Positions 1-64,000 of a DNA stretch of 64,000 nt are shown one piece after another. Position numbers and translations under genes: made by a program. The stretch covers positions 310,001 through 374,000 of the forward strand of contig JAGAIP010000005.1 in assembly GCA_017626495.1 (NCBI GenBank), written 5' to 3'. Numbering within the stretch: position 1 is the first letter of the stretch; each line of letters begins with the position of its first letter. The DNA is from Clostridia bacterium. Lineage in GTDB: Bacteria > Bacillota > Clostridia > Christensenellales > Borkfalkiaceae. The notes below the pieces were generated by a model. It searched no databases. It was given only the letters and a program-made list of their open reading frames with translations, and was not told the DNA's origin.

Positions 1-350
1 GCTTTCGGGGTGCATTTCTGTATTGCGGGGCATTGTTCAACGCGTGACTAAACATCGGCTATACGGGTATTGCGGAAGCTCCCGACTTACAGAGAACGGA
101 TTATCCGTCCCGACAGGCGGTAAATCCGGGCATGCTGAACGGCACGAGCCGAATGACGTCGATTTGTGAAATTTGTGAAAAACGCGGAACGGAAAGAAAT
201 AACGTCGAAAAACAACTTCAAAAAACGATTGAATTTTTCTGTTTTTTTTTGCTATAATAGAAAATATCGAACAGATAAATCTTTTATTGTATCTGTATTT
301 CAACGTACATTGAGAGAAAAACTACTACTCTGTCATACAAGGAGAGCGGA
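1..350. other. Non-coding left edge upstream of the GlpP-like gene
   Basis: I see no gene with a ribosome binding site here. The first bases (CTTTCGGGGTGCAT) match the 3' arm of the hairpin at 914-952, so the window probably opens inside a similar terminator of an upstream gene. The rest holds the promoter at 229-258 and the leader of the next gene. Confidence 0.5.
229..258 (+). promoter_or_regulatory. SigA-type promoter for the GlpP-like gene
   Basis: TTGAAT at 229-234 and a perfect TATAAT at 253-258 with an 18-bp spacer. Transcription would start about 85 nt before the ATG at 351. Confidence 0.6.
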
Positions 351-893
351 ATGTCAGACGAAAAAAAGAAAGTAATTTATGCAGTAAAGGGGAACGAGGA
401 GTTGGAACGCGCCCTGCAACGGGACGGAAAGATTATATTTTTGCTGAAAGCCGATATCAACAGTGCGGCGGAGACGGTCGAACGCTGTCATGCCGCGGGG
501 AAACAGGTTTATATCCATCTCGATTTAGCCGTCGGCATGGGCAAGGACGAGGCCGCCATCCGTTTCCTTGCCGAACATATCCGTCCCGACGGCGTACTGT
601 CCACGAAGATCAACGTGGTCAAAACCGCCAAGGACTACGGTCTGCGCACGATTTACCGCGTGTTCATGATCGATTCGCAATCTATGGATTCAGCGATCGC
701 CAATATCAGGAAGTATAGTCCCGACGCCATCGAGATCATGCCCGGCGTGGCGTACGACGCGATTACTGAAATCAAGGAGTGCGTTTCGGCGGATATTATT
801 GCAGGCGGACTCATTAAGACCGTAGAACACGCAGAAAAAGCGATAAAATCAGGCGCAGTCGCCGTATCCACGAGCTGCGAAGAGCTTTGGTAA
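351..893 (+). CDS. GlpP-family glycerol-3-phosphate-responsive antiterminator
   Basis: A 180-residue protein matching the GlpP family (about 190 residues) over its whole length. GlpP proteins are small TIM-barrel-like RNA-binding proteins that permit read-through of terminators ahead of glycerol-use genes when glycerol-3-phosphate is bound. Recognisable segments are the HLDLAVGMGKDE stretch near residue 55, DGVLSTKINVVKTAK near 80, and the phosphate-binding-type end ADIIAGGLIKT with SGAVAVSTS. AAGGAG at 339-344 sits 6 nt before the ATG and fixes the start. It is monocistronic, closed by the hairpin at 914-952. No glycerol kinase, facilitator or dehydrogenase gene lies beside it, so the true target and ligand are unknown. 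Confidence 0.8.
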   Translation: MSDEKKKVIYAVKGNEELERALQRDGKIIFLLKADINSAAETVERCHAAGKQVYIHLDLAVGMGKDEAAIRFLAEHIRPDGVLSTKINVVKTAKDYGLRTIYRVFMIDSQSMDSAIANIRKYSPDAIEIMPGVAYDAITEIKECVSADIIAGGLIKTVEHAEKAIKSGAVAVSTSCEELW

Positions 894-913
894 AATCATA
901 ATCCCCACGTTTG

Positions 914-952
914 GATATGCACCCCGAAAGAAAAACTTTCGGGGTGCATATC
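914..952 (+). terminator. 17-bp hairpin after the GlpP-like gene
   Basis: Perfect 17-bp stem (914-930 with 936-952) closed by an AAAAA loop. It lies 21 nt after the stop codon. No T-run follows, so it may act as a 3'-end stabiliser as much as a terminator. Confidence 0.6.
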
Positions 953-974
953 GCTATCCGGGAGTTTCTTATTG

Positions 975-1007
975 CAAAAAAACCGCCCTTCCCTCAGGGA
1001 AGAGCGG
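975..1007 (-). terminator. Intrinsic terminator of the phosphotransferase gene
   Basis: On the minus strand CCGCTCTTCCC-TGA-GGGAAGGGCGG is followed by eight T. It sits 14 nt past the stop codon of the gene ending at 1021. Confidence 0.85.
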
Positions 1008-1020
1008 CAATGCGGTTCGA

Positions 1021-1761
1021 TTACTGCCAATCGCAGACGTTGACCCAACGGGAGAGGAATTCTGCCTCTGCCTCGTGGTGCTTCTTGGGATACGTGGCGG
1101 CGATAATGGGAAGGAAATTCTGAATATAGCGAATATCCGTGCCCGTCTTGTCGCAATACAGTTTGAGATATTTCTCGGCAAGCTCTTCTTTTCCTTCGAT
1201 GTAGAAGTTGAGGTATGCTCTCGCCGTATCTGCGGACGCGTTGCCCTGCGTCGCGTGCGTCCAGTCGATGACGAAGTGTCTGCCGTCGGGGGTGATGATG
1301 ATGTTGCTGGGAGCAAGGTCTCCGTGGCAAAGTTTATTATGTTTGGGAAGTCCGTCTACGCGCATATGTAAATCGTATCTGACGTGCTGGGGATAACCGC
1401 TTGCGGAAATTCTCGACTGCATCTTATCGCGGAGACGGGAGAGCATGGGCACTTTCATGGAATTGATTTCAAGCTGAATGTTGACGAACATCGAGAGGAA
1501 TTCGTCCTCTTTATCGGGATGCTCTTCCATGAGCTGAGCGAGCGTTTTGCCCTCGATATACTCCTTGGTGATCGACCACTTTCCGTCGATGCAGGAAACC
1601 GCGAGAATTTTAGGAACGCAGAGACCGATGTCCTCTACGCGCGCGTTGTTGAGCGCTTCGTTGAGAACGTCCGCCTTGGGATAGCTCTCGTCGAACTGCT
1701 TGACGAGGACGTCCCCGTCACGGTAAACGGTCTTGGATCCCGTTTTGACTAAAATTTCCAT
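1021..1761 (-). CDS. Aminoglycoside phosphotransferase-like kinase (TIGR02172-like)
   Basis: A 246-residue single-domain kinase-fold protein. The catalytic loop LCHGDLAPSN (residues 144-153) and the metal-binding FVIDWTHA (163-170, Asp166) are the two hallmarks of the APH/choline kinase superfamily. The N-terminal lobe has VLVKQF with a candidate ATP lysine and KEYIEGKTL as hinge. The overall layout resembles the TIGR02172 group of small APH-like proteins in anaerobes, whose substrate is unknown, so calling it a resistance enzyme would be unjustified. It has its own promoter (1824-1852), a GGAGG ribosome binding site and its own terminator. Confidence 0.75.
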   Translation of the reverse strand: MEILVKTGSKTVYRDGDVLVKQFDESYPKADVLNEALNNARVEDIGLCVPKILAVSCIDGKWSITKEYIEGKTLAQLMEEHPDKEDEFLSMFVNIQLEINSMKVPMLSRLRDKMQSRISASGYPQHVRYDLHMRVDGLPKHNKLCHGDLAPSNIIITPDGRHFVIDWTHATQGNASADTARAYLNFYIEGKEELAEKYLKLYCDKTGTDIRYIQNFLPIIAATYPKKHHEAEAEFLSRWVNVCDWQ

Positions 1762-1823
1762 ATCTATTTCCTCCTATCAAATCGCAATTCCACATTGCGT
1801 ATTTATCCTTTTATCGCAGTATC

Positions 1824-1852
1824 ATTATAATACAAATAAAATGAAATTTCAA
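1824..1852 (-). promoter_or_regulatory. SigA-type promoter of the phosphotransferase gene
   Basis: Minus-strand TTGAAA (1847-1852), 17-bp spacer and TATAAT (1824-1829), followed by a leader of about 55 nt and the ribosome binding site. Confidence 0.75.
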
Positions 1853-1885
1853 GACGTTTTATGAAAAAAACTATCGCTCCAATCG

Positions 1886-1915
1886 ATAAAAAGAAAGCGA
1901 ATCACTCAGATTCGC
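1886..1915 (-). terminator. Terminator overlapping the end of the acidic membrane protein gene
   Basis: Minus-strand GCGAATC-TGAGT-GATTCGC then TTTCTTTTT. The stop codon of the gene ending at 1902 lies in this hairpin. Confidence 0.7.
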
Positions 1916-2816
1916 CTTCATCTGTCACGATACGGGACAGTTCGTCATAAAATTCTTCCTGTTCGATGAGGGCGTTGAGCCGTCTGCCGTCATTCGAATA
2001 AGCGTTGTCGGCGTTCATTTCCAGCCTGTGTTTCGCCGTCAGGAACTTGTTCGCATAGACGAGGGTAAACGCGAGCCCCACGCACGCAAGCACGCCCGAG
2101 GCGATGGCGAGAATGAGGAATCCGCTTCCCGACTGATGGAAAATGTTGGTGATAAACACCACGGCGAGAATGACCATGACCACGGTGACAGCCGAGGAAA
2201 CGAGCAGACGTTTGGCGGCGACTTTGAATCCCGCACGGAATTTTCCGTCTCTCTCTTTTCTCTTCGCTTCGACCTTTTCCTGCAAGGGCGTTTTCTCCGC
2301 GCGAATATTTTCAAGCGTCGCGCCGATGGCGTCCCCGTGAGAGAGCAAGAACGCTTCCCTCGCCTCGATTTCGGCGAGACGGAGCGCGTCGAGCTCGTCG
2401 CGAAGCTCTCCCACCCTGTCGACGGAAGTGAAATCGTCCGTCGCGATGCGAAGAATGCCTACGATGACTTCGGGCTCTTCTCCGAGATATTCCTCCGCCT
2501 CTCTGAACGCCTCTTCCGCCTCTTCTTTCTTGCCCTCGGCAAACAGTTCGTTCGCCTGCGCAAGATAGGCTCTTCCCTTTTCTTCGATTTCCCGTTGTTT
2601 CTCTTCCCTCGCCCTCTTGAACGCCTCCGCCTCTTCGGGCGTGAGAGACGCGAGTTCCTCGTCGTCCTCGTCCTGCTCGGGAAGATCGAACACGATTTCT
2701 TCTTCGTCCTGTTCGGTTTCCGGTTCGTTTCCGTCTACGATCTCGTTTTCTCCGTCCGCATTCTTTCTGAGTCGAATGGTCTTGCCCGTCTCTAAATCAA
2801 TGATTTTTTCTTCCAT
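1902..2816 (-). CDS. Acidic, coiled-coil membrane protein of unknown function
   Basis: A 304-residue protein I do not recognise as a named family. The first 60 residues are very acidic. A Glu/Ala/Lys-rich helical stretch at about 60-115 (AYLAQANELFAEGKKEEAEE) looks TPR- or coiled-coil-like. A long helical region follows, then two transmembrane helices at about 205-226 and 232-254 separated by a short Gly/Ser turn, and a helical tail of about 50 residues. This predicts a hairpin membrane anchor with both large domains on the same, probably cytoplasmic, side. The start is set by GGGAGG upstream. It is 12 nt downstream of ispE and probably co-transcribed with it. Confidence 0.7.
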   Translation of the reverse strand: MEEKIIDLETGKTIRLRKNADGENEIVDGNEPETEQDEEEIVFDLPEQDEDDEELASLTPEEAEAFKRAREEKQREIEEKGRAYLAQANELFAEGKKEEAEEAFREAEEYLGEEPEVIVGILRIATDDFTSVDRVGELRDELDALRLAEIEAREAFLLSHGDAIGATLENIRAEKTPLQEKVEAKRKERDGKFRAGFKVAAKRLLVSSAVTVVMVILAVVFITNIFHQSGSGFLILAIASGVLACVGLAFTLVYANKFLTAKHRLEMNADNAYSNDGRRLNALIEQEEFYDELSRIVTDEGESE

Positions 2817-2828
2817 GGGTATCCTCCC

Positions 2829-3734
2829 TTATTGCCTTGCTTTCTGTATTTCTTCTTCCGAAAGGCGGAACGGATTACCCCATTCTTTCGCCTCTTTCGG
2901 CACGATCGTGCGCGTGACGATCGTACGACACTTTCCCTTGTATCTGCTCTGCGCCCACTCGCAAAGTTCTCTCGTCTCGAACAGAGCGTAGACCACGCTG
3001 CCCGATCCCGTCATATTCACGCCGAGGGGAGAGAACAACTTCGCCTCGTCGATTGCCGTCTGCACTTCGGGCGCGATTTCGATGGCAGGGAGCAACAAAT
3101 CGTTGGAAAAGCTCTCTGCAATCTCCGAAACCGTCCCGTGCGCGATCGCCTCGACGCATACGTCCGTCTTTTCGCTCCGTCTGCCGATGCTGTCGTAGAG
3201 CGCATAGCATTGCGGCGTGGAAACTTCCGCTTTGGGCAGAAACAGAAGAAGATAGAGCGTCCGCTCCGAGGGTATGGGCGTAACGATTTCTCCGCGCCCC
3301 TCGATGAGCGCATAGCCGCCTTTGAGCATATATCCCGTGTCGCTCCCGAGCCTGTCTGCAAGCGCCTTGATTTCTTCGTCCGTGCCGACGCCGTAGAGCT
3401 TTTGCATTCCCCTGAGCACGCCTGCGGCGTCCGCCGACGAGCCGCCCAAGCCTCCGCACATGGGAATATCTTTATAAACCGTGACGTCCGCTCCTTCCGT
3501 ACCGAAGGTAGCCGAAAAAAGTTCCGCCGCCTTGAACGCGTTGTTCTTTTCGGGCGGAACGCTCTCGCTGCCCATGCCGTGCATCGTCACGCGGTTCGTC
3601 TTGCGTTTGGAAAGACGAATCGTGTCCGAAAGGTCGATGGACGACACCACGCTACGGAGCATATGATACCCGTCCTTGACGCCCGTAATATCGAGCGTTA
3701 AGTTGATTTTTGCATAAGAACGTACGGTAACCAT
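2829..3734 (-). CDS. ispE: 4-diphosphocytidyl-2-C-methyl-D-erythritol kinase (IspE)
   Basis: A 301-residue GHMP kinase of the non-mevalonate (MEP) isoprenoid pathway that phosphorylates CDP-methylerythritol. The N-terminal SYAKINLTLDI motif (residues 6-16) and the glycine-rich ATP loop GGLGGSSADAAG (94-105, with Asp102) are typical; the third GHMP motif is MTGSGSVVYA. Length fits the family. No other MEP-pathway gene lies in the window. Its own promoter is visible at 3741-3769, 7 nt ahead of the ATG, and it is probably co-transcribed with the downstream membrane protein gene. Confidence 0.95.
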   Translation of the reverse strand: MVTVRSYAKINLTLDITGVKDGYHMLRSVVSSIDLSDTIRLSKRKTNRVTMHGMGSESVPPEKNNAFKAAELFSATFGTEGADVTVYKDIPMCGGLGGSSADAAGVLRGMQKLYGVGTDEEIKALADRLGSDTGYMLKGGYALIEGRGEIVTPIPSERTLYLLLFLPKAEVSTPQCYALYDSIGRRSEKTDVCVEAIAHGTVSEIAESFSNDLLLPAIEIAPEVQTAIDEAKLFSPLGVNMTGSGSVVYALFETRELCEWAQSRYKGKCRTIVTRTIVPKEAKEWGNPFRLSEEEIQKARQ

Positions 3735-3740
3735 GCCCTT

Positions 3741-3769
3741 ATTCTACCATACAATGCGGAAAATAACAA
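3741..3769 (-). promoter_or_regulatory. Candidate promoter of ispE
   Basis: Minus-strand TTGTTA (3764-3769), 17-bp spacer, TAGAAT (3741-3746). The -10 lies only 6 nt before the ATG, so the message would be nearly leaderless if this promoter is used. Confidence 0.45.
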
Positions 3770-3789
3770 GGGAAAACGGGAGATTTTTT

Positions 3790-5229
3790 CTATTTTCTCT
3801 TTTGCGACGCGCACAGCAAAATGCGTTCCTTGCCCGTCATGGGGAACGAGAGATCGGGATTTTGCGCGGAAACCTCTTCGGATAAGCGGTGCAGCCGTTT
3901 GGAAAGCTCCCAGAGCGTTTCTCCTTTGACGGGGAGAATGACGCGAATGTGCGCGGGGGAAGGCAAGCTTTCTCCCTCGATCACCTCGCCGACGCACGAG
4001 ACGGCGACCTCTTCGCGCGCCTGCGCGCACCCTTTCAAAGTACACTCCGCCTCTAATTCCCCCTCTTTTCGCTGACTGACTTTGAATCCGCACACGAGCA
4101 GTTCTGTCTCGCCCGTATAGGCAGGAAGGGTAACGGGGCAGGACAGATCCATCTTTTTGAGCGTTCCGTCCTTATCGGCAAGAATCGCCGTCGCCGTGAC
4201 GGTCGCCGTTTCCCCGTCGCAAGTCGCGCGAACGGAAGTGATCGCGCGCACCGTGGAAGAGAAATCCAACACCTCGTTGGTCACGCAGGGGCAAACGACG
4301 CGCTCATTGAACGCAGACCGCCCGGCGGGGAGCAGGAACACCGTCTTGTTTCGGACGAGAGAGACGTCTATCTCGGTGGAATAGGCGTCCTCGACGTGAT
4401 CCAGCGTGTGTTTTTCCCACACCGTACAGCAAAAATCGAGGGTGATTTCCGTGAGTATGGATGTTTTCCCCTTCTCCTCGTCTGAACTGACGCTGAGGTT
4501 GACCGCGCGCACGGTCACTTTGCACTCCGCCCTTTCTCCCCCTCCCTCGTAGGGAAGTTCCGTTCGGAAGGGCACGAGCCGTTCAAACGAGCACAATCCC
4601 CCCTCTTTCCACGCCGTGATCAGGAGCGAAACGTTGCCCTCTACCACGACGCATCCGTTTCCGATTTCCACTTTTTCCGTGAGCAGTTGCTCCGCATGGG
4701 TGAGAACGTCGCCGAGATATTCCGTCTCAAATTCGTCCTCCGTCTCCGACATTCCTCCGACGGGAACGCGGCGGTAGAGCGCGAGCTGTTCGTGTTTGGA
4801 GACGAGCTCCGTTTCCGAGAGGTATCTGATGGGAGAGGGAGCGAAAATCTCCACCGTAGGGGCGACGATCGCCGTAGCGTAAATGCTGCCGTTCTCCCTG
4901 CGGACGTTCGTCTTGACGACGCAGAGCGTCAAGTTCGCGGCGTAAGCAGGGGCGAGATCTTCGCTCGGAATCGAATGACTGAATTCCGCTCCCCGTTCCA
5001 GCCGCCGAACCTGATTGTCGCTGTCCGAGTACACGACGGAAAAGAGGAGTTTTCCGCTGTAACGGAACTCCCCCGAAGTAACTTCTTTTCCCGTGGGAAT
5101 CGCCGTAGCGACGCACGAAAGGAGCGTGGCAAACTCTCCTCCTCCCACGATCTTGCATTCTACCGCCGTCTGCGACGTGACCGTCAACAGCGGCATGGTC
5201 GTTTCAAATGTTTCAAAATGATGTTTCAT
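3790..5229 (-). CDS. SPOCS (DUF3794) and LysM domain protein, SipL-like
   Basis: A 479-residue protein with repeated beta-rich DUF3794/SPOCS modules (roughly residues 30-140, 170-280 and 310-410) and a C-terminal LysM-like module (about 425-470, containing VKGETLWELSKRL). This architecture is that of SipL, the clostridial spore coat anchor that binds SpoIVA through its LysM domain, and of related DUF3794 proteins. There is no signal peptide, as expected for a mother-cell cytosolic coat factor. A GGGAG ribosome binding site precedes the ATG. That it acts in sporulation here is inference: no other coat gene is adjacent. Confidence 0.8.
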   Translation of the reverse strand: MKHHFETFETTMPLLTVTSQTAVECKIVGGGEFATLLSCVATAIPTGKEVTSGEFRYSGKLLFSVVYSDSDNQVRRLERGAEFSHSIPSEDLAPAYAANLTLCVVKTNVRRENGSIYATAIVAPTVEIFAPSPIRYLSETELVSKHEQLALYRRVPVGGMSETEDEFETEYLGDVLTHAEQLLTEKVEIGNGCVVVEGNVSLLITAWKEGGLCSFERLVPFRTELPYEGGGERAECKVTVRAVNLSVSSDEEKGKTSILTEITLDFCCTVWEKHTLDHVEDAYSTEIDVSLVRNKTVFLLPAGRSAFNERVVCPCVTNEVLDFSSTVRAITSVRATCDGETATVTATAILADKDGTLKKMDLSCPVTLPAYTGETELLVCGFKVSQRKEGELEAECTLKGCAQAREEVAVSCVGEVIEGESLPSPAHIRVILPVKGETLWELSKRLHRLSEEVSAQNPDLSFPMTGKERILLCASQKRK

Positions 5230-5286
5230 TCCCTTTTGCTCCCATATGTTTTTATTTATATATATGGAAAACGGGAACGAATAGAA

Positions 5287-5526
5287 CTATAAAGGAGATA
5301 CGCGCACGCTGCCGCACAGGATCTCGGAATAAGAATACGTCGTTTTCCCGAGATAGGTTTTATCGTCGGGGAGCACCGTAAAGAGGGCGGGATATACTCC
5401 GGAAAGCCGACCGCGATAGGAGCTGACTTTATTTCTGCCGAGGTTCACTTTGACGGACACGGGGCGGTCGTAATACCCCTCGATCACGCGTTTGATTTCT
5501 GCAAGAGAACGGATTTGTTTCATCAT
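5287..5526 (-). CDS. veg: Veg family protein
   Basis: The reading frame encodes about 79 residues beginning MMKQIRSLAEIKRVIEGY, with an SH3-like barrel as in Bacillus Veg (about 86 residues), a conserved protein that affects biofilm matrix expression. The family pattern of a basic strand (VKVNLGRNK), a YRGRLSGVYPALF core and the ending YSYSEILCGSV is clear. The frame is open further upstream to 5664, but those residues are Arg/Lys-rich and unlike any Veg, so I start at 5526 (or 5523). No good Shine-Dalgarno sequence is visible, which leaves the exact start uncertain. It lies 57 nt upstream of the SPOCS gene on the same strand. Confidence 0.8.
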   Translation of the reverse strand: MMKQIRSLAEIKRVIEGYYDRPVSVKVNLGRNKVSSYRGRLSGVYPALFTVLPDDKTYLGKTTYSYSEILCGSVRVSPL

Positions 5527-5685
5527 ACAGGCAGTATGCGCAAAAAAACGGAATTTATGCAATTTTTTCCAACCCCTGCAAGGTTGCACAACGCCGTGCG
5601 AAAGCGCATTTCGCCGCGATTGCTTCCGCTTTGGCATAGCGGCTTTTCGGGTGAAACGAAGCAATGGCGGTTTTCCATAAAAAAG

Positions 5686-5720
5686 TCCGCTACGGTTTTC
5701 ACGTCTTAAACCGTAGCGGA
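5686..5720 (-). terminator. Terminator of the acidic zinc-ribbon gene
   Basis: Minus-strand 13-bp perfect stem TCCGCTACGGTTT / AAACCGTAGCGGA with a 9-nt loop, followed by CTTTTTTAT. It ends transcription from the gene ending at 5756. Confidence 0.85.
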
Positions 5721-5755
5721 TGATACCGTTCTATTGATTTCAGTTTTACAAACGA

Positions 5756-6226
5756 TTAAAAATCGTCGTCCTCTTTGTCCTCTTCCTCTTCGTCGTCATC
5801 GTCGAACGCCATCGCGGCAGCCTCGTCCGCGGTAACGTAGTCGAAGTCGTCATCCGTTTCGCCGTGATAGAGATCGTCCTCTTCCTCTTCTTCCTCGTCT
5901 TCGAATTCGTCGGCATCGGGCGCGTCGGGAAGCGTTTCTTCCGTCTCGTCGTCCATGTAGTCGCGCCATGCCTCGTCCTTATCGAGATCGACGTCCTCTT
6001 CTTCGTCCTCGGCAAACTTTTTCTTGCACTCGTCGCACATCTTTTCGCCTGCCTTCATCATATTTTCTCCGCAAATCGGGCAAAGCTCCGTTTCTTCCTC
6101 ATCTTCGGGAAGATCGACGTACTTAGACGTTCCCTTCATTTCGTCGAGACAGATGTCGCAATATTCCTGTAAATCGGCGTCTACATAATTGAGTTCGCAT
6201 CTCGGACATTTAATATATCTTGCCAT
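5756..6226 (-). CDS. Highly acidic double zinc-ribbon protein
   Basis: A 156-residue protein with three CxxC-type pairs in the first 70 residues (CPRC near 8, CDIC near 23, CPIC near 49 and CDEC near 64), forming one or two zinc ribbons. The remaining half is almost entirely Asp/Glu, including runs of six acidic residues. I cannot assign a function. Zinc ribbons with acidic tails are often protein- or polymerase-binding adaptors, but that is inference. It has its own promoter (6277-6305) and terminator, so it is an independent unit. Confidence 0.75.
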   Translation of the reverse strand: MARYIKCPRCELNYVDADLQEYCDICLDEMKGTSKYVDLPEDEEETELCPICGENMMKAGEKMCDECKKKFAEDEEEDVDLDKDEAWRDYMDDETEETLPDAPDADEFEDEEEEEEDDLYHGETDDDFDYVTADEAAAMAFDDDDEEEEDKEDDDF

Positions 6227-6276
6227 TGAATGATTTCCCCCTTGTTACGTTTTTCGTAACGTTTATATTGCAATAC

Positions 6277-6305
6277 ATTATATTAGCTCGCGATTATTTT
6301 GTAAA
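6277..6305 (-). promoter_or_regulatory. Promoter of the zinc-ribbon gene
   Basis: Minus-strand TTTACA (6300-6305), 17-bp spacer, TATAAT (6277-6282). A small hairpin GTTACG-AAAAA-CGTAAC type lies in the leader at 6244-6260 next to the ribosome binding region. Confidence 0.7.
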
Positions 6306-6367
6306 CTGTTTTGTAATGCGAAAAACGCATTTTCTGAATTTCTTTTTTATTTTTTACGATTTTTCAC

Positions 6368-6402
6368 AAAAAATTCCTCATCGCGCGGATGAGGAATTTT
6401 TC
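6368..6402 (-). terminator. Terminator of the large lipoprotein gene
   Basis: Stem AAAATTCCTCATC / GATGAGGAATTTT around GCGCG, with T-runs on both strands; it starts right after the stop codon of the gene ending at 6404. Confidence 0.85.
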
Positions 6403-6403
6403 G

Positions 6404-8626
6404 TTATTCTTTTTCTTCCGAATTTTCGTCGGCATAAACGTCGATGTCTCTGTCATCGGACGTATCGACGACCATTTTCTGCTTCTTGGGAGCGCTGTCT
6501 GCCTTCTTGTTCTTTGCTCGAACGGTAAGGACGATTGCAAGCGCAATGCCTGCCGAAACGAGAACGCCTCCGACTGCGATGAGCACGATTGCCCAGACGG
6601 GGAAGGATTCTTCCTCTTCGGTATCGAGCTTCTTCACCCAACCGCTCTTGAACACGTTGTCGATCGCGCTCATATCCTCGTCGGTCACTTCTCCGATCCA
6701 GTGATAGAAATAGGACTGTACGTTGTAATAAGTTCCGTTCTCATCCTTGAACTTGTCGAGGTATTCGCCCGTATGCGCTACGAAGTCCGCAAACGCCGTC
6801 TGATAGTATTCACTGTAAAGATAGGTATCGGTATAACCCTCTTCCTTTGCCTGTGCGAGAATCGCATGATAATAATCTGTATTCTCGTACACGGTCGCGC
6901 CCGTCATTCCGTCGTCGAGATAATAGCGGTTAAATACGGGATTATCCGAGCCTGCCCAGTAATAATAGGTTACGAGGTTTCCGAGATCTGCGTGTTTCGT
7001 ATTCAGCTCCGCAATCGCGTCGTCGATCTCTTCATATTTCTCGTTGAGTTTTGCAAGCGCGCCGTTCGTTGCGGAAACGTCCATGACGCAGATATAGTTG
7101 TAGGAATTCGCGCCGATCGCCTCCGCATTCGCAAAGAAGAGATAGTTTCCGACTTTTTCGGGAAGATACCAGTCGGAGGCGAAGTCGATCTGTAAAATCT
7201 GAACCGCCTTATAATCTTCCTTGGAAAGGAGCGCGTTGTAGTCGCTCTGCTCTCCGTTGTACACGGCGCGGTAGAGATAAGAGCCGTTCGCGCCCGTCGT
7301 GGAGTAGTAAAGGTAATCGAATTCCCCCATGCTGTCCACGTACATCAGGGACGGGGAGGAAGCCTGATCGACGATGCGCACGTTCTCTCTTACGATACCG
7401 TTTGCCGTTTGCTTGACGTCCGCGCGGAAAATGGCGTTGTCCTCCGCATACAGATAGGAGTGATTGTCTCCGTCTTTTAAGAAGATTGCGGCGACGGACG
7501 CGTTCGTCGTATCGTAGGATACGATGTCGTTATAGTCGCCCGCATCCGCTCTCGTGGAATCGGGATTGCCAGAAACGGCGTTCCAGGAATCGCTCTTCAC
7601 GTTGGCATCTGCGAGGTAATAGAGCGTACCGCCGTCCGCCGTGGAAGAAGTCGTATCCACGTACGATCTCGTGTAGTATAATCCCTCGTTCGTATAGGAG
7701 AAGAGCTTATAGGTATATCCGCTGGGCGTGTAAGGCGTCGTTCCTTCGTTGTGATTGAACTGCGTATAGCGGCATTCGCTGCCGTAGCCGTCGAGCACGA
7801 TCGTACCGAGGTTGGTATAGGGCGCTTTTCCGTCGTGATCCTTTGCATACTCCTCTGCAAATTCTTCGTCGAACGTGTAGGTATAGGGCGCTTCCGTCGT
7901 ATCGGCGGTGACGTAGTATACCTGCGTGTACGATTCGGTATAGTTTGCGTCCTTATCCATATCGACTTTGACGTTCATGGTATAGTAAACGCCGGGATTC
8001 GTACGGTCGTTGCAGAACGCATAGGAATCCATATCGTCTACGAGAAGCGTCTCCTTTCCCGTCTCGGTATTGTAAGAACGGAGTTCGGAATCGTTGACGA
8101 CGTACATACAATATACCGTGCCGTCCACTTCGACGAATCTGTATTTCGCGGTGTTGTCCGTCATACGAAGATAGACGTCGGACGTGTCCGTGCCGTCAAG
8201 CTTGGTGCTCTTCATATCGAGATAAGAGCTCATCACTTCGCCGTCTTTGTTCTTTGCGGTGGTCGGCGTCGCATAATATACTCTGTCGCCGTAGATGGTA
8301 ATGCCGGACGTATAATCTCCTGCCACCATCAGGGAAGAGACGACCGTTTCCGCCTTGCCGAAGTTGCCTGCATCGAGGTCGGATCTCGCGATGCGCATGA
8401 GCGCGCCCTTTACGACGGAACCCGTCTTATTCGAAGAATCGAACGCTTCGACTCCGTTGATAAAATAGTAATAATTGCCCTTTTGTACGACAAAACCGCT
8501 GTTGGATACGACTTCGCCTGAAACGTCGCCCTCCAATGCGGGCGTCGAAGAACAGCCTACCAGCGCGGAACAGGAAAGCCCGAGCGCGAGTACGGATGCC
8601 AAAATAGTCTTGGTTGCCTTACGCAT
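6404..8626 (-). CDS. Large surface lipoprotein with C-terminal transmembrane helix
   Basis: A 740-residue exported protein. The signal peptide ends in a lipobox (ALVGC, Cys about 25), so it should be lipid-anchored. Most of the protein is made of Tyr/Asp-rich beta repeats of the kind YYYFINGVEAFDSS and ADGGTLYYLADANV, resembling DUF5050-like beta-propellers. A helical region at about 540-680 precedes a hydrophobic helix near residues 685-710 (VWAIVLIAVGGVLVSAGIAL) and a basic, then acidic cytoplasmic tail. Having both a lipid anchor and a transmembrane helix is uncommon. Function unknown; a binding or sensing role is a guess. It has its own promoter and terminator. Confidence 0.8.
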   Translation of the reverse strand: MRKATKTILASVLALGLSCSALVGCSSTPALEGDVSGEVVSNSGFVVQKGNYYYFINGVEAFDSSNKTGSVVKGALMRIARSDLDAGNFGKAETVVSSLMVAGDYTSGITIYGDRVYYATPTTAKNKDGEVMSSYLDMKSTKLDGTDTSDVYLRMTDNTAKYRFVEVDGTVYCMYVVNDSELRSYNTETGKETLLVDDMDSYAFCNDRTNPGVYYTMNVKVDMDKDANYTESYTQVYYVTADTTEAPYTYTFDEEFAEEYAKDHDGKAPYTNLGTIVLDGYGSECRYTQFNHNEGTTPYTPSGYTYKLFSYTNEGLYYTRSYVDTTSSTADGGTLYYLADANVKSDSWNAVSGNPDSTRADAGDYNDIVSYDTTNASVAAIFLKDGDNHSYLYAEDNAIFRADVKQTANGIVRENVRIVDQASSPSLMYVDSMGEFDYLYYSTTGANGSYLYRAVYNGEQSDYNALLSKEDYKAVQILQIDFASDWYLPEKVGNYLFFANAEAIGANSYNYICVMDVSATNGALAKLNEKYEEIDDAIAELNTKHADLGNLVTYYYWAGSDNPVFNRYYLDDGMTGATVYENTDYYHAILAQAKEEGYTDTYLYSEYYQTAFADFVAHTGEYLDKFKDENGTYYNVQSYFYHWIGEVTDEDMSAIDNVFKSGWVKKLDTEEEESFPVWAIVLIAVGGVLVSAGIALAIVLTVRAKNKKADSAPKKQKMVVDTSDDRDIDVYADENSEEKE

Positions 8627-8675
8627 ATGTCATTCTCCTTCGGAAAAGGTAAGTCAATATAATACTGCAAAATCT

Positions 8676-8704
8676 ATTATACAACAATTTCAAGTTCAAA
8701 TCAA
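8676..8704 (-). promoter_or_regulatory. Promoter of the large lipoprotein gene
   Basis: Minus-strand TTGATT (8699-8704), 17-bp spacer, TATAAT (8676-8681). AAGGAG precedes the ATG at 8626. Confidence 0.7.
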
Positions 8705-8755
8705 ACAAAAACAAATCCGAACGGGAGATATTTTTGTAAAAAAGGAGAAATTTTC

Positions 8756-8983
8756 ATGAAAAGCTTTTCAATTTACCGTTTCGCCCGTGCAAAGCGCCGC
8801 GCCGCTCCCACCCCTGAAACAAACGAACCCGTTCCGCCTTATAAAAACGCCCCTGTTCCCCCTTCCGAGAGCACGGCTTCCGTTTCCCCTTATAAAAACG
8901 ACCACGTCTCCGTTCTGTCCGATTTTTACGCCAGACACGAAAGCGCGTCGAACAGGATTGAAAAATCTCACACGAAGAGATGA
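8756..8983 (+). CDS. Small Pro-rich hypothetical protein
   Basis: A 75-residue open frame with a strong ribosome binding site (AAAGGAG at 8741-8747, 8 nt before the ATG). It contains two imperfect copies of a short PPYKN/SPYKN-centred unit (around residues 27-31 and 44-48) between basic ends, and no transmembrane segment. I see no family. It reads toward the bidirectional hairpin at 9011-9033. The good Shine-Dalgarno sequence and the internal repeat favour a real gene. The lack of a clear promoter and of any homology keeps confidence moderate. Confidence 0.5.
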   Translation: MKSFSIYRFARAKRRAAPTPETNEPVPPYKNAPVPPSESTASVSPYKNDHVSVLSDFYARHESASNRIEKSHTKR

Positions 8984-9002
8984 CCGTCCTGCGCCCGAAC
9001 GC

Positions 9003-9040
9003 AAAAAAATAAGGTACTCTGTATGAGTACCTTGATTTTT
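9003..9040 (-). terminator. Bidirectional terminator between rpsI and the small + gene
   Basis: AAGGTACT-CTGTATG-AGTACCTT with T-runs on both strands. It lies immediately after the rpsI stop codon and 28 nt after the small gene on the opposite strand. Confidence 0.8.
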
Positions 9041-9046
9041 TGCAAC

Positions 9047-9460
9047 TTATCTCTTGGAGAACTGAGGAGCGCGACGAGCTTTCTTCAAGCCGTACTTCTT
9101 TCTTTCCTTGACTCTGGGATCTCTCGTAAGGAATCCTTCCTTTTTGAGCGCGGGACGAAGCTCTGCGTCTGCTTGAAGGAGCGCACGGGCGATACCGAGA
9201 CGGATTGCGCCTGCCTGACCGGTATAACCGCCGCCGCATACGTTTACGGCGATGTCGAACTTCGTTTCGCTTTCGGTAAGGACGAGGGGCTGTTTTACGA
9301 TATATTGAAGCGTTCCCTGAGGGAAGTAATCTTCGAGGGTTCTGTCATTGATGACAATGCTGCCGGTTCCGCCGGGGATAAGACGAACACGCGCGATTGC
9401 AGCCTTTCTTCTGCCCGTTCCCCAGAATTGAAGCTTTTTCTTCAAATTAGCTTTTGCCAT
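9047..9460 (-). CDS. rpsI: 30S ribosomal protein S9
   Basis: A 137-residue S9 protein of the small subunit. The family core [14 protein letters not shown] (about residues 14-27), the [19 protein letters not shown] block and the invariant basic C-terminus ending in SKR, which reaches the P-site tRNA, are all present. It follows rplM by 14 nt, the near-universal rplM-rpsI pair, and ends at a strong terminator. Confidence 0.97.
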
Positions 9461-9474
9461 TTTAATACCTCACC

Positions 9475-9906
9475 TTAAAATAATTTGAGTTCTTCGGGTT
9501 TCTGTGCTGCGTGGTTGTGCTCGCTACCCTTATAAACTCTGAGCTTCTTGATCATGTCTCTGCCGAGGCTGTTCTTGGGGAGCATACCTCTGACCGCTTC
9601 ATAGACCGCAAGATCGCTCTTTTCAGCCATCATCTTCTTGTAGGGAACTTCCTTCAAGCCGCCGATGTAGCCGGTATGATATCTGTAAAACTTATCTTCG
9701 AGCTTTTTACCGGTGAGAACCGCTTTGTCGGAATTGATCACGATCACGAAATCTCCGGTATCTACGTTAGGGGTGAAAGCAGGCTTGTTTTTTCCGCGAA
9801 GGATCGCCGCTACCTTGGAAGCAAGTCTTCCGAGAGGAACGTCCGTTGCGTCGACAACATACCATTTTCTTTCTACCGCTTGGGCTTTTGCCATGTAGGT
9901 TTTCAT
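9475..9906 (-). CDS. rplM: 50S ribosomal protein L13
   Basis: A 143-residue L13 with the usual [17 protein letters not shown] opening, the [11 protein letters not shown] segment and the [11 protein letters not shown] signature. GGAGT at 9915-9919 lies 8 nt before the ATG at 9906; the frame opens 10 codons earlier, but those residues overlap the ribosome binding site and are not family-like. It heads the rplM-rpsI operon behind the promoter at 9999-10027. Confidence 0.97.
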
Positions 9907-9998
9907 TATGTTGTACTCCTTTTTCGTTATAGTCAAAAAAGCATTCGTTTCATTGAGAAATCATTCGTGAGTTATGCTTTCTCCGTGATTGCTACTCC
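9907..9998 (-). promoter_or_regulatory. Possible L13 leader (autoregulatory RNA)
   Basis: A leader of about 90 nt separates the promoter from rplM. It contains an AAAGCAT / ATGCTTT pairing enclosing an A/C-rich loop, with the ribosome binding site just downstream. Position and size fit the L13 leader family known in Firmicutes, where L13 represses its own operon. The structural match is inferred by eye. Confidence 0.4.
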
Positions 9999-10027
9999 AT
10001 TGTATTATTTTCGGAATATTCTGTCAA
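9999..10027 (-). promoter_or_regulatory. Strong promoter of rplM-rpsI
   Basis: Minus-strand consensus TTGACA (10022-10027), 17-bp spacer, TACAAT (9999-10004). Confidence 0.85.
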
Positions 10028-10087
10028 GCTGTTTTGTGTTTGGTTTCGCAAGTTTTTTTATTTTTTTCAAAAAAATTTTTTACCCGA

Positions 10088-10126
10088 AAAAACAACGGCT
10101 TTTCGCGAAAAAAAGCCGTTGTTTTT
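10088..10126 (-). terminator. Terminator of the cysE-cysS-alaS-SGNH operon
   Basis: Long stem AACAACGGCTTTT / AAAAGCCGTTGTT with a CGCGA-type loop and flanking A/T tracts, directly after the SGNH gene stop at 10128. Confidence 0.85.
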
Positions 10127-10127
10127 G

Positions 10128-11351
10128 TCAATACCATGAAATTATTTCCTTCGCGGAATTAAAATACCCGAGCGATTCCATTCTTTCATAGAGATAATTT
10201 CCGATGAGCGTATAGCCCGTATCGTTGAAATGCGTGGGATCGTATCCGCTGCCGAGCCGCGCCATAAAGCTTGCCGGCGGTCTTCCGATGGCGAGATAAT
10301 TCCGATCGTCGTCGGTAAGTTGAAGATTTGCGTCCGTGATCGCGTCCGTCATGAGATACTGTCTGATATTGACGAATTTGTCCCCGAACGCTTTCTGCAT
10401 TTCGGTTTCGAGCTTTTGCGCATCAACGATGTTCGTCGGCCTCGAAAGTCCCACGACGAGGTACCTCGCCTCGGGATCCGTCTGACAGTTGAGTATGTAT
10501 TGGATCTGATAGATCAATTTATTGATGGACGCCTGCTCGTCGACGATCGTTTCGGTCGTATAAGTGGGTTGCCCGTCTCCGTCGAGCACGGGATTGCCTG
10601 CCTCGTCCGTTACGGGAACGGACACGCTCTCCGAAACCTCCCAACCGCCGTTGATGCCCATCCAGATGATAAACACGTGGTTGCCCCATCCGCTCTTCGC
10701 GATCTGAGTCGGTTCGAGATAATAGAGTTGTTCGCTCGTCCATCCGCCCCTGCCCTCGTTGATCGTTTCCACGCTTACGCCGAGCGCCTCGTTCATGCGT
10801 TTCGAAAGCTGAGAGGGATAACTCCAACCGCCGTTTCCGAGGTTGCCTGCCGTAAGGGAGTCTCCGAAACATACGACGCCGGGAAGCTTTGTCTTGACCA
10901 GCGTCTCCTTGGGAACGACTTCTTTCAACGTTTCGAACGCTTCCATCAGCATATCGTACTGCTTTTGGAGCGCGGCGTATTCCGCTTGAAGTTTCGAGTT
11001 GTTGATCTGCTGCTCGGAGAGCTCCTTTTTCAGGTTCTCGTACTCGACGCGCAAGTCCGCAAGCTGTTCCGCGAGAACGTCCGCCTGTTCGAGTTTATCG
11101 AAATTTGCGAGAATCTCTTCCTGCATCGCCTCTAATTCTTGGTATCTTTTTATGACCGCCTCGTACTCTTCCTGTTTTTTAGCGTACTCGTATTGCAAGG
11201 CGATGTAACTTTGATTGAGCTCTTCCTGCTTCTTTTGCAACTGCGCATATCGACGCGTAAGCGTGCTCGCCGCGACGGCGCTCAGCAAAAACGTCACCGC
11301 CAAAAAGAGGACGAGACAAATGGAAAACCACTTTTTACTGCGTTCTGACAT
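10128..11351 (-). CDS. Membrane-anchored SGNH/GDSL hydrolase with coiled coil
   Basis: A 407-residue protein with an uncleaved-looking N-terminal membrane helix (residues 8-30), a long Glu/Gln/Lys coiled coil (about 35-145) and an extracellular SGNH hydrolase domain. Block I is VCFGDSLTAGNLG (nucleophile Ser near 165), and the C-terminal block V is PTHFNDTGY with the catalytic Asp/His pair replaced by the usual DxxH-like order (YDPTHFND). Such enzymes deacylate sugars or cell-wall polymers; the substrate here is unknown. It starts 23 nt after alaS with its own GGAGG site, so it is probably the last gene of the cysE operon. Confidence 0.8.
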   Translation of the reverse strand: MSERSKKWFSICLVLFLAVTFLLSAVAASTLTRRYAQLQKKQEELNQSYIALQYEYAKKQEEYEAVIKRYQELEAMQEEILANFDKLEQADVLAEQLADLRVEYENLKKELSEQQINNSKLQAEYAALQKQYDMLMEAFETLKEVVPKETLVKTKLPGVVCFGDSLTAGNLGNGGWSYPSQLSKRMNEALGVSVETINEGRGGWTSEQLYYLEPTQIAKSGWGNHVFIIWMGINGGWEVSESVSVPVTDEAGNPVLDGDGQPTYTTETIVDEQASINKLIYQIQYILNCQTDPEARYLVVGLSRPTNIVDAQKLETEMQKAFGDKFVNIRQYLMTDAITDANLQLTDDDRNYLAIGRPPASFMARLGSGYDPTHFNDTGYTLIGNYLYERMESLGYFNSAKEIISWY

Positions 11352-11374
11352 GGTCTTGCCTCCTGATGATAGAA

Positions 11375-13192
11375 TTATTCAAGAACCGCTTTGATTCTTC
11401 TGACGCCTGCGGCGGAAGATTGCTCCTTCTTGATTTTGAACGTACCGAGCTGACCGGTATGCTCCGCGTGCGGTCCGCCGCACATTTCCTTCGAGAACTC
11501 CCCGATGGCGTACGTTTTGACCGTAGAGCCGTATTTGCTCTCGAAGAGTCCCGTAAAGCCCTCTTCTCTCGCCTGTTCGTAGGGCATTTCCTTCATGACG
11601 ACGGGAATATCCTCTTTGATCTTTTCATTGACGAGATCTTCTACCGCCTTGATCTCCTCCGCCGTCAACGGACGGTCGAAGTTGAAATCGAAACGAAGTC
11701 TCTCCTCGGTGATATTCGAACCTTTCTGGCAAATTTCGGGAGAGCAGACTTGACGGAGCGCCGCCTGCAAAAGGTGGGTTGCGGTATGAAGGAAGGTGGT
11801 TGCCTCTTCATGGTTTGCAAGTCCCCCCTTAAAGGTCGCCTGCGCCTTGGAGACTTCCTGATGCTCCTTGAACGCGGCGTCAAAACCGTCCATATCGACC
11901 TTATATCCCCTCTCTTCCGCCATTTCGACGGTAAGTTCTACGGGGAATCCGTACGTATCGTAGAGACGGAAAGCGGATTTTCCGGCAATGGTCGTCTCTT
12001 TGACGTAAGCGGGGTTGGATCTCGCCATAAATTCGTTCTTTCTCTCCAAGGAGTTGACGCACTTGTCGAATTCCTTGATTCCCTGAACGAGCATCGCGTC
12101 GAACTTTTCCGATTCTTTATCGAGCTCGGCAAGGATATAGTCCTCTTTTTCGACGAGGAGCGGATATGCCTCGTTGTAGACCTTTTCGATGAAAATTTTC
12201 GCAACTTCGTCGAGCGCCTTCGTGGTGACGCCGAGATTTCTCGTATAGCGAATGGCGCGGCGGAGAAGACGTCTTAAAATGTAGCCTGCGCCCGTGTTGG
12301 ACGGAACGATTCCGTTCTTGTCGCCGATGAGCATGACTCCCGTTCTGATATGATCCGCAATGATACGCATCGCCTTTCTCGCGTCCGCGTCATCATCGTA
12401 GGATTTTCCGGAGAGTTCTTCGAGCTTACGGATCGCGTCGATGAAAAGGTCCGTCTTATAGCCGTCGTTGAGTCCGTTGAGGAACAAGAGCATTCTGTCC
12501 AGTCCGAATCCCGTATCGACGTTCTTGTTGTCGAGCGGCTCGTAGCCCGTTTCCGTCTTTCTGTACTGCATATATACGTCGTTTCCGATTTCGACGTATC
12601 TTCCGCAATCGCACGTTACGCCGCAGTTCGGGCCGCAGGGAACGTTGTGACGGGGATAGAACCATTCGTTGTCGGGGCCGCAGGGCGTGCCGACCGTACC
12701 TTCGAGCTCCCACCAGTTGTTGGATTTATCGAGGTAGTAGATATGCTCGGGCTTTATACCGAGTTCTTTGAGATAAGCGGCGGTCTCCTCGTCGCGCGGA
12801 GCGGCGTCGTTGCCCTCGAACACGGTAGAGCAAATTTCGTCTCGATCGAGCCCGAACACCTGCGTGAGAAGGTCGAACGTCCACTTGGTTTTTTCCTTTT
12901 TGAAGTAATCTCCCAAAGACCAGTTTCCCATCATTTCGAAGAACGTAAAATGCGTCGCGTCTCCGACAGAGTCGATGTCCACCGTACGAACACATCCCTG
13001 CACGTTGCAAAGCCTCGTGCCGGCAGGGTGCTTTTGACCGAGCAGATAGGGCATGAGGGGTTGCATTCCCGCAACGTTGAACATGACGCCCGTCGTTCCG
13101 TCGCCGATGAGAGATACCGCGCCGATGTTGACGTGGCCCCTCTCTTCATAGAAAGAGAGCCATTTATTTCTTAATTCTTTGGATGTGATCAT
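11375..13192 (-). CDS. alaS: Alanine-tRNA ligase, short form without the C-Ala domain
   Basis: A 605-residue AlaRS (typical bacterial length is about 870). The class II catalytic core is intact (GNWSLGDYFKKE near 90-100, GFGLDRMLLFL near 228-238). The tRNA-recognition helical region and the editing domain follow, with the zinc motif HTATH (469-473) and CGGPHAEH (571-578). The chain ends about 25 residues later, so the DHHA1/C-Ala domain is absent. The stop is followed at once by the next gene, with no leftover C-Ala coding sequence, so this is not a fresh frameshift. It sits 14 nt after cysS in the same operon. Confidence 0.93.
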   Translation of the reverse strand: MITSKELRNKWLSFYEERGHVNIGAVSLIGDGTTGVMFNVAGMQPLMPYLLGQKHPAGTRLCNVQGCVRTVDIDSVGDATHFTFFEMMGNWSLGDYFKKEKTKWTFDLLTQVFGLDRDEICSTVFEGNDAAPRDEETAAYLKELGIKPEHIYYLDKSNNWWELEGTVGTPCGPDNEWFYPRHNVPCGPNCGVTCDCGRYVEIGNDVYMQYRKTETGYEPLDNKNVDTGFGLDRMLLFLNGLNDGYKTDLFIDAIRKLEELSGKSYDDDADARKAMRIIADHIRTGVMLIGDKNGIVPSNTGAGYILRRLLRRAIRYTRNLGVTTKALDEVAKIFIEKVYNEAYPLLVEKEDYILAELDKESEKFDAMLVQGIKEFDKCVNSLERKNEFMARSNPAYVKETTIAGKSAFRLYDTYGFPVELTVEMAEERGYKVDMDGFDAAFKEHQEVSKAQATFKGGLANHEEATTFLHTATHLLQAALRQVCSPEICQKGSNITEERLRFDFNFDRPLTAEEIKAVEDLVNEKIKEDIPVVMKEMPYEQAREEGFTGLFESKYGSTVKTYAIGEFSKEMCGGPHAEHTGQLGTFKIKKEQSSAAGVRRIKAVLE

Positions 13193-13206
13193 TTTCTTGT
13201 ACTCCG

Positions 13207-14589
13207 TTAAATTTTCGTAAGGGTATAACCCGTTTTTGCGTCTTTTACGGCATAACCGCGCGATGCAAGCTCGTTTCTGAGCTCGTCCGACTTCGCCCAG
13301 TCCTTATTCAGTCTGGCGTTCCATCTCTCCTCGGCGATCTTTCTTACCTCGTCGGGAATTTCTTCCCTATGCGCCTCCTCGTACCATTTGAGGTACTCGT
13401 CCGCGTTCTTTTTGAAAAGTCCGAGGAGGGAATACGTCTTTCTGATTTGGGAGACGTCCGTTTTCGCCCCCTCTTTGTCGCCCTTTTCCCACTTTCTGCG
13501 CACCTCCTTGAAATAACCGTAGAGGTTGGAGAGCGCGAGCGCGGTGTTGAAATCGTCGCTCATGCAGGCGTTGAATTCGTCGTCGATCTGCCGATTCTCT
13601 CCGCCGTTCTCGCCGACCTGCGCGATCGTCTTATAAAATTCCGCAAGATGCGCCTCCGCGGAGGGGAACAGGTCGTCCGTAATATTGATGTCGTTTCTGT
13701 AATTCGTTTCGAGAAGGGCGAACTTGATCGCCTCGTTGGAATATTTTTTGAGAAGATCTTCGAGGAGCAAGCTGTTGCCGAGGGATTTACTCATCTTCTG
13801 TCCGTTGACCTTGATGAGCCCGTTGTGCGTCCAGTAACGGACGAACTGTTTTCCCGTGAGCGCCTCGGACTGGCAGATCTCGTTCTCGTGATGGGGGAAA
13901 ATCAAATCTCTTCCGCCGCCGTGAATGTCGATCTGGTCGCCGAACGCGGCTCTGTTCATCGCGGAACACTCGATGTGCCAACCGGGTCTGCCCTTTCCCC
14001 AAGGGGAATCCCAGGAAATCTCCCCTTCCTTCGCGCTCTTCCAAAGCGCGAAATCGTAGGGATTTTTCTTCTGTTCGTCGTTATCGACTCTGACGCCGTT
14101 GAGCGCCTCCTCGGGCGTACGGTTGGAAAGATGACCGTATCCGGGATAGGTGTCCACGTCGAAATAAACGTCGCCCGACGGAGTGGAATAGGCGTGCCCG
14201 TTTTCGATGAGGGTGGACACGAAGTCGATGATGTTGTCGATGTTCTCCGTCGCTTTGAGCCAGACGGTGGGATCGTCGATCGCCATTTCTTCCATGACGG
14301 AGTCGATCTTTCCGATCATCATCTTTGCGTACTCGTCGGCGGGAATCCCCGTTTCGCGGGATTTTGCGATGATTTTATCGTCTACGTCCGTATAGTTTCT
14401 CGCATAGGTGACCTGAAAGCCTTCCTTTTCGAGATATTTTCTCATAATATCGTAAATGAGCGCCTGATAGCCGTGTCCGATGTGCGCCTCGCCCGAAACG
14501 GTAATGCCGCAGGCGTACATCTTGACCTTTCCCTCTTCCAAAGGCACGAATTCTTCTTTTCTTCTTGTAAGTGAATTATAAATTTTCAT
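13207..14589 (-). CDS. cysS: Cysteine-tRNA ligase
   Basis: A 460-residue class I synthetase. MYACGITVSGEAHIGHG carries the zinc-binding Cys and the HIGH motif (near 35-40), WHIECSAMN has the second zinc Cys, HHENEI the His zinc ligands, and [11 protein letters not shown] (near 265) is the KMSKS loop. Length is normal. It overlaps the end of cysE by 14 bp and precedes alaS by 14 nt, so all three should be co-transcribed from the promoter at 15458-15486. Confidence 0.97.
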   Translation of the reverse strand: MKIYNSLTRRKEEFVPLEEGKVKMYACGITVSGEAHIGHGYQALIYDIMRKYLEKEGFQVTYARNYTDVDDKIIAKSRETGIPADEYAKMMIGKIDSVMEEMAIDDPTVWLKATENIDNIIDFVSTLIENGHAYSTPSGDVYFDVDTYPGYGHLSNRTPEEALNGVRVDNDEQKKNPYDFALWKSAKEGEISWDSPWGKGRPGWHIECSAMNRAAFGDQIDIHGGGRDLIFPHHENEICQSEALTGKQFVRYWTHNGLIKVNGQKMSKSLGNSLLLEDLLKKYSNEAIKFALLETNYRNDINITDDLFPSAEAHLAEFYKTIAQVGENGGENRQIDDEFNACMSDDFNTALALSNLYGYFKEVRRKWEKGDKEGAKTDVSQIRKTYSLLGLFKKNADEYLKWYEEAHREEIPDEVRKIAEERWNARLNKDWAKSDELRNELASRGYAVKDAKTGYTLTKI

Positions 14590-15226
14590 TGCCGTTCTCC
14601 GTTAATGCTTTTACCGTCTCTTCGAGTTCGGTAATCCGCCCTCTGAGTGCGTTCAACTCTTTCATGACGGGGTCTTCCTTTTCAGGGAGCAAATCGACCG
14701 TCTTTTCGCCGTTGAGGCGAACCACCCTCGCGGGAATACCGACGACCGTCGCGCCGGCAGGAACGTCCTTCAACACCACCGCCCCCGCGCCGACCTTCGC
14801 GCCGTCTCCTACGGTGATATTGCCCAGGATTTTGGACCCTGCGGACAGGGTACAGTTTTTTCCGACGGTGGGGTGACGCTTTCCCGTCTGTTTTCCCGTA
14901 CCGCCGAGCGTAACCGCCTGATAGATGACCGTTCCGCTTCCGACTTCCGCAGTCTCGCCGATGACGACGCCTGCGCCGTGGTCGATGAATACGCCGGGTT
15001 CGATTTTTGCGGCGGGATGGATCTCGATGCCCGTCAAAAATTTTGCCCATTGCGAGATGATTCTCGCAAGCAACCTCATATGGATTCTGTAAAAGAAGTT
15101 CGCAACCCTGTGACGGGAGAGAGCATGAACGCCTGAATAGGTGAGTAAAATTTCAAGCTTATTTCTTGCGGCGGGATCGAACCGCTTTGCGGCGTCGACG
15201 TCGGCACGCAGACTCTTAAAAAACAT
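14576..15226 (-). CDS. cysE: Serine O-acetyltransferase
   Basis: A 216-residue left-handed beta-helix enzyme that makes O-acetylserine for cysteine synthesis. After an alpha-helical N-terminus (VHALSRHRVANFFY) come the hexapeptide repeats with the catalytic stretch FIDHGAGVVIGETAEVG and QAVTLGGTGKQTGKRHPTVG, and the end IPARVVR. AGGAGG at 15233-15238 fixes the start. It heads cysE-cysS-alaS-SGNH, behind a leader of about 230 nt carrying a terminator just ahead of its ribosome binding site, so expression is probably attenuated in response to cysteine or tRNA-Cys. Confidence 0.95.
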   Translation of the reverse strand: MFFKSLRADVDAAKRFDPAARNKLEILLTYSGVHALSRHRVANFFYRIHMRLLARIISQWAKFLTGIEIHPAAKIEPGVFIDHGAGVVIGETAEVGSGTVIYQAVTLGGTGKQTGKRHPTVGKNCTLSAGSKILGNITVGDGAKVGAGAVVLKDVPAGATVVGIPARVVRLNGEKTVDLLPEKEDPVMKELNALRGRITELEETVKALTENGNENL

Positions 15227-15240
15227 AAACCGCCTCCTAA

Positions 15241-15457
15241 AAAATACACCTTTACAGTATATAAAGGCGCACCGTGCCGCCGTTCCGCTTTGCCCGGACT
15301 ATTTTCGTCCGAGATTCGTCGTACAAACGCTTTCTCGATTTGTACAACTTCCCGACAAAACGATAACGAAACAAACCGCAAGGTATCAATCTGTCTGAAA
15401 AGACGCTTTTTTGCGGAAAAACACCCTTTTTTCAAATCGTATATTTTTCTGAATGAT
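15241..15457 (-). promoter_or_regulatory. Attenuator leader of cysE, candidate divergent Cys T-box
   Basis: A long leader runs from the promoter to cysE. Visible stems are CCGCAA/TTGCGG, GTACAAA/TTTGTAC and CGGAC/GTCCG. Near the end (about 15266-15285) is ACGGCGGCACGGTG, which matches the T-box consensus AGGGTGGNACCGCG at 10 of 14 positions, though the tRNA-pairing TGGN reads CGGC. It runs into the 5' arm of the terminator, a 12-bp stem TGCGCCTTTATA/TGTAAAGGTGTA (with G-U pairs) followed by TTTTTT. Bacillus cysES is T-box controlled, so a Cys T-box is the best guess, but another RNA class is possible. Confidence 0.5.
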
Positions 15458-15486
15458 ATTTTACTATTTCCGTTTTTCCTTGTCAA
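15458..15486 (-). promoter_or_regulatory. Promoter of the cysE operon
   Basis: Minus-strand consensus TTGACA (15481-15486), 17-bp spacer, TAAAAT (15458-15463). Confidence 0.8.
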
Positions 15487-15653
15487 GTTTTTTCGCAAGG
15501 TCGCAACAAGGAAACGCGTTGAAATTAAAGCCGTTTTCTGTTCATTAAGTTTTCATTTTCGACGAAAATCTCGTTCATTTTTTCAAAATAGCCCGAATCA
15601 TACGCCATTTTTTGGAAGAATCTAACAAATTTTTCAAAATTTATGAAAAATAC

Positions 15654-15682
15654 TTGCTTTTTTCAATCAATTCTGATATAAT
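15654..15682 (+). promoter_or_regulatory. Promoter of the DeoR-family gene
   Basis: TTGCTT (15654-15659), 17-bp spacer, perfect TATAAT (15677-15682), about 26 nt before the ribosome binding site. Confidence 0.75.
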
Positions 15683-15715
15683 TGTTAAAAATACTATGCT
15701 GTGAGGAATGTTCTT

Positions 15716-16474
15716 ATGAAGAGAGACAGAGTTGAAGAACTTGCAGAACTTCTCGACAAAAGAGGCAAAATGACGCTGGAACAACTCGAAGAGTGTTTTC
15801 CCAACGTATCTCAGATGACGCTCAGAAGAGACCTGTTCCAACTCGAAGAGGACGGCAGGATCATTCGCGTCAGAGGCGGAGCCATGTCCGTCAAGGAAAT
15901 TCAAAAAGTCGCAGGCGAACCCTACGCAAAAAAGACGGTCATTCATACCGATGAAAAAATCGTGATCGCACAGAAAGCCGCGGCGCTCATCGACGACGGC
16001 TCTTCCCTGTTCATCGACGGAGGAACGACCGCGCTACATCTCGCAAAGGAGATTGCCGACCTCAACTGCACCGTTTTCACGAACGGCATTGCGGTCGCAT
16101 GCGAACTTGCGCAGAAGAAAAATCTGAAAATCACCGTCATCGGCGGACAGCTCATCAAGGAAAATCTTTCCACGGCGTCGCCCATGGCGAAGGAATACTT
16201 CAACGGCATGAACTTTGAACTTGCCGTCATTTCCGCGTCCGCGTTTACGCCCGTGAACGGATTCTCCTGCAATTCTCAGATCGAGGCGGATCTTCTCAAA
16301 CTCGTATGTTCCAAGGCAAAGGCGGTCTATATGATGCTCGACTCTTCCAAGATCGGAAAGGTCATGCCCTATACCTTTGCGCACATCGACGACATCAACG
16401 TGCTCATCACCGATCAGTATTTCCCCGATGAAATGAGAGCGGTATTCCAGGAAAACGACATCGTCGTCATGTAA
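15716..16474 (+). CDS. DeoR/GlpR-family transcriptional regulator
   Basis: A 252-residue regulator with an N-terminal winged helix (KRDRVEELAELL; recognition helix region SQMTLRRDLFQLEEDGRI, residues about 33-50) and a DeoR C-terminal sensor domain of the ribose-isomerase fold (FIDGGTTALHLAKEI, and the ligand loop NGFSCNSQIEADL). Such repressors sense phosphorylated sugars. I start at ATG 15716, 7 nt after GAGGAA; a GTG at 15701 lies in that ribosome binding site and is unlikely. No sugar gene is adjacent; instead the gene is followed directly by the 92-bp repeat array. Confidence 0.88.
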   Translation: MKRDRVEELAELLDKRGKMTLEQLEECFPNVSQMTLRRDLFQLEEDGRIIRVRGGAMSVKEIQKVAGEPYAKKTVIHTDEKIVIAQKAAALIDDGSSLFIDGGTTALHLAKEIADLNCTVFTNGIAVACELAQKKNLKITVIGGQLIKENLSTASPMAKEYFNGMNFELAVISASAFTPVNGFSCNSQIEADLLKLVCSKAKAVYMMLDSSKIGKVMPYTFAHIDDINVLITDQYFPDEMRAVFQENDIVVM

Positions 16475-16835
16475 CAAGCGTGCCGCTTGACCCCGTTAGT
16501 TCGGACAGACTTACTGTGCCGACGAGGCGTATACACACCTCGTCGGCATTCTTTTTATCCGTTCGCCAAGCGTGCCGCTTGATCCCGTTAGTACGAACAA
16601 TGTTACCGTGCCGATGAGGCGTATACACACCTCGTCGGCATTCTTTTTATCCGTTCGCCAAGCGTGCCGCTTGATCCCGTTAGTTCGGACAGGCTTACTG
16701 TGCCGACGAGGCGTATACACACCTCGTCGGCATTCTTTTTGTCCGTTCGCCATGCGTGCCGCATGCCCCGATTGTACCGACAATCAATTCACTGCCGCCG
16801 AATCGAAAACGATTCGGCGGCGCTTTATTTTCCGT
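16475..16835 (+). repeat. Array of three exact-length 92-bp repeats plus a diverged fourth, each with two hairpins
   Basis: Units at 16475-16566, 16567-16658 and 16659-16750 have an exact 92-bp period and differ at few positions; a fourth unit (16751 to about 16835) keeps the layout with different bases. Each unit has a small hairpin CAAGCG-TGC-CGCTTG and a long one TGCCGACGAGG...CCTCGTCGGCA followed by TTCTTTTT (plus strand only). In unit four the small stem is CATGCG-TGC-CGCATG and the long stem GCCGCCGAATCG/CGATTCGGCGGC, so pairing is preserved by compensating changes. In unit two the long stem keeps pairing through a G-U. The period is not a multiple of three and no frame repeats, so it is not coding. 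It can at least serve as serial terminators. Confidence 0.85.
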
Positions 16836-16881
16836 TTTCTACGCAAAAAACGGCAATATAAAATATCGCCGTATCCATCGT

Positions 16882-17979
16882 TCATTGTTTCAATAATTCA
16901 TACAGTTTTTGCTTGAATCCGTACGTTTCGACAAGCTTTTCGATCTCCCGTTCGTTGCGCCTGGAAGGAACTTTTTCCTTTCTGCCGCGAATCATGATAT
17001 TTTTCGGAGAATGCTCGAAATCGACGAACTCGATCATATCCACCCGGTAGCCCGCGTCCTCCAAAAGCATCGCTCGGACGGAGTCGGTCAAAAGCGCGGA
17101 TACTCTCTCCTTGACGATGCCGTAGCGGAAAAAAATATCCATATCGCCGCCCTGATGAATGGAGAGATTGACTTCGTGTTGACAACAGGGAACGGAAAAA
17201 ATGTATTTTGCTCCTTTTTCCACCGCATAGGCGAGAGCGTAGTCCGTCGCCGTATCACAGGCGTGCAAGGTAACGATCATGTCGATCTTTTCTTCATATA
17301 AGACGTCTTTCGTGACGTCGGCGACCACAAATTCGAGGGAAGAATAGCCGTAGCTCTTTGCAATTTCATTGCAGCGTTCCACCACGTCTTTTTTCAGATC
17401 GTACCCGATCACCTTGACGGAAATTCCCTTTTTGAACGTAAAATAATAGTATAAAATAAAAGTCAGATAGCTCTTTCCGCACTCGAAGTCGAGAATCGTG
17501 AGGGAAGTTTCCCCCGTTTCGCGGAAAGCGTCGTCCACGAGCTCCAAAAAGCGGTTGATCTGTTTATACTTATCGTACTTTGCCTTGACGATTTTGTAGT
17601 CCTTTGTAAAGACGCCGAGATCGACGAGCGCGGGAACTTCCTCGCCCTCTTCGAGAAGATAGCGTTTTTCTCTGTCGTGCGACTGATTTTGCGCTTTCAG
17701 GTCGTTTTTCGTCTCCTTTTTGCGGTATTCCCCATTGCCGCCGCGCGACAACAGCACCGTTTTCCCCTCGTAAAAGATGGAAATCTGCTTGAATTTCCCC
17801 TCGATTTCTGTGGCAAAAAAGGCGTCGAAATCCTCGAAATTCGTGTGAAAAACCTGGTTGTTTTTGTATTTTTCCGCCTGAAAATACGCCGTTTTTCCCT
17901 GTACGGGACGAACGGTCAGTTTTTTGTATTCGCCGAGCGCGTCGGTTGCGGTGAGACGGATCAAGTTTTGCGTATTCAT
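16882..17979 (-). CDS. SAM-dependent methyltransferase
   Basis: A 365-residue protein. After an N-terminal region of about 150 residues rich in beta strands comes a Rossmann-type methyltransferase core: LTILDFECGKSYLTF (motif I, near 190), VIGYDLKKD (motif II), FVVADVTKD (motif III) and MIVTLHACDTATDYAL (motif IV), then SVPCCQHEVN. The LHACDTATD and PCCQHE signatures are those of the METTL25/RRNAD-like methyltransferase group, whose bacterial members probably act on rRNA or another RNA (family knowledge, substrate unproven). I start at 17979 because the ATG overlaps the stop of the upstream HAD gene (ATGA). Confidence 0.8.
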   Translation of the reverse strand: MNTQNLIRLTATDALGEYKKLTVRPVQGKTAYFQAEKYKNNQVFHTNFEDFDAFFATEIEGKFKQISIFYEGKTVLLSRGGNGEYRKKETKNDLKAQNQSHDREKRYLLEEGEEVPALVDLGVFTKDYKIVKAKYDKYKQINRFLELVDDAFRETGETSLTILDFECGKSYLTFILYYYFTFKKGISVKVIGYDLKKDVVERCNEIAKSYGYSSLEFVVADVTKDVLYEEKIDMIVTLHACDTATDYALAYAVEKGAKYIFSVPCCQHEVNLSIHQGGDMDIFFRYGIVKERVSALLTDSVRAMLLEDAGYRVDMIEFVDFEHSPKNIMIRGRKEKVPSRRNEREIEKLVETYGFKQKLYELLKQ

Positions 17980-18656
17980 AAAAGAGCCTCCAACTCGTCG
18001 ATGCGCGAGATGATGAAGTCCGTCGCTTTCGGCATATCCTCCTCGTGGCGGCGAATAAAGCAGGTGCGCATTCCGACGCTCATCGCGCCGATCATGTCGG
18101 AAGGATAGGAATCCCCCACCATCAGAATTTCGTCGGCGGGAAGTCCGATTTCCCTTAACATCGTTTGAAAGAAACGGGAATCGGGTTTCACCGCTCCGAC
18201 CTCTTCCGAAATGAAGCATTTCTTCACATACGGCATGAATCCTTTCGTTCTGCCCTGCTGAATCACGGATAGACCATTGGTGGCAAGATACAGATCGTAC
18301 TTCTTTGAAAGGCGGTTTAAGATATTCGGACTGTCCGCAACGGGGTGGAACTGACGGGAGAGGAGCTCAACGAACAGTTCGTCGCTCCCGGAAGGCAACG
18401 AAACGCTCCGATAGTTTGCAAAGAGCCACTTGACGTGCGTTCGATACCGTTCGTGAAAGGCGGCGCGTATCTCCTCCGAATGAACGAGATGGAGCCCCCG
18501 TATTCTCCAACTCTCGTAGGAAAGACGCCAGAAATCGTCTATCTGCTCCTTTGTCGGCTCGATCCCAGCCGCGCGGCAGGTGAGCGCGAACGCCTCCGTC
18601 TCGTCCGCGTCAAAGTCGAGCAAGGTGTGATCCACGTCGAAAACGATCGCTTTCAT
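17976..18656 (-). CDS. HAD-superfamily phosphatase, YjjG-like
   Basis: A 226-residue HAD hydrolase of the type I cap subfamily. Motif I is FDVDHTLLDF (nucleophile and acid Asp), motif II LYLATNG, motif III a Lys in GAVKPDSRFF, and motif IV VGDSYPSDMIGA. Layout and length match the YjjG/TIGR02254 nucleotidase group, so a house-cleaning nucleotide or sugar-phosphate phosphatase is likely. Its ATG overlaps the preceding stop by one base (TGATG) and its own stop overlaps the methyltransferase start, so translation is coupled throughout. Confidence 0.88.
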   Translation of the reverse strand: MKAIVFDVDHTLLDFDADETEAFALTCRAAGIEPTKEQIDDFWRLSYESWRIRGLHLVHSEEIRAAFHERYRTHVKWLFANYRSVSLPSGSDELFVELLSRQFHPVADSPNILNRLSKKYDLYLATNGLSVIQQGRTKGFMPYVKKCFISEEVGAVKPDSRFFQTMLREIGLPADEILMVGDSYPSDMIGAMSVGMRTCFIRRHEEDMPKATDFIISRIDELEALL

Positions 18657-18859
18657 CAGTCCGCCCACCTGTGATGGGAGAGCGTTCTGTCCTTGACGTC
18701 GTCGTGTTCCGCAAAATACAGCTCGCGGAGCTGCTCTTTGGTGAGAGGAACCGTTCTGCCGAGGAGCTCTCTGATTTCGTCCTCGATAAAATCCGCAAAA
18801 TTAAATTCGCCGTCGTACTGTTCGGACAGGCGCATGACGTCCCAACGGGAAATAGACAT
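18656..18859 (-). CDS. Small acidic hypothetical protein
   Basis: A 67-residue protein beginning MSISRWDVMRLSEQYDGEF. It is helical and acidic with no membrane segment or metal motif. AAGGAG lies 7 nt ahead of the ATG at 18859, and its stop overlaps the HAD start, which supports expression. I recognise no family. The conserved-looking coupling with a HAD phosphatase and a methyltransferase suggests a shared, unknown housekeeping role. Confidence 0.7.
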   Translation of the reverse strand: MSISRWDVMRLSEQYDGEFNFADFIEDEIRELLGRTVPLTKEQLRELYFAEHDDVKDRTLSHHRWAD

Positions 18860-18910
18860 TGCTTTTCTCCTTTTTTCGGAAAGTATATCACACGGCGGAA
18901 AAAAAGTCAA

Positions 18911-19483
18911 TCACCCCTCATACTTTGCCGTAAGTTTCAAAAGAACTGCGAGGCAATCGTTGAGCGAACGCATTTCGCGGTCGGTGAGTACCCCTTTTGC
19001 GCGATACATGCGAAGGGCGAGCTCGACGTTATCCGTTTCGAGCCTGTCGCTTCCCGAAAGGGGCATGCTTTTGAGACGGCTCGCAATCTCGAATGCGTGG
19101 TCGAGGCACACGTCCGTTTCGTCGAGCGAATGGCTTGCAATCTCGGGCGGAGCAATCTGCGTGACGAGCGGTTTTTCCTCGAAACAGACCACTTTTTGCG
19201 CCTCTTTCTTTTTTTGCGGTCGGGGCAGAATGAGTTTATCGAGAAGAAAGCACTCCGCGACAATCAAAACGGAAAACAGGAGCGCGTCTTTGAGAGGATA
19301 GGCGCACCCGAGCAGGGCGAACGAAACGAGAACGAGAAGCGCGGAGAAAATTCGGAAAATGCGTTTTGTATGTAAGGGGCAGCATGCGATAAACCAAAGC
19401 ACGGGAAGAACTGCGATGCAGGTGCAGAAAATCCATTCTTCAAAAGAAGTGAGAAACTCCGATAAAAATGAAAATAGTTGCAT
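18911..19483 (-). CDS. Small membrane protein with three transmembrane helices
   Basis: A 190-residue protein with hydrophobic helices at about 14-33, 39-58 and 64-82, then a basic stop-transfer (PRPQKKKE) and a soluble cytoplasmic domain of about 100 residues, helical and Leu/Glu-rich. No family recognised. I start at ATG 19483, 5 nt after GAGGTGA; that ribosome binding site lies in the 3' arm of the hairpin at 19489-19521, which could restrict translation. It is the first gene after addA in the same direction. Confidence 0.7.
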   Translation of the reverse strand: MQLFSFLSEFLTSFEEWIFCTCIAVLPVLWFIACCPLHTKRIFRIFSALLVLVSFALLGCAYPLKDALLFSVLIVAECFLLDKLILPRPQKKKEAQKVVCFEEKPLVTQIAPPEIASHSLDETDVCLDHAFEIASRLKSMPLSGSDRLETDNVELALRMYRAKGVLTDREMRSLNDCLAVLLKLTAKYEG

Positions 19484-19488
19484 AAAAT

Positions 19489-19521
19489 CACCTCGATTCC
19501 GAGTATAACAGAATCGAGGTG
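19489..19521 (-). terminator. Hairpin after addA that contains the next gene's ribosome binding site
   Basis: Perfect 11-bp stem CACCTCGATTC / GAATCGAGGTG around an 11-nt loop, then ATTTTATG. It follows the addA stop by about 40 nt and may end the addBA message. Its 3' arm contains GAGGTG, the Shine-Dalgarno sequence for the gene starting at 19483. Confidence 0.6.
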
Positions 19522-19563
19522 GAGAAAAGGAACTGTTCTTGTCGAATTTTGAATCATCAGGAC

Positions 19564-22500
19564 TTATAGGTCGAGCTGATGGCAAGCGAGAATGTTGACG
19601 ATGGTCATGGAAATCTTTTCCATCGGAATCCGCATGATTTTCGACACCGCCCTGCGATATAGTTCGAGCTGAGGCGTATAGTGGCGGAGCACGTCCTCGT
19701 CGGCTTTGCCCGTGAATTTATAGTCGATGATCCTGACGTCCTGACCGATCGCAAGCAGGTCGATTGCGCCCTGGTAGAGCGCTTGCTCGCCCGAAGGGGA
19801 TTCGAGGGCGACGAGAAATTGCTGTTCCCGTTTGAGGGTATACCCTTTCAGGGAACGGAACACGGGCATGGCGAGAATAGACTCTAATTTTTCGTAATCG
19901 AGCTGTTGCGCGTCTTCCCTTGTCATCAGCGCTTTGACACGCTCGTATTCTTCCGCAAGCGGTTTCGAAAAATCGACGCGTTCGAGAAAGGCGTGATACG
20001 CCGTTCCCTTTTCGCGGTCGCTTTCTCCAAACAGCGAGGGGAGCGCGTAATATTCTTCGTCCCCTTCGAGGAGAACGGACGCGGAGCTCTTGACGGGCTC
20101 GTTTGTCGCCGCCTCATAGGGGTAAACGTAGTCCATGACGCGAAGAATGGGTTCTTCGTCCCCCTCTACCCCGTCGAGAGAGACGAGCGGCACGTCGAAC
20201 GGAAGGAGCTCGGGAAGTTCCTCGTCGACGCTGAACCGTTCGACGTCGAAAAAGTCCGCCCAGCATTTCGCCTCGGCGACAAAATCGGGAGAGAACGCGC
20301 GCTTCTCCTTCATGACGACGTGCAGGGCGTATTTTGCGCGCGTGAGCGCGACGTAAAAGAGGTTCATTTCGTCCTTGACGGTCTCCGTCTTTTGGGTAAA
20401 GCGACAGAGTTTACGAAGAATCGTATCGCTTTTCGTTCTCTGTTCCATATCGTAACAGCGCGGCGCGGGAATGCCTCCAAAACACAAAACCTCGTCCGCG
20501 TCGGGCGCGTGGAACTTTTTATCCGCGTCGAGCACGATGACGACGGGAAATTCGAGCCCTTTGGAGCCGTGGACGGTCATGACCTGTACGGCGTCCTCGC
20601 CCACAGGCTCGACGTAGGAAATCTTATTTCCGTTGGCGCGGACGGTCGTAAGGAAGGAATGCACGTCCCCTTTCGCCTCGGAGATGAGCCGTTCGATGTG
20701 GCGAATCTTCATTTTTCCGTTGGGATATGCGAGGTATTCCGTCTCCATTTTATGGTCGGCGATGAGTTTGGTGAGCACTTCTCCCGCGCTCGCCGTTCTC
20801 GAATAGGCGCGCAGTTCGTCCGCATAGGAGAGGAACGCGCGGATACGGAGCGCGAGTTCATGATTGACCGCCGCATACTTTCTGACTGCGACGCGGAAGG
20901 ATGATTCGGGGAAACGAATGCGAATTTTGGCGAGATCGTCCTCGGAAAATCCCCCTGCCGAAGAGAGCATCGCGCCGACCAAAGCGACGTCCTGTTCCGT
21001 ATTGTCGAGAAACGAGAGCCATTCGAGGAGCGTTTTGACTTCGGAAAAGGCGCAAAGGTCGATTTTTCCCGAAGAACCGACGGGAATCCCCCGTTCGAAG
21101 AGCGCTTTGACCGCCTCGGTCGTATCTTCGGAATTCGAGCGAATGAGAATACAAATGTCGCCGTAACCGACGGGAACGAATCGCCGTTCGTCCAGGTCGT
21201 AATATTGACGCGCATGCTCCGTCTCCACGATCTGAACGAGTTTTTTCGCAAGGGGAGAAAGCGCCTTCTCCTGCGCCCGTTGCAGGCGGAGAACCTCTTT
21301 TTCTACGGAATAAACGCCGTTTTTGACGATCTCCTCCCTCTCTTCGGGAGGAAGAATGTGGAGAAGAACTCTGCCCTCGTGCTCGCCGTATCCACCTCCT
21401 CCGATCATGTGAGAGGTGCTTTTATAGTCGACGCCCGTCTCGTCCGTCATGCAGACTTCGAATATATCGTTGACGAATTTCAAAATACCGTCCGCGCTGC
21501 GGAAATTGTTGCGCAGAAGAAGAGCGTTCCCCTCGCGCGCAAACTCGTCGATTTTTTTGGCGAAATAGGACGAATTTGCGCCTCTGAATCCGTAAATGGA
21601 CTGTTTCATATCCCCGACGAGAAAGACCTCTTTCCCCGACACGGCGGAGAGAATCGCCTCCTGCACGGGATTGACGTCCTGATATTCGTCTACAAAGACG
21701 TATTTGTATTTCCCTTTGAGCTCCGCGACGACTTCCTGCTTTTCGAGAAGGCGAAGGGCGAAATGTTCGAGGTCCCCGTAGTCGAGCGCGCCCTTGGCGC
21801 GTTTTTCCTGCGCGTACAGTTCGTCGAATCGGAGCACGCACGAGGCGAGCGCGTTCGCGATTTTTCCCGACGCGAGATAGGTTTCGAGTTCTTCCTCGCG
21901 CGTGCCGAACTTCCTGATCTCTTTTGCAAATTCGCTCATGGCGGATTTAAGCTCGCCCGCCCTGTCGACGATTTCCATCTCCGCATCCGAAATTTTCTTG
22001 GATCTGCGAGGTTTTGCGGGCAGGGAGAGGAAACACCCCTCGCGCATGGAAAACAGATTGCCCGAAAGCACTTCGTTGCACCACGAGAGAACGTCTTCCA
22101 AAAACCGCTCCGCCACAGGATAGTCGAGGCATTCTTCTTTCAGAAGTTCGAGTTTTTGCTTGCGGCGCGAAAAGGATGCCGCATACAGTTCGTACAGTCC
22201 GCGCTCCGTTTCCGAAAAAGAAGTTTCGTCGTAGCGCGCCGAAAGGAGCGTTTCCCGATAGTTTCGGGTAGGTCTGATCTTTTCGTAAAAGGACAAGATG
22301 AGTTCGCGAAGCGTCCGTTCGCTCCGTTTTTTGCGGTAAACGGAAAGGAGGGTGTAAAAATCTTCGTCCTCATCGGCGTACGCCTGTTCAAAGAGGAGAT
22401 CGAGCGCCTTGTTTTGCAGGCTTTTCACTTCCGCTTCGTCCGCAAGAATGCGGAAATCGGACGAGACGTCCACGAGATAGAAATACCTGCGAATGATCTT

Positions 22501-22824
22501 CGAGCAAAAAGAATGAATGGTGGATACGTCCGCCTGCGGCAACATGACGAGCTTTTCTTTGAGCGTTTTGCGCTGTTCGTCCGAAATCGACTTGTCTCCG
22601 ATTTTTTTGATGAGGGCGGTTTTGAGTTTCTCTTTCATCTGCGACGCCGCCTTCGTCGTAAACGTAACGGCGAGAATGTCCGTCACGTTCGCCTCGTCGA
22701 GAATGAGCCCGACGAGCTTTTCAATCATGACAAACGTCTTTCCGCTCCCTGCGGACGCGGAAACGATGGTTTTGCCCCTCGCCCCGATGGCGAGCGCCTG
22801 TTCCGCCGTATAGGTCACGCTCAT
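19564..22824 (-). CDS. addA: ATP-dependent helicase/nuclease subunit A (AddA)
   Basis: A 1086-residue UvrD-like helicase fused to a RecB-type nuclease, which with AddB resects double-strand breaks for RecA loading. Visible are the Q-motif start TAEQALAI, Walker A SASAGSGKT (near 22-30), Walker B FVDEYQDVN, GDMKQSIYGFRGA (motif III), VMTVHGSKGLEFPVV (motif V), NLFYVALTRAKYAL (motif VI) and the nuclease core RIIDYKFTGKA near residue 1030. The length is slightly short of Bacillus AddA (about 1230). It overlaps addB by 4 bp (ATGA), so the pair is translationally coupled. Confidence 0.95.
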   Translation of the reverse strand: MSVTYTAEQALAIGARGKTIVSASAGSGKTFVMIEKLVGLILDEANVTDILAVTFTTKAASQMKEKLKTALIKKIGDKSISDEQRKTLKEKLVMLPQADVSTIHSFCSKIIRRYFYLVDVSSDFRILADEAEVKSLQNKALDLLFEQAYADEDEDFYTLLSVYRKKRSERTLRELILSFYEKIRPTRNYRETLLSARYDETSFSETERGLYELYAASFSRRKQKLELLKEECLDYPVAERFLEDVLSWCNEVLSGNLFSMREGCFLSLPAKPRRSKKISDAEMEIVDRAGELKSAMSEFAKEIRKFGTREEELETYLASGKIANALASCVLRFDELYAQEKRAKGALDYGDLEHFALRLLEKQEVVAELKGKYKYVFVDEYQDVNPVQEAILSAVSGKEVFLVGDMKQSIYGFRGANSSYFAKKIDEFAREGNALLLRNNFRSADGILKFVNDIFEVCMTDETGVDYKSTSHMIGGGGYGEHEGRVLLHILPPEEREEIVKNGVYSVEKEVLRLQRAQEKALSPLAKKLVQIVETEHARQYYDLDERRFVPVGYGDICILIRSNSEDTTEAVKALFERGIPVGSSGKIDLCAFSEVKTLLEWLSFLDNTEQDVALVGAMLSSAGGFSEDDLAKIRIRFPESSFRVAVRKYAAVNHELALRIRAFLSYADELRAYSRTASAGEVLTKLIADHKMETEYLAYPNGKMKIRHIERLISEAKGDVHSFLTTVRANGNKISYVEPVGEDAVQVMTVHGSKGLEFPVVIVLDADKKFHAPDADEVLCFGGIPAPRCYDMEQRTKSDTILRKLCRFTQKTETVKDEMNLFYVALTRAKYALHVVMKEKRAFSPDFVAEAKCWADFFDVERFSVDEELPELLPFDVPLVSLDGVEGDEEPILRVMDYVYPYEAATNEPVKSSASVLLEGDEEYYALPSLFGESDREKGTAYHAFLERVDFSKPLAEEYERVKALMTREDAQQLDYEKLESILAMPVFRSLKGYTLKREQQFLVALESPSGEQALYQGAIDLLAIGQDVRIIDYKFTGKADEDVLRHYTPQLELYRRAVSKIMRIPMEKISMTIVNILACHQLDL

Positions 22825-25800
22825 GCCTTTTCCTCCTTCTCCTTTTCGTTTGCCGAGATGGCGGCAATCTCCGCACAGGTCGTTTTATGGGACGGTCTGC
22901 CGTCGCCGTCCATGGCGCAGAGCCCCTTGAAGTTACACCAGGTCGGACACGCCTTATACGGAGACGCGCCGATGAATCCTTTTTTCAGTTCCCGTATGCC
23001 GTTCTCGGCGAGCATGACGGAATAATCCACAAAATCGGTGAAAAATTCGGAAGATAGCACCTTCTTGCTCCGCTCCCCCTGCGATTGATCGAACAGCTCG
23101 CTCTTGCCGACGGACGCCTCTCTATCGAGAAAGGGCATTGCCGACTGATTGTAAAAGCCCGTCATCCGATAGTTGGCGTGCTCCTCGTCCGTGAAATCGC
23201 GATAGGCAGGAAAGTAAAATCCGCCCGCGGGCGTCTTGCCCTCGGACACCGCGTGAAGGTACAGTTCGAGCTGTAATTTTTTTCCGACGTAGTACGATTC
23301 GGGCGAAGCGTCGATCTCGCCCGTCTTATAGTCTATTACGCGGACAAAGTCGCCCTTTTCGTCCACGCGGTCCACTTTCCCGTACAGCTGACCGAATTTG
23401 ACGACGCGTTCGGAATCGGCGACGGTAAATTCGGACTGTTCGACGGTGCGATACATCGCGCGACAGATCTCGACCGTCTCGTCGATCAAGGCGTTCATGC
23501 GGTACGCGCCGCCTGCCGTGTCCGTTCCGTAGCTGTACGGCGGAAGCTCGGACAGAGCCGTGGCAAGCGACTTGGAAACCTCGTCGCACTTCTCGTAAGT
23601 TGCGATTTCGCCCTGTTTGATCAAATCGGCGAGCTGTTCGAGCACGGTATGCACAAAGTTGCCCGTATCCGTGTTCTTCATGCCGCCCTCGACCTTTTCT
23701 TCGAGTTTCAGTCCTCTCGTGAGGAAATTTTTATAGGGGCAATCGTAATAGGATTCGAGCAGCGTGGGCGAAACGGTTCCTCTCGGAAAGAAGAGCTTTT
23801 CTCCAGTCTGAACGTACAGTTTGGGCGGAACGCCGAGGTAAAGCCGATCCCTGCGTTCCCGTTCGCCGCGCTTTGCCAGCGCGCGGTACACCGCGCCCGT
23901 ACCTTCCCCTGCGTCCTCGGACTTCGAAACGTCGTGAATTTTCATGAGAAACTGTTTCATGGCAAGCTCGGGCGTGACGCATCTGTCCGCGAGGGTGGAA
24001 AGGCTGTACTCGTCCGTATGCTCGAAGGCAAGTCCCGTGGAGCCGAAACGGGTGAAGAGCTGTCTCAGATACAGGACGAGCTCGCTCTTCCCCTCGCCGT
24101 CGGCAGGAACGAAACAGGAAAGGCTGTCCGTGAACGAACAGAGGTTGAGCCCGACCGATTCGCGCGTGCGCAGATTAGCCTGCGCCGTCGTCGGTTCGAT
24201 TTTCAGGGAGACTTCGCCGAGAAGCCGAAGCTCGCCGTCCGATAACATCGCCGTATCTTCCGTGACTTTGGGAACGTTTTCGTTGAGTCCGACCGCGTAC
24301 AGATGGGAAACGGGGAGAAATTTACTCTCCGCGACGTCGCCGACGAACACGCCGTCCGCTTTCAAGGGAATCATGGAGACTTCGCAGGCGGACAGACCGT
24401 CCGACAAAACGGTATAAAACTCGCTCGCGTCCATGAAGTAGTCTTCCGTGAGCAGTTCCGCCTCGTCGAGAACTTTATTGATTTTATCCACGCCCTGCGT
24501 GAGAAAATCGGAGAGCATTTCGTCCTTGATCTTCAAGGCGAGATTTACCGTGGTGCGTTCCGTTCCGACGAGCATGGCGCGGAGCAGACGAACGTATTCT
24601 CCCCCCTGCGCATGCGTGGGAAGCATGAATTTCAAAAGTCTGTTCTGTTGATAGGTAAGTTTTGCCTTATCGTAGCCCTTGACGTCCTTAATCTCCTTTT
24701 TGATTCCGCCGCGATAGAATGCATAGGCGGAGAGATAGTTTCTGTATTCGTCCGCGTCGCCGAAATACACGCAAGAAAGAAACGCCTGCGTACTTTCGGG
24801 AGAACAACCGTCCATCGCCATTTCAAGCGCGGAGAGAAGAAACCTCGAAAGAGGGTGCTCGGACATGGATTTCTTACGGTCGAGGAAATAGGGGATTTTA
24901 TATTCGGAAAAGACGGATTGCACGGTGAGCGCGTACGATTCGGGATCGGGAACGAGAACGGCGACGTCGCGATAGCGTTTGCCTGCGCGCACGTTATGGC
25001 AGATGAGAGACGCGACGCGCTCTATCTCCTCGCGTTTATCCGACGCCTCGTACAAAAAGACCTTATCCGTACGCATGCCCTCTTCGCCGTAGCATTCGGG
25101 GCGGTACAATCCGTCGCGCAGGCGGCTCGCCTCTTCGCATTCGTCCGTTTCCGTTACCGTTTCACAGACGAAGGGACGATCCTGAACGATCTCCATGAAC
25201 GCAGGGTGCGCCTCGTTGCGATAAAGCTCTCCCCGTCCGCCGATAAAGAGCGCCGTGACGTCCTTTGCCGCGTCGAGACACGCCGAAATGCCCTCGCGCA
25301 TTTGCGCCGCGAAGGAAGGGAATCCGAAGAGGACGACGTGTTTTCCCGTAAATTCACCCGTGGTGCGAATGATTTCGGGGAGAAGGCGGAAATAGTTGCT
25401 TTCGTCCAAAAAGTCGTGCTTTGCGAGAAATTTCTCGTACTGCTCCTGCACGAAAGCGAGGTCGCTCAGTTTTTCCCTGAGAACCTCGTTGCCTCCCACG
25501 TCCGCCCGTTCGAGATCCTGCGGCGTGATTTTCGAGGACGAGAGCCGAATGATGGTATCGTAAATCCCCGACGCCGCCTCGCCTGCATGGGGAGAGGTGA
25601 AGCATTTCAGCTGACCGCGATATTCGGACAGAATGCGCCGAATCGCCATGACCGAACCCTGTTTGGAGAGCATTCGTTTGTCGTGATGCAATCGCAGATA
25701 GCGCGCAAAGGTCAGTACGGGCGTGGAAAACGTCCCGCCGATTCGATTACAGATGGTCTGTTCCGCCAGGAGCGTGTATCTGTCTCCGCAAAAAATGAGA

Positions 25801-25889
25801 ATATTGTCGTTTTTCTCCTCTCGCTCAATGATGTCGCCGAGCCGAGAGAGCGCCGTTTTGAGATCGGGCGTCGTGATGGTCTTGATCAT
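22821..25889 (-). CDS. addB: ATP-dependent nuclease subunit B (AddB), N-terminus lacking a Walker A
   Basis: A 1022-residue AddB-type protein. The C-terminal RecB-like nuclease has VIDYKTGEIDAS near 880, and the Fe-S cluster cysteines are in YYDCPYKNF (near 720) and CPTWCNFKGLC (near 995), as in AddB. The N-terminus (NILIFCGDRYTLLAEQ) aligns with the region after the usual GRSGSGKT loop, but no Walker A is present. Known AddB uses that site at Chi recognition, so this protein may lack ATP binding. A TATAAT lies just upstream of the ATG at 25889 without a convincing -35. Confidence 0.88.
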   Translation of the reverse strand: MIKTITTPDLKTALSRLGDIIEREEKNDNILIFCGDRYTLLAEQTICNRIGGTFSTPVLTFARYLRLHHDKRMLSKQGSVMAIRRILSEYRGQLKCFTSPHAGEAASGIYDTIIRLSSSKITPQDLERADVGGNEVLREKLSDLAFVQEQYEKFLAKHDFLDESNYFRLLPEIIRTTGEFTGKHVVLFGFPSFAAQMREGISACLDAAKDVTALFIGGRGELYRNEAHPAFMEIVQDRPFVCETVTETDECEEASRLRDGLYRPECYGEEGMRTDKVFLYEASDKREEIERVASLICHNVRAGKRYRDVAVLVPDPESYALTVQSVFSEYKIPYFLDRKKSMSEHPLSRFLLSALEMAMDGCSPESTQAFLSCVYFGDADEYRNYLSAYAFYRGGIKKEIKDVKGYDKAKLTYQQNRLLKFMLPTHAQGGEYVRLLRAMLVGTERTTVNLALKIKDEMLSDFLTQGVDKINKVLDEAELLTEDYFMDASEFYTVLSDGLSACEVSMIPLKADGVFVGDVAESKFLPVSHLYAVGLNENVPKVTEDTAMLSDGELRLLGEVSLKIEPTTAQANLRTRESVGLNLCSFTDSLSCFVPADGEGKSELVLYLRQLFTRFGSTGLAFEHTDEYSLSTLADRCVTPELAMKQFLMKIHDVSKSEDAGEGTGAVYRALAKRGERERRDRLYLGVPPKLYVQTGEKLFFPRGTVSPTLLESYYDCPYKNFLTRGLKLEEKVEGGMKNTDTGNFVHTVLEQLADLIKQGEIATYEKCDEVSKSLATALSELPPYSYGTDTAGGAYRMNALIDETVEICRAMYRTVEQSEFTVADSERVVKFGQLYGKVDRVDEKGDFVRVIDYKTGEIDASPESYYVGKKLQLELYLHAVSEGKTPAGGFYFPAYRDFTDEEHANYRMTGFYNQSAMPFLDREASVGKSELFDQSQGERSKKVLSSEFFTDFVDYSVMLAENGIRELKKGFIGASPYKACPTWCNFKGLCAMDGDGRPSHKTTCAEIAAISANEKEKEEKA

Positions 25890-25953
25890 ACCCTCATTAT
25901 AGCATATTTTCGGTGAAATTTTTTTGATTTTTCTTGATTTTCCGAAAATTATT

Positions 25954-25982
25954 TTTACAATCTGAAAAATATATGTTATAAT
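25954..25982 (+). promoter_or_regulatory. Promoter of the 26-kb lipoprotein gene
   Basis: TTTACA (25954-25959), 17-bp spacer, TATAAT (25977-25982). Confidence 0.75.
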
Positions 25983-26036
25983 GGAGAAAGTCGGAGCGTT
26001 TCTTTCCGACGACTACGTTCTTTGGAGTTACCGAAC

Positions 26037-27020
26037 ATGAAGAAAAGAGTTGCCCTTCTGGCTACCGCCCTGCTCTCCGTCTCCCTGCTTACAGGCTGCG
26101 GCGAAGTTGCAAAAGTTTCCCTTGCCGCAAACTGGTACGGGGATACCTCTATCACGAACGCCATCAACGGCACGGAGGAGACGCTCGTTTACGACGTCAC
26201 TTATCAGAGCGCAGGTTCTACGAACAAATATTACAGCGTAAAATATGACATCGGACGCTACGTCACCAAACTGACCAACGATATTTATACCTGGGACGAC
26301 GGTTCCAAGGAAGAGGTCTATAAGCTCGAATCTTCCCTGACCATTTCGGGTGCGTACACCATGGACGAAACGAGCGTTGCGTTTGACGATCTCATTACGA
26401 GCGTGACCTATTTCCGCCCCGTCACGGCGAACCTTACCCCCATCTATTCCGAGAAACACGTTCGCTCCACATCCCCCACGGCGCTCGTGCCCGAAGACGC
26501 GGAGCATATGTGCGTGACGTACGATTACACCAACTATATCGTCTATGAAAAGGATCTCTCCAAGGCGACCGTTACGACCAAATGGACGAACTCGGATACG
26601 CCGACCGTCAAAGAGTATGCGCTCGGCGTCTCCGGTTCGATTTTCGACAACGAGGTTCTGCTCTTCGCAGGAAGAGGCATGAACTTTACCTCGTCTTCGA
26701 GCAGCAACGCGACCGCTTACACCGCTTCCGTGCTCGGCGTGGAAGTCGGCAAGGTACAAACGGTCAAGTATGCTTATTCCTCCGCGCAAAATACCAGATT
26801 TATGTTGAACGGAAGCGAATTGGAAATTCCCACCAAGACCGTAACCCTTTCCCTTGGCGGAAACTATGCAGGCGCGGCACAGACGCTCGTCTATGCGGAC
26901 AAAGTCACGACCGGCGTCAACACCTACCGCAACGTGCTCATCTCCATGAAAACATCTCTCAGTTACAGTCTCGGTTCTTTGACCTATACGCTGGTAGAGG
27001 CGTCGTTCACCAACAAATAA
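26037..27020 (+). CDS. Secreted lipoprotein of unknown function
   Basis: A 327-residue protein with a clean lipoprotein signal (LLTGC, Cys about 20) and a beta-rich, Ser/Thr/Tyr-rich mature part with no recognisable enzyme motif. Ordinary extracellular beta-sandwich character is all that can be said. I start at ATG 26037, 9 nt after GGAG. A TTG start 15 nt upstream would place residues across the ribosome binding site. It is monocistronic, with its own promoter and a bidirectional terminator at 27046-27077. Confidence 0.8.
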   Translation: MKKRVALLATALLSVSLLTGCGEVAKVSLAANWYGDTSITNAINGTEETLVYDVTYQSAGSTNKYYSVKYDIGRYVTKLTNDIYTWDDGSKEEVYKLESSLTISGAYTMDETSVAFDDLITSVTYFRPVTANLTPIYSEKHVRSTSPTALVPEDAEHMCVTYDYTNYIVYEKDLSKATVTTKWTNSDTPTVKEYALGVSGSIFDNEVLLFAGRGMNFTSSSSSNATAYTASVLGVEVGKVQTVKYAYSSAQNTRFMLNGSELEIPTKTVTLSLGGNYAGAAQTLVYADKVTTGVNTYRNVLISMKTSLSYSLGSLTYTLVEASFTNK

Positions 27021-27045
27021 CCAACCGACAAGGTTTTTCAGACAG

Positions 27046-27077
27046 AAAAAAGACTAACCGTTCGTTAGTCTTTTTTG
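27046..27077. terminator. Bidirectional terminator between two convergent genes
   Basis: AAAAAAGACTAAC-CGTTC-GTTAGTCTTTTTT, with T-runs for both strands, between the lipoprotein gene and the Xre-type gene. Confidence 0.9.
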
Positions 27078-27115
27078 TTTCGTTCTCAAACGACCTTGAC
27101 CCGACAAATCGGAAT

Positions 27116-27700
27116 TTATCGCGTAATACGATGCCTGCACCAACCTATCTTTTTACATTCGGGGCAAGTCAGTCTGCGCTTGGTAAGACTATGCGCTCCT
27201 TTGACGTACTCGCTCATGGTCGGCACAAAAAACGATTTGCACTGCGGACATTCATAATACCCTGCTTTGGCTTCGAGCACCGCCGCCGTAGCGACCGCGA
27301 GTATCAACACTGCAATTCGGGCGATCACGGGCATTTCGATATACGCTGCAATGACGACAAGCGAGCATACGGCGATGATCGTAATGATACCGCAGATGAC
27401 GGACAACGTCATTCGCATTTTGTTTTCTTGGTTTTCTTTCATCAAATTCATCATGTTCTCCTCTGCTTTGTTTTTGTACTCGGAGTCGGAAACGCTTTCC
27501 CCCGTAAGCAGGTCGTTGAGCGTGATTTGCAACGCCTCGCATAACGGCATCATGAGAGAAATTTCCGGAAGCCCTTTCCCTCTTTCCCATTTCGAAACGG
27601 TTTTGTTGCTGATGAAAAGCGCGTCGGCAAGCTGTTGTTGGGTTAGGTTCCGTTGTTTTCTTGTTTCCGCTATGAATTTTCCGATTTTGATTTGATTCAT
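27116..27700 (-). CDS. Xre-type regulator fused to two membrane helices and a zinc ribbon
   Basis: A 194-residue protein. Residues 5-60 form a Xre helix-turn-helix (RNLTQQQLADALFISNKTVSKWERG). Two transmembrane helices follow at about 97-119 and 123-143, then a C-terminal zinc ribbon with CPQC (151-154) and CPEC (179-182). The architecture suggests a membrane-tethered DNA-binding protein; what it senses is unknown. The start has a strong GGAGGTG site. Upstream (27720-27792) are paired repeats that could be its operators: CGTCATGA twice and ACGAAGCGTAGA twice. Confidence 0.85.
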   Translation of the reverse strand: MNQIKIGKFIAETRKQRNLTQQQLADALFISNKTVSKWERGKGLPEISLMMPLCEALQITLNDLLTGESVSDSEYKNKAEENMMNLMKENQENKMRMTLSVICGIITIIAVCSLVVIAAYIEMPVIARIAVLILAVATAAVLEAKAGYYECPQCKSFFVPTMSEYVKGAHSLTKRRLTCPECKKIGWCRHRITR

Positions 27701-27719
27701 GGTTTCACCTCCTTTCCGC

Positions 27720-27792
27720 CGTCATGATACACGATTTGAAACGTCATGAACACGCACGAAGCGTAGAATTCCCTTTATCTACGAAGCGTAGA
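27720..27792. promoter_or_regulatory. Paired short repeats upstream of the Xre-type gene
   Basis: CGTCATGA occurs at about 27720-27727 and 27742-27749. ACGAAGCGTAGA occurs at 27756-27767 and 27781-27792; the second copy sits in the imperfect palindrome TACGAAGCGTA. Spacings of 22 and 25 bp suggest repressor half-sites on two faces; this is inference. Confidence 0.4.
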
Positions 27793-27824
27793 GCCATACT
27801 CCGATCGGTCCTTCCTTGACAAAA

Positions 27825-27853
27825 GAAAACTCAACCTGTGAAAAGGTCGAGTT
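27825..27853 (-). terminator. Terminator of tilS-hpt
   Basis: Minus-strand AACTCGACC-loop-GGTTGAGTT (one G-U pair) followed by TTCTTTTG, about 50 nt after the hpt stop. Confidence 0.7.
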
Positions 27854-27905
27854 TGAACATGCGTTAAAATTCCCGTTGGTCGCACGACGATCCGCCTCGC
27901 CGTTT

Positions 27906-28442
27906 TTATTCGTAGACGGAACGTTTCAAAATGCCGATATAGGGAAGATTTCTGTATCTCTCGTCATAGTCGAGCCCGTAGCCGATGACGAATTCGTCCT
28001 CGATGCGGAAACAGGTATAGTCTGCCTCGATGTCCACCACTCTGCGTTCGAATTTATCGAGCAGTACGACGATTTTGACGGACGCTGGATTACGGCTCAG
28101 GAGATATTCTTTGAGCCGAGCGAGCGTATATCCGCTGTCGATGATGTCCTCGACGATGATGACGTCCCTTCCCTCGATGTTCTTATCGAGGTCTTTCTTG
28201 ATACGGAGCGTGCCGCTCGATACCGTTCCCGAACCGTAAGAAGATACCGCCATGAAGTCGAGCTCCACGGGCATATCGAGTTTACGGACGAGATCGCCGT
28301 AGAAAATGATACTTCCCTTCAAGATGCCGACGACGAGCGGATTCTTTCCCCGATACTCACGGTTGAGCGTATCCGCAATCTCCTGCACTCTGTTCTGAAT
28401 GGTCTCTTCGGTCAATAAGATTCTTTCGCAATCCTGATGCAT
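27906..28442 (-). CDS. hpt: Hypoxanthine phosphoribosyltransferase
   Basis: A 178-residue purine-salvage enzyme that converts hypoxanthine or guanine and PRPP to IMP or GMP. The PRPP loop is DVIIVEDIIDSGYTL (near 92-106), the flexible loop with SYGSGT near 68-73, and the base-binding end FVIGYGLDYDERYRNLPYIG. It lies 10 nt after tilS, the conserved tilS-hpt pair. In many Firmicutes ftsH follows; here ftsH is over 30 kb away. Confidence 0.95.
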   Translation of the reverse strand: MHQDCERILLTEETIQNRVQEIADTLNREYRGKNPLVVGILKGSIIFYGDLVRKLDMPVELDFMAVSSYGSGTVSSGTLRIKKDLDKNIEGRDVIIVEDIIDSGYTLARLKEYLLSRNPASVKIVVLLDKFERRVVDIEADYTCFRIEDEFVIGYGLDYDERYRNLPYIGILKRSVYE

Positions 28443-28452
28443 ATTCCTTACC

Positions 28453-29718
28453 TCATCTGTATTCTATCCGACAGGAGCGTTTCGTCCCTGCCGTAAGTTT
28501 CACTTCGTCCGAAATCTCATAGCCGACGACTATGAGAATCTTGTTCCCGTCTGCCACCACGGGAATGCAATTCCGCGTCGAAAGCGGAATTTTTTTATCC
28601 GTCATCCAGTCTCCGAGGCTCTTTTCGTGCCCTTTATACGGGCGGAACCGATCCGCGTCGCGCCTCGTCCTGACGACCGCGGTTTCGGGAATCCGATCCG
28701 CATCGAAGAAGAGGTTCCCTTCCCCAACGACTACCTGTCCTTTGCCGAACGGTATCGTTCCGAAACGAAACGGCGTCTCCGCCGCCGCGGAAACCGACCG
28801 ATAAAAAGTTACCCTGTCGTATTCGCGGTATGCCTCGATTCCGTTCGGAAGGGTGATCTTCTTGCCGTTCTCCTTGTCGATCAGCGAATAGACTGCCGTC
28901 AAATGCGTACTCGTGTAGTCGCTGTCCAGTCCGAGTGCTTTCATGACGGAAAGACACGCCCTTGAAAACAGAGGAAAACGGTGATCCAACCTGACGCTGT
29001 TCCCCTCGATCAGTTCTTCCGCCATGGAACAGAGAAGTTCGTCGTCTTCCTTCGCAAGGCGCGCAAAGCGCGCAATGTTGGACGTACTTCCCGGAATCTT
29101 CTCTTCGAGTAACGGCAATATCTCGCGGCGAATGAAGTTTCTTGTATACCGTTCGTCCGTATTCGTTCCGTCCTCGCGATAGGGAATGCCGTTTCGCGCG
29201 ATATAGTCGTCCACTTCGAAACGGGTAACGTGAAGCATGGGACGCGCTATGCCCTCACGTTCGCAGATGCCTGCAAGTCCCGAGAGGGAAGAACCCCTCG
29301 CAAGTCGGAACAAAACCGTCTCCGCATTGTCTTTTTCATGATGCGCCGTCAACACGACGTCGGCAAGCCCCTCCGAAAGGACGGACGCAAAGCTCTCATA
29401 ACGGAAGAGACGCGCCGCGCTCTCCAAAGAAATTTTTTCGTTCCGCGCCCTTGCAGGACAATCCTCCCGAAACAGGCGGAAAGCAATGCCTCGTTCCCTG
29501 CAATACGATTCGACGAAACTCGCGTCCTTCAAAGCCTCTTCCCCTCTGATTCCGTGTTCGCAATGAACCGCGAGAAGAGAAAATCCTTCCGAATGCTCGG
29601 AAAGATAGTGCAGAAGCGCCATGCTGTCTTTCCCTCCGGAAACGGCTACGGCTATGCGCTTATGAAAAAACGGAGTCAAATCTAAATACACGGAACTAAA
29701 ATACCGTAAAACTTGCAA
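28453..29718 (-). CDS. tilS: tRNA(Ile)-lysidine synthase
   Basis: A 421-residue PP-loop ATPase that puts lysidine on C34 of tRNA-Ile(CAU) so it reads AUA. The ATP loop AVAVSGGKDSMALLHYL (residues 23-39) and the HHEKDNAETVLFRLARGSSLSGLAG block are diagnostic; a C-terminal TilS domain follows. The annotated start is a TTG at 29718 without a clear Shine-Dalgarno sequence; a GTG nine codons on is an alternative, and neither affects the PP loop. A promoter lies at 29798-29826. Confidence 0.93.
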   Translation of the reverse strand: MQVLRYFSSVYLDLTPFFHKRIAVAVSGGKDSMALLHYLSEHSEGFSLLAVHCEHGIRGEEALKDASFVESYCRERGIAFRLFREDCPARARNEKISLESAARLFRYESFASVLSEGLADVVLTAHHEKDNAETVLFRLARGSSLSGLAGICEREGIARPMLHVTRFEVDDYIARNGIPYREDGTNTDERYTRNFIRREILPLLEEKIPGSTSNIARFARLAKEDDELLCSMAEELIEGNSVRLDHRFPLFSRACLSVMKALGLDSDYTSTHLTAVYSLIDKENGKKITLPNGIEAYREYDRVTFYRSVSAAAETPFRFGTIPFGKGQVVVGEGNLFFDADRIPETAVVRTRRDADRFRPYKGHEKSLGDWMTDKKIPLSTRNCIPVVADGNKILIVVGYEISDEVKLTAGTKRSCRIEYR

Positions 29719-29797
29719 ACGGATATTTTGCGATCGGTCTCAAATAAGCGGTTTCGTCTATATCGAGCCATTCGTCGCAACTAAGTCTTACAATTTT

Positions 29798-29826
29798 ATT
29801 ATAGCATTTTTCTTCGGTATAAGCAA
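29798..29826 (-). promoter_or_regulatory. Promoter of tilS-hpt
   Basis: Minus-strand TTGCTT (29821-29826), 17-bp spacer, TATAAT (29798-29803). It is divergent from the tRNA promoter 50 bp away. Confidence 0.7.
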
Positions 29827-29877
29827 CAGCAAATAAAAATATTTTAAAATTTATTTTGAAAATATTGAAAAAAACAG

Positions 29878-29906
29878 TTGACAAATAGTTGGATTTATAT
29901 TAGAAT
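29878..29906 (+). promoter_or_regulatory. Promoter of the tRNA cluster
   Basis: Consensus TTGACA (29878-29883), 17-bp spacer, TAGAAT (29901-29906). Confidence 0.8.
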
Positions 29907-29933
29907 AAGCAAGCATCAAGTTGGTGCCAACAT

Positions 29934-30010
<77 letters not shown>

Positions 30011-30013
30011 CAT

Positions 30014-30091
30014 GGCGACGTAGCTTAGCTGGTCTATAGCGGCCGGTTCATACCCGGCAGGTCGGCGGTTCGAATCCACCCGTCGCTACCA
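30014..30091 (+). tRNA. Elongator tRNA-Met (CAT)
   Basis: A 78-nt cloverleaf, acceptor GGCGACG/CGTCGCT, anticodon loop TTCATAC in a GCCGG/CCGGC stem, CCA encoded. The body resembles Bacillus elongator tRNA-Met (GTAGCTTAGCTGG, TTCATACCCG). tRNA-Ile with CAT is a less likely alternative. It lies 3 nt after tRNA-fMet. Confidence 0.85.
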
Positions 30092-30128
30092 ATTCAACAA
30101 ATTCGGCTGAAAAGCCGTTCAAATATAT

Positions 30129-30203
30129 GGCTCCTTGGTCAAGAGGTTAAGACATCGCCCTTTCACGGCGGCAACATGGGTTCAATTCCCGTAGGAGTCA
30201 CCA
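30129..30203 (+). tRNA. tRNA-Glu (TTC)
   Basis: A 75-nt cloverleaf, acceptor GGCTCCT/AGGAGTC with one G-U pair, anticodon loop CTTTCAC, CCA encoded. A terminator begins at its last base. Degenerate copies of its 3' third recur downstream at about 30401-30435 and 30751-30786. Confidence 0.95.
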
Positions 30204-30240
30204 AAAAGAAAAGACAGACAATCGTCTGTCTTTTCTTTTT
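30203..30240 (+). terminator. Terminator of the fMet-Met-Glu tRNA operon
   Basis: AAAAAGAAAAGACAGA-CAATCG-TCTGTCTTTTCTTTTT starts at the CCA end of tRNA-Glu. Confidence 0.9.
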
Positions 30241-30254
30241 GATATTTTATATGA

Positions 30255-30276
30255 ATTCAATCGGTTGTTGCCGCCG
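30255..30276 (+). repeat. Left copy of a 22-bp direct repeat bracketing the island
   Basis: A 22-bp sequence starting ATTCAATCGG and ending TTGCCGCCG recurs exactly at 32296-32317; with one mismatch the match extends 5 bp further left (TATGA against TATGG). The two copies enclose about 2 kb. Confidence 0.8.
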
Positions 30277-30286
30277 TGAACTTCTT

Positions 30287-30435
30287 GGGGTCCCCACAAA
30301 GCATTTCGTAGAAAGGCTTTGTGGGGAAAGGAGGCGCAACGGAGTGATTTTGCAGACGGGCACACTTGCCCGTCTGCTCGGAGCGGAGTTTGCGCCGACG
30401 CCGCAACATGGGTTCCGCCGTAGGAGTCACCAAAA
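30287..30435 (+). repeat. Palindromic repeat unit A with a tRNA-Glu-like tail
   Basis: Two perfect hairpins: CCCCACAAAGC...GCTTTGTGGGG, and GCAGACGGGCA-CACT-TGCCCGTCTGC, joined by AAAGGAGGCGCAACGGAG. The tail GCAACATGGGTTC plus CGTAGGAGTCACCAAAA repeats the last third of tRNA-Glu but lacks part of the T loop. It is followed by a terminator hairpin CCGTACA-AAAA-TGTACGG-TTTTTT (about 30440-30466). Confidence 0.85.
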
Positions 30436-30439
30436 CAAA

Positions 30440-30466
30440 AACCGTACAAAAATGTACGGTTTTTTG
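30440..30466 (+). terminator. Terminator-like hairpin after repeat unit A
   Basis: CCGTACA-AAAA-TGTACGG then TTTTTT. After unit C the same position has only ACGTACAAAAATG and no stem. Confidence 0.7.
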
Positions 30467-30522
30467 TTTTGTATGTTTTCTCAGGAATTGAGCCCAAACC
30501 AGCCGACGTGAAATTATCATCA

Positions 30523-30630
30523 GGAGTCCCCATAAAGCATTTCGTAGAGAGGCTTTGTGGGGAAAGGAGGCGCAACGGAGCGATTTTGCAGACGGGCACA
30601 CCTGCCCGTCTGCTTCGAGCGGAGTTTGCG
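30523..30630 (+). repeat. Palindromic repeat unit B, tail missing
   Basis: The same two-hairpin core as unit A with a few substitutions, ending at AGTTTGCG; the tRNA-Glu-like tail is absent. Confidence 0.85.
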
Positions 30631-30635
30631 TAATC

Positions 30636-30786
30636 GGGGTCCACGCAAAGCGTTTCGTAGAAAGGCTTTGTGGGGAAAAGGAGGCGCAACGGAGCGAAGT
30701 TGCAGACGGGCACACTTGCCCGCCTGCTGAAAGCGGAGTTTGTGCCGACGCCGCAACATGGGTTCCGCCGTAGGAGTCACCAAAAT
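30636..30786 (+). repeat. Palindromic repeat unit C with a tRNA-Glu-like tail
   Basis: The third copy of the core, five bases after unit B, again followed by the 3'-tRNA-Glu-like tail ending TAGGAGTCACCAAAA. Frames across these repeats on the minus strand are not genes: they have no ribosome binding site and only reflect the repeats. Confidence 0.85.
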
Positions 30787-30978
30787 AAAAAAACGTACAA
30801 AAATGCTCCTTCTCATAAGGAAGTTGAAATTTTCTTGTATGGACCGACGTCCTCAACTATCCGCAAAGGAATAAGATCGATCCGCAGAAAACAAGAAATT
30901 ATCCCGACGGATTTTCGAAGTCTCACATGGTTGGTTTATTCTGTTCGATAAATTGGAATATAGCGAACGGGCAATCTG

Positions 30979-32016
30979 TTATTGAGACAAATAGTTTGCA
31001 ACAAATTCATCAACGTCAGCAAAATGTTTGACCCGAATTCCCGCGCGCATATAAACTTGCTCGTACTTTTGCAAATACGTATCGAATGTTTTTAGATTAT
31101 CCGCAAGGGAATCCGGATTGTATTCGTCCATAACGGGGAACGTTCCTATTGCCACACCCTCTGAAATCTCAGAGAGCATAAGATGCAAGCTGCACATATT
31201 CATAAAAGAAGCAAAAGCATCAGCATTTTTTGACGCTTCTTCAACTTTATTTCGCCAATTTGAATACATTTCTTCGTATGTTCCGGATAAAGCTTCTGAA
31301 GGTTCTGCTTTATTCTTCTCTTTTCGCATATGGCTTTCCACATAAAGAATCAATTGTTTCAACAAATCACGCAACTCCGAAACCTCTTTACTGACAACCG
31401 CTTTTCGAATTGCTTGTGCAAACACCCCGTCAATTTGCAGCGTTTCCAGTTCTTCAAACGTTCTTTTCAAACCGCGCTTAAAATACGTTCCATGGTAAAG
31501 CATTATGGTATCTAAAAGATATGATATCACTCCGTATGCTTCCACGCGTACTTGTCCAAGCTCATCGTACAGACAAGCATTCGCATAGCAAACTTTTGCT
31601 TTACCAAGCAATTCGTCTGCTCTTTGGAAACGGTCCTCGGATACTAAGAACTGTTTTACCTGTGCTTTTAATGCACATAACTCGTCATATGCATCTTTGT
31701 TTTTCACATACACAATTCGTGAGTCCATCAATTTTGAAAGGTGAGCATGGTGACATTCTGCATCATATTTCAAACTGCACCGATTGGTGCAGTAAATGTC
31801 ATAGCCGATTTTTCTGTCATCCAGAATAAATCCCGTTCCCAGTTTCCACCCCGCATCATCCTCAATCAATATGAGCAAGTCCAAATCGGATTTCTCATAC
31901 GCATCGTCCGTGATAACCGAACCGTATATTCCAATCAACGCCAAAGAGTCAGGACATACCTTGTTCGCTTTATCAATTACAGCCTGAATGATTTTTTGAT
32001 TTACAATATCCACCAT
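30979..32016 (-). CDS. Pol-beta-type nucleotidyltransferase
   Basis: A 345-residue protein. The N-terminal nucleotidyltransferase motif is IGIYGSVITDD followed by KSDLDLLIL (Gly32-Ser33, metal-binding Asp44 and Asp46), as in aminoglycoside adenylyltransferases and MNT-type enzymes. The remainder is helical, with a Cys-rich patch (YDIYCTNRCSLKYDAECHHAH) near 75-95. The substrate is unknown. Base composition is clearly more AT-rich than flanking genes. It is the only intact gene between the 22-bp direct repeats, pointing to acquisition as part of an island. An antibiotic- or toxin-modifying role is possible but not shown. Confidence 0.8.
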   Translation of the reverse strand: MVDIVNQKIIQAVIDKANKVCPDSLALIGIYGSVITDDAYEKSDLDLLILIEDDAGWKLGTGFILDDRKIGYDIYCTNRCSLKYDAECHHAHLSKLMDSRIVYVKNKDAYDELCALKAQVKQFLVSEDRFQRADELLGKAKVCYANACLYDELGQVRVEAYGVISYLLDTIMLYHGTYFKRGLKRTFEELETLQIDGVFAQAIRKAVVSKEVSELRDLLKQLILYVESHMRKEKNKAEPSEALSGTYEEMYSNWRNKVEEASKNADAFASFMNMCSLHLMLSEISEGVAIGTFPVMDEYNPDSLADNLKTFDTYLQKYEQVYMRAGIRVKHFADVDEFVANYLSQ

Positions 32017-32295
32017 ATCACTCCGTTAAATTCTTATTGATCGGTATGTTTTATTGCCGTTTTCGCCTTTGTGTTACAAAAAGCGTAGGGCAAAAGCCCA
32101 TACCCTAAAAAATCACACACGCATCCAAAGACTCCTTTTACACAAGGAAGCCGTTCCGTTGATTCCATTATAACACGAATCGGCAGAGAAAACAATCTCT
32201 CCGCTGAAATTTATTGACGTATCCTCCCCTACGATTGAAATTACAACATCCTTATGAGAACCGGCATAAAGATACGAGTTTGTTATTCTGTATGG

Positions 32296-32317
32296 ATTCA
32301 ATCGGTTGTTGCCGCCG
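32296..32317 (+). repeat. Right copy of the 22-bp direct repeat
   Basis: Exact copy of 30255-30276. It runs straight into CAACGGAGATTTCCGCAGA, which resembles the middle of the palindromic repeat core (CAACGGAGTGATTTTGCAGA), so a decayed fourth repeat unit may begin here. Confidence 0.8.
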
Positions 32318-32690
32318 CAACGGAGATTTCCGCAGATATGCCGATCGGAATGAAAATCGGGCTTGCACTCTGTGGGAGGTTATGATATAATATAAACGTT
32401 GCAACAGACCGTTCTGCTTTGGAGCACGAGCTTTATCGGCGCACTCTTCGTTCCCGTATGCAGAGCAGTATGATACCATGGCGGAAGACGCTCATGATAA
32501 GCGTTCCCCGTGCGGTGTCCCTAACAACAAGCTGTTCAAGGATCTGAGACAGAAAGCCATTCCCATCGAACGGGAAATCGACGAGGCGGCGCGTATCGGT
32601 GAAGTCGAACCTTGAAACCGAACGTATCGTTATGACGTCGCCACGATTCTTTTCCGACAAGAATATCCTGAAAAGACAGGGAAAAATAGA
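32318..32690 (+). other. Gene-poor stretch with an orphan promoter and a possible gene remnant
   Basis: A promoter (32363-32391) reads into a region with no intact gene. An open stretch of 45 codons from ATG 32478 to TGA (encoding, in part, KLFKDLRQKAIPIEREIDEA) has no Shine-Dalgarno sequence and could be a decayed C-terminus. In another frame upstream, TVLLWSTSFIGALFVPV reads like a membrane helix. I call no gene. Confidence 0.4.
32363..32391 (+). promoter_or_regulatory. Orphan promoter
   Basis: TTGCAC (32363-32368), 17-bp spacer, TATAAT (32386-32391), with no intact gene directly after it; transcripts would run into the trpS leader region. Confidence 0.55.
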
Positions 32691-32720
32691 TTGACAAACC
32701 GTTTGAAATCGTGGTATGAT
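32691..32720 (+). promoter_or_regulatory. Promoter of trpS
   Basis: Consensus TTGACA (32691-32696), 18-bp spacer, TATGAT (32715-32720). Confidence 0.75.
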
Positions 32721-32721
32721 A

Positions 32722-32919
32722 AATCAGGTGAGAGAAAAGACGAAATTCTGCTTTTCAGCGATCATGGGACGGTGCGAGCCATGAAAGAAAGATTCGGGTA
32801 ATATGGGACTCACCGAACGCAAGTTCAAAAAACTGCATCGAGCATACCGTTCGGTATGGAAACAAGGTGGCACCGCGATAATTTCGCCCTTGATTTGTCT
32901 GACAAATCAGGGGCTTTTT
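32722..32919 (+). promoter_or_regulatory. Trp T-box riboswitch of trpS
   Basis: A classical T-box leader. The T-box sequence AAGGTGGCACCGCGAT is at 32864-32879, and the terminator GCCCTTGATTTGTC/GACAAATCAGGGGC with TTTTT is at 32886-32919. In the stem I region GGTAATATGGGACTCACC offers TGG as Trp specifier. Uncharged tRNA-Trp would stabilise the antiterminator and switch trpS on. Confidence 0.9.
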
Positions 32920-32933
32920 ATATAGGAGTATTT

Positions 32934-33977
32934 ATGGGAAACATTATCTTGACGGGCGACAGACCCACGGGAAAACTGCACATCGGACATTACGTCGGTT
33001 CTCTCAAACGCAGAGTGGAACTGCAAAATTCAGGCGACTTCGAAAAAATGTTTATTATGGTCGCAGACGCACAGGCGCTTACGGACAACTTTTCCAATCC
33101 CGCAAAAGTGCGTGAAAACATCACGGAGGTCGCGCTCGACTACCTCGCCTGCGGAATCGACCCGAGCAAAGCGACCATTTTCTTACAATCCTACGTTGCC
33201 GAGCTTACCGAGCTCACGTTCTACTACATGAATCTCGTTACGCTCGCACGGCTCGAACGCAACCCGACCGTGAAAAACGAAATCAAACAGAAAGCGTTCG
33301 GAGAATCCATTCCCGTCGGCTTTCTCAACTACCCCATTTCTCAGACGGCGGACATCACCGCGTTCAAAGCGAACGTCGTTCCCGTCGGAGAGGATCAGCT
33401 CCCGATGATCGAGCAGGCGCGCGAAATCGTAAGGAGTTTCAACAACCTCTACGGAGAAACGCTCGTCGAACCCAAAGCCGTTCTTCCCGAAAACAAGTCC
33501 TGTCTCCGTCTCCCCGGCACGGACGGCATGGCAAAGATGAGCAAATCCCTCGGAAACTGCATCTATCTCGCCGATTCCGCGGATGAAATCAAGCGCAAAG
33601 TCATGAGCATGTACACCGATCCCAACCACATTCAGGTTTCCGATCCGGGCAACACCTCGAACAACCCGACCTTTATCTACCTTTCCGCCTTTGCAAACGA
33701 CGGGCATTTCCAGAGGTATCTCCCCGACTATACGAATCTCGACGAAATGAAGGCGCACTACGAAAGAGGCGGTCTGGGCGACATGAAGGTCAAGAGATTC
33801 CTCAATAACGTCCTGCAAGAGACGCTTGAACCCATCCGCACGAGAAGAGAAGAGCTTGCAAAGGATATTCCCGCCGTATGGGATATGCTCCGCGAAGGCT
33901 CTCACAAAGCGAAAGAGACTGCCGCAGCAACGCTGACCGAAGTCAAAAACGCGATGAAAATCAATTATTTCGACTGA
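32934..33977 (+). CDS. trpS: Tryptophan-tRNA ligase
   Basis: A 347-residue class I synthetase. [12 protein letters not shown] holds the HIGH motif (16-19) and [10 protein letters not shown] the KMSKS loop (near 200); [12 protein letters not shown] is also characteristic. I start at ATG 32934, 5 nt after AGGAG; an earlier in-frame ATG lies inside the T-box and cannot be the start. The stop overlaps the next ATG (TGATG), so the GNAT and exonuclease genes are likely in the same T-box-controlled transcript. Confidence 0.97.
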
Positions 33978-34444
33978 TGCGGCTTCATAAAAAACACTTT
34001 TCGGAATTGACCGTAGAGGAATTTCACGACATCGTGCGTGCTCGCATCGACGTTTTCGTGGTGGAACAGGATTGCCCCTATTCCGACCTCGACGGAAAGG
34101 ACAAGGACGCGTGGCACGTCTGGCTCACCGACGGCGAACGGCTCATCGCCTACTGCCGCGTACTCAAACAGGGGACGTCCTGCGAGGAGGCTTCCATCGG
34201 GAGAGTGATCTGTCTCGAACGGAGAAAGGGCTACGGCACGCGCGTCCTGAACGAGGCGATTGCGCTCGCCCGTCGGGTTTACGGAGCGGACGCCATTCGC
34301 ATTCACGCGCAAAAGTATGCGAAACCTTTCTACGAGGGCGTCGGATTCAAACAGTGCTCCGAAGACTTCTTGGAGGACGGTATCGTACACGTTGAAATGA
34401 TACGAACCCTGACCGACGCAGACGTAAGCAGAGAGGAATTATGA
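33977..34444 (+). CDS. GNAT acetyltransferase, ElaA-like
   Basis: A 155-residue GNAT domain protein. The opening FSELTVEEFHDIVRARIDVFVVEQDCPYSDLDGKD is the ElaA pattern, and the acetyl-CoA loop is IGRVICLERRKGYGTRVLNEA (near 76-96). The substrate is unknown. It overlaps trpS by one base and the next gene by 4 bp. Confidence 0.88.
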   Translation: MRLHKKHFSELTVEEFHDIVRARIDVFVVEQDCPYSDLDGKDKDAWHVWLTDGERLIAYCRVLKQGTSCEEASIGRVICLERRKGYGTRVLNEAIALARRVYGADAIRIHAQKYAKPFYEGVGFKQCSEDFLEDGIVHVEMIRTLTDADVSREEL

Positions 34445-34986
34445 GTTTTGCCGTCATCGACACGGAAACGACGTGGTTTGACAAAATCATGTCCATCGGA
34501 ATCGTCATTGCCGACGAGGACACCTTCGAGGCGATGGAAGAGAGGTACTACATTATCTCCCCTGCCTATCTGGAAGGCGGAATGTATTCGTCCGTTCTCT
34601 TTCTCCGAGACGGAATCGTTTGCTCTTACCGTGAGGCGATTTCAGATATTCGGCATACGTTACTTCAAAACGAAGTTACGTCCATCTTTGCCTACAATGC
34701 CAAGTTTGACTACGGACATCTCCCCGAACTGCAATGTTTCGACTGGTTCGACATCATTCAGCGCGCCGCGTACCGTCAATACAACGACGCGATTCCCCCG
34801 AACGCCGAATGTTTCGGCACGGGACGACTCAAACGCGGGTACGGCGTCGAGTGCATTTTGAGACTTCTTTCGGAAAATTACGCCTACCGAGAGACGCACA
34901 ACGCTCTGCAAGATACGCTCGACGAGCTTACCATCATGAAACTTTTGGGGTATCATCCGTCCTATTATAAGAAACTGACGGGATAA
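34441..34986 (+). CDS. DEDDh-type 3'-5' exonuclease-like protein
   Basis: A 181-residue protein with an RNase H-like exonuclease core: FAVIDTETTW (ExoI, residues 3-12), YNAKFDYGHL (ExoII, near 83-92) and HNALQDTLDELTIMKLLG (ExoIII, near 155-172), giving the D-E-D-H-D set. The first motif lacks the usual Gly after the TE pair (DTETTW), but the acidic residues are there. It resembles small DNA polymerase III epsilon-like exonucleases; substrate unknown. It is the last gene of the trpS transcript and ends at the terminator 35016-35048. Confidence 0.75.
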   Translation: MSFAVIDTETTWFDKIMSIGIVIADEDTFEAMEERYYIISPAYLEGGMYSSVLFLRDGIVCSYREAISDIRHTLLQNEVTSIFAYNAKFDYGHLPELQCFDWFDIIQRAAYRQYNDAIPPNAECFGTGRLKRGYGVECILRLLSENYAYRETHNALQDTLDELTIMKLLGYHPSYYKKLTG

Positions 34987-35015
34987 AACAATCCGTCGGT
35001 TTCTCTTTTGCGTAA

Positions 35016-35048
35016 AAAAAGAGTTCTGTTTCAAACAGAACTCTTTTT
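35016..35048. terminator. Bidirectional terminator between the exonuclease gene and tsf
   Basis: AAAAAGAGTTCTGTTT-C-AAACAGAACTCTTTTT, T-runs on both strands, between convergent genes. Confidence 0.9.
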
Positions 35049-35074
35049 ATTTCGTTTCTGTGCAGGGGCAAAGA

Positions 35075-35998
35075 TTACTTCTTCATTGCCTCGATCTGCT
35101 TTTCAACTTCTGCGGAAAGATCCTCGCTCTTCTTCTCGATGCCCTCGCCCATAACCATGTGCGCGAATCTCTTGACGGTGATGACGGAACCGATTGCGGG
35201 AGCCGCCTCTTTAATGACCTGCGCGATGGTCTTGTCGCCGTCCTTGACGAACGCCTGATCCATCAGGCAGTTGTCCTGATAGAACTTCTTGATTCTGCCC
35301 ATGACCATCTTTTCGGCGATGTTCGCAGGCTTTCCTTCGTTGATTGCCTGCTGCATGAGAATTTCTTTCTCGTGTTCGAGTACGTTTGCAGGGACTTCGT
35401 CCTTGTTGACGTAGGTTGCGTTTGCGGCGCAGATTTGGAGACAGATGTCGTGTGCGAGCTCTTTGAGTTCGGGAGCGGCGGACGCGGAATCTACCTCGAC
35501 CATAACGCCGGACTTACCGCCCATGTGGATATAGCTTTCAAGCGTTCCTTCGGTCTCGTAACGAACGAAACGACGAACGGCGATCTTTTCACCGATGACG
35601 GAGATTGCCTCTTTGAGATACATCTCGACGGTCGTTCCTTCGAAAGGAAGAGCCATGAGAGCGTCAACGTCCGCAGGGTTCTGCTCGACGATGAGCTTAC
35701 CGACGTTAGCGACGATTTCCTGGAATTTGGGTCCTCTTGCAACGAAGTCGGATTCGCAGTTTACTTCATAGAGCGTACCGACCTTGCCGCACTTGTCGCA
35801 GATATAAGCGGCGACGACGCCTTCTGCCGCAACACGGGAGTTCAGTTTCTTATCGGCTTTGAGGATACCCTTTTCGCGAAGGATCTCCTTTGCCTTTTCC
35901 ATATCTCCGTCTGCTTCTGCAAGCGCTTTCTTACAATCCATCATGCCAAGACCCGTAGCCTCGCGGAGGGTCATGACGTCCTTAGCGGAAACTGCCAT
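35075..35998 (-). CDS. tsf: Elongation factor Ts
   Basis: A 307-residue EF-Ts, the guanine-nucleotide exchange factor for EF-Tu. The N-terminal UBA-like signature LREATGLGMMDCKKALAEADGD (near 11-32) and the core DFVARGPKF motif are diagnostic. Length fits the family. It follows rpsB by 20 nt. Confidence 0.97.
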   Translation of the reverse strand: MAVSAKDVMTLREATGLGMMDCKKALAEADGDMEKAKEILREKGILKADKKLNSRVAAEGVVAAYICDKCGKVGTLYEVNCESDFVARGPKFQEIVANVGKLIVEQNPADVDALMALPFEGTTVEMYLKEAISVIGEKIAVRRFVRYETEGTLESYIHMGGKSGVMVEVDSASAAPELKELAHDICLQICAANATYVNKDEVPANVLEHEKEILMQQAINEGKPANIAEKMVMGRIKKFYQDNCLMDQAFVKDGDKTIAQVIKEAAPAIGSVITVKRFAHMVMGEGIEKKSEDLSAEVEKQIEAMKK

Positions 35999-36018
35999 AT
36001 TTCTTATTCTCCTAAAAA

Positions 36019-36783
36019 TTATTCAGCTTTTTCTTCTGCCGCTGCGGCAACTTCTTCCATGGAAACGGGAGCCTCTTCTACGACGGGCATTTCTACGCTC
36101 TCGCCCTGATTTGCCTCGATGACTGCGTTTGCAATGACGGAAGAGATGAGTTTGATTGCGCGGATCGCGTCGTCGTTACCGGGGATAACGTAGTCGACGA
36201 GGTCGGGATCGCAGTTGGTATCGGTGATTGCAACGATGGGAATGTTGAGCTTTCTTGCTTCGGCTACCGCAATGTCCTCGTTGTGGGGGTCTACGACGAA
36301 CATGACGCCGGGAAGCCCTTTCATTTCCTTGATACCGCCGAGGTTCTCTTCGAGTTTATCCATTTCGGCTTTGAGTCCGATGACTTCCTTCTTGGGAAGA
36401 AGATCGAAATCGCCGTTTTCTTCCATCTTGTGGAGCTTGTTGAGTCTCTCTACTCTGGAACGAATCGTCTTGTAGTTGGTAAGCGTACCGCCGAGCCATC
36501 TGGAATTGATGTAGAACTGACCGCAACGCTCAGCCTCTTCCTTGATTGCGTCCTGAGCCTGTTTCTTCGTACCGACGAAAAGAACGCTCTTACCTGCCTT
36601 TACCTGCTCGCATACGAATGCGTATGCCTCTTCGATGAGTCCGACGGTGAGCTGCAAGTCGATGATGTGAATGTCGTTTCTTGCGGCGAAGATGTATCTC
36701 TTCATCTTGGGGTTCCATTTTCTGGTCTGGTGTCCGAAGTGAACGCCTGCTTCCAGAAGCTGTTTCATAGTGATAACTGCCAT
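36019..36783 (-). CDS. rpsB: 30S ribosomal protein S2
   Basis: A 254-residue S2. The opening [22 protein letters not shown], the [13 protein letters not shown] block and [17 protein letters not shown] are all standard. The last 20 residues are Glu/Ala-rich. It heads the rpsB-tsf operon with two GGAGG sequences upstream, behind the promoter 36898-36926 and a leader of about 110 nt. Confidence 0.97.
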
Positions 36784-36897
36784 AAAAATTACCTCCGTTC
36801 TACCTCCACTGTCCCTGTTTTCTCTGCTTTGTCATCCGTCTCGAAAATTTACGGACACGGTTCGCAAAAAGACAGTGTGTGAATTTTTAGCTGTATT

Positions 36898-36926
36898 ATT
36901 TTAGCACAGAAAAAACCGTTTGACAA
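36898..36926 (-). promoter_or_regulatory. Promoter of rpsB-tsf
   Basis: Minus-strand TTGTCA (36921-36926), 17-bp spacer, TAAAAT (36898-36903). The leader has a long-range ACTGTC/GACAGT pairing that could be part of S2 autoregulation (inference). Confidence 0.7.
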
Positions 36927-36957
36927 TCATTTTCAATCTGTTTTTCAAAGAAAATGA

Positions 36958-36989
36958 CGAAAGGAACTGAAATTTTTCAGTCCCTTTCG
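36958..36989 (-). terminator. Terminator of the feo operon
   Basis: CGAAAGG..ACTGAAA / TTTCAGT..CCTTTCG stem followed on the minus strand by TCATTTTCTTTG, about 45 nt past the last feo gene. Confidence 0.75.
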
Positions 36990-37034
36990 CCATAACAAAA
37001 ACAGATTTCGGATCTTTCCGTGAAGAATTACAAA

Positions 37035-37208
37035 CTAGCGTTGCGTTTTCCGATCGGGGTTCTTTACGCAGTGCGGACAGTTTTTTCCGTTTCCGCATCC
37101 GCAATCACACCCCGTTTTTCCGTGCGCCTTATCCCAAAGTTTCTTTGCGATCACGCCGCCGACAAAGAGAACGCAGGCGACGACGATTAAAATTTCATAC
37201 CACTGCAT
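37035..37208 (-). CDS. FeoB-associated Cys-rich membrane protein
   Basis: A 57-residue protein reading MQWYEILIVVACVLFVGGVI at its start: one transmembrane helix (about 4-22), a short basic linker, then a cytoplasmic tail with five Cys (GCDCGCGNGKNCPHC). This is the layout of the FeoB-associated Cys-rich membrane protein family, thought to assist FeoB, perhaps by handling iron. Its ATG lies inside the end of feoB (14-bp overlap), so it is translationally coupled. It ends the feoA-feoB operon. Confidence 0.85.
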   Translation of the reverse strand: MQWYEILIVVACVLFVGGVIAKKLWDKAHGKTGCDCGCGNGKNCPHCVKNPDRKTQR

Positions 37209-39465
37209 ACTTACTCCTTCGATTCACGAAATGAATGGTTACGCCGACGATGATTGCGACCGCAAGCCAGATAAAGAGCGTCCACCACGCCGAACCGATC
37301 GTGTAGACGACGGCGCTCGCGATATACGAAGCGGCGAGCCAGAACACGATCGTCCACTTGAAAGACTTCGAAGTGGGAAGTTCTCCCCTCGCCGTTGCGA
37401 CTGCCGCAAAGCAGGGAATGGTCGTCATGTTGAACACGATGAAGGCAAGGAGCGCGGGAACGGTGATTCCCGTCGCGTTGACCATTGCCACGACGTAGGA
37501 GATCCCCTCTTCGTCCTCGGCAACGACCGCACCCGCGACGCAGGCAGCCAACGTTCCGAACGTAGCGACGACGTTTTCCTTCGCGATGAGCCCCGTGATG
37601 GCGGCGACCGCAAATACCCAACCCCATTCGGTGAGCTGCGCGCCGAATCCAAGGGGCGTAAAGACGGGTTGCAAGAGCTTTCCGACTCCTGCGAGAATGG
37701 ATTCGTTGATCTGTTCGTCCGAAAGCATTCTCCAATCGAAAGAGAAGTGGGAGATGAACCAGATGACGATGGTAGACGCGAGAATGACCGTGAACGCCTT
37801 TTTGATGAAGTGCTTCGTCTTATCCCAGAGATGAATCATGAGGGAAGAGAACAAGGGAGCGTGGTAGGCAGGGAGTTCCATGATAAAGGGAGGAACTTCG
37901 CCCTTCATGGTGGTCGATCTCATGAGGATAACGGAGACGATCGCCGTAACGATGCCGAGAACGTACATGCTGTACGTGATGAGGTCGGCGTTGCCCCAAC
38001 CGAATCTCATGACGATCGCGCCTGCAATCGCGGTCAGAATGGGAAGTTTTGCACCGCAGGAGAAGAAAGGAATGACGCGGACGGTCGCCGTTTTTTCCTT
38101 TTCATCCGCAAGGGTACGGGTATTGATCATGGCGGGAACGGAACAGCCGAATCCCATGATCATCGGCATGAACGCTCTGCCCGAAAGTCCGAACTTTCTG
38201 AAAATTCGGTCAAGAATGAACGCTACTCTCGCCATGTAACCGGAATCTTCCAAAATCGAGAAGAAGAGGAACAGCACGAGGATCTGAGGAAGGAAGGACA
38301 GCACGGCGGCGAGACCTTCCAAAATACCGTCGTTGATGAGCCCGACCGCCCATTCGGCAGGGATTTGTTCCACCCAGCCGTTGACAAGCCCGAACAGGTT
38401 ACCCACGATGACGTCGTTCCACAAATTGTTTATGATGACGCCGGGAGAGTAAATCGCTCCGTCATAGAGACAAGCAAGGAGCGCGACGCCGAAGTTGGCA
38501 GGTTCGCCGTCGACGAGAAGTCCCAACTCTTCGAGAGAGGGAAGTCCCCAGCTCGCAGAGAACAGAAAACTTTCGGAGAAGGTACAATGGAAAATAGCGA
38601 ACAAAATGAGTAGGAAGATGGGAATGCCTGCCCATTTATTCGTGAGAACTCTATCTATTTTATCCGACTTGCTGTCGTCGCTCCTCGGATTTCTCGTATA
38701 GGCTTTGACGTATTCGCTCGTTATGTATTTATACCGCGCGTCTGCAATGATTGCCTCGATGTCCGTGCCGAAGGTGTCGTCCGCAAAGGTCGCCTTGAAC
38801 GCGTCCACCATATGAATGATGTCCCTGTGCATATTCACTTCGATTTCGTCCATCTCAGCGAGTTTGACGGCGTGGAACAAGGGAGCCGCGACGCCCTTTG
38901 CCTCCAACGCGATGGCTACGTCGCCGACGAGGTGCGCGATGGGAGAATTGTGCAGGACGGTGCAAGCCTTTCTCGGCGTCTTGGAAACCTCGATGGCTCT
39001 GTCCATGAGTTCCTTGATGCCCGTTCCCTTCATGGCGGAAATGGGAACGACGGGGAGCCCCACGAGCTCTTCGAGAAGTTTGGGATCGATCTTATCCCCG
39101 TTCTTTTCCACCGCGTCCATCATGTTGAGCGCAATGATGATGGGAACGTCGATTTCCATGAGCTGCGTGGTCAGATACAGGTTTCGTTCGAGGTTGGTCG
39201 CGTCCACGATGTTGATGACGCAGTCGGGTTTCTCGTCGAGAATAAAGTTTCGGGAAACGACTTCTTCCGACGTATAGGGCGAAAGGGAATAGATTCCGGG
39301 AAGATCGACGATATCGACCTCTTCCGAGCCTTTCTTATAGACGCCCTCTCCCTTTTCGGCTGTGACGCCCGGCCAGTTTCCGACGTATGCGTTAGAACCT
39401 GTCAGAATATTAAAGAGCGTCGTTTTACCGCAGTTGGGATTTCCTGCAAGTGCGAATTTTTTCAT
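37195..39465 (-). CDS. feoB: Ferrous iron transport protein B
   Basis: A 756-residue Fe2+ transporter: N-terminal G domain with GNPNCGKTT (G1, 8-16), DLPGIYSLSPYT (G3) and NMMD (G4), then an insertion region and a membrane domain with two Gate motifs and the conserved CS pair in MGFGCSVPAMI and FFSCGAKLPIL. Iron uptake in anoxic habitats is the established role. Its ATG overlaps the feoA stop by one base (TGATG). Confidence 0.97.
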   Translation of the reverse strand: MKKFALAGNPNCGKTTLFNILTGSNAYVGNWPGVTAEKGEGVYKKGSEEVDIVDLPGIYSLSPYTSEEVVSRNFILDEKPDCVINIVDATNLERNLYLTTQLMEIDVPIIIALNMMDAVEKNGDKIDPKLLEELVGLPVVPISAMKGTGIKELMDRAIEVSKTPRKACTVLHNSPIAHLVGDVAIALEAKGVAAPLFHAVKLAEMDEIEVNMHRDIIHMVDAFKATFADDTFGTDIEAIIADARYKYITSEYVKAYTRNPRSDDSKSDKIDRVLTNKWAGIPIFLLILFAIFHCTFSESFLFSASWGLPSLEELGLLVDGEPANFGVALLACLYDGAIYSPGVIINNLWNDVIVGNLFGLVNGWVEQIPAEWAVGLINDGILEGLAAVLSFLPQILVLFLFFSILEDSGYMARVAFILDRIFRKFGLSGRAFMPMIMGFGCSVPAMINTRTLADEKEKTATVRVIPFFSCGAKLPILTAIAGAIVMRFGWGNADLITYSMYVLGIVTAIVSVILMRSTTMKGEVPPFIMELPAYHAPLFSSLMIHLWDKTKHFIKKAFTVILASTIVIWFISHFSFDWRMLSDEQINESILAGVGKLLQPVFTPLGFGAQLTEWGWVFAVAAITGLIAKENVVATFGTLAACVAGAVVAEDEEGISYVVAMVNATGITVPALLAFIVFNMTTIPCFAAVATARGELPTSKSFKWTIVFWLAASYIASAVVYTIGSAWWTLFIWLAVAIIVGVTIHFVNRRSKYAVV

Positions 39466-39695
39466 CAAACCACCTCCATCACGACGCAAGCCGCCTCGGA
39501 TTTACGCAGGGTAAGTTCGTATCCCCTGATCTTGATTTCAATGGGATCGCCCAAAGGCGCTTTCTTGCGGAGCAAAATCTCCGCGCCCGGCGTTACGCCC
39601 ATATCGAAGAGACGACGACGCACTCTCCCTTCTCCCGTAACGTTCTTGATGACGCCGCGTTCGTTGGGAACAAAGTTATCAAGCGTTTTTTCCAT
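39465..39695 (-). CDS. feoA: Ferrous iron transport protein A
   Basis: A 76-residue SH3-like FeoA with RRRLFDMGVTPGAEILLRKKAPLGDP, which partners FeoB. GGAGGT lies 5 nt ahead of ATG 39695; an earlier in-frame ATG overlaps that site. It is the first gene of the feo operon, about 145 nt after the promoter. Confidence 0.95.
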   Translation of the reverse strand: MEKTLDNFVPNERGVIKNVTGEGRVRRRLFDMGVTPGAEILLRKKAPLGDPIEIKIRGYELTLRKSEAACVVMEVV

Positions 39696-39776
39696 AATTA
39701 CCTCCAAAGTTTACCGTAAGCACCGTTTACGATTTACGGTCGCCTTTCGTTCATCCTCTCCCGTTCGGATCGCAGA

Positions 39777-39829
39777 TGAGTTCGTTTAAGCGAACCGAAG
39801 TGTATAAAATTGAGTTCGTCATGCCGAAC
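39777..39829 (-). promoter_or_regulatory. Two similar hairpins in the feoA leader
   Basis: Minus-strand GTTCG-GCATGA-CGAACTCA (39811-39829) and GTTCG-CTTAAA-CGAACTCA (39777-39795) share stem and 3' flank, 34 bp apart. They could be RNA elements or paired protein sites. No known riboswitch is recognised. Confidence 0.4.
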
Positions 39830-39839
39830 TTATATTTCC

Positions 39840-39868
39840 ATTATACTCATTCCGATTCCCCCTGTCAA
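39840..39868 (-). promoter_or_regulatory. Consensus promoter of feoA-feoB
   Basis: Minus-strand TTGACA (39863-39868), 17-bp spacer, TATAAT (39840-39845), a perfect SigA match. Confidence 0.9.
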
Positions 39869-39871
39869 CTA

Positions 39872-39887
39872 GTTAGGTATACCTAAC
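39872..39887. promoter_or_regulatory. DtxR/IdeR-like operator of the feo operon
   Basis: GTTAGGTATACCTAAC is a perfect 16-bp palindrome with TTAGG-N4-CCTAA, the core of the DtxR/IdeR consensus. It lies 3 bp upstream of the -35. Iron-dependent control of feo by a DtxR-family regulator is a good inference; no such regulator gene is in the window. Confidence 0.7.
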
Positions 39888-39895
39888 TCAGAATT

Positions 39896-40130
39896 TTTTG
39901 AAAATTTTTTTCGATGCCTATCGGGAATCTTTTTCCGATGAACCGAACACGCGGACGGGAAAAAGGTGCTTTGACCGGGCATGACGAAAACGAACAGCGC
40001 GGCGAAAGGGTTCGCATGACGGAGCAACGAGCCGCCGCGAGGATTCGCGTGACGGGACAACGGGCGCGGCGTTCCGAACGGCAGGAGAAACGGGCAAAAC
40101 GATACAGCGTTCCGAATCCACGGCGCAAAA
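39896..40130. repeat. Intergenic GC-rich imperfect repeat, no gene
   Basis: Three imperfect units of about 34 bp centred on [CG][AG]TGACG near 39981, 40016 and 40049, each followed by A/C-rich then GCGCGGCG- or GCCGCCGCG-type bases. Open frames on both strands are low-complexity Arg-rich and lack ribosome binding sites, so no gene is called. Confidence 0.5.
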
Positions 40131-40158
40131 TAAAAAAGGCATGGAATTCCATGCCTTT
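40131..40158 (-). terminator. Terminator of rplU-rpmA
   Basis: GGCATGGAATTCCATGCC palindrome (40138-40155) followed on the minus strand by TTTTTTATTTT, 10 nt past the rpmA stop. Confidence 0.85.
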
Positions 40159-40167
40159 CAGTCTGAA

Positions 40168-40443
40168 TTATTCAGCAGCGTATACGCTGACCTGCTTCTT
40201 ATCTTTGCCCTTTCTCTCAAATCTTACAACGCCGTCGATCAAAGCGAAAAGCGTATCGTCTCCGCCTTTGCCTACGTTGTTACCGGGATAAAATTTCGTT
40301 CCTCTCTGTCTGACAAGAATGTTGCCTGCGAGAACTTTCTGTCCGTCTGCACGCTTTGCGCCAAGTCTCTTGGCTTCGCTGTCACGACCGTTGTGGGAAG
40401 AACCGGTACCTTTCTTATGAGCAAATAAATTGATAAACAACAT
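40168..40443 (-). CDS. rpmA: 50S ribosomal protein L27 with short N-terminal extension
   Basis: A 91-residue L27: [21 protein letters not shown] and [21 protein letters not shown] are the family blocks. Before the mature AHKKG start is an extension MLFINLF, a shortened version of the Firmicutes extension (usually MLLKLDLQFF) that the Prp protease removes so that L27 can reach the peptidyl transferase centre. The prp gene, usually between rplU and rpmA, is absent here: the gap is only 23 nt. Confidence 0.95.
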
Positions 40444-40466
40444 ATTTTTTACTCCTTTTCGTTAGA

Positions 40467-40766
40467 TTACAGCTCGATCTTTTCGATCTTGACTGCGGTG
40501 AAGGGCTGTCTGTGGCCCTGCTTTCTACGTTCGTTCTTCTTAGACTTGTACTTGTAGACGATGATCTTCTTCGCTTTGTCCTGCGCCGCTACGGTTGCGG
40601 TTACTTTCGCAACGTTTGCGCCGACTTTCACGCCCTCGTCTCCGGATACCAAAATCGCTGCAAATTCGACGGTTGCGCCGACTTCTGCGTTCAATTTTTC
40701 AAGTCTTACGGTGTCGCCTTCAACTACTTTGTACTGCTTGCTGCCGTTCTCGATGATTGCGTACAT
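40467..40766 (-). CDS. rplU: 50S ribosomal protein L21
   Basis: A 99-residue L21: [20 protein letters not shown] opening and the [20 protein letters not shown] signature near the C-terminus. It heads rplU-rpmA, with GAGGAGG-type ribosome binding bases upstream. Confidence 0.97.
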
Positions 40767-40857
40767 GGAAATTCTTTACCTCCTCTATCCAGTCTCGCCG
40801 AATGCTTAGGCGGTGGATACCACGCTTATAAAGCCCGTTTCGTGCGGCTCATGGCTT
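40767..40857 (-). promoter_or_regulatory. Possible L21 leader RNA
   Basis: About 90 nt between promoter and rplU, with an AGCCGCACG-AAACGGGCT-type stem and a GGTATCCACCGCC segment. Position and size fit the L21 leader family of Firmicutes; the structural match is by eye. Confidence 0.4.
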
Positions 40858-40886
40858 ACTTTATCATAATTAAAGGGTAAAGTCAA
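40858..40886 (-). promoter_or_regulatory. Promoter of rplU-rpmA
   Basis: Minus-strand TTGACT (40881-40886), 17-bp spacer, TAAAGT (40858-40863). Confidence 0.65.
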
Positions 40887-40941
40887 GCGATTTTGCATAG
40901 GATTCGCCAGAAAAAACATACTACCCTTAAAGGAGTTTTTT

Positions 40942-41388
40942 ATGTCAGTAGAAACACAGAAATCCAACGAAGAAATGCTCGCAGAAGTGTATCGGAATTG
41001 CAGAAACGCGCTCGATTCCATCTCGGATATTCTCCCCGAAACGGAAGATTCCGCCGTCAGAAACGAAATTTTACGCCAGCACGAAACGTATGAAACCATC
41101 TCTTCCAAAGCCTGCGCCATCGCAAAGGAGCAGAACGTCGAGCTCAAAGACCCCAACCCCATGAAAAAGGCGATGATGTGGTCCGCCATCAAGATGAACA
41201 CCTTTGCCGACAACTCCCCGACGCACATCGCGGAGATGATGCTCTCGGGCACGGTTACGGGAATCAAATGTCTCCGCTCGTCCTATTCCGAGAGCAAAGC
41301 GGGACTTACCGAGGACGTGGACAATCTCGTGATGGAACTGCTTGCGGCGGAAGAGTCGTTCGAAACCGCATACAAGCATTTATTATAA
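40942..41388 (+). CDS. Helical hypothetical protein
   Basis: A 148-residue, all-helical soluble protein, probably a four-helix bundle. It is rich in Glu, Ser and Met with a single HE-type pair (RQHETYE) and no complete metal motif. It resembles small ferritin-like or DUF2383-type bundles only in general shape. AAAGGAG lies about 7 nt before the ATG. A weak promoter (TTGCAT at 40893, CATACT at 40917) precedes it; it ends at the shared terminator 41406-41434. Confidence 0.75.
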   Translation: MSVETQKSNEEMLAEVYRNCRNALDSISDILPETEDSAVRNEILRQHETYETISSKACAIAKEQNVELKDPNPMKKAMMWSAIKMNTFADNSPTHIAEMMLSGTVTGIKCLRSSYSESKAGLTEDVDNLVMELLAAEESFETAYKHLL

Positions 41389-41405
41389 AGAAAGAACTCT
41401 GATTT

Positions 41406-41440
41406 GCGCCCGAAAGCAAAACGCTTTCGGGCGCAACGTT
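41406..41440. terminator. Terminator between the helical hypothetical and trpA
   Basis: GCGCCCGAAAGC-AAAAC-GCTTTCGGGCGC (41406-41434), then AACGTTTTTT on the plus strand. It probably also ends the trp operon, whose last stop is at 41443. Confidence 0.8.
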
Positions 41441-41442
41441 TT

Positions 41443-42213
41443 TTACGTTATCGCGTCAACCATACGCTTTACATAGTCCGAGACGACGGGAACGGAATCA
41501 CGTCCGCACCGCCCGATTTCGCGCACGATCGCACTGCCGACGATTACGCCGTCCGCGATTTTCGCCATCTGTTCCGCCTGCTCGGGGGTGGAAATTCCGA
41601 ATCCGACGGCGCATGGAATATCGGGATTCGCCTTTTTCACGAGGGAAACCATCCTCTCGACGTCCGTCGTGATCTCCTTTCTGACGCCCGTTACGCCGAG
41701 CGAGGAAACGCAATAGACGAATCCTTCCGCATTCTTTGCGATCTTTTCGATCCTGTGCTCGGACGTGGGTGCGACGAGGGGAATGAAGTCGATCCCATAC
41801 TTTCGGCAGACGGGCGCAAATTCCTCTTTTTCTTCGAAGGGGACGTCGGGAAGGATCATGCCGTCCATGCCGACCTCCGCCATTCTTCTGCAAAAGCGTT
41901 CGATGCCGTAGGAAAAGACGACGTTTGCATACGTCATGAATACGAGGGGAACTTTGACGGTTTCTCTCAGCTCTTTCACGAGCGCGAACACGTCGTCGGT
42001 GGTGATGCCGTTTGAAAGCGCGCGTAAGTTCGCGCCCTGAATGGCGACGCCCTCGGCGGTCGGGTCGGAGAAGGGAATACCCAACTCGATGAGGCTTGCC
42101 CCCGCCCGTTCCATGGCAAGGACGATTTGTTTCGTGGTTTCAAGGTCGGGATCTCCGCACGTTACGAACGGAATGAACGCCTTTTTCTCAAATGCCTGTC
42201 TGATATTACTCAT
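41443..42213 (-). CDS. trpA: Tryptophan synthase alpha subunit
   Basis: A 256-residue TIM barrel that cleaves indole-3-glycerol phosphate to indole. [14 protein letters not shown] and the catalytic Glu in [15 protein letters not shown] (near 48-62) are clear, as are the phosphate-site segments [13 protein letters not shown] and [12 protein letters not shown] start at ATG 42213, which overlaps trpB by 8 bp. Last gene of the trp operon. Confidence 0.96.
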
Positions 42214-43396
42214 AGATGTTCTCTCCTCTGTACCGCGCGATCGCCGCACAGTCCTTATCCCCTCTGCCCGAAACCGTAACGACGATGATCTGATCTTTTT
42301 TCATGGTCGGAGCGAGTTTTTTCGCGTAGGCGACGGCGTGCGCGCTCTCGATGGCGGGAATGATCCCCTCCGTTTTGGCGAGATACTCGAACGCTTCGAC
42401 CGCCTCGTCGTCCGTGACGGGAACGTACTGCGCCCTGCCGATATCGTGCAGATGGGCGTGTTCGGGACCGACGCCGGGATAATCGAGCCCTGCGGAAATG
42501 GAATATACGGGCGCGATCTGCCCGAACTCGTCCTGACAAAAGTACGATTTCATGCCGTGGAAGATTCCGAGTTTTCCCGTATTGACGGTAGCCGCCGTCT
42601 CGAAGGTGTCGATTCCTCTGCCTGCCGCCTCGCAGCCGATGAGGCGCACGGACGGTTCGCCGATGAAGTGATAGAACGAACCGATGGCGTTGCTTCCGCC
42701 GCCCACGCAGGCGATCACCGCGTCGGGAAGTCTTCCTTCCTTTTCATACAGTTGCGTTTTGATCTCCTCGGAAATGACGGATTGAAAATCGCGGACGATG
42801 GTCGGGAAGGGGTGAGGCCCCATGACGGAACCGAGACAGTAATGCGTATCCGCAATTCTGTTCGTCCATTCGCGCATCGCCTCGGAAACTGCGTCTTTGA
42901 GCGTTGCCGTACCCGTCGTGACGGGAACGACGGACGCGCCGAGAAGTTTCATTCTGTATACGTTGAGCGCCTGGCGCTTGGTGTCCTCTTCCCCCATGTA
43001 GACGACGCATTCCATATTCATAAGCGCCGCCGCCGTCGCGGTCGCGACGCCGTGCTGTCCTGCGCCCGTCTCCGCGATGAGTCTCGTTTTTCCCATCTTT
43101 TTGGCAAGGAGCGCCTGTCCGAGCACGTTGTTGATCTTATGCGCTCCCGTATGGTTGAGATCCTCTCTCTTCAAATAAATCTTAGCGCCGCCGAGCTCTT
43201 CCGTCATCTTTTTGGCATAGTAGAGACGGCTCGGTCTGCCTGCGTACTCGTTGAAGAGCGCGGAAAGCTCCCTCTTGAATTCGGGATCGTTTTTATAGTG
43301 CTCGTAAGCCTCTTCCAGCTCGATGACCGCATTCATGAGCGTTTCGGGAATATACTGTCCGCCGTGAATACCGAATCTTCCTTTTTGTTCCATCAT
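42206..43396 (-). CDS. trpB: Tryptophan synthase beta subunit
   Basis: A 396-residue PLP enzyme that joins indole and serine. The PLP lysine is in [15 protein letters not shown] (near 83-97), the phosphate loop is [12 protein letters not shown], and [13 protein letters not shown] is the family signature. Overlaps trpF by 4 bp. Confidence 0.97.
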
Positions 43397-43956
43397 AATC
43401 TCCTTGCGCTTTCGATAAAGCGTCTGATTTTCTCGTCGTCTTTTTTGCCGTCCGTCTCAACGCCCGAACTCACGTCGAGCGCAAAGGGGCGAACGGGCAA
43501 TCCTTTCAAATTTTCCTCGTTCAGTCCGCCTGCGAGAAAGAAATCCCTCTTGACGTCGAGGAGCGACCAGTCGAATTGCTTTCCCGTACCGCCGAGACCG
43601 TGATCAAGCAGGATATAGTCCGCTTCGGACCGTTCCGCACGCGCTATATCCTCTCTCGTCTTGACGGAGTAGGCGCGAATGATTTTTCTGCCCTTCGGGG
43701 TTTCGTCCTCTCGATATCCGTGCAGTTGCCAAAAGTCGAACGCCGCGTACGTTTCGATCTCCCCCACGGGGTTATCCAAAAACACGCCCACCGTTCGAAT
43801 GGCGGGATCGAGCGAACGCATGAGCTCGACCGCCCTTTCGTAGGAAACAAAGCGTTTGCTCCGCTTTGAGAGGACGAATCCGGCAAAATCGGGTTTGTAT
43901 CTATTGAGAGACTGAATATCCTCGATTGTTTTGATTCCGCAAATTTTAACCTTCAC
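43393..43956 (-). CDS. trpF: Phosphoribosylanthranilate isomerase
   Basis: A 187-residue TIM barrel. [14 protein letters not shown] opening with the catalytic Cys, [14 protein letters not shown], the [13 protein letters not shown] phosphate loop and [15 protein letters not shown] are diagnostic. Slightly short for the family. Overlaps trpC by 11 bp. Confidence 0.95.
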
Positions 43957-44719
43957 GCAAATACTCCAAAGCCTTCTTTTTATCGGGCGAACGCATGAGC
44001 GTTTCTCCGACGAGCACAGCGTTCACGCCCATTCGTTCGAGATTTGCCACGTCTTGCCTCGTCTTAATACCGCTTTCCGCGACGAATTTGACGGACGGAT
44101 CGACCAGAGCGCGAAGTCTGCCCGCGTTGGAAAGATCGACGGAAAAATCCTTCAAGTTCCGATTGTTCACGCCGATGAGCGTCGCGCCCGCCCGTTGCGC
44201 GACTTCCAACTCGTGTTCGTCGTGCGCTTCCACGAGCGCGGACATGCCGAGCCCCTCTGCGATCTCTCGGTAGGCTTTCAGCTTATGCGCGTCGAGGAGA
44301 GATACGATGAGAAGAACCGCCTTCGCGCCGAGCGTCTTTGCCTCGTAGAGCATGTATTCGTCCACGGTAAAATCTTTTCTGAGACAGGGTATGCTTACGG
44401 TTTCGGAAATTTCTTTCAAATATTCGTCCTTGCCCAAAAACCACTTAGGTTCGGTGAGCACGGAGATCGCAAACGCGCCCGCTCGCTCATACTCCCTTGC
44501 AATATCGAGGTAGGGAAACGTGGGGGCGATGACCCCTTTCGACGGAGACGCCTTTTTACACTCGCAGATGAAAGACATCGTTTCCCTCATATCCTCGAAG
44601 GTGCGTTCTCCTTTGGGAAGGGAGAGCGCCGCTTTCTTACAGTCCGCAAGGGGAAACGCTTTCTTTTTGAGCGCGACTCGTTCCCTCGTCGCCTCCGCGA
44701 TGGTATCTAAAATCGTCAT
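43946..44719 (-). CDS. trpC: Indole-3-glycerol phosphate synthase
   Basis: A 257-residue TIM barrel. [15 protein letters not shown] (catalytic Lys), [26 protein letters not shown] and [15 protein letters not shown] (near 175-190) match the family. Overlaps trpD by 4 bp. Confidence 0.96.
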
Positions 44720-45732
44720 GCGCTTTCCCTGACAAACGCCTGCAAGGTTTCATAGCCTTTCCCCGAGTCGATGAGCGACTGCGCAAGGGAGATTCCTTCG
44801 GGGAAGGAGTTGACTTTGCCTGCGATTTTGAGTCCTGCGGCGACGTTCAAAAGAACGACGTCGCGTTTTGCGCTCGTCTCTTTGCCGAGGAGAATGTTTC
44901 TCGTGATTTCCGCGTTCTCTTCGGGCGTACCGCCTTTGAGCTCGTCCATGGAGCAACGTTTCATGCCGAAGAGCTCGGGTTTGATCTCGTAGAGGAAGTA
45001 GTCTCCGTCCTTAAATTCGCAGACGGTGGTCGGCGCGCAGAGAGAAATTTCATCGAGCTTATTCTGACCGTACACGACCATGCCGCTCTTGACGCCGAGG
45101 GAAGAAAGCACCCTCGCGAGCGGTTCGACGAGCGCTTCGTCATACACGCCCAACAACTGCATATTCGGTCTGGCAGGGTTGGTGAGCGGTCCGAGGATAT
45201 TGAATACGGTGCGGATTCCGAGTTCTCTGCGGATAGAGCCGACGTACTTCATGGAAGTGTGGTATTTCTGCGCAAAAAAGAAACAGATACCCGTTTTATC
45301 CAGAAGTTCTACGCATTTTTCGGGGGAAAGGTCGAGGTTGACGCCGAGCGCTTCCAGACAGTCGGCGGCTCCGCTCTTCGAGGACGCGGCGCGGTTGCCG
45401 TGCTTTGCGACCTTGACGCCTGCCGACGCGAGCAAAATGGCGGACGTGGTGGAAATATTGAACGAGCAAGCATTGTCTCCGCCCGTTCCGACGATTTCGA
45501 GAAGGTCTCCCTCATAGTTTACCCTCGTCGCATGGTCGCGCATCGCCGCGGCGCAACCGGAGATCTCTTCGATGGTCTCCGCGCGCGTGCTCTTCGTCGA
45601 GAGCGCGGCGAGAAACGCCGCATTCTGCGTCTGCGTGGTCTGTCCCGACATGATTTCGTTCATGACGGTGTAAGCCTCTTCATAAGTCAGGTCTTGTTTA
45701 TCTACGATTTTTTTGATTGCTTCACTGATCAT
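44716..45732 (-). CDS. trpD: Anthranilate phosphoribosyltransferase
   Basis: A 338-residue enzyme transferring phosphoribose to anthranilate. The PRPP-binding [15 protein letters not shown] (near 80-94), [21 protein letters not shown] and GPLTNPARP are standard. Overlaps trpG by 4 bp. Confidence 0.96.
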
Positions 45733-46292
45733 TTTGAAACTCCTTTGAAAAATGCGCTGACGATCCTCGCTCCGTCGGGAGTAAGAATGGATTCGGGATG
45801 AAATTGAAATCCGTATACGGGGTAACGTTTATGGCGCAGAGTCATCACTTCGCCGTCCTCGGATCTTGCGAGAACGCGCAGACAGTCGGGCACGACCTTT
45901 GCGGACAGGGAGTGGTATCTCGCTACGGGGAAAGAAGTCAATCCGTCGAACACCTCGTCTTTCACCGCCGAGACGATCGACTGCTTGCCGTGCATGATCT
46001 TGCCTGCATAGGAGACAATTCCGCCGTAGGCGACGCAGATTGCCTGATGTCCGAGGCAGACCCCCAAGATGGGAACGGTTGCGCCGAGCTTTTGCACGAC
46101 TTCCACGCACACGCCTGCATCCTCGGGTTTTCCGGGTCCGGGAGAAAGGACGATTGCGTCGGGGGAAAGCCTCTTAATTTCCTCTACCGTCAGTTCGTCG
46201 TTGCGGACAACCAGAATATCCCGGCGAATCGAACCGATGAGCTGATATAAATTATAGGAAAAACTGTCGTAGTTGTCGATGAGAAGGATCAT
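45729..46292 (-). CDS. trpG: Anthranilate synthase component II (glutamine amidotransferase)
   Basis: A 187-residue class I glutaminase. [12 protein letters not shown] opening, oxyanion loop [12 protein letters not shown], nucleophile Cys in [11 protein letters not shown] (near 79) and His-Glu in [11 protein letters not shown] (near 168-170) are all present. Overlaps trpE by 4 bp. In some bacteria the same subunit also serves folate synthesis (pabA); the context here says trp. Confidence 0.96.
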
Positions 46293-47743
46293 AGTTCTTC
46301 CGCCTCCTTCAATGACTTGACGACTGCCGCCGCCTTATTGATACATTCTTCGTATTCCTTTTCGGGAACGGAATCGTACACGATGCCCGCTCCGCTTCGG
46401 ACGAATACTTTTCCGTTCTTCCGATATGCGAGGCGGATCGCAATGCAGGTATCTAAATTTCCCGAGAAATCGAGATAACCGACCGCGCCGCCGTATACGC
46501 CGCGCTTGTTGTTTTCAAGTTCGTTGATGATCTGACACGCTCTGATTTTGGGTGCGCCCGAGAGCGTGCCGGCAGGGAGAATGGAGTTGACGGCGTCGAG
46601 ACTGTCTTTATCTTCCCTGATCTCTCCGCGGACGGTAGAGCCGATGTGCATGACGTGGGAGTAGCGAAGGATCTTGTGGTATTCTTCCACTTTGACCGTT
46701 CCGAATTTGGAAATCTTTCCGATATCGTTTCTGCCGAGATCAACGAGCATATCGTGTTCCGCAAGCTCTTTTTCATCGGCAAGGAGCTCTTCTTCGAGCG
46801 CTTTGTCCTCTTCTTCCGTTTTTCCGCGCCGCCTCGTTCCCGCGAGGGGGAAGGTATGCAAAACGCCGTTTTCGAGTTTGACGAGCGTTTCGGGAGAAGA
46901 GCCTGCAAGCTCGACGTCCGTACCCGAAAAATAGAAGAGATAGGGAGAGGGATTGACCGTTCTCAAAATGCGGTAGGTGTCGAGGAGCGTTCCCTCGAAT
47001 TTTGCCTCTAATCGGTTGGACAGGACAATCTGGAAAATATCTCCCTCAACGATATGGTTCTTTGCTTTTTCGACCATTCTGCAATAGGTTTCCTTATCGA
47101 AGAGGGGCGTTACATCGGAGAGAAGTCTCCCCTTTTCATCGACGGCAGGCGTGCCGCAGAGGAGCGTTCTCTTCATCTCCTGCAAGGTTTCCACCGCTGA
47201 GCGGTACCCCTCTTCCCCGTCGCGCAAAAAGAAAGTTGCGATGAGGTAAAGTTTTTGCCTGTCGTTATCGAAGGCGATCACGCGGTCGAAGAGCATCAGA
47301 TCCACGTCCTGAAAGCCTTCTACGTCCGTCGCGTCGAGGTTGAGCGTCGGCTCCGCATATTTCAAATAATCGTAGGAAAAGTACCCGACGAGTCCGCCCG
47401 TAAAGGGGGGAAATCCCTCGATGACGGGGGAACGGTAGGCGGAGAGCAACGAGCGTATCTCGCGGTTGGGATCGTCGGTGAAAAAGGTTTTGTCTCCGAT
47501 CGTCATTTTGCCGTTTCTGCACGAGAGGGAGAGTTTGGGTTGATATCCCAAAAAGGTATATCTTCCCCATTTTTGTTGCTCTGTAACCGATTCGAGCATA
47601 AAGACGTGCCTCGAATTGTTTTTCAGAATGCGAAGCGCTTCGATGGGCGTTTTTTGATCGGACAAAAGTTCCATACAGACGGGAACCGTCTTGTATTCGT
47701 TTGCATAAGCCATACATTCGGAAAAAGAAGGCGTCACTCGCAT
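46289..47743 (-). CDS. trpE: Anthranilate synthase component I
   Basis: A 484-residue chorismate-using enzyme. The N-terminal domain has the Trp feedback segment region LLESVTEQQ-like (MLESVTEQQKWGRYTFLG). The catalytic domain has IFQIVLSNRLEAKF, YLFYFSGTDVELAGSSPETLVK, PLAGTRRRGKT, DLGRNDIGK and the end RSGAGIVYDSVPEKEYEEC. I start at ATG 47743, after the T-box terminator; an earlier in-frame start lies within the T-box. First gene of trpEGDCFBA. Confidence 0.97.
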   Translation of the reverse strand: MRVTPSFSECMAYANEYKTVPVCMELLSDQKTPIEALRILKNNSRHVFMLESVTEQQKWGRYTFLGYQPKLSLSCRNGKMTIGDKTFFTDDPNREIRSLLSAYRSPVIEGFPPFTGGLVGYFSYDYLKYAEPTLNLDATDVEGFQDVDLMLFDRVIAFDNDRQKLYLIATFFLRDGEEGYRSAVETLQEMKRTLLCGTPAVDEKGRLLSDVTPLFDKETYCRMVEKAKNHIVEGDIFQIVLSNRLEAKFEGTLLDTYRILRTVNPSPYLFYFSGTDVELAGSSPETLVKLENGVLHTFPLAGTRRRGKTEEEDKALEEELLADEKELAEHDMLVDLGRNDIGKISKFGTVKVEEYHKILRYSHVMHIGSTVRGEIREDKDSLDAVNSILPAGTLSGAPKIRACQIINELENNKRGVYGGAVGYLDFSGNLDTCIAIRLAYRKNGKVFVRSGAGIVYDSVPEKEYEECINKAAAVVKSLKEAEEL

Positions 47744-48006
47744 AAAAAAAGTCCTCGACAAAAAAACTTTGTCAAGGACGAATTTCTCCGTGGTGCCACC
47801 TTGCTTTATGGTTTGACCCATACACTTTGCGGGATACCGACATATCCCCGACCTCTTACGCGTGTCTTACGTTGCAGAATACTCGGGTTTCCCCTTTGAC
47901 TGCACCCTCCGCGGTCCATTTGACGCACCGTTTTCCATTCCTTCTCAGCTTACGGAACTCTCTGTGGGGACTTTTACGCCGTTATCTCCGCTTCATCGGT
48001 TTATTT
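47744..48006 (-). promoter_or_regulatory. Trp T-box riboswitch of the trp operon
   Basis: Minus-strand T-box GCAAGGTGGCACCACGG at about 47789-47804. The terminator GTCCTTGAC...GTCGAGGAC followed by TTTTTT is at 47744-47779, and its 3' arm supplies the GAGGA ribosome binding bases for trpE. Upstream, GTCAAATGGACCGC offers TGG as specifier. It matches the trpS leader in type and specifier. Confidence 0.9.
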
Positions 48007-48012
48007 TTTATC

Positions 48013-48041
48013 ATTATACACTCCTATTCCATTCCTGTCAA
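48013..48041 (-). promoter_or_regulatory. Consensus promoter of the trp operon
   Basis: Minus-strand TTGACA (48036-48041), 17-bp spacer, TATAAT (48013-48018). Confidence 0.9.
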
Positions 48042-48167
48042 TATACAGAATAAATTTTTTTCTATAAAAAATTCCGTTTGAATTTATTTTTCAAATTGAT
48101 TATATCTTGCTCGGACAAAACAAGCAGCAAAGCGACAAACAATTCCACCGTTCGAGCGTTTCGTTGG

Positions 48168-48196
48168 TTGACAAACGGGAAATATTCCGATATAAT
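48168..48196 (+). promoter_or_regulatory. Consensus promoter of the cation antiporter gene
   Basis: TTGACA (48168-48173), 17-bp spacer, TATAAT (48191-48196). Confidence 0.9.
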
Positions 48197-48202
48197 AGAA
48201 TC

Positions 48203-48316
48203 CATAAGGGAGTAGTCGGCACAAGGCGTGCGGTGGAATCGACAAACCGGAAGTTCCCGGTTCCATCTTAATTGACAAGACTTATCTGCGTGTGGGATAA
48301 GTGCTTGTCTTTTTTT
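48203..48316 (+). promoter_or_regulatory. yybP-ykoY (Mn2+) riboswitch with terminator
   Basis: The P1 5' strand and core ATAAGGGAGTAG (48204-48215) match the family's GGGGAGUAG loop. The 3' end GACAAGACTTATC (48274-48286) has the conserved CAAGAC and pairs ATAAG/CTTAT to close P1. The same bases form the 5' arm of the terminator GACAAGACTTATC...GATAAGTGCTTGTC with seven T (to 48316). Metal binding would stabilise P1 and prevent termination, so the gene should be induced by Mn2+. The loop between (CGGCACAAGGCG..., GGAAGTTCCCGG) supplies the two further helices. Confidence 0.8.
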
Positions 48317-48338
48317 ATTTTCTCCCGAAGGATGTTTT

Positions 48339-49292
48339 ATGGAATACCTTCTTCTTGCAATTTGTCTCGTCAGCGGTTTCATTCTGCTCATCAAGGGAGC
48401 GGATTTCTTTGTCGACGGCGCGTCGTCCGTCGCAAAAATGCTCAGAGTACCGCCCCTCATCATCGGTATGACCATCGTCGCAATGGGAACGTCTCTCCCC
48501 GAATGCGCCGTCTCCGTAACCGCGTCCATTTCAAACAGCAACGGACTTGCCATCGGAAACGCCATCGGTTCGAATATCTTCAATCTGATGGTCGTCTGCG
48601 GTTTCTGCGTTCTGTTCGTTCCCCTCGAAATCGAAAAGGGAACGCTCCTGAAAGAATTTCCCTTCTCCGTCGTCATCGCCCTGCTCCTGCTCGTTTTCGG
48701 ACTGGTCGGAGAGAGCGTGAACAGAATCGAAGGCGTGATTCTCCTCACCCTCTTCGTGCTCTTCCTGCTCTACATGATCTTCTCCGCAAAGAAACAGGCA
48801 AAGACGATGATCGTTGCGGAGGATGAAGAAAAACCCCTGCCCGTCTGGAAAGCGATTCTCTGCATCGTATTCGGCGCCGCCGCAATCATGGTGGGGGGAG
48901 ATCTCGTCGTGGATTCCGCTACGCGCATCGCCTCCCTTCTGCATATGACGGACACCCTCATCGGGCTAACTGTCGTCGCCTGCGGTACCTCTCTTCCCGA
49001 GCTCGTCACTTCCGTCGTCGCAGCGAGAAAGAAACAACTCGACATGGCGCTCGGAAACGTCATCGGTTCGAACATCTTCAACATTCTGTTCGTGCTCGGT
49101 ATCGCCGTCACCATTTCACCGCTCGCCTTCACGACGGAAAACGCGATCGACATCGCGATTCTCTGCGGTATGAGCGCGCTCGTGTGGCTCTTCACCTTCA
49201 AAAAGAAAAAGCTCGTCCGTTGGCAGGGCGTCGTCATGCTCCTTCTCTACGTCGCATACCTCGCCTATATCATCGCGAGAGTTTACGCCTGA
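48339..49292 (+). CDS. CaCA-family cation (calcium/sodium-type) antiporter
   Basis: A 317-residue membrane protein with the internal duplication of the CaCA/YrbG family. The two alpha repeats read VAMGTSLPECAVSVTAS with GNAIGSNIFNLM, and VACGTSLPELVTSVVAA with GNVIGSNIFNIL; the two Glu (about 56 and 212) bind the cation. About ten transmembrane helices, with an acidic cytoplasmic loop (VAEDEEKPLP) between halves. Usually annotated as Ca2+/Na+ exchange; control by a Mn2+-type riboswitch suggests it exports Mn2+ here (inference). Monocistronic, ended by 49301-49331. Confidence 0.92.
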   Translation: MEYLLLAICLVSGFILLIKGADFFVDGASSVAKMLRVPPLIIGMTIVAMGTSLPECAVSVTASISNSNGLAIGNAIGSNIFNLMVVCGFCVLFVPLEIEKGTLLKEFPFSVVIALLLLVFGLVGESVNRIEGVILLTLFVLFLLYMIFSAKKQAKTMIVAEDEEKPLPVWKAILCIVFGAAAIMVGGDLVVDSATRIASLLHMTDTLIGLTVVACGTSLPELVTSVVAARKKQLDMALGNVIGSNIFNILFVLGIAVTISPLAFTTENAIDIAILCGMSALVWLFTFKKKKLVRWQGVVMLLLYVAYLAYIIARVYA

Positions 49293-49300
49293 AAAGCCGA

Positions 49301-49331
49301 AGAGCCGTTCCCGTACGGAACGGCTCTTTTT
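49301..49331 (+). terminator. Terminator of the antiporter gene
   Basis: AGAGCCGTTCC-CGTAC-GGAACGGCTCT followed by TTTTTT, 8 nt after the stop. Confidence 0.9.
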
Positions 49332-49378
49332 TATCGACCGATCTTTGCGCATGCCGTTTTCCGTCGGACGATATAAAA

Positions 49379-49401
49379 AACCCTTTCGACAAGAAAGGGT
49401 T
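49379..49401 (-). terminator. Terminator of the NifX-like/Nudix pair
   Basis: Minus-strand AACCCTTTC-TTGTC-GAAAGGGTT then TTTTTAT, 6 nt past the Nudix stop. Confidence 0.85.
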
Positions 49402-49406
49402 CTGAT

Positions 49407-49835
49407 TTATTTTTTCAATCTCTCCCCGTCGTCCAGAAAGGTCGCCGCTTCGAGAAGAATCTCCCGGCTCTTCGGAAAGGTTAGCTTAGACATCGCCGTG
49501 TTATAGCTCATGAGCTGCGCGGACGAGAGTTCCGAGAGTTGGGGCGTGATTTTCTGATTTTCATACGAAGCGAGAAAATACACGACTTTCTTTACGACGT
49601 TGCTTTTTCCGGGAAGGCGGTACTCGTCCACCATGCGAAATCCTTCCGTAAGTCGGACGGAAAGACCCGTTTCCTCCTTGACCTCGCGCAGAGCCGTCTC
49701 CTCTTCCGTTTCGTTCCCTTCCATATGCCCCTTGGCAAAGCCGTAATCGCCGCCGCGAGAACGGATAATCACATAGCGATACTCTTCTCCCAGTTTCGTA
49801 TAGACGACTGCGCCGCAAGAATACTCTCTCCTCAT
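49407..49835 (-). CDS. Nudix hydrolase, diadenosine-tetraphosphatase-like
   Basis: A 142-residue Nudix protein. The Nudix box is GHMEGNETEEETALREVKEETG (GX5EX7REUXEEXGU, residues about 36-57). The opening SCGAVVYTKLGEEYRYVII and FAKGHMEGNE resemble bis(5'-nucleosyl)-tetraphosphatases. Role: nucleotide house-cleaning (inference). Eight nt after the NifX-like gene, so probably co-transcribed. Confidence 0.88.
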   Translation of the reverse strand: MRREYSCGAVVYTKLGEEYRYVIIRSRGGDYGFAKGHMEGNETEEETALREVKEETGLSVRLTEGFRMVDEYRLPGKSNVVKKVVYFLASYENQKITPQLSELSSAQLMSYNTAMSKLTFPKSREILLEAATFLDDGERLKK

Positions 49836-49843
49836 CTTTCACC

Positions 49844-50206
49844 TCAATGACACTTGCTTGCGCAGGAAGAACAACTTCCCGAGCAACCGCTATCCGCTTC
49901 GTTCGCTTCGAGCTTGCCCTGCAAAAACGCCTGTATTGCGTCCTCGGTCGTACCCTTGACGCCCGTGAACGTCCTCACTCCGTTATCCGTCAGTACGATC
50001 CGACAAGCGGGCGTGATCGCGTCGCAAATCACGACCGAAACGCGCAGGGATAAAAGTTCGTTCATCGCGGAATAGCCGCTCCCCCTCATAGGATAGTTCC
50101 TCTCCATAACGATCTGCGCATCTTCGACGAGATAAAGCCGCACGCTCTCCCCTGTTCCGAAATGCCCTTTGACTTGTCCGCCCTGATCCATGACTGCAAC
50201 GATCAT
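49844..50206 (-). CDS. NifX/NifB-type dinitrogenase cofactor-domain protein
   Basis: A 120-residue protein with the NifX/NafY-like ribonuclease H-fold domain (MIVAVMDQGGQVKGHFGTGE opening, VVICDAITPACRIVL) and a Cys-rich tail (GCSGSCSSCASKCH). In anaerobes such stand-alone proteins occur outside nitrogen fixation and may carry Fe-S or metal clusters. No nif gene is nearby. Own promoter at 50237-50265. Confidence 0.85.
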   Translation of the reverse strand: MIVAVMDQGGQVKGHFGTGESVRLYLVEDAQIVMERNYPMRGSGYSAMNELLSLRVSVVICDAITPACRIVLTDNGVRTFTGVKGTTEDAIQAFLQGKLEANEADSGCSGSCSSCASKCH

Positions 50207-50236
50207 TTTATACCCCCTTTTTGCTTGTATCTATTG

Positions 50237-50265
50237 AATATAAACACTATAATAATTTCCTGCAA
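50237..50265 (-). promoter_or_regulatory. Promoter of the NifX-like/Nudix pair
   Basis: Minus-strand TTGCAG (50260-50265), 17-bp spacer, TATATT (50237-50242). Confidence 0.6.
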
Positions 50266-50385
50266 GCGAAAATTCGCCGTCGAAACAGCTTCGCCTACAC
50301 CATCTGAATTCTTTCCGTCCGTATCTCATTATAACACAGAAAGCACCGTATCACAACCGTTTTTATCCTTTTCCGCCAAAAGAGG

Positions 50386-50414
50386 TTGTATTTTACGCAA
50401 AACGGTGATAAAAT
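50386..50414 (+). promoter_or_regulatory. Promoter of the DUF4250 gene
   Basis: TTGTAT (50386-50391), 17-bp spacer, TAAAAT (50409-50414). Confidence 0.55.
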
Positions 50415-50468
50415 AAAATCGTCCTTTCGTTATGTTTGAACGCAAAATGCATTTTACAAGGAGGTACC

Positions 50469-50645
50469 ATGTACATTCCATCCGATCCGAACATGTTGTT
50501 GAGTTTTTTGAATATGAAACTACGCGACGAATACGATTCGCTCGATTCACTCTGCGACGATCTCGAACTTGACCGCGACGAGGTTGAAAATAAGCTCGGC
50601 GCAATCGGCTACGCCTACGACGAACGGAAAAATTGCTTCCGCTAA
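50469..50645 (+). CDS. DUF4250 family protein
   Basis: A 58-residue protein: PSDPNMLLSFLNMKLRDEYD and the closing GYAYDERKNCF pattern identify DUF4250, a small helical family of unknown function common in Clostridia. The middle LDSLCDDLELDRDEVENKL resembles a helix-turn-helix. AAGGAGGT lies just ahead of ATG 50469; an earlier in-frame ATG overlaps it. Confidence 0.85.
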   Translation: MYIPSDPNMLLSFLNMKLRDEYDSLDSLCDDLELDRDEVENKLGAIGYAYDERKNCFR

Positions 50646-50688
50646 GCCGCATCGGAGGTCTTTTCATCGTTTCAGAGAGACTGATATG

Positions 50689-50711
50689 TTGAATATATAC
50701 AATATATTCAA
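50689..50711. repeat. AT-rich palindrome after the DUF4250 gene
   Basis: TTGAATATAT-ACA-ATATATTCAA. A smaller AACG...CGTT stem with a T-run follows (about 50711-50730), so the pair may end the DUF4250 message. Confidence 0.45.
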
Positions 50712-50860
50712 ACGGAGAGAGCGTTTTTTTATTCGTTGTAAGTCGCATTGATGGAAGCCGCCGTGCGAAAGTCATCCGATCAAGGCGTAAAGGGAATTGT
50801 TTTTCGTCCGTGTCTCTGCAAAGTAAAAATTTGTCCGCGGATTTTTTTCGTAAAAAATCC

Positions 50861-50889
50861 TTGACAAACTCAGATATACTGTTTATAAT
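50861..50889 (+). promoter_or_regulatory. Promoter and likely operator of the GntR gene
   Basis: TTGACA (50861-50866), 17-bp spacer, TATAAT (50884-50889). The imperfect inverted repeat CTGTTTATA...TATAACAG (50879-50900) covers the -10, a typical place for GntR/YtrA autorepression. Confidence 0.75.
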
Positions 50890-50914
50890 CAATATAACAG
50901 TTTAGGAGAACGCC

Positions 50915-51286
50915 ATGCAAATCGCCATTCAACCCCTTTCCCCCGTACCCATGTACGAACAAATTGCATCCGCAATCGAAGGACAGATCGCATGCGGAAC
51001 TTTGACCTCGGGAGAAACGCTCCCGTCCATTCGCGCACTCGCTTCGGAACTGAACGTAAGCGTCATTACCGTAAAAAAAGCGTACGAAACGTTACAGTCG
51101 AAGAAGTTCATCGTCGTTTTGCCTCAACGCGGAACGTTCGTCGCCGAAATCAACAAGACCGTCCTTCGTATGCAGGCAGAGTCGGAAATCGGCAAGAGAA
51201 CGAGAGCTCTTTTCGACTATGCCAGAAAGTCGGGGCTTACAAAGGACGAGTTCCTCTTTCTCGTGCAGAGCACCTTAGAGGACTGA
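50915..51286 (+). CDS. GntR-family regulator, YtrA subfamily
   Basis: A 123-residue protein: winged helix with PMYEQIASAIEGQIACGTL and LPSIRALASELNVSVITVKKAYETL (residues 12-60), then a short helical dimerisation tail with no ligand domain, the YtrA layout. YtrA regulators normally sit first in an operon with ABC transporter genes. Here the gene is followed at once by a terminator and convergent genes, so it is an orphan. Likely autorepressor through 50879-50900. Confidence 0.9.
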   Translation: MQIAIQPLSPVPMYEQIASAIEGQIACGTLTSGETLPSIRALASELNVSVITVKKAYETLQSKKFIVVLPQRGTFVAEINKTVLRMQAESEIGKRTRALFDYARKSGLTKDEFLFLVQSTLED

Positions 51287-51291
51287 CAAAG

Positions 51292-51318
51292 AAAAAGGCA
51301 TCGTGCGATGCCTTTTTT
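51292..51318. terminator. Bidirectional terminator between the GntR gene and the DUF3237 gene
   Basis: AAAAAGGCATCG-TG-CGATGCCTTTTTT, T-runs on both strands. Confidence 0.85.
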
Positions 51319-51703
51319 ATTTGTCGAGTTGAATATGGATGGTCAAGCCGTCTTTTGTCGTGAGATGCCCGACAAGCGGCTCCGTCTCCAAAAACGAAAG
51401 CGCGACGCTATCCGTGAAGATGACGGGGTGTGTGATGACAATACCCGTATCCTCGCCGTTATTTTCCACAAATATTTTACAAGGCTGCCCCGTATAATCC
51501 ACCCCGTGTAGAATGTATCTCGCGGAAAGACGATTATAATCTCCCCGTCTCTGAATCTGCGTATCCGTCCCATCCATGACCATACCGCGGAAATAGGGAG
51601 AATCCGCCCTGCCCTCAAACGAAAGCATGCGGACGATTCCGTTCGGACTGACCACTTCCCTCGTGTTTTTGATTTTAATTTTAATCGTCAATACTTCTTC
51701 CAT
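51317..51703 (-). CDS. DUF3237-like protein
   Basis: A 128-residue beta-rich protein. LSFEGRADSPYFRGMVMDG, the RLSARYILHGVD segment and FVENNGED fit DUF3237, a beta-barrel family of unknown function. I choose ATG 51703. The -10 at 51710-51715 is so close that transcription should start at or next to this ATG, giving a leaderless message; no Shine-Dalgarno sequence is visible. Confidence 0.75.
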   Translation of the reverse strand: MEEVLTIKIKIKNTREVVSPNGIVRMLSFEGRADSPYFRGMVMDGTDTQIQRRGDYNRLSARYILHGVDYTGQPCKIFVENNGEDTGIVITHPVIFTDSVALSFLETEPLVGHLTTKDGLTIHIQLDK

Positions 51704-51709
51704 GCGTTC

Positions 51710-51738
51710 AGTATACCACAAATTTTGTTTTCTTGCAA
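51710..51738 (-). promoter_or_regulatory. Promoter of the DUF3237 gene
   Basis: Minus-strand TTGCAA (51733-51738), 17-bp spacer, TATACT (51710-51715); the -10 ends 6 nt before the ATG. Confidence 0.65.
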
Positions 51739-51748
51739 TAGCTGACGG

Positions 51749-51779
51749 AAAAAACGCTCCGATTATTTTCGGAGCGTTT
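51749..51779 (-). terminator. Terminator of the [FeFe]-hydrogenase-like gene
   Basis: Minus-strand AACGCTCCGA...TCGGAGCGTT then TTTTCC, 4 nt past the stop. Confidence 0.85.
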
Positions 51780-51782
51780 CGT

Positions 51783-53246
51783 TTATTCTTTCGTTTCTTT
51801 TGCGAGGCTGTCCTTATACAGCGTCACGCTGTCTGCAATATCCGTTTTAGACGCTTTTTTGCAGAACGCGTCGAGAAGTTTCATACTCTTCGGATCTCTG
51901 TGCAGGTTGAGCGCGCCGTTGATGCATCCTCCGTCGCACGCCATTCCCTCGAAGAAGTTATAGGTGGATCTGTTGAGTTTGAGCATCATGAGTTCTTTCT
52001 TACACTCTTCGATTCCGCTCATGGAAATGGGTTTGACGCCCTCGATGCCCTTTCTCTTCGCGATTTCGGTGAGACCCTCTTTGATACCGCCGGACTTTGC
52101 AAAGATTCTGCCGAAGTAAGACGCGTCGTCCAACGGGCTCTCTTCCAGATGCGCCATGTCGATTTCAAGCGCGTCGATATAGGCGAGCATTTCCTCAAAC
52201 GAGAGCACGCAATCGATCGCGCCGCCCGTCTTTTCAAGCTGAAATTCCATCTTTTTCGCGGAACAAGGTCCGATGAAGATGATTTTCGCCTTGGGATCGT
52301 TGCGCTTGATGATCTTTGCCGCCTCGACCATCGGGGAGAACGACGAAGATATGTATTTTGCGAGCGTGGGATAGTTCTTCTCGATATAAGAGACGAAAGC
52401 AGGACAGCAGGAAGTCGTCATGACGCCGTGCTCTTTCCACTCTTCAAGCTCCTTTTCGAGGCACACGTCCGCGCCGACTGCCGCCTCCGTGACCTGATAG
52501 AACCCGATGATTTTGAGCGCCGTCGCGATCTGTCCCATGGTCGCATAGTCGATCTGGCTCGCGATTGCAGGCGCTAACATCGCATAGACCTTATAGTTAT
52601 AGTTGTTGTAAGAACCGAGGAGAATATCCACGGCATCCATGACGTAACTCTTATCCTGAATCGCGCCAAAGGGGCATTGTGCAATACAAGCTCCGCATTT
52701 GATGCACTTGTCGTCGTCAATCTTTGCCGTGAAGTTCTCGTCCATGGTGATTGCGCCAACCTTGCATGCCATCTGACAGGGACGGCGGCGAAGTACGATT
52801 GCGTTGTAAGGGCAAACTGTCGTACATTTACCGCACTCGATACAGAGATTTTTATCCACCGTGCTCTTGTGTCCGACAATCGTGAGCGCCTTTTTCGGAC
52901 AGGCGTCTACACATTTGTGTGAAATACAGCCGCGACAGGATTCCGTGATATAAACGCCCTCGGCGGGACATTCGTCGCAGGCAATTTCGATGACCTGAAT
53001 GATATTCGGATTGTCCTTATAGACGCCCTGACCGAGCGCAACCTGAATTCTTTCCTGCAAGATTGCTCTTTCTTTATAGATACAGCAACGCATGGAAGCT
53101 TTCGGTCCCGGGGAGATCTCCTTCGGAATATCCACGTAGATGGTCTCATCGAGAGAACTCTGATAGCGTTTCTTGATGAGGCTTCTCAATACCTTATATT
53201 TGAGCAGCTGGACGGTTGTATCGAATTTGTACTCGTAAGAAGACAT
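51783..53246 (-). CDS. [FeFe]-hydrogenase-like iron-sulfur protein
   Basis: A 487-residue protein. An N-terminal segment with extra Cys (CCIYKER, CDECPAEG, SCRGCISHKCVDACPKKA) is followed by two classical [4Fe-4S] ferredoxin motifs (CIECGKCTTVCPYNA near 135 and CIKCGACIAQCPFGA near 181) and a hydrogenase domain. H-cluster motifs are TSCCPAF (278-284), GPCSAKKME (326-334) and MACDGGC (435-441); all cluster Cys are kept, but L3 has Asp for the usual Pro and lacks the GGGQP that follows in HydA. This fits a divergent monomeric [FeFe] hydrogenase group; catalytic or regulatory action cannot be told. Own promoter and terminator; no maturase genes nearby. Confidence 0.85.
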   Translation of the reverse strand: MSSYEYKFDTTVQLLKYKVLRSLIKKRYQSSLDETIYVDIPKEISPGPKASMRCCIYKERAILQERIQVALGQGVYKDNPNIIQVIEIACDECPAEGVYITESCRGCISHKCVDACPKKALTIVGHKSTVDKNLCIECGKCTTVCPYNAIVLRRRPCQMACKVGAITMDENFTAKIDDDKCIKCGACIAQCPFGAIQDKSYVMDAVDILLGSYNNYNYKVYAMLAPAIASQIDYATMGQIATALKIIGFYQVTEAAVGADVCLEKELEEWKEHGVMTTSCCPAFVSYIEKNYPTLAKYISSSFSPMVEAAKIIKRNDPKAKIIFIGPCSAKKMEFQLEKTGGAIDCVLSFEEMLAYIDALEIDMAHLEESPLDDASYFGRIFAKSGGIKEGLTEIAKRKGIEGVKPISMSGIEECKKELMMLKLNRSTYNFFEGMACDGGCINGALNLHRDPKSMKLLDAFCKKASKTDIADSVTLYKDSLAKETKE

Positions 53247-53273
53247 ACGATCCTCCTGATATTTTCTGTTTTT

Positions 53274-53302
53274 ATTTTATCATATCTCTTATAAAAATTC
53301 AA
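53274..53302 (-). promoter_or_regulatory. Promoter of the [FeFe]-hydrogenase-like gene
   Basis: Minus-strand TTGAAT (53297-53302), 17-bp spacer, TAAAAT (53274-53279). Confidence 0.65.
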
Positions 53303-53329
53303 TATGTATTTTCGGCTTTTTTCAAATAA

Positions 53330-53358
53330 TTGACTTTTTCTTTCAAATATGGTATAAT
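53330..53358 (+). promoter_or_regulatory. Promoter of tRNA-Leu
   Basis: TTGACT (53330-53335), 17-bp spacer, TATAAT (53353-53358). Confidence 0.85.
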
Positions 53359-53380
53359 ATGAATCTAAATCATTGCCTAT

Positions 53381-53463
53381 GCGAACATGGCGGAATTGGC
53401 AGACGCGCTGGACTTAGAATCCAGTGGGCAACCATGCAGGTTCAAGTCCTGTTGTTCGCACCA
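53381..53463 (+). tRNA. tRNA-Leu (TAG)
   Basis: An 83-nt class II tRNA, acceptor GCGAACA/TGTTCGC, anticodon loop CTTAGAA in a CTGGA/TCCAG stem, short variable arm (TGGGCAACCA region), CCA encoded. Confidence 0.95.
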
Positions 53464-53471
53464 TAAAGAAA

Positions 53472-53515
53472 CCATAATATTGATACGAAAAATATCGGTA
53501 TTATGGCTTTTTTTA
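53472..53515 (+). terminator. Terminator of tRNA-Leu
   Basis: CCATAATA...TATTATGG followed by CTTTTTTT, 8 nt after the CCA. Confidence 0.85.
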
Positions 53516-53566
53516 TTACCAAAATAGGGGTATTTTGTCCTTTTTCATAGGTTTATAGTAAAAATT

Positions 53567-53610
53567 TAGGCTTGTCGGGGTGGTTTTCGTCCATACAAGC
53601 CTTTTTGTAT
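53567..53610 (+). terminator. Second terminator-like hairpin between tRNA-Leu and the GNAT gene
   Basis: AGGCTTGT...ACAAGCCT with a long loop, followed by TTTTTGT. No gene precedes it; it may be left over from an insertion. Confidence 0.5.
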
Positions 53611-53726
53611 TCATATAATACAAATCGTTCAATTTTTGCTTCGGTTCAATAAATTCTTGATTTCTGCCGGACTATGCTATATAATGAACTCAACGATAAA
53701 TAGGAATTTGAGGAGATTATTTATAT

Positions 53727-54332
53727 ATGAATGCAAACTTTGAAATTGGTGAATTGGTTATTGAAACCGAAAGATTGGTATTGCGTCCGTTTAGGCAATC
53801 CGACCTGCACGATTTCAATGAATACGCCTCTGTTTCGGGTGTCGGCGAGATGGCGGGCTGGAAACACCACGAAACAATTGAACAAACGCAGGAAATCTTG
53901 GATATGTTTATCAGAGAAGATAAAACCTTTGCAATTGTTTTCAAAAAGAACAACAAAGTAATCGGTTCTATCGGTGTTGAAAAATATGAGCTTGAAAACA
54001 AACTGACCGAATTCAATGACTATTATGGTCGCGAGATTGGTTACGTATTATCGAAGGATTACTGGGGTAAAGGCATTATGCCTGAAGCCGTAGGAGCCGT
54101 AATTGACTATCTGTTCAACGACTTAAATTTGGATTTTTTAACCTGCGGATATTATGATTTTAACAATCAATCTAAAAGAGTTCAGGAAAAGAGTGGGTTT
54201 AAACCTTACCGAAAGCTTGTTATGGATACTCGTTTGGATACAAAAGAACCCGGCGTCCTAAATTTGCTTATTAATCCTAACAAGAATATTTCGTTTGTGT
54301 TCTCCCATCCCGAAACATTGATTTATAAATAA
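53727..54332 (+). CDS. GNAT acetyltransferase, RimJ/RimL-like
   Basis: A 201-residue GNAT protein: IETERLVLRPFRQSDLHDFNEYAS opening, acetyl-CoA segment IGYVLSKDYWGKGIMPEAVGAVI (near 112-134) and NQSKRVQEKSGFK. This is the RimJ/RimL-type acceptor pattern; substrate unknown. Clearly more AT-rich than its neighbours and placed just after a tRNA gene, suggesting transfer. A GAGGAG-type site lies ahead of the ATG. Confidence 0.88.
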   Translation: MNANFEIGELVIETERLVLRPFRQSDLHDFNEYASVSGVGEMAGWKHHETIEQTQEILDMFIREDKTFAIVFKKNNKVIGSIGVEKYELENKLTEFNDYYGREIGYVLSKDYWGKGIMPEAVGAVIDYLFNDLNLDFLTCGYYDFNNQSKRVQEKSGFKPYRKLVMDTRLDTKEPGVLNLLINPNKNISFVFSHPETLIYK

Positions 54333-54470
54333 CTGTAAATCCCTATTTATCGGTAATTACTTGCAAGTCAAAAGCACCCTTAAAAAAATTGTATCAAACT
54401 TTCAGATTACTTACATATCGAGTGTTCGTAACGGATTTGAGTTATGGACACTCGTTTTATAAAACGTAAA

Positions 54471-54491
54471 CCGCATTGCTTTGCAATGCGG
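54471..54491 (-). terminator. Terminator of the glycan-uptake operon
   Basis: CCGCATTGC-AAA-GCAATGCGG on the minus strand followed by TTTACGTTTT, about 19 nt past the GH43 stop. Confidence 0.8.
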
Positions 54492-54509
54492 TTTTCTTGT
54501 TTTTCAGAC

Positions 54510-56096
54510 TTATTCTGCGTCAAAGTGCATGTTGAAGTAAATCGCCGTTCCATTCACGTCGAGCGCGGAGATGGTAAGACCGCCCCTAGCGCATTTTTCG
54601 ATATATGCAGGCATAATGCTGCCGTAATACTTCGTTCCGTTTACAACGAGATAGATATAGTGATCTCCGTAAACCTGCCAGGTTCCCGTTGCGCTGCCGC
54701 TGATCGTGCCGTCTTCTTTGAATACGACTTGGCTCGCATAATTCTTCTCATCCGTACCTTTATTTGCAGGAGAATAAGGAATTGCAACCATATCCCACTT
54801 GCCGTTCGAGGATTGATAAATCTCTCTCGCGTCGATGGTGCGGACGCTTTCGCCAACGTATCTGTTCGGGCTGACGACGAGATCGCCGTTCGCGTTAAAG
54901 TCGTACATGGAGATGAAGAGATAGTGATTGTTGTTGCCGAATTGACTGCGGTTATGATATGCGATACAGTTTACGCCCTCTTTCGTACGGAACATATCGT
55001 TATGTCCGGGGCAGAAGTAGTCGTAGCCGATGGAAGAATCGTCTTTATCGTATCTCCAAGAGAACGAACCTGAAATCTTGTTTCCGTTGGAGCCGTCGAG
55101 CGATTTGTATCCTCTCGTGGGGTTCGAAGATTTGAACGTACGCATATTATACGTCCTATCCAAAGCCTGGTTGGAACACATTAAATAATAATTATTCTCT
55201 GTTTTCCAAAGCGTCTCGTCATATCCCTGCGTAATGTCGCCGCCGTAAACGGGAACGTCCGTATGATAGGTGACAACGGAGCCTTCGGAACTCTTGATAT
55301 CTACGAGCTTCGCGCCTCTGTAAGCCGAAGCGTTGATCGTGCCGGCAAGGAAATCATCATAGGTATATCCGTCTTTTCTGAGTCCCGTCTCCTTATCGAG
55401 TTCTAGCACGTTGAATTTATCCGAATAGAATGATCCGTAAGACATCCAAAGCTTGCCTTCGGCATCCTCAAAGATGGACGCGTCGATGGCGTTCGGACCG
55501 ATTTTACCGCTGACTACGAGCGTATCGGTATAGGTGTAAGGGCCTGCAACGTTATCTGCATGACACTGGAAAATGACGGAACGGGAAGAACCGAAGGTTG
55601 TCGTCCAAGAACCGTACAGCCACCAACCGCCGTCCGACGCAGGGTATACTTCGGGCGCCCAAAGCGTGGTACAGTCGAACTTTGCATCCTCTGCAAGAAT
55701 ATCGTAGACTTCCTGCAAGGGAGACGTTCCTTCTCTTCCTTTTTCCAAAACGCTGCCTCCCTGACCGAATTCGGGAATCGCAACGCCGACGTATTCCCAG
55801 TTCATCAGATCGGTTGACTTTCTGATCTGATAACCGAACGGCCCGAAGTTATCCGTACCGAAGGAGTAGTACGTTCCGTTCTCCTCGACAACAACAGGGT
55901 CATGGGAACATTCCATGTTCCATTTCGAAGGATTTCCTTTATTATATACTCTGACGGCTTTTTTGGAAAGACCTTCACCCGTGGGATAGGTTACACTGAG
56001 AGAATCTTCCTTTTCGCCGCACGCGGCAAGCATGGAGAAAATGGAAAGACACATGAGAGCCGAAAGAGCTAAGCAGATTGTTTTTTTCTGTTTCAT
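54510..56096 (-). CDS. GH43-family glycoside hydrolase lipoprotein (arabinanase-like)
   Basis: A 528-residue lipoprotein (LAAC lipobox, Cys about 26). The five-bladed propeller of GH43 begins with the base Asp in CSHDPVVVEENGTYY (Asp66). TTLWAPEVYPASDGGWWLYGS and IDASIFEDAEGKLWMSYGSF carry the second blade and the pKa-modulating Asp. GHNDMFRTKEG with its His is the metal or substrate centre seen in endo-arabinanases. A C-terminal beta domain follows (about 430-528), as in two-domain arabinanases. Last gene after two permeases; it would trim arabinan or arabinoxylan chains at the cell surface for uptake. Confidence 0.88.
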   Translation of the reverse strand: MKQKKTICLALSALMCLSIFSMLAACGEKEDSLSVTYPTGEGLSKKAVRVYNKGNPSKWNMECSHDPVVVEENGTYYSFGTDNFGPFGYQIRKSTDLMNWEYVGVAIPEFGQGGSVLEKGREGTSPLQEVYDILAEDAKFDCTTLWAPEVYPASDGGWWLYGSWTTTFGSSRSVIFQCHADNVAGPYTYTDTLVVSGKIGPNAIDASIFEDAEGKLWMSYGSFYSDKFNVLELDKETGLRKDGYTYDDFLAGTINASAYRGAKLVDIKSSEGSVVTYHTDVPVYGGDITQGYDETLWKTENNYYLMCSNQALDRTYNMRTFKSSNPTRGYKSLDGSNGNKISGSFSWRYDKDDSSIGYDYFCPGHNDMFRTKEGVNCIAYHNRSQFGNNNHYLFISMYDFNANGDLVVSPNRYVGESVRTIDAREIYQSSNGKWDMVAIPYSPANKGTDEKNYASQVVFKEDGTISGSATGTWQVYGDHYIYLVVNGTKYYGSIMPAYIEKCARGGLTISALDVNGTAIYFNMHFDAE

Positions 56097-56154
56097 AATT
56101 TCTCCTTATCTGAAACTGTCTTATAAATAGTATTATTTCCAAATTCAAGAAAAA

Positions 56155-56182
56155 TTCGGAGCGATAAAACTACCGCTCCGAA
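56155..56182 (-). terminator. Hairpin between the second permease and GH43
   Basis: CGGAGCG-loop-CGCTCCG followed on the minus strand by AATTTTTCTTG. It may reduce read-through into the GH43 gene. Confidence 0.6.
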
Positions 56183-56200
56183 AATTCCATAAGTTAAAGA

Positions 56201-57208
56201 TTATTCCTTAGAACCGGTAAGCATCAAGGAGCCGATAATCTGTTTCTGGAAGATACCGAACAGAATAAGGACGGGAATGACAGACATCAAGGATGCAGCC
56301 ATAACGACGCCTTGGCCCATTGTTGCGGAAACGTCTTGCGTCAACTTCTGAATAACGACGGGAAGGTTATACCATCTCGTATTATCGACCATCATGAAGC
56401 ATCCGAGGTAGTTGTTCCATGCACCGAAGAAGGAGAGGATACCCTGCGCCATCATTGCGGGAAGTGCAAGAGGAATAATGAATCTCCAGAAGATCATCCA
56501 GTAGCCTGCACCGTCGATCTTTGCAGCTTCGATGATGGAGGTAGGAAGACCATAGAGGAACTGACGAATAAAGAATGCAGTCATGATAGAGCCGAAGAGT
56601 CCGGGAACCCACATGGAGAGTCCGTTCTCAGTCCATCCGAAGATAACGAACATACAATACTGTACGATCATGATGGAGGGCCAAGGAATCATGATAGCAG
56701 CGAGAAGTCCGAAGAAAACGCCTTCTCTTGCTTTCCATTCGATCTTGGAGAATGCGAATGCAGCGGAAGTAGAGGTGATGACGCCGACTACAACGGGCAC
56801 GATGGAGTAAAGCAACGTGTTCAAAACGATGATGAAGAAGTTTGCATCGCCAAAACGCGTCTCACAGGCTACAAAGAACTGCGAGAAGTTGTAGAACGCT
56901 TCATTGTTACGCAAAGGGTTTGCCCAGGTAGGGTTTACGAACCAAATGACGGTCTGCGTAACGGCTGCGGTGGAAGATGCGAAGGACGCACAGATCATCC
57001 ACCAGAAAGGATACAACATGATAAGACCGACCAACGAAAGAACAAGATAGTCCAATACGTCCATGAAGATCTTACCGCTCTGTTTCGATCCTTTATAGTA
57101 TTTTGTAGAGAATCCGAGTTTGGAAAGAACCAGACAGAGAACGTCTACGAATTTGTTGGGAGCACCGCTTTCAATTTCGGCGCTAACTTTATTTTCTTGT
57201 TCAGACAT
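56201..57208 (-). CDS. Carbohydrate ABC transporter permease, MalG-type
   Basis: A 335-residue inner-membrane permease with six predicted helices. The ATPase-contacting EAA loop is ASIIEAAKIDGAGYW-like (TSIIEAAKIDGAGYWMIFWRFIIPLALPAM, near 230-260, read here in two parts). An unusual N-terminal cytoplasmic stretch of about 45 residues precedes the first helix. It pairs with the permease encoded just upstream (18-nt gap). No ATPase gene is present; a shared MsmX-type ATPase is the usual solution (inference). Confidence 0.93.
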   Translation of the reverse strand: MSEQENKVSAEIESGAPNKFVDVLCLVLSKLGFSTKYYKGSKQSGKIFMDVLDYLVLSLVGLIMLYPFWWMICASFASSTAAVTQTVIWFVNPTWANPLRNNEAFYNFSQFFVACETRFGDANFFIIVLNTLLYSIVPVVVGVITSTSAAFAFSKIEWKAREGVFFGLLAAIMIPWPSIMIVQYCMFVIFGWTENGLSMWVPGLFGSIMTAFFIRQFLYGLPTSIIEAAKIDGAGYWMIFWRFIIPLALPAMMAQGILSFFGAWNNYLGCFMMVDNTRWYNLPVVIQKLTQDVSATMGQGVVMAASLMSVIPVLILFGIFQKQIIGSLMLTGSKE

Positions 57209-57226
57209 ATCAATTAACCTCCGAAA

Positions 57227-58252
57227 TTATTTATCTGCTTTGCTATCAAGATAGAACTGAACGAGCGTCAAGATAGCAATCATGATTGCAAGGATGATAC
57301 CCAAGGTTGCCGCGTATGCGAAATTGGGATGTCCGGCGTTGTTACCCTGAGGACCCCACTTAACGATGAGTGCGACGTAACCGGATACACGGAAGTCGAA
57401 TCCGTATGCGCCGTTGAACAACATGTCGGGCTCTGCGTAAATCTGCATACCGCCGATGACAGAAGTAACGATATTATAGAAAATCGTAGGCCAAAGCTGA
57501 GGAATGACGATCTTCCAGAACGTGATCCATCCGTTTGCGCCGTCGATAGACGCAGCCTCTTTATGAGAAGCGTTGACGCCGGAAAGACCTGCAACGTAAA
57601 GAATGATCGTACCGCCGAGTCCTTTCCATGCACCCATGATAATGATAACCCACTTCATGGTAAGGAACGCAGGGTTCCAAGCCTCGTTTGCACCCGTAAC
57701 GTTGGTAGGAGCCAACCAACGGATATACTTCGTCTGATCTGTACCGAAAAGAACCTGGTTGATTGCACCTTCAAACTGGAACAATCTCTGGAACGTGTAG
57801 GAGATAGCAACCGAAGATGCGACGCTGGGAAGATAGTAGATAATACGGTATACGTTACCGCCCTTGATGTCTCTCGTCATACAAACGGCGAAGAACATAG
57901 AGAGGAACATGCCGATAGGAATACCGATCATGTAGAACACTGCGTTGAACAAGCCGGAATAAAAATATTTGAACTGGTCAGCATCAGTGAAGATATATTT
58001 ATACCAATAGAAGGGGTTGCCATCTACCGTGTGCAGACCTCCGCTAAGGTAGTCCATCAGGTTACCACCATCGTAATCCGTGAAGGAGAGGACGATGGTA
58101 ATGATGAGTGCGATATAGACAAATACGAGAGTACCGATGATCAGAGGAGAAGTGAACAGCCAGCCCCAAAGGTTATCCTGTAACTTCTGCTGGTTGATTC
58201 TTTTCTTGGGTTTCTGAACGGGGGTACTTTCAACAGTATTTACTGCTTCCAT
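57227..58252 (-). CDS. Carbohydrate ABC transporter permease, MalF-type
   Basis: A 341-residue permease with six predicted helices and the EAA loop HKEAASIDGANGWITFWKI (near 238-256). I start at ATG 58252, after AAGGAGG. It lies about 160 nt after the solute-binding protein gene, separated by a strong hairpin (58361-58386). Confidence 0.93.
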   Translation of the reverse strand: MEAVNTVESTPVQKPKKRINQQKLQDNLWGWLFTSPLIIGTLVFVYIALIITIVLSFTDYDGGNLMDYLSGGLHTVDGNPFYWYKYIFTDADQFKYFYSGLFNAVFYMIGIPIGMFLSMFFAVCMTRDIKGGNVYRIIYYLPSVASSVAISYTFQRLFQFEGAINQVLFGTDQTKYIRWLAPTNVTGANEAWNPAFLTMKWVIIIMGAWKGLGGTIILYVAGLSGVNASHKEAASIDGANGWITFWKIVIPQLWPTIFYNIVTSVIGGMQIYAEPDMLFNGAYGFDFRVSGYVALIVKWGPQGNNAGHPNFAYAATLGIILAIMIAILTLVQFYLDSKADK

Positions 58253-58360
58253 CAAAAATCCTCCTTAATGTAACCGTCTCGCGACGGAATCCCCGTGGGA
58301 ATAAAAAACGAAAGATAAAAAGCACGTCCCCCAACGACCTCTTTTTACGTTTCGTTTTAC

Positions 58361-58386
58361 CCCGATTCCCTGTTATGGGAATCGGG
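58361..58386 (-). terminator. Intercistronic hairpin after the solute-binding protein gene
   Basis: CCCGATTCCC-ATAACA-GGGAATCGGG, not followed by a T-run. Such hairpins typically stabilise the binding-protein message over the permease part. Confidence 0.7.
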
Positions 58387-58413
58387 AAAACGATTTCATT
58401 TCAGAGTCAGAAC

Positions 58414-60732
58414 TTACTGACCTACAACTTTGTCAAGCTGCTGCTGAGCGAGAGGAGCGATGTACTTACAATACTCGTAAGGAGTATAGAACTTACCGCT
58501 CATTTCTACGACGGGACCGTAGTCAACCAGGTCGAATCCGCCGACTGCCTGCTCGGAGTAACCTACAAGATACTGAACCTTGTACTCACAGAATTTGTTG
58601 AGCCACTCGGTATCATAGGTGTACATTGCGGAATCTCTTGCCGCGTTGAGACCGGAAGTCATACGAACTGCGATGTCACGGGAGTTGTAGTTGTAGGAGA
58701 TCATGTTGAGTACACGCATTGCGATGGAAACAGTCTTAACTTTTGCCATGGTGTATTCAGCATAGTTCTGGTTGTAATTGTAGTTAGGATAATTCTGAGC
58801 CATCCAATCAGCGACAGTAGTCTTACCCTTCGTGTTCGCCATAGTCCAAGCGAGCGCATAAGCGTCCGTCCAAGACATGGGGTTGTTGGGGTTAAGGTTG
58901 TCCGCCGTGTTGTCGGGCGTGATCATGTATCTGAAATCGCCGTCGGTCAGATACTTCTCATCCATGTACTGTGCATAAGATTCGATCTGAGATGCATAGT
59001 TAGGAAGCTGAGAACCTGCATAGGTAAGGGATACCTGAGCAGCGTGGTCGATGGTGAGGAATGCAACCAAGCTTGCGCAAGCTGCGATCTTCCATTCGCC
59101 GTCCGTACCGATCTTCTCTTCGAGCTTCTTGTTTGCGCCGTATCCTACGGAGTCTGCACGAGCGCCCCAAACGGTCTGACGGGACAACTGGTTTTCATAC
59201 CATTCGTCATCGGTGAAGGTTGCTTTCTTCGTGCCATATTCCTTAGCCTGATACTTTGCGTCCTTAATCTTGGAGTAAAGCGCATAGGACTCGGAAATAG
59301 GTTCGGGCATCAACTGATAGTCAAGGTCGCTCTTATCAGCTGCGTTGAGGGAAGGCATATCCCAAGTACCGCAACCATAGAAGAGGCTCGCGCCTGCACA
59401 GAAGGAATCCCATCCGCCGATCTTAACGCCGTCAGAAGCGCCTGCGAAGTTGGAGTTGGAGTTCCAGTCGGAGGAGTAAGCTACGAATGCAGCATAGGTC
59501 TCGATGAAGGGATCGGAGTCGATACCGGTCGTTCTTCCGTCGAGGTTCGTTGCATTGGTAACCTTCGTGTAGTCGGAGTTAATGAACTCGGTGTTGTTGC
59601 CGTGAAGCCAAGGAAGCAGGTAGAGGGTGTTGTTCTCGTGAATATCGTTTGCGAAAACGTGTACGCTGTCTCCCAAAGCGTTGGTGATATAGCCGTTACC
59701 GCCGTTTGCCATGGACTCTTTGTAGATATAGTAGGTTGCAGCCCAGGAAAGTGCGGAATACTCAGCGTAGGTGTAAACAACGTGTCCGATGGTAGCATCG
59801 TAAACTGCGGTCGGATCCTGATCTTCTGCTTTAACGTCGAAGGTTTCGCCGGGGAATCCGGGAATCGTTACGGTGTAGCCGCCAACGGAGTTGGACGCTG
59901 CCGCAACGGGATCGCCTGCCGCAAGTGCTGCCGCGTAGTTGTCGTGCGCATAGAAGTTGTAAGGCTTATAGGTGATCGCCTGCTTGGGATTGATGACGCC
60001 GGGAGCATCTTTTCCGTCGAGCGTGGTGATGACGCCCTTATCGCCGAAGGACGCAGCGGAAGTGGTCTGATACTTCTGCTTATATCCGTTTGCACCTTCG
60101 GAGAACCACTTAGCGTTGTATGCCATACCGAACGTGGAGTAATCCTTGGGAAGACCGTAAAGCGCGGTGGTAGCGCCGGTATTGTTGTTCTTGAAGGTCT
60201 TGGTTGCCTTGTCGTAGGTAACCTTTTCACCGATGACGTTGTTTACACTGTCATAAGCGTAGAAGGAGATCGCGTCTGCCCAAACGTCGTCGATGTTGTA
60301 ATCGTAGGTCGTATCGGCGAAGTCGATATACTTGGAAAGGTCAAGTACATAATTCGATTTGGACCAGGTCTTAACGTATTTCGGGGATACATAGAAGATA
60401 TCAGGTGCGTTACCTGCGGAAAGCTTCTTGTTGATCGTGGTGAAATACGTTGCCGTATCGGAGTCGAAAGACAGGTCGAATGCAGCATCCGTGTCAAGGT
60501 TGGGAGAAGATCCCTCTGTCCACACGCCGTTTTTGATCATGTTCGCCTTATAGTTTTTACCCCACTGGTGAACGAGGTCGGTATTGGTCTGAATATCGTC
60601 GGATCCTGCGAAGATGTAGACGGAAAGAACCTGGTCGGAATTCTTTCCGCATCCTACGAGGGCAGCTGCGGACGCAGCTCCGAGGATGCCTGCGAGACCA
60701 ATCGTAACGGCTTTTTTGTAGAATTTCTTCAT
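58414..60732 (-). CDS. Large extracellular solute-binding lipoprotein
   Basis: A 772-residue lipoprotein (ALVGC, Cys28), far longer than usual sugar-binding proteins (about 430-560). The type I layout is visible: LSVYIFAGSDD at the mature N-terminus, APDIFYVSPKYVKTWSKSN near 130, GLPKDYSTFGMAYNAKWF near 200, then an insertion-rich middle with many Tyr/Asn, and a C-terminal lobe. The adjacent GH43 enzyme suggests an arabino- or xylo-oligosaccharide ligand. It is the first and probably most expressed gene of the operon, with a leader of about 190 nt. Confidence 0.88.
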   Translation of the reverse strand: MKKFYKKAVTIGLAGILGAASAAALVGCGKNSDQVLSVYIFAGSDDIQTNTDLVHQWGKNYKANMIKNGVWTEGSSPNLDTDAAFDLSFDSDTATYFTTINKKLSAGNAPDIFYVSPKYVKTWSKSNYVLDLSKYIDFADTTYDYNIDDVWADAISFYAYDSVNNVIGEKVTYDKATKTFKNNNTGATTALYGLPKDYSTFGMAYNAKWFSEGANGYKQKYQTTSAASFGDKGVITTLDGKDAPGVINPKQAITYKPYNFYAHDNYAAALAAGDPVAAASNSVGGYTVTIPGFPGETFDVKAEDQDPTAVYDATIGHVVYTYAEYSALSWAATYYIYKESMANGGNGYITNALGDSVHVFANDIHENNTLYLLPWLHGNNTEFINSDYTKVTNATNLDGRTTGIDSDPFIETYAAFVAYSSDWNSNSNFAGASDGVKIGGWDSFCAGASLFYGCGTWDMPSLNAADKSDLDYQLMPEPISESYALYSKIKDAKYQAKEYGTKKATFTDDEWYENQLSRQTVWGARADSVGYGANKKLEEKIGTDGEWKIAACASLVAFLTIDHAAQVSLTYAGSQLPNYASQIESYAQYMDEKYLTDGDFRYMITPDNTADNLNPNNPMSWTDAYALAWTMANTKGKTTVADWMAQNYPNYNYNQNYAEYTMAKVKTVSIAMRVLNMISYNYNSRDIAVRMTSGLNAARDSAMYTYDTEWLNKFCEYKVQYLVGYSEQAVGGFDLVDYGPVVEMSGKFYTPYEYCKYIAPLAQQQLDKVVGQ

Positions 60733-61120
60733 TACAATTACCTCTTAAAATATTTTTTTCATACTGTCCTCTCGTTCTCTTGGTTGGGGGAAAGAGAACG
60801 TCGGGACGACGCATAGAATCGGAAATGAAAAAACATTCCTTTCGAAAAGTCAGAAGAGCCGACCATTCTCAAAGAATGTGCCTACATTTCCGCTTCCCCC
60901 GTTGCGTTCTTGTACTGTCTATACTATATCACACAATTTTCACTTTGTCAATGCTACTTTCTATATTTTTTTGTGAAATTATCATATTTTTTTGAATTCA
61001 AAATATACAATTATTCCTATTGTTTGTTCCTTTATATCGCATAATCTGCTATATTGTACATTTTTACTGAAAATTCGACTTCGACCACAATATATTGATT
61101 TTATCTATTTTACAAAAAAA
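60733..61120. other. AT-rich leader and upstream region of the glycan-uptake operon
   Basis: No gene seen. The operon leader contains a CGTTCTCTT/AAGAGAACG stem (about 60772-60798) and a CATTCT/AGAATG stem near 60865-60880, functions unknown. From 60960 to 61118 the sequence is AT-rich with no further recognised element. Confidence 0.5.
60923..60951 (-). promoter_or_regulatory. Promoter of the glycan-uptake operon
   Basis: Minus-strand TTGACA (60946-60951), 17-bp spacer, TATAGT (60923-60928). No convincing operator or catabolite-response palindrome is recognised. Confidence 0.8.
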
Positions 61121-61152
61121 GAAAGCGCAAAACAGTGCCGTCTTGCGCTTTC
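61121..61152 (-). terminator. Terminator of ftsH-parA-parB
   Basis: Minus-strand GAAAGCGCAA...TTGCGCTTTC followed by TTTTTTTG, 4 nt past the parB stop. Confidence 0.85.
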
Positions 61153-61155
61153 GAT

Positions 61156-62034
61156 TCAGTTTTCTCTATCGGACAATCTGTCGATCAGATCGCTGATTCT
61201 GTCGAGGTCGTCTCTCGAAAAATAATCGATGGTGATTCGTCCTTTGTTGTCGTTTCCGATCAGTGAGACCTTCGTTTTGAACGTACCGCGGAAGCGTTCC
61301 ACGAAATCGTTGAGTTCCACGCTCACGGGAGCTTTTTTCGGTTTCTCGGGAGCGGGATTGAGCGCGAGTTTCACGGCTCTTTCGATATCGCGGACGGAAT
61401 ATCCTCCCTTGATCGCGTCGATTGCGATTTTAAGCTGTTTTTCTTTGGGAAGAACGACGAGCGCCCTCGCGTGCCCCGCGGAAAGATCGCCCTTTGCCAC
61501 GAGATCCATGACTTCGTCCGAGAGATTGAGAAGTCTGAGGGTGTTTGCGATCGCGGAACGGGATTTTCCGATTCTCTGCGACATCTCTTCCTGCGTGAGG
61601 TCGTATTCTTCCATGAGCTGTCTCATTGCGAACGCCGCTTCGATGGGATTGAGATCCTCTCTCTGCAAATTTTCAATGAGGGAAATCTCTTTGATCTGCC
61701 GTTCGTTATATTGCTTTATCACGACGGGAATCGTTTTCAGGTCGGTCAGTTTCGCCGCGCGGAACCGTCTTTCGCCCGCGATGATACGGTATTTTCCGTT
61801 CGGTTCGCGATTTACGACGATGGGTTCGATGACGCCGTGCTCTCGAATGGAATCCGCAAGCTCCATGAGCGCGATCTCGTCAAAATTCTTTCTCGGTTGG
61901 TCGGGATTGGGGTAAATATCGTCGAGAGGAAGTTCGTTAATATCCCGTTTTTCTTCTTTCTGCGCGTTCTCGTAAGCCTCTTCGGTATCGGAAAAGAGCG
62001 CCGAAAGTCCTCTGCCTAATCCTTTATTTGCCAT
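61156..62034 (-). CDS. parB: Chromosome partitioning protein ParB (Spo0J)
   Basis: A 292-residue CTP-dependent clamp that loads at parS. The N-terminus has the ParA-interacting GLGRGLSALFSD (5-16). Box I is DIYPNPDQPRKNFDE. The CTPase motif is IIAGERRFRAAKL, and ENLQREDLNPIEAA is also typical. The helix-turn-helix is TQEEMSQRIGKSRSAIANTLRLL (near 145-167) and a C-terminal dimer domain follows. It lies 10 nt after parA. A chromosomal position near the origin is likely but no origin is seen here. Confidence 0.96.
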   Translation of the reverse strand: MANKGLGRGLSALFSDTEEAYENAQKEEKRDINELPLDDIYPNPDQPRKNFDEIALMELADSIREHGVIEPIVVNREPNGKYRIIAGERRFRAAKLTDLKTIPVVIKQYNERQIKEISLIENLQREDLNPIEAAFAMRQLMEEYDLTQEEMSQRIGKSRSAIANTLRLLNLSDEVMDLVAKGDLSAGHARALVVLPKEKQLKIAIDAIKGGYSVRDIERAVKLALNPAPEKPKKAPVSVELNDFVERFRGTFKTKVSLIGNDNKGRITIDYFSRDDLDRISDLIDRLSDREN

Positions 62035-62044
62035 ACTTCTCTCC

Positions 62045-62821
62045 TTACTCTTCCGTTTCGTTCTGTCTTGCGAGGAATTCGTCCGTCAACGCCTGATACG
62101 CCTTTGCGCCCTTACACTTCGGATCGTGCAACAGAATGGGTTTACCGAAAGAAGGAGCTTCGGAAAGACGGATATTTCTCGGAATAACGATCTCGTACAG
62201 AGATTTGGTGAAATATCTTTGGATCTCCGACACAATCTGCCTGGAAATGGTCGCTCTGTCGTCGTACATGGTGAGCACGACTCCCTCGACTTTGAGGTCT
62301 TTATTCAGTCTCTGTTTTACGATGGAAATGCTGTTCATGAGCTGAGAAAGACCTTCCAGCGCGTAATATTCGCTCTGAATGGGAATTATGACGGAATCCG
62401 CCGTCGTCAAGGCGTTGATGGTGAGAAGTCCGAGAGACGGGGGACAGTCGATGAGAATGTAATCGTACGTTTCTTTCAGCGGAAGAAGAGCCTCGCGCAA
62501 CACTCTCTCCCTCGCTTTTTTGTAGACGAGTTCGACCTCCGCGCCTGCCAAATCGATGTTGGCAGGAAGCAAATCGAGCCCTTCCAGTTCCGTGTGCATA
62601 ATGCTCTTATTCGGATTTTCCTCTTCGATCATGACGTTATACACGGAATGCTTGATCGCACTCTTCGTATATCCGAGTCCCGTGGTCGTATTTCCCTGCG
62701 GATCGATGTCCACGAGGAGCACTTTTTTGCCGCGATAGGCAAGGTAAGCCGCCATATTCACGCAAGTCGTCGTTTTTCCGACGCCGCCTTTTTGGTTTGA
62801 AAACGAAATGATTTTTCCCAT
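62045..62821 (-). CDS. parA: Chromosome partitioning ATPase ParA (Soj)
   Basis: A 258-residue deviant Walker ATPase: SNQKGGVGKTTTCVNMAAYLA (residues 8-28 region), the DIDPQGNTTTGLG motif and DCPPSLGLLTINAL. There is no N-terminal DNA-binding extension, so it is the chromosomal Soj type. It works with ParB in origin segregation. It lies 13 nt after ftsH. Confidence 0.96.
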   Translation of the reverse strand: MGKIISFSNQKGGVGKTTTCVNMAAYLAYRGKKVLLVDIDPQGNTTTGLGYTKSAIKHSVYNVMIEEENPNKSIMHTELEGLDLLPANIDLAGAEVELVYKKARERVLREALLPLKETYDYILIDCPPSLGLLTINALTTADSVIIPIQSEYYALEGLSQLMNSISIVKQRLNKDLKVEGVVLTMYDDRATISRQIVSEIQRYFTKSLYEIVIPRNIRLSEAPSFGKPILLHDPKCKGAKAYQALTDEFLARQNETEE

Positions 62822-62834
62822 ATCTTATCCTTTG

Positions 62835-64000
62835 TTAATTGTCTGCTTTCATTTTATCGTAAGGATGCGACTCCTTTGTTTCCATGTAGGCGATGACTTC
62901 TTTGAAATCTTTCCCTTCCATGAGGAGGTCGACCTCGTCCGTATAGATGGTTTCCTTTTCCACGAGCACTCTCGACATATTATCGAGGATCGATCTGTTT
63001 TCTGTTAATAACTTAACAGCTCGTTCGTGCGCCCCTTCGACGATTGCGTGCATTTCTTCGTCGATCTTTGCCGCAATTTGTTCGGAATAATCGTTTCTCG
63101 ACTCATAATCCCTGCCGAGGAAGATGGGGGCGGAGTCTCCGCCGTAGGTAATCAGTCCGAGTTTCTCACTCATACCCCACTGCGTAACCATTTTTTTCGC
63201 CATTTCCGTTACTCTTTGCAGATCGTTCGAAGCACCCGTCGTAATATCCTTGATGACAAGCTCTTCCGCGACGCGTCCACCGAGCGCCATACAGATGAAA
63301 TCGAGTATAGAATCTTTCGACATATGATTGTCGTCGCTGTCGGGACGGGTGAGCGTATAACCTGCCGCGTTGCCTCTGGGAATGATGGAGACTTCCTGAA
63401 CGGGATCGCAATGCTTGCAGAGTTTTGCGATGATCGCATGTCCTGCCTCATGATAAGCCGTGATTCGTTTATCCGATTCCGTTACGACGCGGCTCTTCTT
63501 TTGAGGCCCCATGATGACTTTATTGATCGCCTCGTAAAGTTCAAGGTTACCGATGGTCTTTTTGTCCTGTCTCGCCGCAAGGATTGCCGCCTCGTTAAGC
63601 AGGTTAGCAATATCTGCGCCGCTGAATCCTGCCGTCATACGCGCAACGACTTTGAAGTTGACATCTGCGTCGAGAGGCTTATTTCTCGCATGGACTTTCA
63701 GAATCTGTTCGCGGCCCTTTACGTCGGGGAGATGAACGTAGATTTGTCGGTCAAACCGTCCGGGACGAAGCAATGCGGGATCGAGAACGTCTGCGCGGTT
63801 CGTTGCAGCCATGACGATGATTCCTTCATTTCCCTCGAAACCGTCCATCTGAACGAGGATTTGGTTCAAGGTTTGTTCTCTTTCATCGTTTCCGCCGCCG
63901 AGCCCCGTGCCTCTTTGACGACCGACCGCGTCGATCTCATCGACGAATATGATACAGGGTTGCGCCTTCTTTGCCGCCTCGAAGAGGTCTCTGACACGAG
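62835..64000 (-). CDS. ftsH: ATP-dependent zinc metalloprotease FtsH, C-terminal part (cut by window edge)
   Basis: The frame runs off the right edge; 388 codons of the C-terminal part are visible. The AAA+ domain shows Walker [13 protein letters not shown], the second region of homology [13 protein letters not shown] and ALLRPGRFD. The protease domain has the zinc motif HEAGH (near 63460) and the third zinc ligand Asp in the [15 protein letters not shown] region. Walker A and the N-terminal membrane anchors lie beyond the window. It membrane-anchors quality control of proteins. Here it precedes parA-parB instead of following tilS-hpt. Confidence 0.96.

Follow-up and report, generated by a model that had tools for sequence, protein, structure and literature searches.

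Behind a gene for a DeoR-family transcription regulator, a window of 64,000 nucleotides from a Clostridia bacterium, which is the whole stretch of DNA that was analysed, contains an array of repeats that has probably arisen by local amplification, in direct tandem, of a mosaic module resembling BIME and REP elements, and which would provide serial terminators and 3'-end hairpins behind deoR. The module family is best read as a group of structured 3'-UTR repeats that are REP/BIME-like in their behaviour and not contained in Rfam. In the following, G000 denotes the genome of the window, a metagenome-assembled genome (MAG) of 1.33 Mb that is 79% complete, G001 the MAG RGIG8762 of the same genus from the gut (colon) of a water deer, which is 97% complete, and G002 a third genome of the genus. 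The small hairpin, the outer stem and the inner hairpin of a unit are termed P1, P2 and P3. The features of the region are as follows:

15716..16474, + strand: gene of the DeoR-family transcription regulator (Pfam DeoRC and HTH_DeoR), whose orthologues are 91% (G001) and 90% (G002) identical
16475..16566, + strand: unit 1 (covariance model R1, 94.0 bits; fold; layout), with P1 at 16475-16489, a linker ending in TAGT at 16490-16500, the 5' arm of P2 at 16502-16506, P3 at 16516-16549, a T-rich spacer at 16550-16560 and the 3' arm of P2 at 16561-16565
16567..16658, + strand: unit 2, laid out as unit 1 (R1, 94.3 bits; fold), with P1 at 16567-16581, P2 at 16594-16598 pairing with 16653-16657 and P3 at 16608-16641 (one U-G pair)
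16659..16750, + strand: unit 3, laid out as unit 1 (R1, 96.9 bits; fold), with P1 at 16659-16673, P2 at 16686-16690 pairing with 16745-16749 and P3 at 16700-16733
16751..16838, + strand: unit 4, diverged (R1, 28.2 bits; fold; terminator scan match at 16793-16822), with P1 at 16751-16765 (CATGCG/CGCATG), an extra linker hairpin at 16770-16785 (GATTGT/ACAATC) and an inner hairpin at 16793-16822 with a T-rich tail, without outer stem
16882..17979, - strand: convergent downstream gene of a methyltransferase-domain protein (Pfam Methyltransf_32)

Unit 1 starts on the base following the stop codon (TAA) of the DeoR gene, and about 40 bases separate the end of the array from the stop codon of the convergent methyltransferase-domain gene. 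A single array with a period of 92, 3.1 copies, 91% matches and 0% indels was detected by TRF at 16475-16762, and the last unit is set apart by its score with model R1 (28 vs 94-97 bits), the whole array extending over 16475-16838. Its composition of three units of 92 bp and one diverged unit is as described in a first-pass annotation of the sequence. In further agreement with this annotation, units 1-3 have a P1 that reads CAAGCG-TGC-CGCTTG, which is replaced by CATGCG-TGC-CGCATG in unit 4, and the inner stem of unit 2 (GCCGAUGAGG with CCUCGUCGGC) is held via a U-G pair. The same annotation had assigned a small and a large hairpin to each unit, which are both present, but it had overlooked the outer 5-bp stem P2 of units 1-3, where CGGAC (CGAAC in unit 2) is matched beyond the T-run by GTTCG or GTCCG, thereby enclosing P3, a 15-bp hairpin with a 3' T-run. 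Since this stem is apparent from folding, the full unit comprises P1, the linker, P2 and P3. Compared to shuffled sequences, each unit folds with a z-score between -4.6 and -5.7 and the entire array region with a z-score of -11.4. Allowing for up to three mismatches, the P1 motif is found 10 times in the window vs 1.7 expected occurrences.

Elsewhere in the window (30129-30800), a tRNA gene is followed downstream by two further copies of its 3' half (GCAACATGGGTTC...GTAGGAGTCACCAAAA), at least the first of which precedes an A-stem-T hairpin of its own. The copies are interleaved with a 114-bp repeat (30534-30742) that holds two long palindromes; together they may represent scars of integration or a different family of repeats.

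In G000, modules are confined to the array of the window. Related modules are abundant in G001, where at least 49 were identified in the DNA examined, 49 of the 52 non-overlapping modules in total. These are organized in about 18 intergenic clusters, and since contigs of G001 end within modules, further copies are likely. With up to one mismatch, the P1 motif is found 18 times in G001 vs none for a reversed control, and it is not found in G002. Some of the G001 modules display segment lengths that are identical to the window units with different bases in the stems. Their common layout consists of P1 (15 nt), a linker of 11 nt with TAGT or a similar sequence at its end, a single nucleotide, the first strand of P2 (5 nt), 9 nt, P3 (15+4+15), 11 nt and the second strand of P2 (5 nt). 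A second subtype in G001 carries the outer stem AACARGC/GTTTGTT. The resulting consensus module contains a P1 of 6-8 bp with a 3-nt loop, a linker ending in (N)TAGT, a P2 with the conserved 5' strand RACARGCT and a P3 forming a near-perfect hairpin of freely changing sequence with a T-biased 3' side. In G001, arrays combine both subtypes and several types of P1, with modules in either orientation that often form inverted pairs whose P1 hairpins are on the outside. At the loci L078, L083 and L084, the inner hairpins belong to recurrent sequence families (TCGGGGCGAATCGG, TAAAGTCGGGTTG, GTAAAGGTGYGGGAT, GTAAAAACGCAGGG), which look as if they had been swapped as cassettes within one scaffold.

The first-pass annotation had argued from one changed pair that selection acts on RNA structure, an argument that holds on a much larger set, with 16 of 26 pairs covarying in one subtype and 14 of 27 in the other. 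For this analysis, the two subtypes of fixed layout were aligned separately, which cured the poor alignment of stems in an initial MAFFT alignment of mixed subtypes, from which RNAalifold had extracted little. Of the 260 pair cells in ten modules of the window subtype, 95% contain standard pairs, and two-sided changes are found in the above-mentioned 16 pairs compared to 2-4 in controls with slid partners. They include 5 of the 6 pairs of P1, whose pairing had played no part in the choice of modules. In the second subtype, 94% of the pairs are standard. These alignments support the notion of a module structure that is conserved beyond its sequence. The attribution to RNA has to be qualified, as template-switch correction of DNA, besides selection on RNA, can make a near-perfect palindrome covary. 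The excess of G-U over A-C combinations in stem cells (83 vs 24) is weak support for a role of the RNA because it is mostly found at few fixed positions. As its architecture persists through the replacement of stem sequences, the family could serve to test if repeats of this kind are maintained for their RNA (3' ends, stop-proximal hairpins) or for their DNA (mobile hairpins).

Comparison with sister genomes suggests that the modules have moved. The DeoR orthologues in G001 and G002 are followed by a short A/T-flanked hairpin just after the stop codon and no array. Conversely, a convergent junction behind a MutY-like gene (named by eye) harbours a module in G001 and none in G000 and G002. At this same junction (L112 1500-3300; G000:C23, about 385500-387300), G000 contains unrelated DNA of about 1.6 kb that seems to encode protein, and G002 is devoid of both this DNA and the module. 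Since orthologous sites in sister genomes are empty, the modules constitute a lineage-specific propagating repeat, and since copies reside at different places in both carriers, where comparable, the family propagates or has propagated. A propagating element, one of the possibilities offered in the first-pass annotation, fits best. Related copies are present in a second genome, and the array probably represents a single case of local amplification of a repeat that is otherwise interspersed. Such repeats can rebuild gene 3' ends between sister species. No target-site duplication was evident by eye at a G001 site (L078:7164-7420), where the flanks are too diverged from the empty sites to define exact borders.

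The covariance-model search of relatives proposed in the same annotation did recover covarying copies in G001, although not in many genomes. Model R1 was run on 201 genomes of the family, 396 of the order and 391 of the class, in overlapping sets, and model R2 on 301 genomes of the family, overlapping with the sets of R1; within these sets, only G000 and G001 carry modules. Weak matches in other genera (G008, G264, G292 and G482) were upon inspection found to be plain terminator-like hairpins that contain neither P1 nor P2. When 84,980 species were scanned for the pattern, the G001 contigs were retrieved along with scattered unrelated matches, whose number is about as expected by chance, and searches of viral contigs, plasmids and phages yielded no modules. 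As judged from sequence searches, the repeat family is thus restricted to two species from a single genus among the genomes searched. In Rfam, neither the window array nor the G001 loci produced a match at the gathering threshold, and an E-value search with the array returned only low-scoring matches far below gathering thresholds. A reading of the modules as integron attC sites was dropped by eye, as neither cassettes nor matching AAC/GTT core boxes are present.

The placement of modules relates them to the ends of genes. In both species they are intergenic and mostly located near gene 3' ends. With genes called by simple ORF rules, 18 gene 3' ends have a module within 60 nt; at 15 of these, the nearest module reads in sense and turns its P1 towards the stop codon (P = 0.0075). 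There is no gap between stop codon and module at DeoR and at L089, and a stop codon is located inside P1 in two cases. In 36 distinct modules, 4.2 of the 9 bases following P3 are T on the drawn strand vs 2.7 on the other (P = 0.0002), although this and the P value for orientation are optimistic because the modules are related. The window units 1-3, with 7 T within the 9 bases after the stem, are among the strongest, whereas T-runs are weak in most G001 modules, and a role as terminator is therefore clear only in the window. There, the deoR strand has a GC-rich hairpin with a T-run right behind it; a simple terminator scan recognises only unit 4, since the stem is not continuous close to the loop in units 1-3.

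These properties bear on two simpler explanations. The array could consist of ordinary intrinsic terminators in series, which were tandemly duplicated without involvement of any special element, as might be proposed from the inner hairpin and T-run found in all four units, from the location between convergent genes and from the hairpin directly after the stop codon in the sister genomes. We consider this highly improbable, as P1, the linker, P2 and their exact spacings recur in G001 with other stem sequences and often without strong T-runs, which already contradicts it, and as the terminators of relatives match the model only at E-values of about 1e-3 and are devoid of P1 and P2. The earlier claim that serial terminators alone would not suffice is borne out by the P1, linker and outer stem that are common to both genomes. 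Similarly little credence is given to a further suggestion of the first-pass annotation, a small-RNA array in which each tandem unit would yield its own RNA of about 90 nt by transcription or processing. The exact 92-bp period with a T-run after each unit would yield discrete 3' ends, but a scan found no promoter-like site within the array, for which reason this proposal is not supported, and modules elsewhere are interspersed in both orientations, mostly beside stop codons.

Our preferred explanation, the tandem amplification of a REP/BIME-like module, would involve the following steps. A family of palindromic mosaic repeats would have spread within one genus of gut Clostridia, with modules being inserted or copied behind genes, where, as part of the 3' UTR, their RNA hairpins may serve as 3'-end structures. 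Behind the DeoR gene, one module would have been amplified in direct tandem, thereby placing T-run hairpins in series. The four inner hairpins with their T-runs would then act as serial terminators conferring tight termination on the deoR transcript, might protect this transcript as a barrier to 3' exonucleases and would shield the convergent neighbour from read-through. Located on the base after the stop codon, P1 may in addition slow translation termination, an effect that hairpins near stop codons reportedly exert in case of E. coli REPs.

How the modules spread could be accounted for in other ways. They might be true members of the REP/BIME class, whose single-stranded hairpins are mobilised in trans by a Y1 HUH transposase (RAYT) or by IS200 TnpA. 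In favour of such assignment are the GTAG-like foot (GGTAGT) preceding the hairpin in many G001 modules, the inverted pairs and mosaic arrays, the extragenic location near gene 3' ends as found for REPs (PMC3733652) and the presence of Y1_Tnp in G000 and G001 and its absence from four other genomes checked. We nevertheless regard it as unlikely, as the window units contain TTAG instead of GTAG, the modules are longer and consist of two parts, and the Y1_Tnp matches in both carriers are restricted to IS200-type TnpA and fragments. In G001, a single full Y1 protein was found, an IS200 TnpA (NF033573, 141.9 bits), which scores 34.9 bits with the RAYT model NF047646, below its cut-off of 80, and at the visible right end of this IS200 there is no module, the ends of the element being unlike the module. 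The IS200-type TnpA gene and a TnpA fragment are found at contig ends, at L074 (G001:C45) and L075 (G000:C7). No RAYT (TnpA_REP) gene was found in G000 or G001, which are both incomplete MAGs, and no module-flanked transposase was recognised among the part of the module-adjacent genes that was searched. Similarly doubtful is a new kind of mobile element with a structured 3'-UTR RNA module as its unit, which lands beside stop codons in sense, keeps three stems while replacing their sequences, tunes translation termination and transcript ends of the gene in front of it and possibly relies on an RNA-templated machinery.

Most descriptions of REP/BIME repeats come from Proteobacteria and some other phyla. 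To this world, the modules would add a family of covarying repeats with several stems from gut Clostridia of an uncultured lineage, for which the usual transposase was not found. With intrinsic terminators, the window units share the GC-rich hairpin and T-run on the deoR strand, whereas the modules differ by their conserved P1, linker and P2 and by the many G001 copies without a strong T-run. Like MITEs, the modules are small, non-coding, intergenic, folding and lineage-specific, with empty sites in relatives; unlike in MITEs, the two ends of a module composite are often different in module type and P1, target-site duplications were not seen (by eye, in diverged flanks) and no matching autonomous transposon was found. 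REPINs are paired inverted REPs that constitute non-autonomous mobile units (PMC3116915), to which the inverted module pairs of about 200-250 bp that are common in G001 correspond, whereas the window copies are in direct tandem and a dedicated transposase was not found. Finally, REP/BIME repeats are extragenic palindromes downstream of genes with mosaic or inverted organization, a GTAG (or GGAG) foot 5' of the hairpin and a patchy distribution (PMC3733652, PMC6006769). The modules equally are short extragenic palindromes with mosaic arrays, inverted pairs, a location downstream of genes and a patchy range. The interspersed mosaic and inverted arrangement is found in G001, whereas the copies in the window are direct only. 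The foot of the module is NTAGT, which is GTAG-like in part of the copies, with GTAG in many G001 modules, TTAG or ATAG in others and TTAG in the three full units of the window. Further differences concern the length of about 91 nt, the combination of a triloop hairpin with a nested P2/P3, hairpin sequences that change freely between copies and the lack of a detected RAYT in the incomplete MAGs. We do not claim REP membership, given that the GTAG foot varies among modules and is missing in the window units and that no RAYT was detected; it is in their behaviour that the modules come closest to REP/BIME repeats (PMC3733652, PMC6006769, PMC3116915).
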